A DNA stretch of 64,000 nucleotides from Rhodamnia argentea (taxonomy: Eukaryota > Streptophyta > Magnoliopsida > Myrtales > Myrtaceae). A program made the translations under genes and the position numbers. The stretch is taken from NCBI RefSeq assembly GCF_020921035.1, contig NC_063157.1:4650001-4714000 (forward strand). The letters are read 5' to 3'. The notes under the pieces were generated by a model. The model saw only the letters and a program-made list of their open reading frames with translations, had not been told where the DNA came from and did no database searches. Below, piece after piece: positions 1 to 64,000 of this stretch. Position 1 is the stretch's first letter. Every line of letters begins with the position of its first letter.

Positions 1-398
1 GTTTCGAAATAAATCCGAATGGTTAAAAAAGTTTACAAGTAAGTCCTTAAATTCCACGTTCTGTTAGTGCCCGACTTCGTAGAAGATTTCCTATTCAGTC
101 GATGGGAAGTAGCCATGAACAATTTTATTTTTTTGAAATCAAAATTTGAGGCCTTAAGTCAGAGAAAAATGAGCAAAATTTGAATATTCGATCTTCTTAA
201 TTGCTCTTAGCCATGCTAGGTAATTTCATCTTAATCACAAAATGCAGGAAATAAGTGTAATCGATTCCACAAGGTACATAATTGTGTGGTAGAGACTAGA
301 GAGAGTTAACCTGTAATGCCGAAGTAACTTTAGTCTATCAGTAAAGTTCTATAAATTAAGATCTCCATCAAAATTGTATAAATAAATAAGAAGAAAAC

Positions 399-1138
399 AT
401 GCTCACTCCCATACAGCATCAATCTCCTCTCTCTCTTGCATCACCCCCGGAGTTACGAAAATCCACTGCATCTAAAATAGACTATCTCTATGAGGTAGCC
501 TTTTCTGAAAACGACAAGATCTCTGAAACACATCTTCCTCTCATCAACCCATATTCAGCCTTTGCCAAACCCACCTCTTTTTCTCCAATTCGCTCCATCA
601 AACATCTTATCCGACACACTCCCCGCTCTGTCAAGGAGTATGTTCGATCTTCCAAGTTTGACCAACATCATATTCTAGCTACACAACAAGAACAGTTTGT
701 TACACTCCAAATTCAACCCATCTTCATTTTGGAGCCATCGGACTTGCTCTTTCCTTTCATGGCCGTAAAGGCCTACCCGTTGTAGCCAGAATTGCTCTCT
801 TGGATACACGGTTCTTAGACTACCAGCATGCCCGTATTGGCACAATCCAGACTACTTTAAATGCTGGGACGATCTTTGTTACTTTGTTTCCAAATTTCAA
901 CATGGCGCTAGCGCACCCGGGACTACCGTCGCCCTTAAAGGTTCAAGCGCAAATTACTGGAGCTCCCCGGACTCCTAATTCTTTGGTTGCTACACTCCAT
1001 TATCGGATGGTCTACGGGGTCGAGAATCATGCCATTGATCTTAACCATCCCACCTCGGATGATGCCCTCATCATCTCAATAGACCATGACCCGGACATCC
1101 TGTGTTCATGTTCCCGGGCAAATACCCGGGAGAACTGA
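399..1138 (+). pseudogene. Broken caulimovirid movement protein (30K superfamily)
   Basis: Two adjoining frames together cover the core of a 30K-type cell-to-cell movement protein. The first frame runs 399-785 from an ATG and the second is open to 1138. The reading frame shifts at about 720-785, where the first frame reaches a TAG. The second frame carries the LLDTRF and YQHA-like stretch followed by a T-x-N-A-G and LFPNFN region that resembles caulimovirid movement proteins. In the family this protein forms tubules or modifies plasmodesmata; here the frameshift makes it non-functional. The leader before it (1-398) is AT-rich with no other gene. Confidence 0.7.
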
Positions 1139-1249
1139 CTCATCAAACTTCTCCCGATAGTTTGGGTCACCAATTATGAAAAACTTCACGAGAATACAAG
1201 GCCGGTTCGGTCAGCTGAACCTCGGTTCACAAAAAAGAAAGATGGTACT

Positions 1250-3079
1250 GTGACCATCAAGTTTGCAAAAGAAAAGGAGGACTCCTCGTCCCTTTTTCCT
1301 TCTTTCCCTACTATTCTCTGTTTCACCCCATGTCCATCCGAAACAGTTAGTATGGAAGACCCGGATCCAAAGAAATTCGTCCGATCTTTTGGTTCCGATG
1401 GGCAACCGATTCATGCCTTTAAGGATTCTTCAGGTCATTGCTTTTGGGATCCAGAATGTTCCTGTCCTTCTTGTACTTCTCCTGTTGAAGAAGACAACGG
1501 GCCCATTTCAAAAAGAAAGAAAAAGAAAAAAGATCCCTTGTATCAACGGTACCTTGACGGTGATCCCACCGTAGGTCCTCTTGGCGAAGACGGCGGAAAT
1601 TGGCAATACCTTGTTCAGTATGGTGCCCCTCCCGTACTTCAAATTCCTTCTCCATCCTCTTGTAAACCAGACCCCCCAAAATATCCACCAACACCGCCTC
1701 AGAAACCCGTTACCAGTCCCTTTTATAAACCCATCCAAAAATGGATCAAGAAAAATCCGTCTTGCTCCATTGATCTCCCAAAACCATACACATATGCTCC
1801 CATCCCCGAACCACTTCCAAGCATCCGTATGTTTCAACTTGGCGATTTTCCTCCACTTCGGCCCAGAGATGAATCTCACTCATCCACTTTAAATTTTCCA
1901 CCACTCGGAAAATTCTCTGACCCTCAGCAGCAGTATTATCATGCTCCTAAGATACCTGCACTAACCGAGATTGACCCACATGGGAAAAAGAAAGGTCCAG
2001 CTCCGACTGAAACTGTTCTCAATTGGCGGATAGAAAATGCCTTAGCCCAAAACGTGGCTCTTGAGAAAGTTTCTACTCAAGTAGATCGAGTTGATCAAGC
2101 TTCTACACACATCTGCAAGATGCTTGCGGATTTCCGGAAGAGAGTCTACATGATGGAAAATCAACGGCTCCATCACCATTACTTAGAAGACCGGACTCCT
2201 CAAATAGAGAAGGTGAAGAGACAGATCCTCATTCTTGAAAATCAGAAAGCTCAACTTGAGTATCAACCACCTTTCTCCTCATTTACTTCCCCTATTTCTC
2301 CATTTCCCTCCCATACACGTCCTACTACTCGTTCGTTCCAAGCTTCTAGCCAAACTTCTTCGACCCCTTTCCAAGAAGTTCTTGAGACAGTACCTTCAGA
2401 TTCGGGTATAAACGTACTCGCTCTTCGAGCTCGTCTCAAAGCAATCAAGAAGGCTGAAGCTGATGCCGAAAGAACAAAATTCTCCGACACATCATCATCG
2501 GTTCCTACTTTTCCAATTCCCCCCACAGCACCGCGAGAACCTCCCGACTCACCTCCACATTCCCCTTCACAGAAGCTACCTTCATTCATGATTTCTAATC
2601 CCATTGAAAGTTTTTTGAGGAAACAAATTCCATCCATTTCCACAATTCAAGCCACTGAGCAAGATGATTCTTCTTCAACATCATCTGCACCACCATCAGA
2701 AACATCTCCTTCTTGAGAATCCGAAAATGATTCTGAACACATTTCAGACGACCAAATCCCAGCCATTATGATGGTCGTGGCGATCCCAAAAGAAGAAGAT
2801 GAAGAAGTGGAATTTGTCAATCTTAAAACCCCTTCAGATCCAAGTCCATCATCTCGTCCAGCCCATTCCTCATCAAGCACGTACTTTACTCTTGATGATG
2901 TTCCTTACCATCGTTGGCCCATGAAAATCCAGGAGTTCCATACATGGCTTGTTGCCAGAAATCTAGTTGAACAAAGCACTTATGAAGTTCTCTTAGAATT
3001 CACTAGCAAGTTCATTGGAACCCCGAAAGATCGGTGGATCTCCATCTCGAACAAGACCAAATTGCTTTTCTCCCGATGA
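1250..3079 (+). pseudogene. Caulimovirid proline-rich/coiled-coil and coat N-terminal region, one nonsense codon
   Basis: A long open frame of 488 codons (1250-2716), after which the same frame stays open to 3079 beyond a TGA at 2714-2716. The first ATG that could start a viral product is uncertain; one lies at 1352. Visible features are a cysteine cluster (CSCPSC) near residue 70, a lysine-rich patch (KRKKKKKD), a proline-rich stretch around residues 120-215, a helical, charged region near 270-340, and a Ser/Pro-rich end. The 2768-3079 part (sequence around YFTLDDVPYHRWP) looks like the start of the capsid region. The frame is lost between 3060 and 3298. Placement between movement protein and zinc knuckle suits a virion-associated/coat region. 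The exact function is inferred from position only. Confidence 0.6.
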
Positions 3080-3297
3080 ACTTTAATCGGGCTATGCGGA
3101 GTCATTCACCCGTATTTTGTTGGTCAACCCACCGGTGAAAGAGAACTCAAGCGAAAAGAGTTCTTTGAACGAAAATGCTGCTCCACTTCTCGAAAGGATC
3201 TTGATAGACATTTCAAAGAGATGATTCGACTCTTTTATCATCTCGAGAGCGGACATCAATCTTAAACCAATCTTTTTAGCCTCCATTCCTAAAGAGA

Positions 3298-6209
3298 TTG
3301 CGAGATGAAGTTGATAAACATCTTCAAAGGCCTCTCCTTGAATCCACACTCGGAGAAATACAGCAAGCTGTTCATATTGCCATTGAAGAAAAATGCAGAA
3401 GAAAAAGACAGTTCGACCAGTTCTTAAAAGAAAACCGCAAGTATGACAAGAAGCGTGAAAGGCCAGAATGGAAGATCAAATGCACCGGAGACCGTAATGA
3501 TCCGTCTTGCTCGGGTCACAAGAAGAAAGTTCATTTCAAGAAGTTTTCATTTGCGAAGCCTCGCAGAAGCAAGTGGAAATTCCTCAGAAAGAAATCACGC
3601 GGTCGTTACGCAAAGCACCGCAAGAAACCCAAGTCTGACGGATGTTATATTTGCAACAAGAAAGGTCATTTTGCAAAGAAATGCCCCCAAGCAAAAAAAC
3701 AGGGCGGTTACATGATCCGGAAGATCTCTCAAAACACTGGGATCTCTCTCGGTGATGAAGACGTTGAATCCATCTTCTCCATTGAAGAAGAGCCGTCTCC
3801 AAACACTTTGTGTGCCATCGAAACTTACTCTTCTGATTCAGACTCAGCCCCGGGAGATATTCTCTCCTTCTTTCCTCTTGCTGATTCTTTCAGAATCCAC
3901 TCCCCAACATTCCATCCCCCACATTTTCCAGTCCAGCTCCACCTTCCAGACAACACCAAATCCATCCAAGTCATTGCCCTCATTGATACTGGCGCATTTG
4001 CATCCCCGCTAGATACCAAAATCCTTCCAGAAGAATCTTGGACACCATATACCAGATATTTCCAAGCGGCCTCGGGAGAAACTTTTACTACCAAACTGCG
4101 TAGTAAACCCCTCACCATCCATATTCTCCCTGGTTGTGAAATCACCACCCAAATCCTTGGATGTCCATCTCATGACAAGGATCTCATCATTGGTTGGGAT
4201 ATTCTTTCTAAGCTCCCACAACTCAAGATAAACCCTAAGGGGTTAAAGTTTCAAAAGAAGTTCCAAGAGTTTGTTGAAATCCGGAGACTCTTTCTCATCC
4301 AACCAGAAATCCTTGATCCCATTTATCAATCTCTCATTTCTCATTGTTCAGAATCTCACCAGCGGTTTGCCCGGATTTGCTCCAACCCTCTTTGGCAAAA
4401 TTCTGACTTTTTTGTCAAAATTCCCTTCAAGAAAAATGGAGAAATCAATCCCACCAAGGCAAGTCATTCGGGTATGAACCCGGATCACCTTGCTCAAGCA
4501 CAAGCAGAATGTGCTCGGCTTCTTTCTCAAGGACTCATTGAGCCCTCTGACTCCCCTTGGGCATGTGAGGCCTTCTATGTCAACAAAAGAGCAGAGCAAA
4601 ATCGTGGAAAGCTACGGTTAGTCATAAATTACCAGCCTCTCAATCTGTTCATCCAAGATGACAAATTCCCATTGCCCCATAAGAACTCTTTGTTCTCCAG
4701 CCTTGCTCAGGCCAAGATCTATTCCAAATTCGATCTTAAGGCAGGGCTTCGGCAATTAGGAATTCATCCCTCGGACAGATTCAAAACCGGTTTCTGCATC
4801 CCTAACCAACACTTCCAATGGAGAGTCCTTCCCTTTGGACTTAAAACTGCTCCGTCCCTATTCCAAAAGGCGATGTGCAAAATTTTCCAACCTATCCTTG
4901 CTAATGCCCGGATCTACATTGATGATATTCTCCTGTTTTCCCATGATGAACATTCTCATGCAAAACTCCTTCGACAATTTCCGAAATTGTGCATACTCAT
5001 GGCATCATGCTGTCACAAAAGAAGATGATCATAGCTCAACGAGAAATTGAATTTCTCGGCATGCGTTTGAAAAATGGAACCTATTGCCCAGGACCACACA
5101 TTGCAGAAGATCTCCAGAAATTCCCAGATGAAAACCTCTCGGTCCACCGGATCCAATCCTTTTTAGGAATTGTCAATTATCTCAGAGATTTCATCCCAAA
5201 AATTTCTCGGATCCTTTCTCCTCTGCAAAAGATGTTGAAAAAGAATCCTCCTCCTTGGTCACAAAAGCAAACCACTTCCATTAAGACCTTAAAAGAAATA
5301 CTGCAAAATTTGCCCCCTCTCCGGATCCCTTCCACTGGAACCGGAATTCTTCAGACGGATGCCGGTGACAAGCACTGGGCAGCTATCCTCCTTGAAGAAA
5401 TTAAAGGTAAGCGAAGAATCTGTGCATACAAAAGTGGAAAGTTTTCGACGGCAGAAATGCATTATCACTCCACTTTCAAAGAAATTCTTGCGGTAAAAAA
5501 TGGAATCAAAAAATTTGAATTTCATCTCATTGGTCATCATTTTTTAGTCGAAATGGACATGTCCTCTTTTCCCCAGATGCTCAAATTCAAGCAAAAGCAA
5601 GTTCCTCATCCTCAACTCTTGCGTTGGGCGTAATGGTTTTCTAAATACTCTTTCGATTCAAAACACATTTACGGAAAGAAAAATATTTTGGCTGATTTCT
5701 TTTCTAGGCCAAAAGAACCTTTCGAATCCATCAACATGTTCATTCGAAAAGAGTTTTCAGGATCCTTCAAAACCCAGAATATGCGTGAACACCGGTGGCC
5801 ATCACACCCGTATCCACCCGATATCCCTCCACTCCTCAAACAGAATTCCCTCTCCGATAATTTTCACAGATTATTTTGGAATTACCATTATGTCATCTTT
5901 AAAGATTATGGTGGATTATTCCTCAAACCAGGTCTCAATTGTGATTATCCGTTCATACATCCATTAAGATGGTCTTCTACCATCCCTTTCCCTTCCGATT
6001 TAAAATGGATGTTTTGGTTTATGTTTCACCTCTACCAAGTTGCCATAGAGTTCCCTTTAGACGAAATCATTAAGGTTTTGTCTGATTCCCTTTTTGGAAA
6101 TTATCGGGACCATCCCCAGAAGTTCTTCCTTGATATTCTCACTTGGTTCCAACCCCTTCAAGCATGGAAACACTTGTTCATTCTTCAAAGACAAGTTGGT
6201 CGACCGTAA
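3298..6209 (+). pseudogene. Broken caulimovirid zinc knuckle-protease-RT-RNase H polyprotein
   Basis: Frame 3298-5028 shows, in order, a basic region, a C-x2-C-x4-H-x4-C zinc knuckle (near 3646), a retropepsin motif DTGA (near 3985), and reverse-transcriptase blocks including a LVINYQPLN-type motif and the YIDD active site (near 4915). The frame shifts around 4975-4990 and continues as 4989-5633 through the RT thumb and RNase H, with a TAA at 5631-5633. The same frame then reopens with the end of RNase H (an ILADFFSRP-type motif near 5690) and a C-terminal extension to 6209. In the family this polyprotein makes coat, protease and the enzyme that copies pregenomic RNA into DNA. A frameshift and a nonsense codon make this copy inactive. 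No integrase follows, which supports a caulimovirid over a Ty3 element. Confidence 0.85.
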
Positions 6210-7019
6210 CCTTGCAGATACACGGTTCTCCTCTTTCATCATCCCTGGTCATTCATTGGACCCTCGGGAGACAAAAGATCCAATGCTGCGAAAACAGGCA
6301 CTACCTCCTTCAAGCCTGTACTCCAAGATCAAGTCTTCAAGATTCACAAGACGTACTCCAGAACTGTATTTGACATCCCTCATGAATACAGAGAACTCCA
6401 GCGAATACTCTGTCAAGAGAATAAGGTTATACCACCCGAGATATGGCCTTACGGCTCGGCGAGTTACTCTTGGGATACACCCAGGACCCATCCTCATGTA
6501 TTCGAAGCACTCCAAGAGTACAACAGCAATCAACCAAGCTCTTCCATGGACACAGATACTCGGTCCTTTGATCCATGGGGCGGACAAATTGTCACAAGAT
6601 CCATACGATTACCCACAACCCGTCATGCCGACGTCCCTTCCTCATCCGAAGCACCTCGGGCGTTCCACATGATCCGCACTTAGACCGGGATCATCTCGGA
6701 CTATGAAAAAGAGCGATTATTGCGAGCCTACGAAGTCGAAAGACGGCCCCTCGACTATGATGGACCAGGCGGCTCGACTCGGACGACGCCAATTATCATC
6801 CCGACCCCAGACGAGAGACGATAATGCCACCTGCTCCATCGGATCCATCAACTCCCTCCATCTGACACCACCTGCTCCACCAGACAAGGCCATGTGCTTC
6901 ATCGGATAGCAGAAGCCCGAAGAGTCGTGTAGTCGTGTATTTATCTGCTCACCTGCTCCACTTTGTAAAAAGAGTCAAGAGTGGCTGCAGAGTTTGTTTG
7001 TTTGTGTGCTTAGTTGCAA
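6210..7019 (+). other. Degenerate C-terminal and intergenic part of the viral insertion
   Basis: Overlapping short frames (6094-6672 and 6143-6373) have no recognisable domain and look like a frame-broken tail of the viral polyprotein. From about 6830 to 6960 a 'cacctgctcca' phrase recurs several times. No host gene is seen. Confidence 0.4.
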
Positions 7020-7130
7020 TAATGGCTTCCTCAGAAGTCAATATTGGTTGGGTGATTGTCGGACCTCACTTATGAGGACTCCTTTGTGTTTTCGCCTATA
7101 TAAGGCATGTTTACCTCTTGTATCGGCCAA
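7020..7130 (+). promoter_or_regulatory. 35S-like caulimovirid pregenomic RNA promoter
   Basis: A TATATAA box sits at about 7097-7103 in the context 'gcctatataaggcatg', some 0.4 kb after the last recognisable polymerase-tail frame. This is where caulimovirids place the promoter of the terminally redundant pregenomic RNA. The expected start would be near 7130, reading into a leader without long frames (7131-7640). Whether it still works is unknown. Confidence 0.55.
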
Positions 7131-7679
7131 GACTTGGCTTCCTTTGTGAAATCCAAGTAAGTGTTTGCTTCTAATGAGTTTCTAAAACACTCCTCTTTCT
7201 CTTCGAGCGGATACTTACGTGCTAAAATGTCTCTACTTCTCTATTACAATGGTTGGTTCAGTATGCTCTCCACTTGCCACAAATCCTGTAATCATCCGGA
7301 AAGTTTATTAGATCTAGTATTGGGTTAAAGCACGTGTAGAGTCCGGCGGGGCCTCTCTCCACTTGTTGATTAACTTCGCAAGTGAGTCTTGGATCTATCC
7401 AATATTTGATCGGGATAAATCTATGGTGGTAATGGATAGTGGATCCTGTGGATCGGAAATTGATGTCTTAAAGGATTAGTTCCAAGAGCAAGATCCGGAA
7501 ACTAACAGGCGATCCCTTGAGTGGCCGGTGAGCCCGTGTGGGATAGCATAATTGTTTCTGATTGAGTTCTTGCTTCCGCTCCTTTGCATGAAATATCACT
7601 CAACTAACTTTGTGTTCACTAAAGGAAAGAGTTGGGTGAGGATGGTTGGAATTGGATGAGATCAAGGGAAGTGATATGG
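7131..7679 (+). other. Putative viral leader and right junction
   Basis: No gene is visible. The segment follows the viral promoter and probably contains the pregenomic leader. I did not find a convincing initiator-tRNA-Met primer-binding site here. The host junction lies somewhere near 7640. Confidence 0.35.
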
Positions 7680-8165
7680 AAAAATTGTTCAAAAAGTCAT
7701 AAATTTATTGCACTTCTGTCAACTTTTTGTCAATCGAGTCATAAATCTTTTTACGTTTTTCCAATTAAGTTCATCTGATCAATTTTGGCAAAAAATAACC
7801 GATGTGAACACCGACCATGCTCCATGATATGATTGACGCTGACATAGATAATTTTAAATAGTATTTTAGTATTATCTTAATTTTTTTTTCTTATTTTTTC
7901 CTTTTCTTTGCTTTTTTTTTTCTGAAGTGGCTGGCAAGGGCTGCCCTCGCCGGCCACTTAAAAAAAAACAAAGAAAATAAAATAAACATACAAAAAAACA
8001 TAATAAATTTTGAAAAAAATAATATAATATTATTAAAAATTATCCACATCAACAAAGTGAAAAAATTTAAGATTTTATTCACAAAATTAAAAGGTTATGA
8101 TTGAAAAGATTTTTTTTTTTTTCCGTTGAAATGACTAAATCAGTTAAAGAACAATAAATTTAGGG
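7680..8165. mobile_element. MITE-like inverted-repeat element with GC-rich core
   Basis: The left arm ('ttcaaaaagtcataaattt', then 'ccaattaagttcatctgatc') and a degenerate right arm flank an AT-rich interior with a GC-rich centre (ctggcaagggctgccctcgcc near 7928). The same organisation recurs at 30.5, 47.7, 49.6, 61.5 and 63.3 kb, so this is a copy of a repeat family. No transposase is encoded. Confidence 0.6.
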
Positions 8166-10308
8166 CTGGGAATTTGACCAGATGACTTTGGCAGAAAAAA
8201 CAGAAGAAGTCAGGTCGGGCAATTTTGAGTAACAATATAAATAGATAGGACCGTACGTTATATGGTACTTGGCGGCTCGGTATGAGTTGTCAATGCCTCG
8301 AATTGGAATTATCTTAAAATAAAGCGCATCCATTGCTTAGTCTTGCAATGAGATCCTCTCCTGGTACTGGACATCAAAATTGTAGATTAGTTGATCGATT
8401 CACAGGGAAGCTCACGCCTACCCAGCAACTCCACAAGCATCATCGCCGCTGTATCTGAGGTTTCTGCCTTCATGTCAATGTTTGGCATCATCAATATACC
8501 TGTTGCTTATGCACTGGCAGCGGAACAGAAAAGATGTTGCCTTCAAGTGATCGAAAGAGACCAGAAAAGATGTCTCAGCTCAACGTAGGAACTGCGCTTA
8601 GGCCATCAATGCCGATCATTACCAAAATTAATGTCGGTACGTAGAGGAAGAAACGCCACGGGTCGGGATGCAATCGAAACAGAACATTCTCACAAGAGCA
8701 CAAGAAAGAGCATCTATGTGTTTAACCATCCACATATCTCCAAAGCCGAGTGTTCAGTAGCATGATACCTTCGACTCAACACCAAGGACGGTGAAGATCG
8801 CCACGTCATTAAAGTTAATGGCTTCCAAGGCAGCCGTTAGCACATTGCTGGAAAGCGGACATTCGTAAAACATCAGTGAAAGAAGATACGAATAACATGA
8901 TTCCATTGACAGACAATCTGTGTTCTGTAATTCAAAAATTATCTTTCAAGACCAAAAACGAAAAACCCGACAAAAGATCACTACGGCAAGCCGAAGCGGT
9001 CCTCAAGCAAATAGCATTACACCGGCGCTGTCTGTCCAAATGGAATCTATCGAATGTCCAGCTAATTTCTATGAGGAGCAAACTAAATAAAAAAGAAATA
9101 AAGCATGCCTTTCTTGATCTTTCACTTCTCTTTTGGCACAGTACAGAGAAAAAAATTGCAAAGAAACCTCCACCGCCGAATACAAAATCTCCTATCGTCA
9201 GGGACCCTTGCTGAATCTGCAATTAAATGACATTGACAGGTTGGGAAAGCACGGTTCTTTGCGTCTTACACCTGGAGAGACAAAGCCTTCCAACAGTCAG
9301 CCAATGACCAATATTCAAAACAGAACATCAACTTTTTAAAGACAGGACGAGCTGGTCCAAGAAAGAAACGGTAGCCATTGTGCCACTATATCATTCCCCA
9401 GAAGCAAAGGTCGACAAATACCAAAAAGAGGAACAAAGAAAGCAATAAAGAAATAAAAAAGAAAACCAACGGTCTAGGTTGAGCTTGATCAGATATACTG
9501 GCCTTATGCAGACTTGAACATCCAGCCAGAACAGAAAGAATAAAGCTAAAAGAGAAAAGTTAAAGCAATTCAATCTTACCAATCAGTAAATCTCGTATAT
9601 CAACAGCAAATCAGCATATTGACATTTTTTATGAGTAACATGTTAACGTTTTTAAGTTTTTAATACCCCACAGCATTCTTGATCCCTACCATGGGAGAGG
9701 AAGCATTTAAAACATAAATGTGGGTCCATTCACTTTGATTCAGCTTTAAAAAGTTTTTTGTGCTTTGGCCTCGAACCTTGAGCACAGTGGCAGACCAAGG
9801 ATTGACATTGAGGGTGGGGGAACATATTATTTCGGGAAACAATGTAGCAGCTTCTATCATGTCTGAAAAGGAAAAATTACAACAACTTGTATATACATCA
9901 TATAATGTATATAAAAGTTGCAAACTTAAAATATCCAAATTACACAATCAACCTTTATCAATAAACTACATAAAACCACTGAACTTGGTAACATTGCAAA
10001 TATCCAGTTCACAACTTAAAGACACAACTGAAGGAACGAGCCCACTGGAAATTCTCTTGCACTCAAATGTGCAACTTGAGACATGTTTGCTAAGTAAATG
10101 TGCTTTTAGAAATTCTTTGATGTCAAATCTGTGTCCGATGCCTTGTTCCTGTTTCAGTTTCCGAAGCAAGAATTCATACTTGCCAACATTCGGAAGATAC
10201 ACATACAGTTGGGTAGCCACAAAAAAGTATTAACCGTGCACTTGCCCTTACACAGATTATCATCTATTATTGTAATGACATGCATATATCCTATCAAATT
10301 ATAATTGC
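8166..10308. other. Region without a recognised gene
   Basis: Short frames exist on both strands (for example 8391-8588 plus, 8876-9214 plus, 9966-10220 minus), but none has a family signature or a convincing splice partner. The 9650-10308 part is immediately downstream of the minus-strand zinc-finger gene and may include its 3' untranslated region. 8.3-8.9 kb might hold decayed exons, but I cannot name them. Confidence 0.4.
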
Positions 10309-13073
10309 TTATACAGATGGAGAAGAACAAGCAGGCTTGGAAACATGTTTAGGGAATCCTAGAACAGAAAGTAAAGGATTACATGCATGGCAAAATAGGG
10401 TAAAAGAACAGAATGACTTGGGTGCAAGCAGACATTGAAGACGCGGTAACTTGTGACGAAACCTGAAAACATGTAAAAGATTTACAAGGCATACCAACCA
10501 CAAAATATTTAGACTGAATTAGAAACTAACCTATTGCACTCTGCTCGAGATGCATAGTTGTGGTTGTTGCAATTTGTGCACATCCAATCACCTTGTCGCC
10601 ATTGCTTTGCTCTGCTGAGTACAAAAGTCAAAAGACATTTCGGGTAAGTATCTCCTAAGGCATTGTCGTATTTACCCATAACTTTGAGAGGTTAGCACAA
10701 TGAAAAGCACAAACTTCAATCAACATATTTACATAAGCTGCAACACTAACAATCTCAGTAAAAACCTACCCCTTTCCAAGAAGAGCATGTGTTGCAGCTT
10801 GATGTGGAATCTGGACTTGTATATTTGAAGCCACAACTGAACTTCCAAAGGATAAAAATGCTCCAGTTCTAGGTTCAGAACTGGTTCCAACCATTTGATC
10901 AAATGCTGGATATGATTGCTGGAGTCCAGTTGTCTGCTTCCTCACAGAAGGTAAATAAGAATAAAAATCAGAATACACTAACCGATGATGTTTGTGAAAT
11001 GACTAATATCAGGAAAAAACTCACAGTTCCTGCATTCAATCTCTTGTTATCCCACCCATGGACAAGATCTTCAGATGCCAATCGCTTCATTCCAAGGGCT
11101 TTCAACAAAAACCAAGCAAAGGGCAGCAATATATCAGACATGGATATGGGATTAGAGGAAATTTAAACTAAGAAAATGATGAAGATTCGGCAAATAACAC
11201 TACTACTTACAGGGAAAAAAGAAAACCACATATGGAAATTAAAAGTAACCATGAAATTCACCCAAAGGGAATCTCCACGTGTACTTTATAAAATTAGTAG
11301 CTAAATGACAGAGTAATTCAGAGCATTGCAAATCAAGGAGCAGAACCATAGGGGCGAAAAAAAGCCAACCAAAATGTAACGTACCTGGTGTCATAGAAGC
11401 ATTACACTTTTTACACTGCAAAGAAAATTGAGATCAAATCAGACTTGTCCCGCCAAAAGATCTTCCTTCAGTCAAAACCAGAAGAAATGAGTACATTCAG
11501 GAAACACCTACATGGTATAACCATACCTGTGAACGAGATGAGTAATTGTGAAAGCCACAGTGGCATATCCAATCGCCACTGCGCCATCCTTTTGGAACTG
11601 AAGGATACTGAGTGATAGGATTTGCAAATGGATGTCCAGGATTGGAGTTTGCACCCAAGGACCAGACAGAAGCCTGAATTCCATAGTTATCAGTCTCCCC
11701 GAAAGACCAGGAGGAGTTAAAAGGAAGTGATTGCTTGAGAGCACCACTGCCTATTAATCCAAGTCCAAGATTCATATTTTGTTCCAGTCCTCCTTGGGAC
11801 CTGGCAAAATAATTTGAATAAGTTGGGAGTGAAGCCCCAGGCACGGCAATTGCTGGCATTGCTGCTACCTCCTTTGGTTGCCCGCACTTTTTGCACTTTT
11901 CTCTTGATGCATAATTGTTGTTAGTGCAACCTATTGATCCATTCCCATGCAAACCCAACCCAGAATGCAGCCAGGGAGAAGCAAAGGAAGCCAAGTATAC
12001 GCACACCCAGTCCATCCCATACCAGAACACACACAAAACAACGCAAAAAACTCAACCTAAATGATAGCAAGCTCACAAATGTTGACTTTAAAGGAGGGAA
12101 TATTACATTTCATACACGAATTGGCAATAATAATACCTTCTAACAATTATCAGCTTCATACAGTTACCGACAAGAAAAGCCGCACACACATCATGAACCA
12201 GGGTTTAAACAAGCCCTGGCATCATTCCTAGGAATAACCACAAACACGAAAACACCATGAGCTGTGCTGACTGAGCCAAATCACATACAAAGAACTGCCC
12301 TCCAAGACATCTAAAACAGATCCTGTACATTGAAGTGACGAGTAACATTTAAGTTGGGGGTCAAGCTTTCAGCAACTAATGGAGCGCTAAAACTCATGAC
12401 CTATTTCATCTACACCAACTCTCAGCCATACTAACTAGGTAGACTGCTTGGTGGACAAGACAGGAAGTAGCAGTAAAAGACAGCACGCTAAACCCCCCTC
12501 CTAATGCCTAGCCATTGAGATTGACAAAACAGAGGCCAATTTCGAGAGAAAATGAAAACAGCACGCGTGTGTTGACTCCATGTTATTACTACATCAATCT
12601 CCCATGTGTTACTCGCAGATTGCCAGGGCCAGAGTCCACCAATTCCATTTCCCATTTATCACAAAGGCAAAACTTGCAATTCTCACAAAGTCTCAAGAAG
12701 GCCGACAAAACATCAAACGTTAGCGAAGTATCGCTACCATCAATCCAAACTCAACCCAACCGCTTCATCCGCCTCCCGGGACCCATCGAGAAAACCCGCC
12801 GACGCTCGAAACGATTCCCGACGAGACTGACCAGACGAAAGATAAGAAGCAACGAGCACACGGGAGAGATAAAAACGAGAATCGATTAAGTCAAGATTAA
12901 GACCAACCGGTGCAGATCCAGTCGCCGATGCGAGGCAGCCACTTGGAATCGGCGGGGGTCTTGGTGTCGACGAGGAGGCGAGGCTGCTTGCAGCGGTTGC
13001 AGAACGACCGGAAGGCGTAGTTCCTGTTGTTGCAGCCGCTGCACTCCCAGTCGCCTTCTCTTCCCTCTCCCAT
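10309..13073 (-). CDS. RanBP2-type zinc-finger protein, 7 predicted exons
   Basis: A minus-strand gene rebuilt from frame and splice sites: exons 12908-13073, 11527-11930, 11385-11415, 11025-11098, 10770-10936, 10531-10611 and 10309-10462 (1077 nt, 358 residues). All junctions are GT-AG and keep frame. The protein starts MGEGREGDWEC and carries four W-x-C-x2-4-C-x10-C-x2-C RanBP2-type fingers: residues about 8-30, 50-70, a variant finger with WICHC around 180-200, and a last one with GDWMCTNC near residue 290. It resembles the plant family that includes Arabidopsis At2g17975. These fingers usually bind single-stranded RNA (GGU-like) or proteins, so an RNA-associated role is likely. The last finger lacks its fourth cysteine in this model (NRF in place of the expected NRC). 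The final exon is therefore the least certain part; the true 3' end may differ. Confidence 0.8.
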
Positions 13074-13137
13074 CGTTACACAAAGAACTGCGCGAGAAGA
13101 TCAGCTGATTTACGAAGAAATTCGTGGATGCGATGCT

Positions 13138-13161
13138 ACTCTCTCTCTCTCTCTCTCTCTA
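13138..13161. repeat. (CT)n microsatellite in the zinc-finger gene leader
   Basis: An uninterrupted run of about 11-12 CT units just upstream of the minus-strand start codon. On the transcribed strand it reads as a GA repeat, a common feature of plant 5' untranslated regions. Confidence 0.9.
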
Positions 13162-13495
13162 GGGTCTCCAGGAAGAAGATGAAGACGGAGAATGCGATCG
13201 CCGCTGGAGCCGTCGGCTAACGTAGCTTCACTCTTTTTCCAGTCTCGCTAGATTTTGCAATTTGTTCTTCCTTTCCCGTTAGTCATCCTTAATAGCCAAC
13301 AAACTAATTTTCTAAATATTTAAGGGCTATTTTTTTTTTTCACGTACTCTTTTGCCTAATTCTTTTTTTATATTTCTGCACTTTTCATAATAAAAGTTGG
13401 TTAGTTCATCTAATTCGGCTTAATCCTTTTATACAACTTTAGTGTTATTACTAGAGTTGGGTTCTTCCGTACGTGTGAACTACTATAAGAACAAG

Positions 13496-13860
13496 TCGAT
13501 GGGAGTGCGCACCTATCGATACATTCGCCTGGGAAAATTATCAAGAGAAAGCCTAAGTCTAAACATGTTAATATATCCATCATGAAGTTTGCCTAACATC
13601 GGGCAAGCCTAAAACCTGAACTATCGGCTCTGATACCATTTGATGGAAGTGCACAGCAGAAGCCTCGCCCGAGGAGATCACCAAGAGAGAGCCCAAGTCC
13701 GAGCCCCATTAATATATCCATTCAAACCCATGTTTGCTCAAAAACTTAAGCTAATGATTTATGAACCAACGTGTATATATTAACCGATCTACACCACTTT
13801 AATTCTTCGATGTGAAATTTCTTTAACACAACTCACTCACAAGTTGCTCATTTTTTGAAC
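13496..13860 (-). mobile_element. LTR-retroelement remnant with tRNA-Met primer-binding-site complement
   Basis: The phrase 'ggctctgatacca' at 13626-13638 is the complement of the standard plant LTR-element primer-binding site for initiator tRNA-Met, so the element reads on the minus strand. On both sides there are related stretches (13496-13600 and 13641-13750: 'atgggagtgcgcac' / 'atggaagtgcacag', each followed by 'aatatatcc'), consistent with decayed LTR pieces. No coding part remains. Confidence 0.5.
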
Positions 13861-14183
13861 TTAAAACCTATTATGTATATCTTGAAACCTAAAATATGGA
13901 ATATAGAACATATCATGTCACACGTTTTATAGTTGGTTTTAGGGTTTGTACAGATTTCACTTGATTGCAATAAATTTTCACATTTAATGACTACAATTTG
14001 CTGCCATAATCTACTTACCACAACTCATATTTGAATACATAAATAAATATGAAATATGAACAAAGTAAAATTTTGGTCATAAATATCGCAAAAAATGAAA
14101 ACACAATATAGTAGTTTTAGATTACACATCATCGAATGCCATGGATATCGCAAGATTGCGCGAAGAGATATACAAAAAGAAAA

Positions 14184-15018
14184 GGGCAAAATGACACCTG
14201 GAGTGCTAATATTTGTGTACAACGCTCACTTTAGTGCAAATATTTTTTTTGGATAATTTAAGTGTCAAATTTTTTGAAAAACGTTTATTTGAATGCAACT
14301 CCAATGAACACCGCTGGAAATCCTATGTGGCGTCCACGTAGCTCATCGGAGGATCCCAATCAGCAAAAGAAAAAGCCAAATTTTTTTAAAAATTCATCGT
14401 AATATTAGAAAAATAAAAAAAGCTAAATTACTAAAAAAATAAGCTAGAAAAAAAAATATTGAAATCATATGTTGGCAAGGGTGAGGGCGAGGCCACAGCA
14501 AGGCCGGTGTCGCCCGGCCACGACGGGGCTCGACCTCGCCTAGATCTGCGAAGTCGAGCCCTCCCCGGCCATTGGTAGGGGTCATCGGCCACCGGTCGGG
14601 GCTTAATGACCCCCATTGGCCCATCCCCCACCCTTGCCCGCCATTACCGGCGGTGGTGGGGCAGCGGTGACAAGGGCACGGCCCTCTGCGGCAAGCGATA
14701 TCCGCTTTTTTTCCCCTTAATTTTAGCTTATTTTTTAGTTATTTAGCTTTTTTCAAATTTTTTTCAATATCATGTGGATATTGTTTTTAATTTTTGCCTT
14801 TTTTTTAAACAAATCCACGTAACATTAAAAAATTAACAAAAAATGTCATGTGTATTGTTTGGCAGGAATTGACACTTAAATTATCATTTTTTGCAGGAAT
14901 TGACACTCAAGTGATTGTTTTTTCTTTGATTTGACATTTAAGTGATCTAAAAAAATAATATTGACACTAAAGTGAGTACCATATACAAATATTGACACTC
15001 CATGTGTCCTTTTGACCA
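14184..15018. mobile_element. MITE-like element with long terminal inverted repeats
   Basis: The left end 'gacacctggagtgctaatat' and the inverted right end ('ggacacatggagtgtcaata' on the minus strand) match over at least 50 bases. The centre (14470-14690) is strongly GC-rich with 'gagggcgaggcc' phrases. No transposase frame is present; the apparent frames at 14394-14631 are only the GC-rich core. It is a different family from the element at 7680. Confidence 0.6.
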
Positions 15019-16007
15019 AAAAAAGTAAAAGAATTTATTGCAATTTTCAGATTTCAAGTTTCACCTACTTGAAACCGGCCTATTGGAACAAGATTATCAA
15101 TTTTTGGCACCCGAAACCTACCTTGCATATCCGGGAACCACAAATCGGACGGGGTCCGCACTGATTCGATTCTAGATTTTAAGTTTTACTCTAAAACCAT
15201 ACTCATCCTTGATTAGAACGTGTTTGTATAAACTAAAAACCATACGGTGAACCCCGTAAATTCACTAGAAGTCGAATTTTTCATGATAGGAGGAACAATT
15301 CAGGACATGGGACTTGGAATTTATTCCGTCAGAATCGATTCTTGGTATTTTGAGTCTGAAATCAACCATTAACCGTCCGCTTCCAGAGTTTATCCAAAAA
15401 ACAATCAATTCACTTCTTATTCCTTTATTTATTCATTGAAATGAGAGAATGTTGCTCGAGATTTCAATTAATTTCAATTACCCAACGAAAATGGAGAAAT
15501 GAAGCTCGATGGTCTTCAATCCTTCTCGTACGACCGAGCGATCGATCTACGGAAGGCTCGTGAGATTCGAATGATTGATTTGCATCAAGGAAATGTAATA
15601 AAGTGGGAAAAGGATAGCAGAGAATTCGACAAAGAAATTAGAGGCGTACGTGCCAACAACAAGAATAGAATATGCAAGGAAAAACTAAAAAGGGAGAATT
15701 AGGATTTCTCGATATGATTCCTAGTTCGGTTTAATTTCGCATTCAAAATCGGGAATCAGACTAGAACCAACTGGGTAGGATCGGTTTGATTCAATTTTAG
15801 GGTTTCTCAATTTGGTCCGAATCCCGATTCGGTCTGATTCCCCACTCCAAGTCGGAAAACTGGATTGGTAATAGTTAATTCCAAAACTTTATAATCGGGA
15901 ACCGAACTAAAACCGACTAGGTAGGATTATTTCGGTTCGGTTTTAGGATTTACCTGCAGCGGTCCTCACCCTACTGGTAAATACTCCGGTGAGACCTATA
16001 GGGTCTG
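15019..16007. repeat. Degenerate repeat with 'cggttcggttttagg'-type phrases
   Basis: Related phrases appear in both orientations (for example 'aaaccgactaggtaggatta' near 15912 and 'ccaactgggtaggatcggtt' near 15768, with inverted counterparts near 15070-15180). This suggests an old inverted-repeat element. No gene is seen. Confidence 0.35.
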
Positions 16008-17035
16008 TATGGCAACTATTTTAGCTCTCTGATTCTGTTTTTCAGAACAAAAAAAGATGAAAATCTTGTTTGGTAATGTAAATGATTCTAATTTTGTTCC
16101 CATAAACAGTTTTAGAACAAAAACAAGAATAAAAAAGTTAGTTTTTAAAAAAAGAATCAATTTTGAGAATCACAAAATAGAATGAAGTTCCACATTTCTT
16201 ACTTTTTCTTTTCGGTTCTCTCGACCTAAAACAGACTATGCCTCATTTTCAAAGAAAAATATATAAGATAATAAATAAAAAAATAAAAAATTGGAAAATT
16301 AAAAAAAAAATAGAAAAATTTAAAAAAAATCTCTAGAAGTAGAAGAAGCTTAGATTAGGCTAGTTTGACCTCATTTTCATAAATTCTGGCCTAGATCGCT
16401 AGATTGCATAGATTTTGTTCTTTTTAGAAAAATCGTAATTACATATGCAATTAAACTCAAACCACATTTATCTTAGCACTTATGACTTCATTAGGATTTT
16501 ATGATGCGATTTATCAATGCCATAATTTATTGATTGCGTACTTAATTTCATTGGTTGTGATTTACCCAGGTTCATGTACTTTAGACTTAGTCTAATTTTA
16601 GAAAATTCTGGAAAAAGACAAAAATAACCATCGCGAACACTTCGCAAGCTCTTGTTTTTAAGTTTTCTATAAATTAAGATTGAGATTTGATTTCCTAGAA
16701 CAAAAAACGCACACCAATGTAGGGCAGTGTGGTGCATTTTCCTTGCAGAAACAAAAGTGCCACTCATGTCGGTTGTCTGCTCTCTTAAAAGAGTTCGATG
16801 AAACCCTACAATAAATGACGAAAATGACTCGTGATGATTCTTGATATTTATTTTTACATTTCAATATGCAATATGTTATATAAAAGAATTAATATGAATT
16901 AATCTTCTATTAATTCAAAATGACAAAAAATGGGAAGAGCAATTGTTTTCCGAAACAGAAATTTTGTGCGGTTATCAAACGCGTTTCTGTTCCGAGAACA
17001 GAATTTTTAGGTAGTTACCAAACGCGTTATGATTT
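16008..17035. mobile_element. hAT-like MITE
   Basis: Begins 'gggtctgtatggcaactatt' and ends with sequence whose complement reads 'gtttggtaactacctaaaaa'. These are inverted copies of the 'GGTCTGTTTGGTAAC'-type terminus common in plant hAT MITEs. The interior is AT-rich and non-coding. Boundaries are approximate. Confidence 0.5.
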
Positions 17036-18842
17036 TTTAAAATTCATCTAGGGAACGAGAATCGAAAAAGTCATTTTAATCGGAGTTATTTTTTCGGATC
17101 ACAATGATTACTGTAGAGGCCCCTAGTGACAGAAGTAGGTGAAAGGGGATAAACAGAAGGAAAAACTTTTTGTAGGGACGGAATAAGATTAACATCAAAT
17201 TCGAGGGGCTAAAGTAAAAAAGTCCCATAAAATTTTAGAAGCAGGGAAAAAAGGGCAAGAACTGTACCAACTTGATTCCATACCGTTCACCTTTTGATTA
17301 AACAATTAATTGCAAAACCCCACTCTGCGAAAGCGCAATTATCATCCGACCCATCAGAAAGCGCATCATCCCAAAGGGTCAAACTTTACCGATTTTCTCT
17401 AAATCTCCGTCAATCGAAGTAAAAGGGTTTCTTTCTTCTGCTGAATTGGCCAATCTCTTGGTAAGCTCTCGGAGAGAAGTCTCTCGCTACTGTCGAATTG
17501 CTTCTCGATCATCTTCTCTACATGGGGTCGTTGGGTTCCATGTGATTTTGTCGCGCTGCAAAGATTCGATTTTGCGTGCGCTTTTGTGGCGATCGCGGTA
17601 TGTAGGGTTTGGGAAGTCCGAGGAAATTTCTTCCCTTTTCGAGTAGCGAATAGTGATCTCACTGTCGAGTTCATGGACAGTGAATGCTGCTATCGTTTGT
17701 GTGTAAATAAGGGTTTCTGGGTATGATCTGCAATTTTCTGGATGCCCATCTGATGAGTTGGCTATTGTCTCGCAGAATTTGCGACTATGTGCCCAGTTAG
17801 AGTCTTGAGCTTGAAGTTGAACTTCTATTTGTGCTGTGGATTGTCTGTGTGATTTCTAGTTGATTTTGGTTGATTCGCCGGCTTCAGCATTACGGTGGAG
17901 TTGCTTAGCTTTGTATGATAGATTTAGCTGACTTGAATTTTTGTTCTTCCCCTTCTCTTTTTTCTGCTGGTTTTAAGTTGTTTCACCCTGAATAGATTCA
18001 GTTTTGACATTGGCTAAGTATGGGCTATATCTGATTTAAAGGTACATTCTTTGTCTAGCTTCTACAGCTTGGTAACTGATATGTGGTGGCGTTTGAGAAA
18101 TTTTTTCATCTATTTTTTGTGTCAAATGTGTCTTTACACCTATGAAATCTTTGACTTCCAGTTATTTGACTGGTTATGTATTGGATTTTATGCGAGATGA
18201 CTTGTATGTTTATTGCTCTTTAGCGATCGAATTTAATAGACCTTTCTACTAATTGTGCTGCTCCTACACTTCTGAATACAAGAGATGATGAAGTGTTCAA
18301 TCTTGTCATGGTTCTTAAACGCTTCATAATGTGCTTTATGATGGAATTTCGAAATTAAGTTGGAAAATATCTCGATATTTTAAATCAGTTGGTTCATCTT
18401 TTTCTAGGGTTTTCTACTTGTCGAATGTTCTAGCTGATCAAGGTTAGATTTTTCTTTGTTGGGTTGATTTGTATGTAAAATACTTTCCTTTTGATAGGAA
18501 ATATAGTTCTCTTTCTGCTTGAATTTGTAATGAGTGTTACCTCAGAAACTAGCGCTGATATTGAAGTGCAGTAACATCTGTGCCATGGTGCTTGATTGTG
18601 TCAGCTGGTCTCTGCCCATCATGTTTGTGGATATTTTATCTTTGATTTCCCATGCAAGATTCATTTTGTAAACAGATTATGTTACTAGGACATAGATGTG
18701 TAGTTTCCTTCCTTCATGCATGCTTCTTCATGGAATTGATTTGTGTACTTATCTCTGTTTTCTCTCTCGTGATCACGAGATGTTTTCTAGCATCAGACCC
18801 CAAGACTCCTAGTTTTGCTTGCCCTTTAAGTCTGAAGTCAAG
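17036..18842 (+). other. Promoter and likely 5' leader/leader intron of the coiled-coil gene
   Basis: No coding region is supported. The composition changes at about 17.4 kb to a transcript-like leader, and 17.7-18.8 kb is T-rich like a plant intron. A non-coding first exon near 17.4-17.7 kb followed by a 1.1 kb leader intron is a reasonable inference, with acceptor candidates just before 18843. Confidence 0.4.
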
Positions 18843-20263
18843 ATGGCTGCTGGGGAAGGTCTTGATTTGCAGTCTCTGAAGACCCAGCTAAGCCAAACAC
18901 CGGAAATGTGGAAGCAGGAGATGGCACAGATGGAATCACGGGTGGATGCTTTGCAAGTTAAGCTTCAGGCGGTGAAAGCTTGTTTACACGGGTCAGAGGA
19001 AGATGAAAGGAAGGAACTAGAGGTTCTATGGGAAAGGGTGAATAATATAGCAAAATTGTTGACCTACTTAAAATCAAAGGCTATGGTCATGCCTGAACTG
19101 CTCTTACACGAGTCATTTGGTGTCAAACAATTGGAAGGTGTAGCATTTATTGACAGAAGTGATGGTCCGTTGCCTAGTTTGTCTAGGGATGTTGATCTTT
19201 CTTTAATTGTCAGATCAGATGGAGAAGATTCGTCCAGTGGAACTGCTAAGCAGCGAGGTTGCTTCAATGAAAAGGATGTGGCCTATATTGATGAATTACT
19301 CAAGTCGGTGCAGATTGTGACTGATTTTATGGAATCTCTTGTTAAGAGGGTTCTTTTGGCTGAATCTGAAATTGCAATAGAAAAGGAGAAGGTTACGTTT
19401 GGTCAATTAGAGATTAAGAGGAAGGCTGCTCAAATTGAGAGCATGTCCTTAAAGTTAGAAGAGATGGAGAGGTTTGCTGTGGGTACAAACAATATTTTGA
19501 ATGAGATGCGGCTAAGGGTTGAGGATTTGGTGGAGGAGACATCTAGACAGAGGCAAAGAGCTGAGGAAAATGAAGTGGAGCTTTGTCGTGTCAAGCGTGA
19601 TTTTGAGTCTCTAAAATCGTATGTTAGCAGTCTCATTACAGTGAGAGAAACTCTTCTCTCATCAGAAAAGCAATTTCAGACAATGGAGAAGCTTTTTGAA
19701 CGGTAATACGCACTGATGTTCTTGAATTCTACTTATCTAATTTGCCTCAAAGTGTGGTTTGCCTTTCATGCTTAGCAGCCTTGTTCCTCTAAGGGTCACT
19801 TTGGAATGGCTTCTCTTCTTCATCTTCATTTGCTAGGCTAACGACAGTGTATAAAATTCAGTTTTTAACCTGTGTTATAGTTCATCACGCCTCATAAGCC
19901 AGAGCTGCTCAAATGCATTTTCACCGAGTTTGTTCGAGTATTATCTCTTGTTTTTGAATGTCAGATGTGGTCTACCTTCGCTACACAAGTTTCGCTATAT
20001 TTTGCTTCATGTTTTGTCTTTGCTGCAAAATTCTTTCTGCCATGTGATCTTTTTTGCTGGAGCTGAATTAAAATGTTGGATGGAGCAGGCTCATGGCTAA
20101 AACAACCCAATTGGAGAGCGAGAAGATGCAAAAAGAGGTGGAGGTGAAGAAACTCATGGAAGATAATGTGAGGTTGACTATGCTTCTTGATAAGAAGGAA
20201 GCACAATTGATGGCCTTGAACGAACAATGCAAGGTCATGGCTCTCAGTTCGTTGAATATTTGA
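18843..20263 (+). CDS. Plant coiled-coil protein of unknown function, two coding exons
   Basis: Exon 1 is 18843-19702 and exon 2 20089-20263, joined GT-AG in phase 2 (1035 nt, 344 residues). The start is the ATG in 'caagatggctgctgg'; the frame is open for a few codons upstream but has no earlier ATG there. Residues 1-70 and about 165-340 are rich in E, K, L, Q and R with heptad-like spacing, so the protein is probably an extended coiled coil. The middle (about residues 90-155) is Ser/Asp-rich and probably disordered. There is no signal peptide, membrane segment or enzymatic motif. It resembles uncharacterised plant proteins annotated as paramyosin- or myosin-like; a structural or scaffold role is plausible but not shown. 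It has no functional link to its neighbours. Confidence 0.75.
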
Positions 20264-21239
20264 GTCTGCGGTCTTATCATCCCCATGTCACTGTCCATAT
20301 TCTCGGGTGAGTTTCATTGTGACCTGTGCACCCTTAACGTGCAGCAACAAACAAAACCAGGTGGATCGATGGTATGAACTGTTCATTGATTTCCGTAGAT
20401 TGTAAAATCGTCAAACCAGTAAAGTTTCCCTCGAAAGACTTGGGGACTTGGTCATTGTATTGTTGGTGGAATGAGCCGAGAAAGCATTCGTCGGAAAAGG
20501 CTTTCTATAGGGTGCAGAACTCGATTATGAGTCGACTTGTTTAATTTTATGATGAATGCTCTGCTTATGACATAGGATTCAATTTACACAAGCATGATGA
20601 TTTGTGCTGAAGTTTCTCTAGGAAACCCGGTAGTCCCCTAGAGCTTCTGCAAGGGAGATCCAAATAGAGTGGGGGGCTGTTTCCGTGATCTTTAGGTCGA
20701 CTTTGAATCGAAGTTTAGAAGATGAGAACAGAGGATTTGGTATCGTTCCAGCGTTTTTCCCCCTCTTCATCTCACTGTGGTTTTGGGGACGGCGAAATTT
20801 CTTTGGCAGCTGTGGTTTGGAAAAGACATTTTTCACTCGGTGATTCATGTTTGCGTGTTGAATTCGTGTTGCAATATCAGTGTCAAATCGAGTCGGCGCG
20901 AACTGCAAAGCGTCGTGTTGTCATACTCGATGATTCACGGCAACTTCTGCTTCGCAAAGGTGCCAAAGTTTGTAAAGTTTCCCCCTTGATTTGCACATGC
21001 TCGTTACATTCATCATATGAACATGAAGGAGCAAGGTGATTACCGACCATCGATTTTAACATTGCTTATGAAACCTTATCTCTGATGCACGATCTGGAAC
21101 GAGTCTCGTCAGCGTATCATAATAATATCTGTAAGTAGCGATTCTTTACGATAAAATTAGCGCTGGAATTTTTTTTTTATATAAGCTGGATACATTGAGG
21201 ATAAAATGTAGAGTAAAAGCCAAAAAGAAAAAGAGAAAG

Positions 21240-21665
21240 AAAAAAACACGCGAAACTATATTTAGTGTGACACATGTACCATGAATTTTTTTTTTTGCAA
21301 CAATCGATAACTTTAAACTATATTCACTGTTATACATTTACCCTAAATTATTTCTTGTTATATATAAAAAGCCTTCAATCTTTTATATATGTGACATTTT
21401 ACCCTCCATCGAGGTTTCATCAGATGATTTTTCAGTTAAAATAATGTCGTTTTTATTTCACATAATTCACATGAGCGTTATGTTAATACCATTTGCTTTT
21501 CGACATTCATGTAGGCAGTTTTTTAATGGTTTTGATTGACGGAACTTCGATAGAGGGTAAATGCGTCGCACAAATATAAGTTTGGAATTTTTTGTGCTAC
21601 AAAAAAAATTTAGAGTAAATGTCTCATAATGGGCATAATTTGAGATCTTCCGTGGCTTTTGCCTT
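21240..21665. mobile_element. Decayed MITE with inverted ends
   Basis: The stretch 'gacattttaccctccatcga' near 21391 has an inverted counterpart ('cgatagagggtaaatgcgtc') near 21549. Flanking AT-rich arms also pair imperfectly. There is no coding content and boundaries are uncertain. Confidence 0.4.
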
Positions 21666-22057
21666 AAAATGTACACGTAACTCGCGACTATTCATGATAA
21701 AAATAACACATTAATTTTTCATACAAGCTTGATGACAGTATCAAGAATAAAATGTTTTTAATTATAGTTGTCGCTCTAAGAGTTGAGCATATCATGTTTT
21801 TATTTGTCTCTGTGTTATTGTCGGTAACTTTTATAGCCATCGAAATATATTATAGTTTTGTTTTCTTAAAGAATTTTGAAATACATGACTATGCGGTTTA
21901 TTTGATTCCTAGTTAAATAATTTTCTTAAATTTTGTGGCTTAAATAAGCCATATCATTAATCTCGCTTGTAATTACATAACGTTGGCTGTACTAAAGAAG
22001 ATATATTTTCTGTTTACAAAATTGAATCACTTATGAATATACTTTATTTTTAGTTGA

Positions 22058-22266
22058 GTTAATACCACGAAAAATTCCAAACCGATACACTACTAGTATA
22101 TCGTCACGTGTCATTTAACTTAATAATTTAACACTAAAATTTAATGAAACTAATAAAGAGTAAATTTATCATAAGGATATCAATTTGGGATTTTTGGTGG
22201 TCAAAAAATTAGGTAAGGGTAAATTTGCCATAGCTATACTAGTTTAAAATTTTTCGTGATATTAAC
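22058..22266. mobile_element. Small MITE (about 209 bp)
   Basis: The left end 'gttaataccacgaaaaattc' is an imperfect inverted copy of the right end ('ggttaatatcacgaaaaatt' on the minus strand), extending about 30 bases. It is small, AT-rich and non-coding. Confidence 0.6.
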
Positions 22267-23297
22267 CATTCTTGATTTGATATATGTTGTTGACTAGAGT
22301 AAATTATGTCACTTATTTCCTTATTAGTTTAGTAGATTTGATTGAATTGAATAAAATAGTCATTTAAGATACTTCCTTATCGTAATAATTTTCCAATTTA
22401 AACTTAATAGAGGATGGATATTAGGGAAATCAATGCTTATCGATAAGCGAAGTTGTGTCTCCCGTCTTGGCATATAGCAATCCTAGAGGCGAACTGCGAC
22501 GAGTTCATGAGCAATCATTTTCTTTAACTTTGGGTAATATGTAAATTGTATTAGTTCTTCGCAATATCGAATTGTGAAATCTCCGCAGTTCTTTTCTCTC
22601 TCGAGTGTGACGTGAGGACTCCGATGATTTAACCTCAAATCAAACATCATGAGTTCCCTCTTACACGTCGATGGAGGAGCCCTTGCTTATAAAGAGGACG
22701 ACATGGGGCTTTGTTTCTTTCATTCCCGAACATGATCGATCGATTTAAGATTTCCTATCTTAAACTTCGGATTTAAAGATATTCCAATCTATTTTAAAAT
22801 TTAACTTGGACAGAATGATAATTTGATATATGTAATTAACTAGGTGTAGGATAATAAATTGATAGATTGAAACTCGCAAACTTGTCTTATAACCTCTTAC
22901 AATAACTAAATGTCGGGCTTGCTCGGACCCAATTGGCTAATTATTAATGCGATTATTTCAACTGTATTTAGTATGATAGGGCGGGCCTAGGTTGGATCGC
23001 CCGACTATTGATCAGGTCTAGTGAGGTCGTTCACCTGACAAAGACATGGCCATATTTTAAAAAAAAAATTACTATTTTTTTAAATTATTTTATATATATT
23101 TTTGGTCGAATATTATTTTATTTATTTTATATGCTGGCCAAGAATATAATAATATAATTTTTGACGCACACTGAAGCGGTGGTTAGTCGGCGCAACTTCG
23201 GGGGAGAGCCCTCCAATTCCAAAGCGAACTACCAAACGGTATATATGCTCCGCCCGGTCTCGCAGCCCACAACCCTAAGGATCACTCTCCCGAAGCA

Positions 23298-26200
23298 ATG
23301 GGTGCCTCCACCGCCCAACCGACGCCGTACTCCACGGCGGCTCTTCCGTCGGCCGCCGACTCCGTCCCGCTCTCCCCCTCGTCTCAGGTAGCCACTTGCT
23401 CACCCCCTGGTCGGCGGATGCGATCATCGGTTTTGTTTTCTTCTCTCTCCTTTTGATACCGGGTCGTGGAATGTTCGCTCAGGAGAAGAATCAGTCCGCG
23501 CAATGTTGGGTTATTTAGTTTTTGTTTCGCGATTTCGCTGGTCTTGCTCTCTCCCTAATTGGCGCGTGCAAGTTTGTCCTGGGGACCGTGTCGTAGTTGA
23601 GTCCAAGGTTTCAAAACCGGTTCGCTAGGTTTTGCTCCGTCTGGGTAGTAATGCTAATGCATGCGTTGTTTAAAGGGAACGTTAAGAATCTAGGGATTGA
23701 TGACCTGAACAATGTCGATTGTCTGGAGCTCCAGTTTGGCGGCAAAGTCGTCTTTTTTTGTGCGTTGAATCGTGCAGGCCCCGTAAAGTAGAACTTTTGA
23801 GAATGAGAATCCGTTTTTTCATAAAGAAGAGAGAAGCGGGGAGAATGTATAATTAAATACGTGCTCCTTGAATCACGTCTCCAATCGGCAAGGAGAGAAA
23901 GGAAACTTAAGTAAATGTTCTGTGATTTTTTAAATGGCCGGCTCCTTCTAGGAGTTGTGCACCTTTGAAGATTCTCCTATTTTTCCTTTAAAATTCATGC
24001 ATGAGTCTGCATTTAGGGAGCTTAATGTGTTTCATTCCATTAACATAAGCAGAAGAGGATCGGAAAACTTGCTGACGTGGTTCTGGCAAACCTCGCCAAG
24101 TTGGGCCCTACCAGTGGAGTGCCTGCATCCCATTCCCGAAACAGCATCGAGAAGCAACTCAGCAAGCTATTCCCAACGTTCCAGACTCCCGATCACCCTA
24201 CCTATGCTGTGGTATTTTCCCTTTTCTTTTTTTCTCATTTACTGCCCTTCCACGTGCAATCCTCCCAACTTTGGAGCATCCTGCTTTCACGAGGTTTTCT
24301 TGCATATTTTTGGTAGACCTGCATTTTACATGATGTTGCGCATCTGATTTGCACGAGCATTTTGTCTAGATGATTCGCAGGGCAATTCAGGAACTAAATG
24401 AGGAAGGGGGTTCTAGTGAGGAATCGATATCTAAGTTCATTAAGGCAGAATATCAGGATTTGCCATGGGGACATACCAGCTTGTTGAGTCATCATCTAAA
24501 GAAGCTCAGTGAATGTGGGGATATTGTTTCTGCATCTGCAAACCGTTACGTTTTAACAGTTGGTGACAACAATATCTCGGTACCTGATAGAAGGGATAAA
24601 GGTAAGAGAGGAGGCCGGCTAAGGAGTGAGAGAAAAAAGTTACGCAAAAAGAAAGATTCGTTGTCTGAGAAAGAGAATGTTGGAGCTGAGGATATAAGTA
24701 AGCAGCAAGGTTTAGTGATTCAAGTTACCAATCCATTGAAGAAAGCTCTTCCATCAGTTAGGGGGACTGAGGGCAAGTATCAATTGCAGCATCAGCAAGT
24801 TCAGCTAAATAGACAAAAGGAGCTGGATGTGATGAATGAAGGAAGAATAGGGGTTGAAGCGAATGAAGTACTGCATGAAGCACATATGCAGGAATGTGAA
24901 AGAATTGAGATCTTGGAGAAAGCACAAGGGGGAACCTTTCAAGCAATTGAAGAAGGAAAACGAGAGTGCCAACAATCCGTAGCAGTTCAGCTGAAAGAGG
25001 AACGTCCTCAACAGCATGAAATAATTGAAGAATCTAGACCTGCAGAGCAGGAAAATGAAGTAATTGAAAATCAAGCTCAATTGTGTGAGCAGCATGACAA
25101 AGATCATAGTCAATCAATTGTTCACAAGGATGAACATGGCAAAGATCATTGTCAATCAATTGTTCACGAGGATGAAGCTCAAAAACAAATTGATGTGGTT
25201 GTTGTGGAGCAGAATCCTCAACATCAAACCCAGGATAACGAAGCCATGGAAGAAGACTATGCAGGGGACGACCTTGATGGGAAACTAGTTGAACAGGATA
25301 AAGTTGAAGTCATCAAGGAGCATGACCTACTAGATCAACAGTATGAAATTCTTGGCTTACAACTCCAGATGTTGGAAGAAGAAATAGCAGGGATGGGAGA
25401 GCTAACCAATCACCCAAGGCAACAAATTGAATTGGCTGATGAAAATGTTGTGGCACAAGAAACATTAATTGAGTCGAGGAACAGAAGTACTGCTGTTGGG
25501 TATGCTCTTTCCCCTTTATCTCCTCCTCCTGTTCTCTTTTATAGCAGATTGACGAGCACTTGGGTGCTAAAAAGAGAACAGATGATGAAAGTATAGTAGC
25601 AAGATGGTCCACGTAATTGGTTGATATAAATCACAACTAGCAAAGTTCGATTGATTGAGCATAATTAGTCCAGCAATCGTACCGTGGAAGTTTAAGATTT
25701 ACCATTTTTGTCTATTTTGTCGGGATGTATTACAATCTTCGTCTTAACAATGTGCGGACGTTTAGGAAACTTTTTGGGTAAGATTGCAAACTTTCATCCC
25801 ATTATCGTATAATGGTCTGATGATAATACAGCGACTGATTTTTTTTCCCTGATAATATAGCATGGTGCAGGAGCAGCTACGTGAGAAACAAGGGGAGATT
25901 CTCTCTGTTGTGGTCGGACCAGATCCACTTCCTAGTGCTCATACTTTTGAGGAAGTAGGTCCGTCACATATTTCCAAGGTAAATATGCACGCTGATCTTT
26001 TCTAAATGTGATGTAGTTTTGCTTGTTTTCCTTTGATCCCCTGTGTGAACTCTGCTGTTATAATTGCATCTTTGCTTCGCTAATAATCAGGAGAAGTGTA
26101 TACAACTGCTAAAGAGGAACAAAGAGATTGAGGGTCGGCTCATGGCAATACTTGAATCTTGGAATGCGATGGAGGCTTCAACCCACGTGCCTTGGCAGAA

Positions 26201-28369
26201 CCTGCTGGTGGAAGGGAAGGATCATAAAGCAGCACAGGGGCAACCGTTGACAAGCGACGGTGGAGAAATAGAAATTTCCACACAGATGTGCCAGCAAGAA
26301 GGGACTCATACTCAATTGAAGGCACCAATATTCAATGTGAAGAAACAAGCGGAGTTTTCTAGTTCCAAGAGGTCCCCAGAAGTTGAAGCAGCAGTCTTGC
26401 ACAATCAATCTATGAGGGAGACGCAACCAAAGCTTTCTGACCATGACTTAACCAGGTATATGTAGCTATTTTTTCTCGGTACTTCCAAGTGTGCTATCAA
26501 ATTTTGAGCAGCTCTTTGAGAAGCACCACATGATTTGGCTGTTTACAGATCACTGGAAGTTGAACCAGAGGCACAAACAACTAATCTTCTTGTGGACAAG
26601 TCCGCTGGATCAGGATCAATAACTACTGGTGCCTCTTTTGATGTGCCACTTGTGGATTTAGGGAAGGTTAAGAAGGTCCAAGAAACCGAAATTTCTGCTC
26701 CTAAATATCGGGCTGAAAGTTTTAGTCAGCAGAAGCCACCTGAGTCTCAGTCAGATGCTGCCATTTTTGCACGAGAGGATGTGCAGGCCTATGAGCAAGC
26801 ACAATTATTAGAACATTCGCATAAAGGAAAAACTTCACTGGTTAGATTGCCATTCAAAGAAGCAACTGCTTTGCCGCATGTACCTGTGGATTTGGAGCAT
26901 GGTGAGAGAAACCAAACATCATACCAGGTAAAATTATGACAATCCTGTTTCTAAGTTCTTCAGGCAAGCAAATTCACATTCATGTCATGCTTCCTGCAGC
27001 TAATAAATTGAATGGAAATGCTGGAAGAGTGAAAATCAGTCATCATAGAATAAGGTTCACTTGATTTTTAGATGAACTAATTCTCTGTTTTGCATATCTG
27101 TTGCAGCTCGATGGGGAGAGGCAGCAAGAACTTTCTGTTCAAGGCCATGCGATGGTGCTAGAAGCAGCTAAATTTATGCCTCCATGTCAGACTCAACCGC
27201 AGAATCTTGGACAACAACAGCAAGCGAAACTCCAGCCTTGGGGACAAGGCTTCTTGAATGTCAAAGGAAATGGTGCTTCTGCCTTTAGGATGGAGTCAAT
27301 ATCACCACACAGCAAGCAACTGAGTCCTGAGCGGCATAAATTCTTAGAATCCCAAACAAGTTCTGCATCTGCGTTTGCGGATGGACTGCCTACAGCAGTG
27401 CATCATGATCAGGTGCAGGATGAACTGCTACGGGGAAAATTCCTTCCTCGGGGTTGTAAGCTTCCTCATTCTGAAGCATCTGCCCCCCCTTTAATTAATG
27501 AGCGAGAGAATAAGGCAAACAAGAATAGCAGGCCGATCAGGTGCTATGGCCTAGAGTTATTTGACCGTGAAGCAGTTTCTCCTTTCTCATTTTTGCCGAA
27601 GTCCTTGCAGCCAGAGCAGAAGAGAAGAAGGCTTTTGCAGCAGAAGCCCCTCCAATCTGAAAAGATGGCTACAACGCCTAAAATGCTACTCCTTCGGCAT
27701 GAGCAGCCATGGGAGCTTAAGAGCATTGGAAACCGCTCGCAGCAAGATGAGCCAAATCTTCAAATTGAAGAACCGGAATCAAATCACCAGGTGTCCAAAA
27801 TGAAATTGGGGATTCTACATAAGTCGGTGTACATTCCGCAGCAACATCGAACAAGTGGGAGGCGCACTAAACAGCAAATGTTTCAACAACAATCATTGCT
27901 GTACAGGAACAAATTGCGACCTCGAGCGTCAGGGCCCACTGAAGACGATCCTGGCTTGGATGTCGTACCTGCAGATTTTTTGCCATTAAATCATGAGACT
28001 GCTGTCAATGCTGTTGTGCAACCGCAGATTGTGCAACAGGGACAACCACAGCTTAAACGCCATGGGAGGCCTCCTCAAACCAAGCAGCAGGGACAACCGG
28101 AGATTAAACGTTGTGGGAGATCTCCTAAATTAAGATTAGATGAAGATGGAGTTGTCAGGAACCCCCATTTAGATCAGCATCATGAACAATCGTGTGGTCC
28201 AGTCCGAGGGAGTCCTCGCAAACGAAAAGCCAGTGATGCTACAAATGAAGGAGTCCTTCCTTCTTCTGAGCATGCACAGAGGCGGCATCTTGGAAGACCT
28301 CCTAAAGCAAAACCTGTTTTACATGCAGGACTTGTTAATCTGGCAGAAATTGATAAACCGCAGAGGTAA
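23298..28369 (+). CDS. Linker-histone-domain (GH1) protein with C-terminal AT-hooks
   Basis: Seven exons: 23298-23387, 24053-24208, 24370-25499, 25861-25978, 26091-26455, 26549-26927 and 27107-28369. All are GT-AG and in frame: 3501 nt, 1166 residues. Residues about 68-140 form a histone H1/H5 globular domain (HPTYAMIRRAIQELNEEGG, then a KFIKAEY and LLSHHLKKL helix pattern), split by the intron at 24209-24369. Then come a basic patch (KKLRKKKDS), a long Gln/Glu/His-rich region with a 36-nt internal duplication near 25099-25170, and three AT-hook-like cores near the C-terminus (HGRPP, CGRSP, LGRPP, 28.06-28.32 kb). Plant GH1-HMGA proteins combine the same two DNA-binding modules, but are usually much shorter. 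A chromatin-binding nuclear role follows. The exon 3 donor (GG|GTATGC) was chosen because the alternative gives an early stop. The TAA at 28367 overlaps a possible donor, so a further exon cannot be excluded. Confidence 0.75.
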
Positions 28370-29200
28370 TGTTCTTGTATGTGTAAATGTTGTTTATTCT
28401 AATTTGGTTGCTTGGTCCTGGCTATTTTAGATGTTTCTAGTTGTGGTTTCAAGTAGCTGACAATGTCAGATTTGGCTGTCCTCTCGCCAAATCACATGTA
28501 GCTTTCAGGCAACCATGTCCGGGAAAGTCTATTGACTGCCATGGCCACTACTTTAAGTTAGTGGATGTAGTGCCTCTCTGATGTTTTTGGTCGACCACTT
28601 GTGTGCTTTTTGTTGAGGTGCCAAAGTGAATACTTGTTGTGGTGCTCTGAGATACCTTGATGCATTAGGCACTCATCAGCAAATAGCTTAATTTGTTACT
28701 CACTAAAAGAAGCTTAATATCTTTTTGAAATCACCTGAAGGTATATCAGGCCTATATGAAGGATGCATTAGAAATTTCCTCTGTCATTGCTCTCTGCATC
28801 TGGACAAGTGATGCAGATCCTATGACCGAATCGTGACGAGTGTTGCAGATTCTATAGTTTTTTATCTTGTAATTCCGATCGGTAAGTTCTGTGCTTAATC
28901 ATATCCACCAACCTTGTGACTGTTTTATCTTTATCAATTCATGGTTTCTGTAAACCATTTATGTGGATGTTTTGAGTTGGCTTATTTCTTTTAATCCTCC
29001 GAAATAGAATTGATTTGACATGATTTGTGCTTAGAAAATCTTGCATAGACTTTCTCCACCGAAAACATGAGCTATGGGACTAGCAAGATCATAATATTCT
29101 TGTTGGTTGAGATCTGGCTGTTCCTTCCTCATCATGTGCACTAGTGTGACAACTTATATTCGCTACTAATAAGATCTGTGAAAGTGACGTGATTTTCATG
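28370..29200 (+). other. 3' flank without a recognised gene
   Basis: T-rich sequence typical of a 3' untranslated region or intergenic spacer. From about 29.1 kb it begins to resemble the end of the L8 intron, which leads into the pseudogene. Confidence 0.4.
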
Positions 29201-29630
29201 TTACTTCAGAGTTGAGCTTCTGTCTGGTGCTACGAACGGGCAGCTCGCGGATGGAGAAAGAATCGAGAAGCCCCTTCCTGAGCTGGCATGCGCAACTCTA
29301 CAAGTTCCGCGTGAAGGGGAACTCCCTGGTGTTCGGTGCATGGTGTCGTGGACCCAGTCGAGCAACCTCATGGGCGAGGTAGCAACCGGCGCGGTGGTCA
29401 CAAAAAGCACCGGTCAGGCATGAGGCTCCACCACTAGCCAGAAGGTCGATCAAAACGCTTCTAGGAGGACTAGTCAAGGCATAGGGGACAAGATGCCGCA
29501 GCTGGTTGCTAAGGCCTGATAAGAGTGCTTAAAGGGGTGTCTTATGAAGAGTGGAGCTAGCAGATGCACTTTTTGTTGGAAGTTTTGCTGTGTATTGGAG
29601 GGCATCGGATTAGTCTTCTGCATGTTGACT
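29201..29630 (+). pseudogene. Broken partial copy of the ribosomal protein L8 (uL2) second exon and 3' UTR
   Basis: The sequence aligns by eye with the second exon of the intact L8 gene at 33334-33679. Shared phrases include 'gagaagccccttc', 'tacaagttccgcgtgaag' versus 'cacaagttccgagtgaag', 'ggtcaggcatga' and 'gccagaaggt'. The similarity continues into the 3' untranslated region ('gatgcactttttgttggaag' versus 'gatgcattttgtagtcgaag'). Frameshifts, in-frame stops and a deletion of about 35 bases near the start destroy the frame. It begins with an intron-acceptor-like 'ttacttcag', matching the intact gene's 'gtttcag'. It therefore came from genomic DNA and not from a spliced mRNA. No first exon copy is seen upstream. 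Confidence 0.8.
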
Positions 29631-30529
29631 TAGCATGCTGTCATTTACCATCAGGACTGACATTATTCTTGTTTGTTTTTAAGTCGTTCAGCTGCTATAT
29701 CGGCGGAGACCGTCAATGGGGGGGGCGGCACTTGGCATTGGATCCATCTATGTGGCAGCGACGTTGCAAACTTGCAGTCCAAACGTAATGTTTAGTTGGA
29801 TAAATTTACATGACGGGTCTCTGTATCTCTGCCTTCGTTTTAGCTTAGAAAATGGAGATGCTCTCAGTCAAGCATCACGGTCCGGCAAAATCCTCAATCG
29901 AGGTTGGACCATGACACGAACGACCGACCATGTGGTGATGCATTTAACAAACTAAACCATGGTCGGCCGCAAGAATCAGCCTTGATCAATCCTGCTCAGC
30001 CGAATGATTGATCCACGAACGATGCTGAGCAGGCAGATGATCAATCTAGATCGTGCGGCTGATCGATCTAAGAATGATACAACCTTTGAATCTTCAAACA
30101 TTTGAAATCAAAGAGAACAACTTTTGCATTCCTCCTTCCCCCCCACCCCCTCTTCCCCTTCTTTGCTCTCTCTGTCTCTCTCTCTCTTCCTCCTTCCTTA
30201 GCCACGTTCGAGTGATTTGTGAGTGTGTGAGCGATCCAGGTCCAAGGCTTGATTCGGGTAAAACACACATTTGTGCAGCTCGAGTTGCCGCACTGTCGTG
30301 AGCAAAACATTGGACGGTGACAAAAGTCTGCCAAACTACTTGACTGTATAAGTCAAGCAAGTAATGGTTTCATTGTGGAAGTAGGAAGAAAATGTACCAA
30401 AGTCCTACATTTTACATTAGCCGGGGAACTAAAAAGCATAGGAACACCCGACATAGAAATGCCAGTTTTGAATTTCAATATTGATGTTTGGAAGGTTATA
30501 TAAATACGAACTAACCGATTACTAGAAAA
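29631..30529. other. Intergenic spacer with an imperfect palindrome and a CT-rich tract
   Basis: Around 29964-30072, arms carrying 'ctgctcagc' and 'gctgagcag', with further matches around 'ttgatcaatc', form an imperfect inverted repeat. 30150-30190 is a (CT)n-like tract. No gene is recognised; frames here are low-complexity. Confidence 0.45.
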
Positions 30530-31403
30530 GTGTAAAAAAAAAAGTTCTAAATTTATTACATTGTCGCCAATTCATTTTAAACCTTTAATTGGTGTCAATT
30601 CAGTCCTAAACCTTTTGCATTGCTACCGATTCATTCCTAAACTTTTTATTAGCGCTAATTTAGTCATAAATCTTTTACATTGGTTCCGATTCAATCTTAA
30701 ACCTTTTATTGGTATTAATTCAGTCTTAAACCTTTTATTGGTGCTAATTCGGTCTTAAAACTTTTGTATTGGTGCCTATTGAGTCAATCTTGTCAATTTT
30801 GATCGGAAATTGCTGAGGTGGATGTCGATGGACCTACATGGCATGGTTGGTTGCGGCGTGGATATTTTTTTAAAATTGTTTGATATATTAAATATTATTT
30901 TACTTCTTTAAATAAAATGTTTATATTTTAAATATTTTTTCCTTCTTTTTTCTTGTATTTATTTTTTTATTGGGGCTGGCAAGGGTCAGCCTCCAAAAAA
31001 GAAAAAAGAAAAAAAGAAAGTGCAAAAAAAAAAAAAAAAAACCAAAACAATTATTAAATATACCAAAATAATATTAAAAAAATTTAAAAATATCCACTTC
31101 AACGCCTACCATGCCACGTAGGACAACCGAAGTCCATGTTAGTGATTTCAAGCCAAAATTGAATGGATTGGCTCAATTGGCACAAATAGAAATGGTTTAG
31201 GATTCAATTGGCATAAACACAAAATGTTGAGGATCGAATTGACACTAATAAAAGGTTTAGGACTAAATTGATACCAATGCAAAAGGTTTATGAATGAATT
31301 GGCACCAATTTTAATTTAAAAAAAAAAAGTCGGCACCAACAAAAGATTTAGGATTGAATTGGCATCAATGCAATAAATTTATAACTTTTTTGACAATTCA
31401 CTA
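30530..31403. mobile_element. MITE-like element whose arms are tandem 30-40 bp repeats
   Basis: The left arm repeats the phrase 'ccaattcagtcctaaacctt' with small changes about six times between 30540 and 30785. The right arm (31150-31390) repeats its inverted complement ('aaaggtttaggactaaattg'). Towards the middle are 'gatcggaaattgctgagg' and a 'ctacatggcatgg' / 'ccatgccacgtagg' inverted pair. The structure would fold into a long hairpin. No transposase. It belongs to the family seen at 7.7, 42.8, 47.7, 49.6, 57.4, 61.5 and 63.3 kb. Confidence 0.7.
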
Positions 31404-31637
31404 CATCTCATACCCCCGTACTCCAATGACAAGAATCAAATGTGGCTTTCACATTCTTCTAACTTTTTTTCATCTTAAAAGTAAAAAAGAGGTGCTCAAA
31501 AATTAGAAGAGATGACTATGCTTCCAGTTCTTGATTCCTCGTTTCAATTGCATGAGCATTAAGAACATCAATTAGCTTCTGAAACAAAGGCATTCAATTC
31601 CAACGGGCCAGCTTCGGCCCTAAGCTCTGGAAAATAC

Positions 31638-33679
<2,042 letters not shown>

Positions 33680-34910
33680 AGAGATGTTTCTCTCTATCTT
33701 GACTTGGTTTTCAATGGTTCTCTGGTTTTTGATATTCTACAATTTCAATTCTGAGAACATGCGGATGCATTTTGTAGTCGAAGTTTTGCTCTGGTTTAAT
33801 GTATCGGGTAGTCCTTTAAATGCTAATTGCTATGAGATATGGTGTCACATTGCCTTATGCTGAGTTTTTCCCCTTGAAGTTTTGATTTTTCGCCGGTGGA
33901 TTAGAATTCGAATTGCAATAATGGATTTCTAGGAAATAATGAAGGAAAGTAAAATGAAAGACACTTATATAAGAATCGGTGCAGACGTCACTTGTTTTTT
34001 TGGGCCACTAGACGTGACGTGATTTTTGGTCAATAGACATGACATTCGAGAGTACTATTTACATAGATGGCCATTGGCTCAGCTTGTGTGAATAGGAGTT
34101 TCATCGAGCGTGTCTAGCCGATACAGTGCCTAGTCGAGTTCGACTCAACTCACAAACTCGATGTCCGGAACTTAGACGCGAGGCTCAAGCTCGACTATAA
34201 TAGAATATCCAAATACTCGAATTCGACTTGAATATAGTGTGGTTATATATGAACTCGAGCTCAAGTTCAATAAGCTCAAACACGTTTCCTCGCGTTTGCG
34301 TATATACAATAATTCAAAAAAGAAAAAAAAAACCACTCGCAAACTTGTCGAGTTGAGAATTGACAAGCTTGAACTCAACTCGATAAGATTCTTTGAGTAG
34401 TTTAAGTCCGAGCTCCATTTGAAATTAAGTGAAGCGATCTCAAGTAATCGTTGAGTTCGGCTTGAGTTGTTTACGTGTGATTTGACTCAGATTTCATCTC
34501 TACATGTGAATAAACTTCCAACATTTTATGAATGATTTCTTCTCCGGTTGTACATATATATTACAATCATTGATTTCTTTTGATTCGTTGGTATCGAACC
34601 ATTTGAGCACATGGCTCTGGTTAATCACTCAAATTTTCGTACTTGCGTGGTCTGTATCGGAACACTAGTAAAGGAGAAAATAATAAATTACAAAGGGTCT
34701 AATATTGTTTATCATTTCGTCATAGGCTACTACTATTATTGATCTACTAATAAACGTATGCTTTGATTGAAAATTCCATGAACAAATTGAGTTGGAATGA
34801 TATTTTGAGTTTTTTTTTTTATAATATAAAGATCGGGTAATCCGATTACCCAATCTAAATTTCCTGGTTAAGTTTGGAAATGTGGTGAAAAAAAGAAGGG
34901 CGTAAAAATG
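33680..34910. other. 3' flank and an inverted-repeat element
   Basis: The L8 3' untranslated region runs to about 33.9 kb. 34090-34500 is rich in 'gagctcgag', 'ctcgactcaa' and 'cttgagttg' phrases in both orientations, as in a common plant MITE. The remainder has no recognisable gene. Confidence 0.45.
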
Positions 34911-34917
34911 GCTTAGA

Positions 34918-34926
34918 CTATAAAAA
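34918..34926 (+). promoter_or_regulatory. Probable TATA box of the MSRA5-like gene
   Basis: 'ctataaaaa' lies about 120 bases before the start codon. The intervening leader contains a (TCC)n run at about 34984-35010. Confidence 0.45.
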
Positions 34927-34983
34927 TAGGGAAAAAAAAAAGAATGTTTGGACACGAGCATATCCGTAACCCGATCAATCATT

Positions 34984-35010
34984 CCTCCTCCTCCTCCTCC
35001 TCCTCCTCCT
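34984..35010. repeat. (TCC)n microsatellite in a 5' leader
   Basis: About nine uninterrupted TCC/CTC units, ending 34 bases before the start codon of the MSRA5-like gene. Confidence 0.9.
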
Positions 35011-35043
35011 TGCGGACGCTCGCTGCTGCACGACACCGATGCC

Positions 35044-37407
35044 ATGGAAGAGCGCTCGCGACCGCTCTCCGTGACCCGCTCGATCCGTCTCTCGAGAAGC
35101 GCCACTCTCTCTCTACCCAATCTCTTGGCCCTCGTCGTCGTCGTCCTCGCTTCGTTCCTCGGCAACGCCCAGTCCATCAGGTTTCCGAACCGGATCCCCG
35201 ACCCGGCCGCCGGCTCTGCGGGCCAGCCCTTGAGGACCGCGGTCTTCGCTCTCGGAAGCTTCTGGAGATCCGAAGCCGTCTTCGGCTGCCTCGACGGCGT
35301 AGTCCGGACCGCCGTCGGTTACGCCGGCGGTTCCAAGCCCAATCCCGAGTACCGGAGCTTGCGCGATCACGCTGAATGCGTTCAGGTAGTTTTCTTCGTG
35401 ACTTCTTTACGCGGTTCTGTGTCATGGAGCTCTTACGAGAAGATTCCGTGTGATTGCAATTGAATAGGAGACGGGAAACGTTGGGATTGTGCAGATCAAA
35501 AGCGGATAATGCTGTAGACTCGGCATATAGTTTGCGCGACTGCTAGAATTCTTCCTGATAATTGAGGACACTATTCGTATAGTCATAGTCATTCGGGTAG
35601 TAAGCATCAGATGCCACTGGCCGGTGGTATTTTCAGCTTTATTTCGACGAAACATCAGAGATTTGAGTTTGTGAGAACAGCGAAAGATTGCATGATGGAT
35701 TCTTGTGAACAGTTGAATATTTTGTTCATGGAATAGGGGTGTTCTTGACGGTCTCTGAATGTCTAGTTGATAAAGGGTTTGACTTAAGACCTAGGAAGAG
35801 GTAATATTGAATGTTTGATCCTGTAGGTTGCATTTTCGTCGATCGTGATTTGCAAATGTAGTGAATGTTGCTGGATTATATTTTCGGCTTTCCTCTGAGG
35901 ACCAGTCTGACTTATGCATGTTAATCATTTGGATCAATACATCTTGGGGCCACTAATGTTTCTTTAAAGTAATTAAAGCCCGACAGCAGTCGTCCTTAAA
36001 CAATGAGAATTTTGTTGGAGACAGCATATTGGAGGTTAGGATTTGAGCAAGCAGAAGCAGATTTTGGATGTGAACCCCGTTAGCATGAAGGGGTAAATCA
36101 GGATTCAAACAGAGACTATCAACTGAAAGCATTCTTTTCAATCTCCCCTTTCTTTTTTGTCCTGTCGCATTTCTTTTTTCCTGTTGGGGAGGGGGAAGGA
36201 GGAGGTTGTCGAGAAAGTTTCATCTATTAATCCTCTCTTTTGAGCAAGAGAGTTTCTAAACTTCAGTATGTCCATGGTTTTCGGTACTCGTAAACAGCAC
36301 TATTAAGTATTCCTAATCGGAGCTTCATCATCTTTTCATTACATGAAAATTGCTAGTTGGTATCGATATTTACTTGTGCTTTGTTTGTTTCTGTGAATGC
36401 TGCTCCACAGGTGGAATATGACCCTAGATTGATTAGTTACAGGCAACTTTTGGATGTCTTTTGGTCTAGTCATGATTCGAGGCAAGTTCTTGGGCAAGGT
36501 CCAGATGTTGGTAGCCAGTACAGGTGACTGCAATTATTTGCATCGACAGTTTCCCTGTTTATCAGAATTAGGATATGTGGTCTGTTGCTTTGTGTCTACT
36601 TAGTATTTATGGATAAACTTGTCGTGTTGTCAGGTCAATTATCTTCACAAATGGAACTGAAGAATCCAGGCTAGCAGCCCTCAGCAAGGAAAGAGAGCAA
36701 ACCAAGTCCAAGAGCAGTGTTGTCACTACTCAAATTCAACATCTTGAAACGTTTTATCCTGCAGAGCCTGAACATCAGGTTAAGTATTTCGGAACCGCTT
36801 CATCGTTACATGAAAGTGTGCCTATCGGAAATTTGAATCCACCAGTCATTGTGAAGAAGTCAGAACATTTATTGGCTGATTATCAAGTTGGTGTCTGAAT
36901 ACGTATTTCTTTACTTGCACCTGTCTATATCTGTTATTACATCGAAAATTGTGTCCCCCCCAACCTTCCTTGGCTCCTCTGCAATGTGTTGTGGCTCTTC
37001 TAGTTCTTTAGTTTGGTTTCCCCTAGCAATTCCAATGCACATATTGCAGACATCTCTGAAATCTTCAGCTCTGTCGCTTGAGAGATGCATGCACTCCATA
37101 TGAATTCTCAAATGTACCATCTGGCACTCTTGTTGGTCACAATGAACTGGAAATAATCTCTTCTCCCCAGCATTTCTGACAAGAATTCCCATACCATGAA
37201 AATGCGCAGAAATTCGAGCTCAAGCGGCATCCCCTCCTCCTCCAGCTGATGGGAAACCTGCCTGAAGAAGAACTTCAGAAATCACGTTTGGCTGCGAAAA
37301 TGAACAGTTTTGCAGCCGAGCTTTGCCCGCCTCACATTCAGAGGCAGATTGACGCGAAGATCGGTGATATCATCAGAAAAACTTGGCCTGTCTTGCGAGA
37401 CGTGTAG
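35044..37407 (+). CDS. MSRA5: MSRA5-like peptide methionine sulfoxide reductase A family protein
   Basis: Four exons: 35044-35385, 36411-36523, 36634-36778 and 37210-37407. All are GT-AG and in frame (798 nt, 265 residues). The start is the ATG at 35044; an overlapping ATG at 35039 is out of frame. Residues about 18-44 form a hydrophobic segment ending NAQS, which looks like a secretory signal peptide. The MsrA domain follows (FALGSFWRSEAVFG, GVVRTAVGYAGG, HAECVQVEYDP, FWSSHDSRQ, GPDVGSQYRS). MsrA enzymes reduce methionine-S-sulfoxide using the cysteine of a GCFW motif; here that position is serine (GSFW). I recall the same change in the plant MSRA5 subgroup, which would make this a subgroup trait and not damage. 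The catalytic activity is therefore doubtful. The closest match I know is Arabidopsis MSRA5. The C-terminal extension (after about residue 200) is helical and charged. Confidence 0.88.
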
Positions 37408-38220
37408 TTCCGAGTTTAAAGATTGTAGCTATTATTTTGAATGACGGCAATTCACCATTCCGCGCCTGGAGCTGTAAATCCAACTTTTTTGAGAGGAAAT
37501 CAGATGATATTTGATGACATGTAACTGTAATTGTCCTGTAGATGTCACCATCTTTTTTGGTACCTGCCATATGTTTATCTGATCCCATGTAGTTCTTATG
37601 TGGCACTTCTGGCAAAGATGATCGTCCTACATATAATGATATAGTAGATGTGCTGTTTCAGTAACAAAACTGATTTATTAGAGTAATTTGATTTAGTCCA
37701 TTACAACTGAACAAGATATTATGATACCTTCAAGTTAAAAAAAAAAAAAACATAACTAATAAATACGTCTTTTATTTCTTCAATTACATCAGATGGTGGC
37801 GATTCAAAATATGCGCACATTTGGACCCAAAAAAAAAAAAATATGCGCACAGATATCTTTGCCACATTATTCTTTAGGAAAATACTTTAATTCTACACAA
37901 TGAACAATTCATGTCGATAATTCAGAGCAGTCTTCACAAGACATAATGATTTTATTAAGATCTGAAATGGCATAAACCTACTTACACACATGAATTAATT
38001 GCAGATTTGAGGCATTTACAAGACAATAATGATCTCATTAAGATCTGAAATGGCATAATCCTACTTACACACATGAATTAACTGTGGATTTGAGGCATTT
38101 ACTTACACCCAAGTTATTAATTATCAAAGCTAATAAAGGATAAATCATTTTAAATGACGTGTCTATTTCCATTATGAGAAAAAATTTAAAATAAAAACTC
38201 ATCATTTAAATTCTCACGAG
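37408..38220. other. Intergenic region with an 83-bp tandem duplication
   Basis: Two copies of an 83-bp unit ('aagatctgaaatggcataa' at 37957 and 38040, both followed by 'cctacttacacacatgaatt') span about 37935-38101. No gene is seen; 37738-37750 and 37830-37842 are A-runs. Confidence 0.7.
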
Positions 38221-38228
38221 ACGCCCCA

Positions 38229-38235
38229 TATAAAA
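38229..38235 (+). promoter_or_regulatory. Probable TATA box of the Pin1-type gene
   Basis: 'tataaaa' within 'ccccatataaaagccca', about 200 bases before the start codon and followed by a leader that turns GC-rich. Confidence 0.5.
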
Positions 38236-38435
38236 GCCCACCCCATTCCTCTACTCTCCAACTCTGCACTCGGAACTCAACGCACTGAGAGGCAGAACGA
38301 GGTCGCCCGTCTTCAGCTGCCAAGATAGAGTCCGCCGATCGGAAGAGGAAGAGACCGTCGTCAGCCTCATCGGCCGATCCAGCCGCCGCCAAGCCCAACA
38401 GCCTGAGGGACAACAAGCACAGGGCGAAGGCCAAG

Positions 38436-41400
38436 ATGTCGTCGGCGAATCAGGTCCGCGCGTCGCACATCCTCATCAAGCACGAGGGCTCCCGGAGGAA
38501 GGCCTCGTGGAAGGATCCCGAGGGCAGGGTCATCCGCAGCACCACCCGCGAGAGCGCCCTCTCGCAGCTCAAGGCCCTCAGGGAGGACATCGTCTCCGGC
38601 AAGGCCAAGTTCGACGACCTCGCCTCTCGCTTCTCCGACTGCAGCTCCGCCAAGCGCGGCGGCGATCTGGGTTAGTTCCATCTGACCTCGCGCTTGTGAT
38701 TTTTGCCACTCTGAGTTCCTATCATGATTCCCTTTTGTGAGCTTTGTCTTTGTCCTTTCGTTTAATTGCTCGCTCTGGCTCGTCGAAAATTGGAGACGGC
38801 TTTGTTGTTGTTGAATGTGCATCTGCTCATTTGACGTACTCTGCCTTCTATAACGCTTCTGTCTGAGAAATCTGCGGAACTTTAGCCGAATTTGTGAAGC
38901 TGGAAGTTAGATGAGTTTAACTTTATTCATGTACGTGAAACAATTTGATCTTGATTTGATTTGGAACAAGAGTCATGTAGATGGAATTTGATGTATGAAC
39001 GTGAATGAAATATTGGGATGTTAGTTAAATCTGTTGTACAGTTTTGGCCTTGTCAAGACGGGACTTTGGAGCTTTAGGGTCTCTACCTTTGATGTCAGAT
39101 GTGCATCAATAGGGCTTGATTAAGTTCTATCACTATCTAGCCTTTTTGTTTTGTCAAATGCATGTTTTAGTGGAGTTGTCCGTGGGCACTAGTAGTTAAA
39201 TCACCGGAGAATAGTCTACTCCATCTCATGGACGAAGATGTCATGATTTGAGTAAGCATGGCAGATCCGAATTCACGGTTGCAGTTTTGTACAGATAGCA
39301 AATGCCACTAATTCTTCCCGACGATTGTTATTGCAGCTCGCAGGCATGGCGTGTTAACTCTCCAATTTCGAAAATTGCAAAAGAATGCATCGCCTCTTTG
39401 AAATTGAAACTTCACAAACTAAAAAAGAAATACTCTAATCTGCTTCTATGAGCTATATTGTCAGAATTGTGCTATATCAAACAGTTTTCAGAATACTTTT
39501 CTCATGCTATTGCACGTCTGGAATGTTCTTGTATTGTCAAGGAATTCAGATAGAAGTTCATTAGCTGAATGAGTTATCTTTCCATCTTTATTTAAATTGT
39601 TACCTGCCAATAGACCCTCATAGACAAGATCGTGTTAGGTATCTGTTCGAGGGAAGAACGAATATGGTGTGATCATGTGCTGCTAGGTCCCCTGTGATAT
39701 GAGGAAAAATCTTCCAGTGAAGGGAATGTGAAAAAATCAACAGCCCCTGGAGGGAGCTTCTTATTTGTTGGAGTTTGGCTGTTAAAGGGCTTCGATTTTG
39801 CATTGAAGTAAAATAAAGGTGGCATAAAATTTGTATAGAGAAGGAAAGAGCTTATTCAAATACTGCCTTTACAATCTTTTTTGGGCTATCTGGAAGGAAT
39901 GTCACATTTCAGCTTTTCAACGTAACTTGAACTCCAGGATAGATGGGGTTCACATGCTGTTGTAGTTTTATGAGACTTCTTCGTGATTTATGCCAATCTA
40001 GAAGCTTTTGAATGAAAGTCGGATTTGCTTGATACACCCCAGGATAAATGGGGTTCATAGGCTGACTTAGCTTTAAAGACAACCTCATGATCTATTCCCT
40101 GCTAGAAGATGCATTTCTTTTAGATATACCCTACAGTGGATCATTTTCCTAGACGATTTGGCACCCTTGGCTCTCTTCATGAAGTTGCCTTTACTGAAGC
40201 AACAATGCTGTTTCTCTAATCAGGTCTAAATGCATCTTAGAAGGACAAGAAAAGTTCCTTGATGATGGCCACAAAAAAATATTAAATGTGAGGCACCGAC
40301 ATGCTTTATATTCCCCAACCTATTTCTTCTGTCACGAGAATTCTGTAACTTCAAGCCTCATCTTCCTTGTTCCTATAACAACACCTTAAATGGTGAATTT
40401 GAGAAATTTCTTAGTTACTGTTTTGGCCTTTTCAATGATTCTTCCATTTGATTAGCTTTTCTGGCGAAAAAGTCCAAGTTATGCTGTGGGGTCTAATTGC
40501 ACAATATATGGAGTACCTGGAATAGTTTTGGTTGGCATCTATGATTTATATTAACTGTTGGGGACAGTGTAAAAACATGAATTTGTACTTGGAATAGTTT
40601 TCGGCCTGGCCGTGATCGGTATTTAGTGTTGGGGACAGCCTAATAAAAGATGAATGTGTTCTTGTACAAAATCAATGTGATGCAAACAAGAATACGGAAT
40701 GTGAATAAACATAAGATTAATGTGGTTCAATTGCACCTGTCTTATTCTCCTCAACAAATAAGTGATTGTGCCAATAAAATCCTCCTGGGGAAGAACAAAA
40801 AGTCGTATGGATTCAAGAAAATCCCGTCTTGGAGAACAAGAAAACACCAGTTTTAACTATGAGAGGACGCCAAAGTACAAAATACAAATAGTTTCACCAA
40901 GTTAAACCAAACATCTCCACTCTTGTCAAACAGTTAAAAAACCACCCTCACACAACTCTTGTTTCCAAGCAATTGCCAGTCTCAATCCTTCGTATTTCCA
41001 AAGGCTGATTAGCACGTTTACTTCAATAAGGAAGTTAACTGACTTTTATATCACGGTATCATGCATTTTCTTCATGAAAAGAATATCATTAACTACAAAT
41101 ATGAACAAACATGATACAAAGTGTTATCCAATTGACCCTTCCTGGCTCCCCAACACTTGTAACAAGAGAAAATACATGGTTTGAATGGCTTGAAATGGAT
41201 TGCTGTGTTCTATAGTTTCGTTCTTAAGGGGAGATATATAGCGTCGGGGGAATGGTGGGACTTGAAACTGGGCTTAGTTGTGCCTGTGGAAGACTTCAGA
41301 GAAAAGACTTTAGTTTTTTATTTTTTTTGTGTGCTCTTCTATTAATGGAAGGATCTTATTGGAGAATCCCATCTCACTCTAAAATAACTAAGCAGTGTTG

Positions 41401-42146
41401 AGCATTCTTCTGAATAGAAACAGTGTCCCTCTCTTTTTGTTATCTCAAGGAGCTGATGTACCGGATGTTTGAAATGGTCGCACTTCCTTGTTCTGTTTAG
41501 GGTTGGCGAGAAACTGAGATCCCCATTCCTACTTCAAAATGAACGGGGATGGATACATAAGTTGAGAGCCGCATTAAATTGACGGCTCCTCGGTACTTTA
41601 TCAAGAGCTTGACCCATGTAGTTTGGACAGGATGATATGTGTATGAGTTTATACTAATATTCAATCTTAAGAAATCGGTGTCGACGATGTGCTCAGTGTT
41701 TTCCAGAAACGTTGAGACATTTTATTCCCACTTTTCTTTCTTTTGACTTCACTTTCTTTTCGATGTGCATTCACGGTTGTGTGTTAAGATGCCTTGATGA
41801 ACATTTTCTTCTGGTAAAAATATTCTGCAGCTTCATGTGAAGTGAATTAGGTTTACATTTCTGGCTTTGCACTGTCAGACATCTACCTTTAACAATAAAG
41901 AAAAGGAGAAAAAGGAAAAGAGAATGAAAGGAATGACAAAGGACAATGTGTGTGATGCTTTTCAGCGTGTAGCATGACAATAATCGCGATATAATCTCAC
42001 AAGCTCTTGATACTGCTGCAGGTCCTTTTGGGCGAGGCCAGATGCAGAAACCTTTTGAGGAAGCAACTTATGCTCTCAAGGTCGGCGAGATTAGCGACAT
42101 TGTCGATACTGACAGTGGCGTTCACATCATAATGAGGACTGGCTAA
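38436..42146 (+). CDS. PIN1: Pin1-type peptidyl-prolyl cis-trans isomerase (parvulin)
   Basis: Exon 1 is 38436-38670 and exon 2 42022-42146, joined in phase 1 (360 nt, 119 residues), equal to the length of Arabidopsis Pin1At. It begins [20 protein letters not shown] and ends [10 protein letters not shown]. The single parvulin domain keeps the phosphate-binding basic loop ([13 protein letters not shown]), the [12 protein letters not shown] motif with its catalytic cysteine region, and [13 protein letters not shown]. As in other plant Pin1 enzymes there is no WW domain. The family isomerises phospho-Ser/Thr-Pro bonds; in Arabidopsis Pin1At acts on flowering regulators and in auxin transport. 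The 3351-bp intron is unusually long for this window and contains a solo-LTR-like element. The 49 codons before the ATG are open in the same frame but contain no ATG. Confidence 0.93.
40627..41155. mobile_element. Solo-LTR-like element in the Pin1 intron
   Basis: It starts TGTTGGGGA and ends TCCCCAACA, a perfect 9-base (extending to 11) inverted terminus starting TG and ending CA, 529 bases apart, as in plant LTRs. A second partial copy of the start ('tgttggggacag') lies at 40556. No internal coding region and no clear 5-base target duplication were found. Confidence 0.5.
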
Positions 42147-42784
42147 AACATAGTTGGAGTGCGGAGAAGATAAAGTATATTTGCTTGGGATTCTGGTTGA
42201 TATGGTATTTGACTATTCGGAGCATGTTGCCATGATTTACCCGTTCCATGCCTCCTCTATGTCATTGCAATTGCATAAACTGTTCTGCGGAAACATTCGC
42301 CTGTCATAAACTTTTGGATGCTTGTTGGATTGTTTCTCGTAATAAGAGTGATAAGTTTCTCGAGCGGACTTGGTTTTCTGCACCGTTCTTTAATTCTAGC
42401 AGTCTTCTCGTTGGCTCATGTTGGTTCCGCAAGACGAAAAGAGAGACCATTACGATTGATCGAATGAGCCGCCGCAAGGCATAATGAGTACCGTGTTGTT
42501 GTTGGAAGAAGGAAAGAAAATGTGGAAAATGCGATCGAGGATGCTTCGTTTTATGAGCTGAGGGCAAGTCCTGAAATGGAGGTACGTCGGGCGCACGTCG
42601 TTTGCTTGCTTGTTGTGTTTATATTTAGCCCCGACACATCTGCAATAGAGAACTCGACTAAAAAGAGAAGTTAGAAGATTAAATTATGCAAATCAAATCA
42701 GCTAGATGACTAAATCTGAGATTATCCCTTTAAAAAAGAAACCAACGTCGGAGCGACCCATGACGAGGCCGCACGAGAAGGAAA

Positions 42785-42975
42785 AGTATCAAAAAAGTCT
42801 TAAATTTATTATATTGGCACCAATTCAATTCTAAACTTTTCGATTGGACTAATTCCGTTCTAAACTTTTTACATTGGTACCAATTCAGTTTATCTAGCCA
42901 AAATTGACTGGAAAGCTTGATGTGGACTTTATGTCGGCATCGGCCAGCGTTGCCGGCATTGACGTGGATATCGGT
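42785..42975. mobile_element. Left half of a MITE of the 30.5 kb family
   Basis: 'tcaaaaaagtcttaaattta', 'ccaattcaattctaaactt' and 'tctagccaaaattgactgg' match the left arm of the family. The inverted right arm is missing, so the copy is truncated. Confidence 0.55.
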
Positions 42976-43794
42976 GATGGAAATGATGCCATTTGCCTTT
43001 AAAACAAAAAAGAATCGCTTGAACGAAAATTTCCAAAATCACATCCTCTGATGCCATCCTCAGTCGCTCCAAAGCTCCCTCACGATGGATCGCTCGGTTG
43101 CATTTTCCTCAAATCGATCGTCCTCAAACCCTAGCTTCATCTTCTCACAAATCGTCAGTCACCTTCCTAATCGAGCCCCTTTTTGCTTGACGCCTTCGCC
43201 TGTTGCCCGATCAATGCCTTCGCTCGTCGCTCAACGCCCAATGCCTTCGCTCGTCGCCTGATAGCCTAATTTCTTCGGCTGCTTTGGTCTCTACTTCAAC
43301 TAGTACGAGATCAACATACGAAATCTGAAGGCGGTTAAGACCCGTGTCTCGCCAAAATTGCCTCTACGCCTCTACGATTCGGATCATCCCAGATTTCCCT
43401 GAGCCGGGTTACGCTCTAACGTGCAAAGACTTTTACATATTCCGTGGTTTCACTTGGTGATGGTCCGTAATGGTTGAGCTTTGTTGCAAATGGATGGTCT
43501 TGATCTCTTCCTTTATCGAGTTTATGGTGTGGTTTAGCCTTGGCCGCATTTTTTTTTTATTCTTTTTTGGTTTTATGGTGTTATTGTTAATGTCTCAAGA
43601 GAAACCCACTTGTCATTCGCTACAGAATCTACTCATGTATGCACATATCTTAATGTGTTAATTTATGTGGGAAGGAAAAGCATGGATTGAATTGGTTGCT
43701 GCGTGATATGAAATTGTGAAGTACTGTACATTAGATTATAAAATAAATGAGCGTGGTTATACAATGAACCTTGTGTTTTTTGTGTAGGGTTGAT

Positions 43795-44185
43795 ATGAGT
43801 GAGAAAGTCAGCATGGGTTTGCATATTTTATAGTGAAAATTTTTCCCCGTCGCCTAATGCTTGAATATGTTGGGCGAAAGTTTGGTTTAATCAAAATTGA
43901 TATCAGTTCACCGAGCTATGAAAGCTTCATCAGAAACATCGAGAATAAGGTAAATAGTAAGTTTGAAAAGCTTTATTTTAGGATTTCTGAAAAGTTTATA
44001 GAAGATGGGTTGGCATATTTATGGAAACAGAGTTGTCGATCTAATTTTTCGTTCTTTGCATTTAGGGTTAATTGAGGTATTTGGAGAAAATTTTGTAGCT
44101 AATTAGATGAGTGAGGGCAATGGTCTGGGTGCCGGTGTTGGTGTAGGTGTGGATGTGGGTGAGGGTGCTAATTAGGGACTTTTAC
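43795..44185 (+). pseudogene. Possible MULE transposase N-terminal fragment
   Basis: The frame 43833-44075 contains EYVGRKFGLIKIDISSPSYESF. This resembles the N-terminal domain of plant Mutator-like transposases (a 'YVGG...DID..SYF' pattern). It is followed by a 'ggtgccggtgttggtgtagg' simple tract coding alternating Gly and Val, which often follows that domain. No catalytic domain is nearby. The assignment rests on a weak similarity only. Confidence 0.3.
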
Positions 44186-44678
44186 AAATTCAGGAATTAT
44201 ATAGAATAAATTAAAAGTTTAGACGGCATTGCACATGAGCTATAGTTCAGAGATTATATTAAAAAAATTTAAATTTAAGAATTATACTACACATTAGATC
44301 AAAATTCATACATTATTTGTGTCATCATCCCACTGTATATAATCATAGCCTTCATTGGACGGTTCACAATGCACCGCACTTGCGGTCGCTGGGTAAATGC
44401 GGTCCTCGAGCAACACCAGATCCCCATGTCCGGAAGTTCACTGACTTTTCCATATTGACCATAATGACCTTCTCTTCCCTACGTGGCGAGATTTCATTAG
44501 TCAGTTGAAAACAGCGCGTGAAGGAGGAAGATCGACCTTGACTGAACTGTCCCTACTCCGTTCGTCTCCCCCCTCTTAAAAATCTCCCAAAAACTCCACG
44601 CCATCACATCCTTCAAATCTGCCTCTTTCTCTTAGGCATTTCCGCGAACACCTCGCGAGCAAACCCATTTAACCGACA

Positions 44679-45791
44679 ATGGCGACCCAGAACGACACAC
44701 CCAAATCCGGATCCGGAGCCAACGGCGAAGCCCCGCCGCCGCAGCACCGCAAGGTGGCCCTGATCACCGGCATTACCGGCCAGGACGGGTCGTACCTCAC
44801 CGAGTTCTTGCTCGACAAGGGGTACGAGGTCCACGGCCTGATCCGCCGCTCCTCCAACTTCAACACCCAACGGATCAACCACATCTACATCGACCCACAC
44901 AACGCCCACAAGGCCCGGATGAAGCTCCACTACGCCGATCTCTCCGACGCCTCCTCTCTCCGCCGCTGGATCGACACGATCTCCCCCGACGAGGTCTACA
45001 ATCTCGCCGCCCAGTCCCACGTGGCGGTCTCGTTCGAGATCCCTGATTACACCGCCGACGTCGTTGCCACAGGCGCCCTCCGCCTGCTCGAGGCCGTGCG
45101 CTCACACGTCTCCGCCACGGGCCGCAGCCACATCCGTTACTACCAGGCTGGGTCCTCGGAGATGTTCGGATCGACCCCACCGCCGCAGTCGGAGACCACC
45201 CCGTTCCACCCGCGGTCCCCCTACGCCGCGTCCAAGTGCGCGGCGCACTGGTACACCGTGAACTACCGCGAGGCGTACGGTCTGTTCGCGTGCAACGGGA
45301 TCTTGTTCAACCACGAGTCCCCGCGGCGGGGCGAAAACTTCGTGACCCGGAAGATCACGCGGGCCGTGGGGCGGATCAAGATCGGGCTGCAGAGCAAGCT
45401 GTTCCTGGGAAATCTGCAGGCCTCTCGGGACTGGGGATTCGCTGGGGACTACGTGGAGGCGATGTGGATGATGCTGCAGCAAGAAAAGCCGGACGACTAC
45501 GTGGTTGCGACGGAGGAGTCGCACACGGTGGAGGAGTTCTTGGACGTGGCGTTTGGGTATGTGGGGCTGAAGTGGAGGGACCATGTGGTGATCGATAAGA
45601 GGTACTTCAGGCCAGCGGAGGTTGACAACTTGAAGGGAGATGCAAGTAAGGCCAAGAAGGTGTTGGGTTGGAAGCCCAAGGTTGGGTTTGAGAAGTTGGT
45701 GAAGATGATGGTCGATGAGGATGTTGAATTGGCTAAGAGAGAGAAGGTTCTTGTTGATGCTGGGTACATGGATGCTCAGCAACAGCCCTGA
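44679..45791 (+). CDS. GMD: GDP-mannose 4,6-dehydratase
   Basis: An intronless gene of 370 residues, matching the intronless structure and length of Arabidopsis GMD1 and GMD2/MUR1. It is an extended short-chain dehydrogenase. A disordered N-terminal 24 residues precede the Rossmann motif GITGQDG (about residues 30-36), followed by [16 protein letters not shown], the SSEMFG active-site segment (about 159-164) and the catalytic YAASK (about 182-186). The segment [16 protein letters not shown] is typical of GMD. The enzyme converts GDP-D-mannose to GDP-4-keto-6-deoxy-D-mannose using bound NADP, the first step of GDP-L-fucose synthesis in the cytosol for cell-wall xyloglucan, rhamnogalacturonan II and N-glycans. 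The 5' half is GC-rich and the 3' part less so. There is no GMD partner gene (GER1-type) in the window. Confidence 0.97.
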
Positions 45792-46679
45792 GAATTGGGT
45801 ACTTCTTATGTCTTGCTGCTCTGTCCCTTAACCTTTTCCTGTGCTCTTTTTCGGTTATTTATTTGAAGATCAGTTCGCAGCAAGTAAAGTTTTTGTTTTT
45901 TGAGGTTTAAAGGGTTTGAAATGTTCTTGGGATGGATATAGGTTGCTTACCGTCTTATCTTGCTGGGGTAGACCAATGAGCTCAAATGTCCATTGGATTT
46001 GTTGTAGCTTACTCTCTATTCATTCGCTTTCAATCAGTAAATTTAGATTCTTTTCATTTTCGCTGGGTTTGCCTCAGTTTGAAGTTGCTACCTTCTTGTT
46101 AAAGTTCGGATGAGCTTCAGATGAGTTGAAGCCTTTGTGTTTACTTTCTTTAGATCTGGTTAAATTATGGAGAGTGCAGTATGTTGTTCACCAAAAAGAG
46201 AATGGACCAACCCTTTTGTGTTTGCGAATTGATAGGAAAGCAAGGGAAAATTTTCTCATGGGAATGCAGTAACTGGACGTTTGGTTCTGCCATTTCATCT
46301 GTCGATAGTTTCACAATGCGAGATCAATCCAGTGAGATCTTGACCTGGTCATTTTTGGTGTGGTCCCTCTGTGTGGGCTTTCAAACTGTTATGATTTTGC
46401 TTTCTATTGAGGAACTTTGTATGTGTGTGCTGTTGTGTCGGTGCAAGCATGTCTCCTCCACGAAGTTGGTGATCGAAGAAGATTTCATCTATCAATAAGA
46501 TCCGAAAGAGCTTGTATTTGTGGATGCGCATTGGGAAAGAATGGGACTCTTCCAAAACCAATTGAAGTTCCGAACCTTTAAATGTCCTGCTGTTGAACTG
46601 ATATGTTCGTGAAAGGAATTATCTTGAAGGAGAAAGAAATTAACCCAATGATATAGCAGATATTCTATGGACCCAGGGA
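45792..46679. other. Dehydratase 3' flank
   Basis: T-rich 3' untranslated or intergenic sequence. Frames such as 46181-46498 have no family signature. Confidence 0.4.
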
Positions 46680-47728
46680 TTGCTGTCTTGTGTTGCATTG
46701 GTATGTTGAATTGAGATCTTGGCTATTTACCTGAGATGATGAGATCGCCACCGGAAGATTAACCGGATAAAAGGATCTAAGAACACTGTCTTTGCTCTTC
46801 GTAGTCTAGTTTTATACAAGCTACGTACTTCCATCGTACCATTATGTCATTGAATAGCCATCTGAGATCTATAGTGCCGAAGGTGGATTGTCCGGAAAAT
46901 ATGGAACAGAGTACCATATCTACCTTACCGGGTACTTTTGCTATAATCTCTGGCTAAACTGCGAGTACCTTGAGGAATTACATGCATATTCCAACCTTGC
47001 CGTTGAAAGGATGAAGTGAAAGTTAGTTCATGGAAAGGTACAAGCGTCCCATACCCGCAGCACATTCCTAAGCAAAGAATGACTGAGCAACATGGTTAGT
47101 TTGAGTGAAGAAGAAAGGTAGGTTCTTACGTATTCGTTATACCACCGGTTTTGACTGTTTACTACTTAAAAAGTCTGGAACTTTTGCAAGACCCGCCTAA
47201 ACATCTTGAATCTTAGTAAGCGAACGTACTAAATGAGGTGGTCGGTTACAAGTTAACATTAAAATTAGGGGGTGCTAATCAATAACGAAAAACATATTTA
47301 CTTATATATCGACTTTGGGAACCTGCCTCATCTCCGAGTCCGAACTCAGTGTCCTCTCTCTAACTCTTTCATCTTCGAGTCTCAAGTTCCGCAGTTAATC
47401 TATCAAAGACCAGAGCCCCGGACCACTTTCATGTCCCTCGTTCAAGATCTGGCTTAGTTAAGAATCAATCTAAAGGAGAGGCACCTGTTCGAAGAAAAGC
47501 ACAAACGAAATGAACAAAAGACGAAACATTCTTAGGAGGAAAACGGACCCCTACACCCCTTACACGGTAATACTTATATCGTGTTAATATTGATATATGA
47601 GAATAACATAATGTTGACGGACTTTATATGAGTGCATCATATGATATGAGTGGCGATATTATAAGATGTATTCTCTTTGATCAAGGATTTTTATATGGAC
47701 AAATAGATAATGTGTGTGTAAGCACAGG

Positions 47729-48213
47729 AAAATTACCAAAAAAGTTTTAAATCTATTGCAATTGTGTCAATTTAGTCTTAATTTTTTTTTTATCAATTGA
47801 GTTCTTAACCTTTTGCATTTGTGCCAATTCGGTTCATCTAGCCAACTTTGGCCAATCGGTCTTGACGTGACAATTTTGATTAATATTTCCAAATATTTTC
47901 AATTTCTTATTTTTTATTATTTGATTTATTTGATTTTCCTTTTTTTTTTCCTTCTCCTTCTTCCTCCAGTCGGTTATTGGATCGGCAACCCGCCAGGAGC
48001 GAGGCCTAGAGGAAGAAGGAGAAGAAGCGAAAAATATTTTTTTTAAAAAGTATTATTAAAAATTGGTAGACAATTTCTGTCAAATAAAACTGGCTTGGTG
48101 GACTTAATTGACGCAAATATAAAATGTTTTAAAACTCAATTGGAAAAAAAAAAGTTTAGAACTAAATTACCATAATTGCAATAAGTTTAGGCCTTTTTTC
48201 TGGTGATTTTCTC
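47729..48213. mobile_element. MITE of the 30.5 kb family
   Basis: The left arm ('accaaaaaagttttaaatct', 'tcggttcatctagccaac') pairs with the right arm ('aactaaattaccataattgc', 'ttaggcctttttt'). The core carries 'cttctccttcttcctcc' and its inverted 'ggaagaaggagaag' (47953 and 48010), which could form a hairpin. Confidence 0.6.
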
Positions 48214-49640
48214 ATATAATCACTGGCTTCCCTTCTTCCTTAAGCATATTAAAGATATAATTGATACCTAGGATGCAATTGAATCTTAAAGTTTGTAAAT
48301 TACATAATTAAATCCTAAAATTTGCAAGCATCGAGTATCTCCATAATCTGTAAGCCAGGTCTTTAATTGCTGAAATCCAGAACAGCAGTAATGGTTTTCT
48401 TGATATTGATTTTGGTACGTCGTTATAAGTAAGATGAGCGATCCAATGTTCTCATTCAATAGCCATTGAAAGATGTCCTAAATAACTAACCCACGCCTTT
48501 AGAGACGACAAATTCGCTGGTATCGCACCACTGTAGCGACGGTTTTTTCTTCTTTTGCACTAGTCTTTCCAGTTGTTTCCCAATGTCTTCCTCGTCAATG
48601 TGCTCATTTCGTATTATTCAAACATTGGCGCACCTCAACGAATCCATCTCTACAAGTAGACTCGTTCTTTATATTCACAATACCTCGCGCACACGTATCT
48701 ATCTATTCATCGGATAACGAGTGAGTTGCGATGGACATATCTCTTTCATTTCTAAAGACTATTGTTGGTGGCGTAACGGGATATGCATTATGTTGAAAAA
48801 TATCGTCGAGAATGGGATGAAATGAAATCATATTTTGAAGCACGATAACACTCTCTTTAAAGATTTATTTGCCCTACAACTTTGCTAATGGTTTCCGACA
48901 AATATCGTCCAGGATACAACAAAGTCTCAAGTGAGAATAGCATATAGGAATTCCAATAGTTATCTAAGATCTCTCAAGGGAAACAATTGGAAAAAAAATG
49001 CCGTATTTCTTTGACAAAGAACGAAAATGGACGTTGTCCTAAACATTGAGGAAAATCGTAATACATACAAATATGTGTGTGCGTGCGCGCGCGCCCGAAA
49101 ACCTTTGCGAACGGACATGTTATTTTTAAAATATCACAACTTTTCACTTATGAAAAGAATGCAACTTTTCGTATTCGAAAACTGTTAAATTCGAACGTAA
49201 CTCTTCATGTCCGAAAACTATTAATTCGGACACAACTCTTCATCTCTGGAAATTGCTATGTTTGGAAAAAATGCAGCCTTTTAAAGGTTGTAAGAATGAC
49301 TAATATCTGTTAGGCAGAAAATAAATTAAATTTGAAATTTTAATAGTTACTCCTTCATGAATAGTCACACTATTCTAATGAGTCGCAAAATTTACTTTAT
49401 AATTATAATTTTGAAAATAGTAAACGAACAATATATATTTATTGGTTAGTGCTATTTTTGGTCCACGCACTCGCATGTAGGTATAGTGGAGTCTAGTACA
49501 CTTTTTCTTCCATCATATGCGTGATGAAGTAAAGACCCTTTTCGTTTGTTTTGCAAACAAACTTCAACACATTAGACCCAATTCCTCTGCATTTTATGAT
49601 GTTCGATGTTTGACACAAGTAATTAAGCAAGGTCTGCCTT

Positions 49641-50251
49641 GGGAAGATTGTCCAAAAAGTCCTTAATCTATCGTACTTTTGCCAATTCAGTCCTAAATCT
49701 TTTAATTTTGCCAACTGAGTCTTAAACTTTTTTACGTTTTGCCAATTAAATCTATCTGATCAATTTTGATTGGAAATTGATAACTTGGAAGCCGGCCGTC
49801 CTACGTAGCACGACGGGCGTTGATATGTATAATTTTCAATAATATTTTACTATTTTAAATTTTTTTATTAATCTTATTATTATTTTTCTGATTCCTTTCT
49901 TTACCTTTCTCTTTCTTTTTAGCTTTATTTTTTTGTAATTTTCCTTTTTCGCCTAGTCTGGCAAGGGTCGCCCTTGCCCGGGTGAGCGAGGACCGCCCTT
50001 GCTCGACCTGGCGAGGGCCTCCTTGTCCCGGTCATCCCTCGCCCGAGGGAAGGGAAAAAGAGAAAAGATAAAAAAAAAAATCTTGTTTTTTTATAAAAGA
50101 TTGTCCACATTAGCTTCAGCCGTGCAATGTAAAAAGGCTAGTTGTCTACGCCAGTGATTTTCTGCCAAAACTCAATTAGCAAAACATGAAAAGGTTTAGG
50201 ACTGAATCAACAAAATTGCAATAAGTTTAGGTTTTTTTGGACAATTTTCCC
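49641..50251. mobile_element. MITE with well-preserved terminal inverted repeats
   Basis: It begins 'gggaagattgtccaaaaagt' and its end reads 'gggaaaattgtccaaaaaaa' on the minus strand. Pairing continues for more than 50 bases through 'gattcagtcctaaa'. The GC-rich core (49970-50045) repeats 'cgcccttgc' and 'gagggc' phrases. A second copy lies at 63291-63900. Confidence 0.7.
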
Positions 50252-51272
50252 GCCCCTTGGTCGCATTGTAGATCATTTGTCATGAAACATGTGCCACAGA
50301 ACCTGTTACCTGAGAGAGCTTTGGTCAACATAACTGACATAACTATAGCTTGTTTTGTAAGACGACAAGAGAGCTTTCTTTTGTCCATTACTTCTATTCC
50401 AAACTTGCTATTTAAGGAAGGAAAAATCATAGCCAAATGATGGGGGCAAGGTATAAGCATAACAACCACATTTCCTAGTATTGTGGGCATGTTTGTTTGG
50501 TAATGTTCGATTCGTTGATTGTGCTTTAAAGTGTCCAACCCGCGAAGAAAGACAGGAAGTAACCCCACCAAAAAAGATCGAATAAATGCTTCCCTTGACA
50601 TTGCTAATATTGCTAAGGAACAAGGCACCAAGGCAATGCAAGACTACACAATTTTTGCTTGGAGTGAGAATCTTAACTGAGGGTTCCTTCCTTATTCACC
50701 GGAAGAGCTCACCTATGCAAGGAAGACTCCACATACAACTTTTGACATGATTTCGATCTGTCTGACTAATCGATTAAGTGTTCTCGTTTGATACGTGCAT
50801 GATATGTCTCTCCCGTCGCTCATATGCGCCGCTAAAGAGTCAAATTCTCAAGGGAGGGTGGAATTTCATCATGGTGTGAAATTCTTGAGGGGCATTTTTT
50901 TTTTTTGTGGTCATTTCTGCAACTCCTAGTCCGGCGACTGTAATGATCGAATTGATTATCTTCAGGCATAGGAACAAACTATGGAATACTGAGGTGGATG
51001 TGTAAGATGGCTACATCAAGCGATTCGACAGATTTCAAAAGCGGAAAGCTTTACCTGACTAGTCTTGTAAACTAAGTCTTGCATCATAAGTTATTGCGAG
51101 AGATGCTTTCTCCCCCGTCTCACGGTCCAAAAATGGCACAAGCAAAGAACCGAACAAACCTTGTCGTAGACAGGAGAGACCATACCAAGAAAAGCATATG
51201 ATAAAAGAAGAACCTACATAGAGAGAGAATGATATGTCCCAACAAATTAATTCGATCTTACCAAACAAACCA

Positions 51273-51304
<32 letters not shown>

Positions 51305-51336
51305 GACCTTGCTCGAATCAAACACATTCATCAGGC
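50252..51336 (+). promoter_or_regulatory. Upstream region of NLR-A
   Basis: No gene is recognised in 50.25-51.0 kb. 51040-51270 matches the upstream region of the broken NLR-B at about 60180-60540 ('aaaaatggcacaagcaaaga' versus 'aaaaatggcaaaagcaaaga', 'accaagaaaagcata' in both), so it probably carries the shared promoter. A (CA)n run lies at about 51275-51303 just before the start codon. Confidence 0.5.
51275..51303. repeat. (CA)n microsatellite
   Basis: About 14 CA units in the NLR-A leader, which would read as His-Thr repeats if translation began upstream at 51229. This is one reason to prefer the start at 51337. Confidence 0.9.
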
Positions 51337-54300
51337 ATGGATGCTTCTGATGCGAAAAAACGCACGATGGCTAGCGAAGCGGCCGCCGAGATCTTGTCGC
51401 AGAAACTAGAGACCTTGCTCCATCACCCGGAGTGCGTCAGGTGCTTATCGATGGACGACCTCGTGAAGGAGGCCAAGAAGAAGGTGGCCACGATCCAAGG
51501 GTTCTTTTCCACTCAAGACAGACCGTCCAAGAGCATGGAGTGGTTGGGGCGGCTCCTCCGAGCCATGTATGAGGCTGAGGACTTCATCGACAAGTTCCAC
51601 CTCGGAGAGGCCCGGGGGAGGCACGGAGCCCTCCACGTGGTCACAAGGCCGGCTGCCGAGCTCGTCTCCAAGTACGAGCTGTGGAGGAACTTGTCCAATC
51701 TGGTGAAAAAGTTGGAGGAGTTGTGTCAAGATCAGTACTTGAAGAGCAAGATGAAAATGGTACCCGCTAGTTCCTGCTCCCCTGCTAGCGTAACATGGCA
51801 AGGCCAAAAAAAAGTGAGGCTGACTAGCTACTGGAATCTGCAAGCATCCTACTTATGTCGCAAGGAGAAGAAAAAGAAAATAATGGAGCTGATTGAGGGG
51901 GAAGCGAAGGGGCAGGTTGTCACTGTGACTTCGATTTGGGGTGAGGAAGGCACCGGCAAGACGTTGCTCGCGAGATCGGTCTACGGGGAAGCGATGTGCC
52001 TCGGTGTCGAGTCACGTGCTTGGGTCCACGTCTCGGCTGGCATGGAGGTGAAGGAGTTCCTGTTCGAGATACTGAGGCAAATGGGGATGCCAGCGAGGGA
52101 GGTGAAGGACATGAGTTTGGACGAGATAACGGAAATGCTTTCCAACGAATTGGCCAAGAGGAAGAAGTACCTCATAGTGTTGGATAACGTGCAGCAGTCC
52201 AACACGCTACTCTTGCTAAGGTTCGTGGGGATCATCCTGTTCCATCGGCAGGGCCACATAATCATCGCCACTCGACACTCTAGCATAGACGGCATCATGA
52301 AACTTTTTGAGGCAACGGGGATCGTGCTAGATAAATTAAACGATGATAAAAGCAAGAAGATGCTCGCTAGTAAGTTGTATAGAGTACCCGATGGTCAGAA
52401 TCTCTGGAAGAACAAGGATATCCTAAGTACTTGTGGGGGCTTGCCGCTCAGTCTGTCCTTACTCGGCGGGTTACTGTCATATGCTGAAGAGCACGAACGC
52501 CAAGAGCCCAAGCTCTCGGCGTTGCTGAAAGATTGTTCGGGATTATCAGGTATAGTCCAATCGAGTTACCGTAGATTGCCGGTTCATCTAAAACCGTGTT
52601 TCATCTACATGGCTTTGTTCCCCGTGGCATCCCTGATTCCGACAAGAAGGCTAGTGAGGCTGTGGTTGGCCGAGGGCTTATTGGATTCGCATTGTTACGA
52701 CAGCGAGAGGAAACGGACGAGGCTGCCTGAGGATGTAGGAGAGAATTTCATTCTGGAGCTCGCGGAAAGGAACCTGATTGATGTGGTGAGCTGGAGGGCG
52801 GACGGATCCCCCAAGGCTTGCCAAATGCCCACCCGTATGCACGACATGATCCTCCCGATCGCGATCAGCTCGGGGTTCCTTCACATACATGACGCTAGCA
52901 AGTCGAAACACGGCGAACTGACCAGCCAGCAAGAACAGGCCCAACCGCGAGAAACCAAGGTCCGGTGGCTCGCGGAGCACACAAACATAGTCAGAGGCGG
53001 CCAAGGCAGCAGCAACCCCGGCTTGAACCTCGGCCAAGTCCGCTCATTTCTGTCGTTCTACCTGAGGAGAGGCATGCTCACCAAGGACATAGGCACGGTC
53101 CTGCGGAACATCACCTCCAAGACTGACTATAGCTTGCTGAGGGTACTCGACTTGGAGGGCGTGTATAAGCCGTCCTTGCAAGGGGTGCTCCACAAGCTGG
53201 TGCTCCTAAGGTACCTAGGATTGAGATCCACGGTGTTGGACTCGATCCCGCGCGAGGTCGCGGATCTGCACTATCTCGAGACTCTCGACATAAAGCACAC
53301 CAACATCACTTCCCTCCCGAGTTCCTTGTGGAAGGCGAGGAACCTGAGGCACCTGCATCTCAACTGGTTCTACATCGACTTGAAGAAGATCCTCAAGGCT
53401 TGTGGCAACAACGTCGAGGCCTTGGCTAAACTCCAAACCTTAAGCGGGCTGGTCATCGGTGACGTGAAGGAGAACTCGATGACGGAACACATGAACAGCT
53501 TGACCTCGCTCACCACGCTCAAGCTTTTCTTGCAACAGTCGGATAAGGGCCCCTCCTCAGGCGCTGCAGGGAAAATGATATCCCGTTGGATTAGCACCAG
53601 GCTCACCAATCTCCAGTCCTTGACCTTTGGGGTGATCCAAGAAGCCAAATCCGCTGAAGAAGCCGAGACTGCGAAAGGAGCCGAGCCCCAGGCAGGAGCC
53701 AAGCAAGAGGTAGGAGCGGCACCGGCGGAGCCCACGAAAGCCAAACCCAAGAAATCGCAGGTAGGAGGGTTACCAACACTGTCGCTGGCTGAACATCACG
53801 AGCTGTTGGAGCTCTACTTGCTGGGGCAACTCGAGAAGCCCATCTGGACACGGCTCTTGCCCGACTCGCTCCGGGTTCTGACTCTGTCGGGTTCGAAGGT
53901 GGAAACAGACATGATCCCCGAGCTGGGGAATCTCCTGACGAGCCTGAGGACGCTCAGGCTCTTGGCCAACTCTTTCCGAGGCAAAAGCTTGAGGTTCACC
54001 GCAGGTGGCTTCCCGAGCCTCAAGATCTTGAAGATTTGGAAGCTGCCACAGCTCGAGGACGTGACTATCGAAGAAGGAGCAATGCCGCATCTCAAAGAAG
54101 TCGAGTTCAGGCACCTCGAGAAGCTGAAAACTATCGATAGGATCTGCCGTTGCAAGGAGTTGGAAACCATATGGGTGATATATGGCACCGATAAACCTGC
54201 TTTTGTGAAGCCTCTCGAGGACGGTAAGGGAGATGAGACGATTCTGCACGTCGAAAGAGACACCGAGGGGTCCGGATCTATGGACACCGACGAAGACGAC

Positions 54301-56197
54301 AGGTATGAGATGATTGATATTCAATCTCGAACATGTTCTACACGCGTGGTGATTGAAAATGCTTTTTTTAGTCTTGATAATTTCAATAATTACTTAGTAG
54401 TTTTTAAAAAGAATGATAAAATTCAGGGACAAAGAAGGAGAGACGTCCGCTCAACACCCTGAAGAGGACGGTAAGGGAGATGAGACGATTCTGCACGTCG
54501 AAAGAGACACCGAGGGGTCCGGATCTATGGACACCGACGAAGACGACAGGTATGAGATGATTGATATTCAATCTCGAACATGTTCTACACGCGTGGTGAT
54601 TGAAAATGCTTTTTTTAGTCTTGATAATTTCAATAATTACTTAGTAGTTTTTAAAAAGAATGATAAAATTCAGGGACAAAGAAGGAGAGACGTCCGCTCA
54701 ACACCCTGAAGAGGACGGTAAGGGAGATGAGACGATTCTGCACGTCGAAAGAGACACCGAGGGGTTCGGATCTATGGACACCGACGAAGACGACAGGTAT
54801 GAGATGATTGATATTCAATCTCGAACATGTTCTACACGCGTGGTGATTGAAAATGCTTTTTTTAGTCTTGATAATTTCAATAATTACTTAGTAGTTTTTA
54901 AAAAGAATGATAAAATTCAGGGACAAAGAAGGAGAGACGTCCGCTCAACACCCTGAAGAGGACGGTAAGGGAGATGAGACGATTCTGCACGTCGAAAGAG
55001 ACACCGAGGGGTCCGGATCTATGGACACCGACGAAGACGACAGGTATGAGATGATTGATATTCAATCTCGAACATGTTCTACACGCGTGGTGATTGAAAA
55101 TGCTTTTTTTAGTCTTGATAATTTCAATAATTACTTAGTAGTTTTTAAAAAGAATGATAAAATTCAGGGACAAAGAAGGAGAGACGTCCGCTCAACACCC
55201 TGAAGAGGACGGTAAGGGAGATGAGACGATTCTGCACGTCGAAAGAGACACCGAGGGGTCCGGATCTATGGACACCGACGAAGACGACAGGTATGAGATG
55301 ATTGATATTCAATCTCGAACATGTTCTACACGCGTGGTGATTGAAAATGCTTTTTTTAGTCTTGATAATTTCAATAATTACTTAGTAGTTTTTAAAAAGA
55401 ATGATAAAATTCAGGGACAAAGAAGGAGAGACGTCCGCTCAACACCCTGAAGAGGACGGTAAGGGAGATGAGACGATTCCGCACGTCGAAAGAGACACCG
55501 AGGGGTTCGGATCTATGGACACCGACGAAGACGACAGGTATGAGATGATTGATATTCAATCTCGAACATGTTCTACACGCGTGGTGATTGAAAATGCTTT
55601 TTTTAGTCTTGATAATTTCAATAATTACTTAGTAGTTTTTAAAAAGAATGATAAAATTCAGGGACAAAGAAGGAGAGACGTCCGCTCAACACCCTGAAGA
55701 GGACGGTAAGGGAGATGAGACGATTCTGCACGTCGAAAGAGACACCGAGGGGTCCGGATCTATGGACACCGACGAAGACGACAGGTATGAGATGATTGAT
55801 ATTCAATCTCGAACATGTTCTACACGCGTGGTGATTGAAAATGCTTTTTTTAGTCTTGATAATTTCAATAATTACTTAGTAGTTTTTAAAAAGAATGATA
55901 AAATTCAGGGACAAAGAAGGAGAGACGTCCGCTCAACACCCTGAAGAGGAGAAGCACCAATCAACGGGCGACGGCAATAGGTATGGGACAATATTAAACC
56001 TCAAACATGTTCACTACGCACGATGATAGAAAATGTTCTTGTGCACTCGATAATTTCAATAATTGCTTACTAGTTACTAAAAAACGATAAAATTCAGGGA
56101 CGAAGGAGGAGATATGTCCGGCCAGCACACTGAAAAGGAGAGACCCCAATCCACGGACGACAGTGATGACAATCATATTCATATTCATGTAGAGTGA
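51337..56197 (+). CDS. CC-NB-ARC-LRR immune receptor (NLR-A) with tandem-exon acidic tail
   Basis: Nine predicted exons: 51337-54302, then 54427-54549, 54674-54796, 54921-55043, 55168-55290, 55415-55537, 55662-55784, 55909-55980 and 56098-56197. Junctions are all GT-AG in phase 2 (3876 nt, 1291 residues). Residues 1-150 form a coiled-coil domain with an EDVID-like EAEDFID motif (about 78-84). NB-ARC follows: P-loop GEEGTGKT (about 202-209), kinase-2 LIVLDNV (about 277-283; Asn replaces the usual second Asp), GLPL (about 368), RNBS-D CFIYMALFP and MHD (about 500-502). LRRs cover about 600-970, interrupted by an Ala/Glu/Lys-rich insertion (about 769-810). The tail is made of tandem acidic 41-residue repeats from repeated exons. 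NLRs of this type sense pathogen effectors in the cytosol and trigger defence. The start at 51337 is preferred over 51229, whose extension is low-complexity, and it aligns with the start codon of the broken second copy. Confidence 0.85.
54217..55945 (+). repeat. Seven-unit 247-bp tandem array, each unit an exon plus an intron
   Basis: Seven units start at 54217, 54464, 54711, 54958, 55205, 55452 and 55699, with a constant 247-base period. Each contains the donor 'gacag|gtatgagatg' and acceptor 'aaaattcag|ggacaaag', dividing it into a 124-base intron and a 123-base exon. 123 is divisible by three and the exon is phase 2 at both ends, so any number of units keeps the frame. Units differ at only a few bases: 'ggggtccgg' or 'ggggttcgg', and one 'gattccgc'. 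The introns look identical. The array ends at 55945 within a diverged exon; the following intron (55981-56097) is a more distant relative of the repeated intron, which points to the ancestral module. Confidence 0.93.
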
Positions 56198-57349
56198 ATA
56201 AATAAGTTGTTGTGATGGTTGTATTACGTGATGAACTGATGTGATGACATTCATATTGATGTAAGATACTCTTTCTTCGGTCCTAAGAGTCTGTGTCGAC
56301 AAACGCTCAGTCCGACGAGGTAAGAAAGGCATTGAAGTGGGGAATGCCATGGGAGACATGAGCTAAAATAACCAAACTAATCAGCCAGGAGCTGTTAAAT
56401 GACAGGGCATGTAAGAAGATTATTTTTATACCTAGAAAGTTTACCTAGCACGGCCTTATTAAAGGTAAGAAGATCCCTAAAGCCTAGTATTCCGTTGTCT
56501 TTTCTTGCTTTGAGGGTCTTCCAAACTCCTCCGATGAATTCCTGACCTGGATGTGTTCTGTTTCCACCGTAAAGAGGCAATCTTTTTCTCGATAGCTTTG
56601 CATACATATATTGGGATTTTGAATATTTACATGGCGTACTGCGGCAAATCTTGTACCTCAGCTTTAATCGAGACCTCCTTTCCAGCTTTAGACATTAAGT
56701 TCTCTTTTCATCTTTACACATAGCAACTTTCATCGACGAGGATAATTAATCAGCCGCAGGAGCACATTCTCCCAAATAATGCTCGAAAGTGGCCAACTAA
56801 ATCTCAAATATGGATTCGAGTTCATCGGCTGGTCATGTTGAAGTAATACGTTAATAAAAGCATTTATCATGAAGGAGGAAAAAATTTAAGAAACACAACG
56901 TGCGGTGGTGCTTGCTGTCTTGTGTGCCATTTTATGTGGAATCGGGATCTTAGATATTTACCCCGAGATGATGAGGAAGCCCCACGAAGATTAACCGGCT
57001 GATAAAATGATACAAGAGCCTCGTCTTGGTCTTTGTTGTCCATTTTTATATAAGCGAGGTACTCCATCATAAATCGATATCATTATGTTTTGATAACTGG
57101 ATGTGTTATATCAGCTTTTTTTAGTCAAAATTGATCGAATGTACTCAATGGACAAAACTTATAAATGTTTATAATTCAATTGGTACACTTGAAAGATTTA
57201 AGACTGAATTGACACTAACGCAATTAGTTCGGGACTATAATAATGTCTAACTAAGGTGCGAGTATTTTGAGGAACGACATCCACATCCCAATCGTGCTTT
57301 TGAAAGGATAAAGTGAAAACAAGATCATGGAGAGGCACCAGTATTGGGA
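56198..57349. other. NLR-A 3' flank and repeat block B start
   Basis: 56198-56390 is the 3' flank. A LINE fragment follows. 56915-57340 resembles 46680-47070 and marks the start of a second, more diverged NLR-locus block. Confidence 0.5.
56395..56607 (-). mobile_element. LINE-type reverse transcriptase 3' fragment
   Basis: The minus-strand frame contains GLGFRDL-like sequence (NGILGFRDLLTFNKAVLGK). This resembles the 'GGLGFRDL..FN.ALLAKQ' motif found downstream of the RT in plant LINE-1 elements. Only about 70 codons remain. Confidence 0.6.
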
Positions 57350-57490
57350 AAATTTCCAAAAAAGTCATAAACCTATTGAAATTGTACCAATTCAATCCTT
57401 TTTTTTTTTTTTGCCGCTTCAGTCTTAAATATTTTGTAATTGCGCTATTTCGGTACATCTTGTCAATTTTGGCCGGTTGGTATTGACGTA
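57350..57490. mobile_element. Left half of a MITE of the 30.5 kb family
   Basis: 'ccaaaaaagtcataaaccta', 'cttcagtcttaaatatttt' and 'cggtacatcttgtcaatttt' match the left arm. The right arm is absent. Confidence 0.5.
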
Positions 57491-57884
57491 GACACCAGCC
57501 CGACCAGCGACATTAAATCTGATTCTTTTATTTTTTATTTTTTTATTTTTTGGAGAGAGGAAATCATTTTTCCTCATCTTTCATCTTTCCACTTCTTCAC
57601 ATTCCTTTTCTTTTTAATAATTTAAAAAAACATATCAATTTTGTTATATTTCTTAATAAATTTTTATTATTTAATAAATTTTCCTTTTTTAATTATTTGT
57701 TTATTTCTTTAATTTTTATATTTTTTTCAAACAACAAAAAATATTTTCTAGATCATTTTTAGGTCTCAACAAAACACCAAAAGATATTGTCATTTCCGCA
57801 GAAAATGACTTTTCGAAAAATATTTTTCAAAAACGTCATATTCTTGGTAAAACAAACGAAGCCAGAAACTCAATCATAAAAATG

Positions 57885-59783
57885 AGGAAAATTTTCAAAT
57901 AAAAGTCACAAGTGCCCTCACTTTTTCAAATAAGAATCTGAAGTGATTATTGTTTCAATTAAGGACTCAAAGTGCCCTTTTTATTCAAATAAGGGCTTGA
58001 AGTGGCGATGTCTATTTCAAATAAAGGCATGACCTCGCCGACCCGTCGACGGCCCAATATTCCTACCGATCAAGGGCGTTCGTCAAAATATATTTTTAAC
58101 CTAAGTTTTAGTTAAATTAAACTAATATTTAAAAAAGTAAAAGTAAAAAAGGGGAAAGTTGCCCCACCACCGGTGAGGCGGCGGCTATAACCAGTAGGCC
58201 CTCGTCGAGGCGCCGGTGATCCCGACGGCCATTGTCGCTGCCCCCACCAGCGTTTGGGAGGCGAGAGGGGGCCGCCCTCCCCTCCCACCTGTATTTCCTT
58301 TCCTTTTTATGTACATTTTTATTTTTTTAAAATTTTGGGATATATTCATTAAAAGTCCTAAAACTTGTCATGAAAGGACAATTGAGTCCTAAAACTTGTA
58401 AAAAGTGCAAGCGAGTCCTTCCGTTAACGCCGTCAATTTGTCTAATAAAAATGCTGATGTGACATTTTTAGATTAATTTCTCTATCTTATGTGGCATTTT
58501 TTTTATTTTTAAACTAAATTAACAAAATTAAAAAAGATAAAATATTGAAAAGCTGAAACACAAAGAAAGAAAGAAAGAAAGAAAGCATGACAAGGCTGAG
58601 CTTCGCCAGTGAGGCACGACCGCCCATCGCTGGAAGAGCTGGCAAAGGTCGCTGGCCCTAGGTGAGGGTGGCTGGTGCTCGCTAGCCCCGGGCGATGGGC
58701 GATCGCTCCTCAATTAGGAGTTCGTGCGTTTCAACCCAGATATGGGCGAGGCCTCGAGGAGCTTGATCGTATGATCGTTCCACCTCTCGAAAATTCTCTC
58801 ATCCTCTTTGAAGAAGTGTGGGGTCGCCTTCCTAAAGGATTTCCTCCTCTGAGGGCGCGACTTCCCCAATATCGTGATCAATGTCCTCTCTTCAACTCCA
58901 TGTCCTGAAAAAGGAAGAACATTGAAACATTATGGACAAAGTAACAACGCCAACAAGAACGAACAAATTCAAATCACAAGTGCAGTGACAGAGTTACTGT
59001 GATCATAATCCTCATCCACAGTTACATTACCAAGTAGACCATTTAATTCAAGAGAACGCAAGGGGCAGATGAGGCGTTTCAACCTAGATCTGGGCAAGCC
59101 TTGCCTGGGGCTGACGAGGCCTCACCTAGGGCTGGCAAGCGCTAGCCACCCTCGCCCAGTGCCGGCGAGGCCCTCCTCCCTCCCCCCCTCTTTTTCTGTT
59201 TTCGCTTTTTAAATTTAATATTTTAGTCTTTGTTAGTTTTAAAATTTTATTTAAATAAGAAGTGAAAATAAAGTAAAAAAATGCCACGTAGGACAGAGAA
59301 ATTAATTCAAAAATGTGACGTCAGCATTTTTCGTCGGACAAATTGATGGTGTTAACGAAAAGATTCTATTGCACCAATTTGACAAGTTTTAGGATTTGGT
59401 TACACTTTTTCCAATTTTTAGGATTCAATTGCACTTTCGTAACAAGTTTTAGAAATTCTAGTAAACGTAACCTTAAAATTTTTTAACACCAAAAAAGTGA
59501 AAGTAATGAAAAAAATGACAAAAACGCCCCTATTAACCAGGAAAGTCAGACCCTTTTTTTAGATTGATAAGGCCATTTCTGGTCATTATTTGCAATAATG
59601 TCCACTTCGTTTCCTTATTTGAGATAACGAGAATATTTCATGCCCTTATTTGAAAAAATGTCCACTTCATATCCTTAATTGAGATAAGGAGGATATTTCG
59701 GGCCTTTATTTGAAATAATGTCAACTTTATACCTTTATTTGAGAAAATGAGGGTACTAGGGGCCCTTATTTGAAATTTTCCCT
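57885..59783. mobile_element. Large MITE-like element hosting a nested element
   Basis: The left end 'aggaaaattttcaaataaaa' and the right end ('agggaaaatttcaaataagg' on the minus strand) are inverted copies. Each arm repeats 'tcaaataagggcttgaagtg'-like phrases several times. A second inverted-repeat element (58342-59466) sits inside it. No transposase is visible. Confidence 0.6.
58342..59466. mobile_element. Nested inverted-repeat element with captured sequence
   Basis: The left arm ('agtcctaaaacttgtcatga', 'acgccgtcaatttgtc') pairs with the right arm ('tgacaagttttaggatttgg', 'ggacaaattgatggtgtta'). The core has a (GAAA)n run (58563-58585), GC-rich 'gctggcaaaggtcgctgg' phrases, and a segment at about 58710-58910 unlike the rest of the element. 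Its frame includes ELDRMIVPPLENSLILFEEV and LPKGFPPLRARLPQ, reminiscent of the start of a Ty3-type reverse transcriptase region ('LPKGLPPLRD'). Confidence 0.5.
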
Positions 59784-60355
59784 AAAAATGAACATACTCC
59801 CCTGCACACCTTACATGGTAGCGTTCCTACCATGTAACGTATTTTATATGAGCACCACATGTGATGGTACTATTGATATTATAAGATATATTCTCTTTGA
59901 GCAAGTGTTCTTATATGGATAAGTTGATAATGTGTGTATAAGCATAGGTTTGCTTTTTAAGTGTATTAAAGATATAATTGATGTCTGAGGATGCAATTGA
60001 ATTATAAAATTCTTAAACATCTAAAATCTCCAGCAATTTGAAAACCAAGTCCTTAATTGCAAAAATCCAAAGGACAAGTAATGAGTTTCTTTGAATTGAT
60101 TTTAGTATTCTATATTAGACAAGATAAGCCAATGAATGTTAAATGTTAAATTATATCAAAAGCAAAGATCTTTTACCCGACTAGTTTTGTCTTAAAACAT
60201 AAGGACTTTACTAGCATATTCATCATTAGGTGGCCGTGAGAATAATAATATACTGCGACCCACAAATTCTAAAAAATGGACCTCACAATAAATTTAACTA
60301 ATTATTATTTATATTTTATGGCCTAAAGTAGAATGTTAGCATAACAGTCACCAAA
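59784..60355. repeat. NLR-locus repeat block B (diverged copy)
   Basis: 59790-59950 matches 47540-47725, 59960-60120 matches 48240-48420, and 60170-60230 begins to match 51040-51090 ('ttacccgactagttttgt' versus 'ttacctgactagtcttgt'). The 48.4-51.0 kb part of block A is absent here. No gene is seen. Confidence 0.6.
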
Positions 60356-60583
60356 AAAACTGTTATATAATCAATCCCCTCTCATGGTCAAAAATGGCAA
60401 AAGCAAAGAATATAAGAAAGCTTGGTGTATACAGAAGAGGCCACACCAAGAAAAGCATAGAAAAATGAAGAACATCTATGAATTCAGCTAATGCAAGCAA
60501 ACAAGCCAATAGACACACATCCACGCGACCTGGTAAAAAAAAAAATTGATTAGCCATGGCTGCTTCCTATAAGGTTTTTCTAA
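60356..60583 (+). pseudogene. NLR-B: upstream region and first codons of a second NLR, interrupted
   Basis: 60356-60555 aligns with the upstream region of NLR-A and is followed by ATG GCT GCT TCC at 60556, comparable with ATG GAT GCT TCT of NLR-A. Only about nine codons remain before an LTR-like sequence starts at 60584. No further NLR coding sequence follows in the window, so the rest of this copy is lost or displaced. Confidence 0.65.
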
Positions 60584-61026
60584 TGTGGGCTTATATTATT
60601 TGAGATTATAATTACCATTTTACGGGACTTATTTACCGTTTACGGGGTTGGTATAATAAGGTAAGATATAAGGATTCTTAACTAGTCCAATATAGGCTTG
60701 GCTAATGCGGGCCAAGTTGAGCTTGGCCTCGTGATAAGAGGGCCCATTGAAAACTCTATAAATGACGCTCTAGTCCCTCCTCTAGCCCTTCACAATTCGG
60801 AAATCACCTCACATAAAGTTCGGAGAGAAAGTGAGGGGCGTCTCATCGAGCCAGTCATACGGAGAGCAATAGAGAAGAAGATCTAGAGCATTGGATCATT
60901 GCGATTCCGCCTCAAGTACAATGGATTCGATATCGGTGCACAAACTCTTTTCTTTCTCCGTATAGTGTTCTATATCTAGCTATGGTGATCTAGGAATAGC
61001 CATAATGAGATTTATAGCAGCCGACA
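60584..61026 (+). mobile_element. LTR of a retroelement
   Basis: Begins TGTGGGCT and ends AGCCGACA, an inverted terminus with one mismatch, 443 bases long. It contains a TATA-like 'ctctataaatgac' at about 60751-60763. It is followed immediately by a primer-binding-site-like 'tgatatcagagc' (61029-61040; the plant standard is tggtatcagagc), so it is the 5' LTR of a plus-strand element. Confidence 0.7.
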
Positions 61027-61490
61027 TATGATATCAGAGCTTTCCATAGTCTAGATCTAGAACTATCGATTTTTACCCTTTTCGGAAATTTCAAATGATG
61101 AAAATTATTTTTGATCACATATTTGGATTGTGCTCGTCGTTGCGAGCATTTCGAGTGGTGGCGCGCCTCCGGAGGAGGCCACACAGCGCCGTACATGCGC
61201 TATGTGCCACCGGGGTGTCGGAGCGACTCGCTTACGGCATGCGCGGCATTGCTCGGGCACATGCATTGCACGCGTGCGTCAAGGCGGTTGCTGCCCTACA
61301 CGCGCATCACGCGTGCGACATGTGTCCATCACACATGTCGAAGTCTCGTGAGATGTCCACATCATCCCATGGAGTGATTCTGATGTTTTATAACCTATGA
61401 AAGAGAGCCATGAAATGTCTCCATCCGTATTGTCCATTGCTGTCTTGGAAGTTCGTGTTCTCTCTTCCGATTGTTTTAAGATCAATTTTG
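61027..61490 (+). mobile_element. Truncated internal part of the retroelement
   Basis: It starts with the primer-binding site, then a GC-rich stretch (61130-61330) with many 'gcgc' and 'catgcg' phrases. Three overlapping frames there are composition artefacts and show no gag motif. The element is cut off where repeat block C starts at about 61491. Confidence 0.5.
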
Positions 61491-61860
61491 GACCAACTTT
61501 GGCCGATCAGTGTTGACGTGACAATTTTGATTAATATTTACAAATATTTTCAATTTCTTATTTTTTTATTATTTCATTTATTTATATTTTTTTTTTTCCT
61601 TCTCCTTCTTCCTCTTGTCGGTCACTGGATCAGCAACCTGTCAGAAGCGAGGGCTAGAGGAAGAAGGAGAAGAAAACAAAAAGATTTTTTTAAAAAAGTA
61701 TTATTAAAAATTGCTAGACAATTTTCGTCTAATAAAGTTGGCTTTATGGACTGAATTAGCGTAAATACAAAAGGTTTTAAGACTCAATTGAAAAAGAAAA
61801 AAAGTTTAAAACTAAATTACCACAATTAAATAACTTCAGGACTTTTTCTGCGTAATTTTT
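61491..61860. mobile_element. MITE missing its left end
   Basis: Copy of the element at 47729-48213, starting only at 'ccaactttggccgatca'. The left arm is lost at the junction with the retroelement. Confidence 0.6.
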
Positions 61861-63290
61861 CCATATAATCACAGACTTCCCTTCTTCCTTAAGTGTATTG
61901 AAGATATACTTGATACTTGTGATGCAATTGAATCTTAAAACTTGTAAATTATATAGTTTAATCCTAAAATTTGTAAGCATCGAGTATCTCCATAATCTGT
62001 AAGCCAAGTCTTTAATTGCTGAAATCCAGAACAGCAGTCATGATTTTGTTGATATTGATTTTGGTACAATGTTATAAGTAAGATGAGCGATCCAATGTTC
62101 TCATTCAATAGCCATTGAAAGATGTCCTAAATAACTAACCCACGCCTTTAGAGAAGACAAACTCCGCAGGTATTGCACCACTGTGGCGACGGTTTTTTCG
62201 TCTTTTGCACTAGTCTTTACAGTTGTTTCCCAATGTCTTCCTCGTCAATGTGCTCATTTCGTATTATTCAAACATTGGCGCACCTCAACGAATCCATCTC
62301 TACAAGTAGACTCGTTCTTTATATTCACAATACCTCGCGCACACGTATCTATGTATTCATCGGATAACGAGTGAGTTGCGATGGACAGATCTCTTTCATT
62401 TCTAAAGACTATTGTTGGTGGAGTAACGGGATATACATTATGTTGAAAAATATCGTCGAGAATGGGATGAAATGAAATCATATTTTGAAGCACGATAACA
62501 CTCTCTTTAAGGATTTATTTGCCCTACAACGTTGTTAATGGTTTCCGACAAATATTGTCCAGGATACAACAAAGTTTCAAGTGAGAATAGCATATAGGAA
62601 TTCCAATAGTTATCTAAGATCTCTCAAGGGAAACAATTGAAAAAAAAATGCCGTATTTCTTTGACAAAGAATGAAAATGGACGTTGTCCTAAACATTGAG
62701 GAAAATCGTAATACATACAAATATGTGTGTGCGTGCGCGCGCGCCCGAAAACCTTTGCGAACGGACATGTTATTTTTAAAATATCACAACTTTTCACTTA
62801 TGAAAAGAATGCAACTTTTCGTATTCGAAAACTGTTAAATTCGAACGTAACTCTTCATGTCCGAAAACTATTAATTCGGACACAACTCTTCATCTCCGGA
62901 AATTGCTATGTTTGGAAAAAATGCAGCCTTTTAAAGGTTGTAAGAATGACTAATATCCGTTAGGCAGAAAATAAATTAAATTTGAAATTTTAATAGTTAC
63001 TCCTTCATGAACAGTCACACTATTCTAATGAGTCGCAAAATTTACTTTATAATTATAATTTTGAAAATAGTAAACGAACAATATATATTTATTGGTTAGT
63101 GCTATTTTTGGTCCACGCACTCGCACGTAGGTATAGTGGAGTCTAGTACACTTTTTCTTCCATCATATGCGTGATGAAGTAAAGACCCTTTTCGTTTGTT
63201 TTGCAAACAAACTTCAACACATTAGACCCAATTCCTCTGCATTTTATGATGTTCGATGTTTGACACAAGTAATTAAGCAAGATCTGCCTT

Positions 63291-63900
63291 GGGAAGATTG
63301 TCCAAAAAGTCCTTAATCTATCGTACTTTTGCCAATTCAGTCCTAAATCTTTTAATTTTGCCAACTGAATCTTAAACTTTTTTACGTTTTGCCAATTAAA
63401 TCTATCTGATCAATTTTGATTGGAAATTGATAACTTGGAAGCCGGCCGTCCTACGTAGCACGACTGGCATTGATATGTATAATTTTCAATAATATTTTAC
63501 CATTTTAAATTTTTTTTATTAATCTTATTATTATTTTTCTGATTCCTTTCTTTACCTTTCTCTTTCTTTTTAGCTTTATTTTTTTGTAATTTTCCTTTTT
63601 CGCCTAGTCCGGCAAGGGTCGCCCTTGCCTGGGTGAGCGAGGACCGCCCTTGCTCGACCTGGCGAGGGCCGCCTTGTCCCGGTCATCCCTCGCCCGAGGG
63701 AAGGGAAAAAGAGAAAAGATAAAAAAAAATCTTGTTTTTTTATAAAAGATTGTCCACATTAGCTTCAGCCGTGCAATGTAAAAAGGCTAGTTGTCTACGC
63801 CAGTGATTTTCTGCCAAAACTCAATTAGCAAAACATGAAAAGGTTTAGGACTAAATCAACAAAATTGCAATAAGTTTAGGTTTTTTTGGACAATTTTCCC
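63291..63900. mobile_element. MITE, second copy of the 49641 element
   Basis: The same ends, arms and GC-rich core as 49641-50251 with a few substitutions, carried along by the block duplication. Confidence 0.7.
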
Positions 63901-64000
63901 GCCCCTTGGTTGCATTGTAGATCATTTGTCATGAAACATGTGCCACAGAACCTGTTACCTGAGAGAGCTTTGGTCAACATAACTGACATAACTATAGCTT

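Follow-up and report, generated by a model that had tools for sequence, protein, structure and literature searches.

The window, that is, the whole 64,000-nt stretch of DNA analysed from the Australian myrtle Rhodamnia argentea, carries on its plus strand a gene extending from 51337 to 56197. Judged from its sequence, this gene probably encodes a coiled-coil NLR that gained a longer acidic, disordered tail when one of its exon/intron modules was recently duplicated in tandem. Exon 1 (51337-54302) encodes, according to Pfam, the CC (Rx_N), NB-ARC, winged helix and LRR domains and the first segment of the acidic tail. Candidate start codons are found at 51337 and 51367, with the NCBI model beginning at 51367 (the second Met).

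The NCBI protein of this gene, P0001 (Rhodamnia argentea, Myrtaceae), was found to match Rx_N (27.9 bits, marginal against a cut-off of 27.7), NB-ARC (82.3), WH_DRP (44.1) and LRR_14 (113.5) in the order of a CNL, and exon 1 alone gives similar matches. These Pfam matches (Rx_N, NB-ARC, winged helix and LRR) agree with an earlier note on this DNA, which had described the gene as an NLR. A search of full-length P0001 returned no Pfam match to a TIR domain at E-values up to 0.001, Rx_N being found instead. The tail of P0001 has no Pfam match, a result that would bear on PL domains only if Pfam includes a model for them, and no integrated domain was identified in P0001 or its close paralogue P0002, both of which match only NLR-type and general AAA/LRR families. 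The P-loop (GEEGTGKT) and MHD motifs of the receptor are intact. The second acid of its Walker B motif is N (LDNV); this position is D in thirty, N in two and another residue in seven of the Myrtaceae matches listed (39 of 48 being readable by pattern). That the gene is a pseudogene was ruled out by its open exon 1, the P-loop and MHD motifs and the full-length NCBI model.

The window also contains a flanking direct repeat, in which positions 47842-50351 recur at 61493-64000 (95.5% identity, offset 13,651), the second copy running to the end of the window at 64,000. Long terminal repeats around the NLR, spaced by 13.65 kb, were considered for this pair and set aside: neither of the alignment ends (47842 and 61493) shows a TG start, and one copy is cut by the window end. 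A segmental duplication seems the likelier explanation, and the repeat is perhaps the start of one that extends past the window and takes in a further NLR copy.

Repeat array and splicing

The 3' end of the gene is formed by an array of seven 247-bp units (54217-55945, plus strand), each unit comprising the end of exon 1 or its copy, an intron and the head of the next exon. TRF reports a period of 247, 7.0 copies and 99% matches across 54217-55950. Units 2, 4, 5 and 7 are the same as unit 1 base for base, and only three of the 1482 bases in units 2-7 differ from it (one in unit 3 and two in unit 6). All three differences are exonic and residue-changing: the same S to F change is common to units 3 and 6, and unit 6 additionally has an L to P change.

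Intron 1 (54303-54426) is 124 nt in length, and its copies begin at 54550, 54797, 55044, 55291, 55538 and 55785. Introns 1-7 are each 124 nt and share the boundaries CAG|GTATGAG...ATTCAG|GGA. Unit 1 being the terminal part of exon 1, only six of the repeat exons, each of 123 nt, are complete. In the splice model these are exon 2 (54427-54549, also supported by the NCBI protein), exon 3 (54674-54796, with the S to F change), exon 4 (54921-55043), exon 5 (55168-55290), exon 6 (55415-55537, with both S to F and L to P) and exon 7 (55662-55784). They are followed by exon 8 (55909-55980, 72 nt), identified as the original second exon from the splice model and from the same protein segment in P0002; its first 42 nt are identical to the repeat exon head. 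Intron 8 (55981-56097, 117 nt), with the donor TAG|GTATGGG, and exon 9 (56098-56197), which holds the stop codon, complete the gene. Exons 2-7 and exon 8 have phase 2 at either end. AT content is 73% in the introns vs 44% in the repeat exon. On the plus strand of the 64 kb, CAGGTATG occurs seven times and ATTCAGGGA eight times, every one at the array splice junctions; on the minus strand they occur once and not at all, respectively.

The spliced model encodes 1291 aa with a single, terminal stop codon (TGA, 56195-56197), and P0001 is identical to it over 1281/1281 residues. This NCBI model could, for its part, derive from identical splice logic. Chance continuity of the frame was ruled out by the identity to the NCBI model together with the collapsed tail seen in the paralogue. 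The earlier note had proposed this architecture, and most of it stands: the seven units and their 124-nt introns with consensus splice sites were recovered by TRF and unit comparison; the six 41-residue acidic repeats followed by two diverged terminal exons are present in an open spliced frame and in the identical P0001; the predicted splicing agrees exactly with the NCBI protein model; and tandem duplication of an exon/intron module is upheld by the 247-bp units containing a whole intron. The symmetry of the repeat exon (phase 2 at both ends) was confirmed in the splice model, though this adds no independent support, since equal end phases result whenever an in-frame duplication spans one intron.

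Proposed duplication model

The array is bounded by a five-nucleotide microhomology, GAGGA, present at the left breakpoint in exon 1 (54217-54221) and at the right breakpoint in exon 8 (55946-55950), both on the plus strand. We infer that the GAGGA of exon 8, which was originally exon 2, became joined to that of exon 1 through a duplication, which would thereby have copied 86 nt of exon 1, the entire intron and 37 nt of exon 2. Joining of the 86 nt and 37 nt gives the 123-nt fusion exon (exon 1 end plus exon 2 head), and the symmetry of the repeat exon follows from this fusion. The count would then have been raised to seven by unequal exchange, probably with one step involving three units. The five-nucleotide identity of the breakpoints and the change common to units 3 and 6 were counted in favour of this origin. 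Since the exonic part of the copied stretch is divisible by three and splice sites come with every copy, adding or removing a unit should preserve frame and splicing and alter the tail by 41 residues.

The sequences also show an older layer of duplication, exons 8 and 9 (57/72 aligned bases identical) and introns 1 and 8 (93/117) being diverged duplicates. Exons 8 and 9 differ by ten nonsynonymous and two synonymous codons of twenty-one. As their divergence consists mostly of amino-acid changes and is about as great as that of the introns, it gives no sign of selection on tail sequence.

Paralogue and related NLRs

The paralogue P0002 has a one-unit form of the tail, 84 of 85 residues being the same as in the collapsed tail (at the protein level). 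P0001, P0002 and P0003 form one clade with a support of 1.0, within which the pairing of P0001 with P0002 is weak (0.33), for which reason P0002 was dropped as the sister of P0001. Its use as a date marker for the array was also dropped, as a contracted array would look identical: P0002 may preserve the ancestral form or may be what is left of a longer array. With the tail region as query, the repeat was recovered from P0001 alone, whereas P0002 gave the single-unit form. Among the 120 matches listed, only P0001 repeats an 8-residue word over four times; the highest count is four in P0117 and at most two in the others. An acidic end, with D+E making up 30% or more of the final 30 residues, was found in 23 of 48 Myrtaceae matches listed vs none of the 72 other matches listed. 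Many relatives have ends that are short or annotated differently; P0006 and P0019 (Eucalyptus) and P0034 (Corymbia) have a DKxG segment following DR or DW. The earlier note called the tail length-tunable, a property that the one array and the one single-unit paralogue may suggest.

Tail properties and alternative explanations

The tail of 331 aa contains 125 D+E vs 32 K+R and falls on the disordered side of the charge-hydropathy rule. In the structure model of P0002, pLDDT is 23-36 in 10-residue blocks from residue 981, and a predicted strand at 975-980 (ILHVER; block pLDDT 71) adjoins this region, within the repeated segment. The tail is thus acidic and is predicted to be disordered. Least certain is its role: it might prolong the last LRR strand as a flexible stretch with strong negative charge, a type of extension that the maize NLR Rp1 needs for activity and self-inhibition. 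What the extra copies contribute is most likely additional bulk and charge, which would be tolerated or have a mild modulating effect, and not a new sensor domain. In a more speculative version, to which we give little weight, the array would be a fast-mutating rheostat of length and charge: each unit would repeat an acidic linker and the strand predicted to be the last of the LRR, unequal exchange would change copy number harmlessly, and allele counts would set thresholds of self-inhibition.

The functional part of the main explanation competes with a neutral one, which shares the same origin and has an even chance of being correct: an intragenic minisatellite, produced by accident of replication or recombination and tolerated in a disordered end with no effect on immunity. 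It is consistent with the exons of the older copies diverging about as far as the introns, and with both the tail search and the word count finding the repeat in P0001 alone. Splice sites and frame are, on the other hand, kept in seven of seven units (although units this young would not be expected to have decayed), and acidic ends recur across the clade. In a further alternative the strand and linker of each unit would form a multivalent binding element, which could bind a candidate partner or compete for the LRR end. The position of ILHVER inside the duplicated segment fits this, as may a loose LHV-like pattern present within the final 140 residues in 19 of the 48 Myrtaceae matches listed (a raw count, uncorrected for chance); with one unit having L to P within the strand, this alternative is considered very unlikely.

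Two other explanations concern the array itself. An assembler could have repeated the units of a true gene with one or few of them, since near-identical units (3/1482 bases differing) are difficult for short reads, and the papers that were consulted contain no account of how an R. argentea assembly was constructed. This is unlikely given that units 3 and 6 differ and the flanks are clean and unique; moreover, the fusion junction, which the P0002 protein lacks, could come only from a real duplication (one or more) or from an error that kept the frame by chance. Alternatively, intron 1 could be retained, as the frame stays open through it until the stop codon at 54462. The protein would then have 1041 residues and a short alternative end, and the array would be left untranslated. 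Eight of 48 Myrtaceae models were classed by pattern as reading into similar intron sequence (for example, ending DDRYGTILNLKHV). Against this, two R. argentea NCBI protein models end as splicing predicts, and P0006, P0019 and P0034 have the DKxG segment after DR or DW, making retention quite improbable. The preferred reading remains that of an acidic tail lengthened by recent module duplication.

Comparison with known systems

The earlier note knew of no described NLRs with a length-tunable acidic tail made in this way. As worded, this view is not supported: for Prunus Ma, a set of five post-LRR exons that arose by duplication is described, and genes of its cluster are said to have gained and lost exons (PMC4851768, PMC6141779). 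Ma and RMja, as described there, resemble the R. argentea gene in having an NLR C-terminus extended through exon duplication. They are TNLs with much longer PL units, some well diverged (PL2 from PL1) and preceded by intronic SSRs, whereas the R. argentea gene is of CC type, with near-identical 41-residue acidic units and an exon that is a fusion of two. Capsicum Tsw is described as a CNL that has seven quasi-identical blocks in tandem close to its C-terminus, along with a tail that is highly acidic and predicted to be disordered; these blocks are LRRs and not the acidic tail, and neither "exon" nor "intron" is used in that text (PMC9585916). In maize Rp1-D21, the acidic C-terminal end, a feature in common with the R. 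argentea gene, is described as needed for cell death and involved in self-inhibition, activity being lost on removal of the last 34 residues; the relevant passages make no mention of repeated units (PMC4342346). For Arabidopsis RPW8.1 and HR4, intragenic C-terminal repeats of 21 or 14 residues are reported to vary in number and thereby to shift immune strength quantitatively, although these proteins are not NLRs but partners of the NLR RPP7, and their repeats are predicted to be helical (PMC6684095). Precedents exist, then, for duplicated C-terminal exons (Ma), an acidic tail required for activity (Rp1-D21) and seven near-identical blocks with an acidic tail (Tsw), and the array is a striking variant of known NLR C-terminal themes rather than an unprecedented type.

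The locus illustrates how a duplication with both breakpoints in exons would create a new symmetric exon and a tail variable in 41-residue steps, and the presence of one-unit and seven-unit forms within one genome makes it a clean case. The role of acidic tails in plant NLRs is a question posed by Rp1-D21 and Tsw; should the number of units differ between trees and have an effect on signalling, the array would provide a natural series for testing such tails.

Structure of the NLR gene and its array

A plant NLR gene occupies the + strand of the window, with its first exon at 51337-54302 and a product of that exon that matches Rx_N, NB-ARC, winged-helix and LRR. A repeat with a period of 247 bp begins at 54217 (7.0 copies, 99% matches), and its units 2, 4, 5 and 7 are identical to unit 1, while unit 3 has a single base change relative to unit 1 and unit 6 has two, one of them also present in unit 3. 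The spliced model comprises nine exons, eight introns and 1291 residues, with every internal exon in phase 2 at both ends and a single stop at 56195-56197. The seven-unit exon/intron array with a continuous spliced frame that the earlier note had proposed is confirmed by the repeat period, the 2/2 phases and the one terminal stop. On the + strand, the array's donor string (seven occurrences) and acceptor string (eight) are found only at the splice junctions of this model, and A+T content is 73% in intron 1 versus 44% in the repeat exon.

A protein search with exon 1 returned 164 proteins at E up to 0.001 (7992 candidates scored), the best 120 of which were listed. The top match, P0001, is a predicted protein of Rhodamnia argentea that NCBI annotates as a putative disease resistance protein; the predicted splicing agrees with it from the eleventh residue of the model to the end (1281/1281 residues), which identifies R. 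argentea, a member of the Myrtaceae, as the source of the window. The second Walker B acid (52174-52191) is asparagine (LDNV) in P0001 and in the match P0003, and aspartate in the R. argentea paralogue P0002 and in 30 of 39 readable Myrtaceae matches. An A/K/E-rich low-complexity insert in the LRR region (approximately 53640-53760; P0002 residues 777-811) was modelled with low confidence, and a similar insert, itself repeated, occurs in P0042 of Eucalyptus grandis.

Origin of the array

The five bases GAGGA are common to exon 1 (54217-54221) and exon 8 (55946-55950). There is good support for how the array arose: the piece copied would have consisted of 86 nt from exon 1, all 124 nt of the intron and 37 nt from the original second exon, the two exon ends fusing into a 123-nt exon, whose equal end phases are necessary once a duplication keeps the frame. 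A three-unit block may have been copied once, which would fit the change common to units 3 and 6. An older duplicate layer is also visible, with 93 identical positions in the 117-base alignment of introns 1 and 8, and 57 in the 72-base alignment of exons 8 (55909-55980) and 9 (56098-56197).

The direction of change in P0002 is less well supported than this mechanism. Its C-terminus is an 85-residue tail equal, bar one residue, to what splicing exon 1 directly to exons 8 and 9 would give, and this one-unit state may be ancestral or may be a contraction, the protein fitting both equally. A FastTree phylogeny of those 43 of the proteins P0001-P0053 that exceed 850 residues places P0001, P0002 and P0003 in one clade (support 1.0), which Psidium guajava P0004 joins (support 1.0); the ends of P0003 and P0004 are short and carry no repeat, and P0001 groups with P0002 at low support (0.33). 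Between P0001 and P0002, divergence is greatest at residues 100-400 (70-79 identities in every 97-100 aligned positions), and the C-terminal ends are near-identical (50/50, 3/4 and 81/81 in the last three aligned blocks), so the tail region has either been recently exchanged between the two or is slow-changing. Taken as a whole, recent tandem duplication of one exon-intron module is the best explanation for the lengthened acidic NLR tail and a fairly probable one, our confidence being very slightly lowered by the weak P0001-P0002 support and the possible contraction.

Nature of the tail and its occurrence in relatives

The tail is 331 residues long, of which 125 are acidic and 32 basic, and by the charge-hydropathy rule it falls on the disordered side, unlike the rest of the protein, which falls on the ordered one. 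No Pfam family matched the tail of either P0001 or P0002 (E up to 0.001). P0002 was modelled from 26 aligned sequences (mean pLDDT 71.5, pTM 0.77); in this structure model the ordered part closes with a strand at 975-980, within the segment repeated in P0001, and pLDDT is below 50 across residues 982-1051. Exons 8 and 9 differ by ten nonsynonymous and two synonymous codons out of 21, which counts against a sequence-specific role of the tail. A tail-directed search found no second expanded array among its five matches at E up to 10 (7986 candidates scored), namely P0001-P0004 and P0121. The last of these (E 1.1e-5, 25% identity) carries Pfam domains of a two-component sensor protein and was taken for a composition match.

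Acidic ends are common among the Myrtaceae relatives within the best 120 of 164 matches: at least 30% D+E was found in the last 30 residues of 23/48 Myrtaceae versus 0/72 other matches, and over the last 50 residues in 13/48 versus 0/72, where all 48 were kept, fragments and ends that are likely mis-predicted included, and six of the 72 other matches are without a name. A DKxG segment follows DR or DW in the predicted proteins P0006 and P0019 (Eucalyptus) and P0034 (Corymbia). By patterns of our own making, applied to predicted proteins alone, eight of the 48 Myrtaceae models were classed as reading into a similar intron, six as spliced-like (including P0001 and P0002), six as short and three as of another kind, with 25 left unclassified. 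The intron may be old in these relatives, as judged from protein sequence.

Other features of the window

Broken frames lie at 1139-5633 (+), where two of three scanned pieces match zinc knuckle plus reverse transcriptase, and RNase H, in different frames that overlap; this region resembles a decayed endogenous pararetrovirus or retroelement. Open frames encode a linker histone domain (24370-25596, +) and a GDP-mannose 4,6-dehydratase (44673-45791, +). The Syzygium grande model P0009 fuses an NLR to a GDP-mannose 4,6-dehydratase-like end, a hint of shared gene order. The segments 47842-50351 and 61493-64000 form a direct repeat (95.5% identical, offset 13,651) whose second copy is truncated by the window end; it may be a segmental duplication, with a further NLR copy beyond the window.

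Comparison with known systems

In excerpts of the respective papers, the TNL Prunus Ma is described as carrying five post-LRR exons that arose by duplication, along with exon gains and losses (PMC4851768, PMC6141779), and Tsw as having seven quasi-identical LRR blocks plus an acidic disordered tail (PMC9585916). Titles and abstract openings from a largely open-access literature yielded no acidic CNL tail made of exon-intron units. According to similar extracts, autoactive Rp1-D21 lacking 34 acidic-tail residues gives no cell death, its last 16 residues matter for self-inhibition (PMC4342346), and autoimmunity changes with the number of C-terminal repeats in RPW8.1/HR4 (PMC6684095). As to the functional role of the lengthened tail in R. 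argentea, the chances that it is a neutral expansion are about even.
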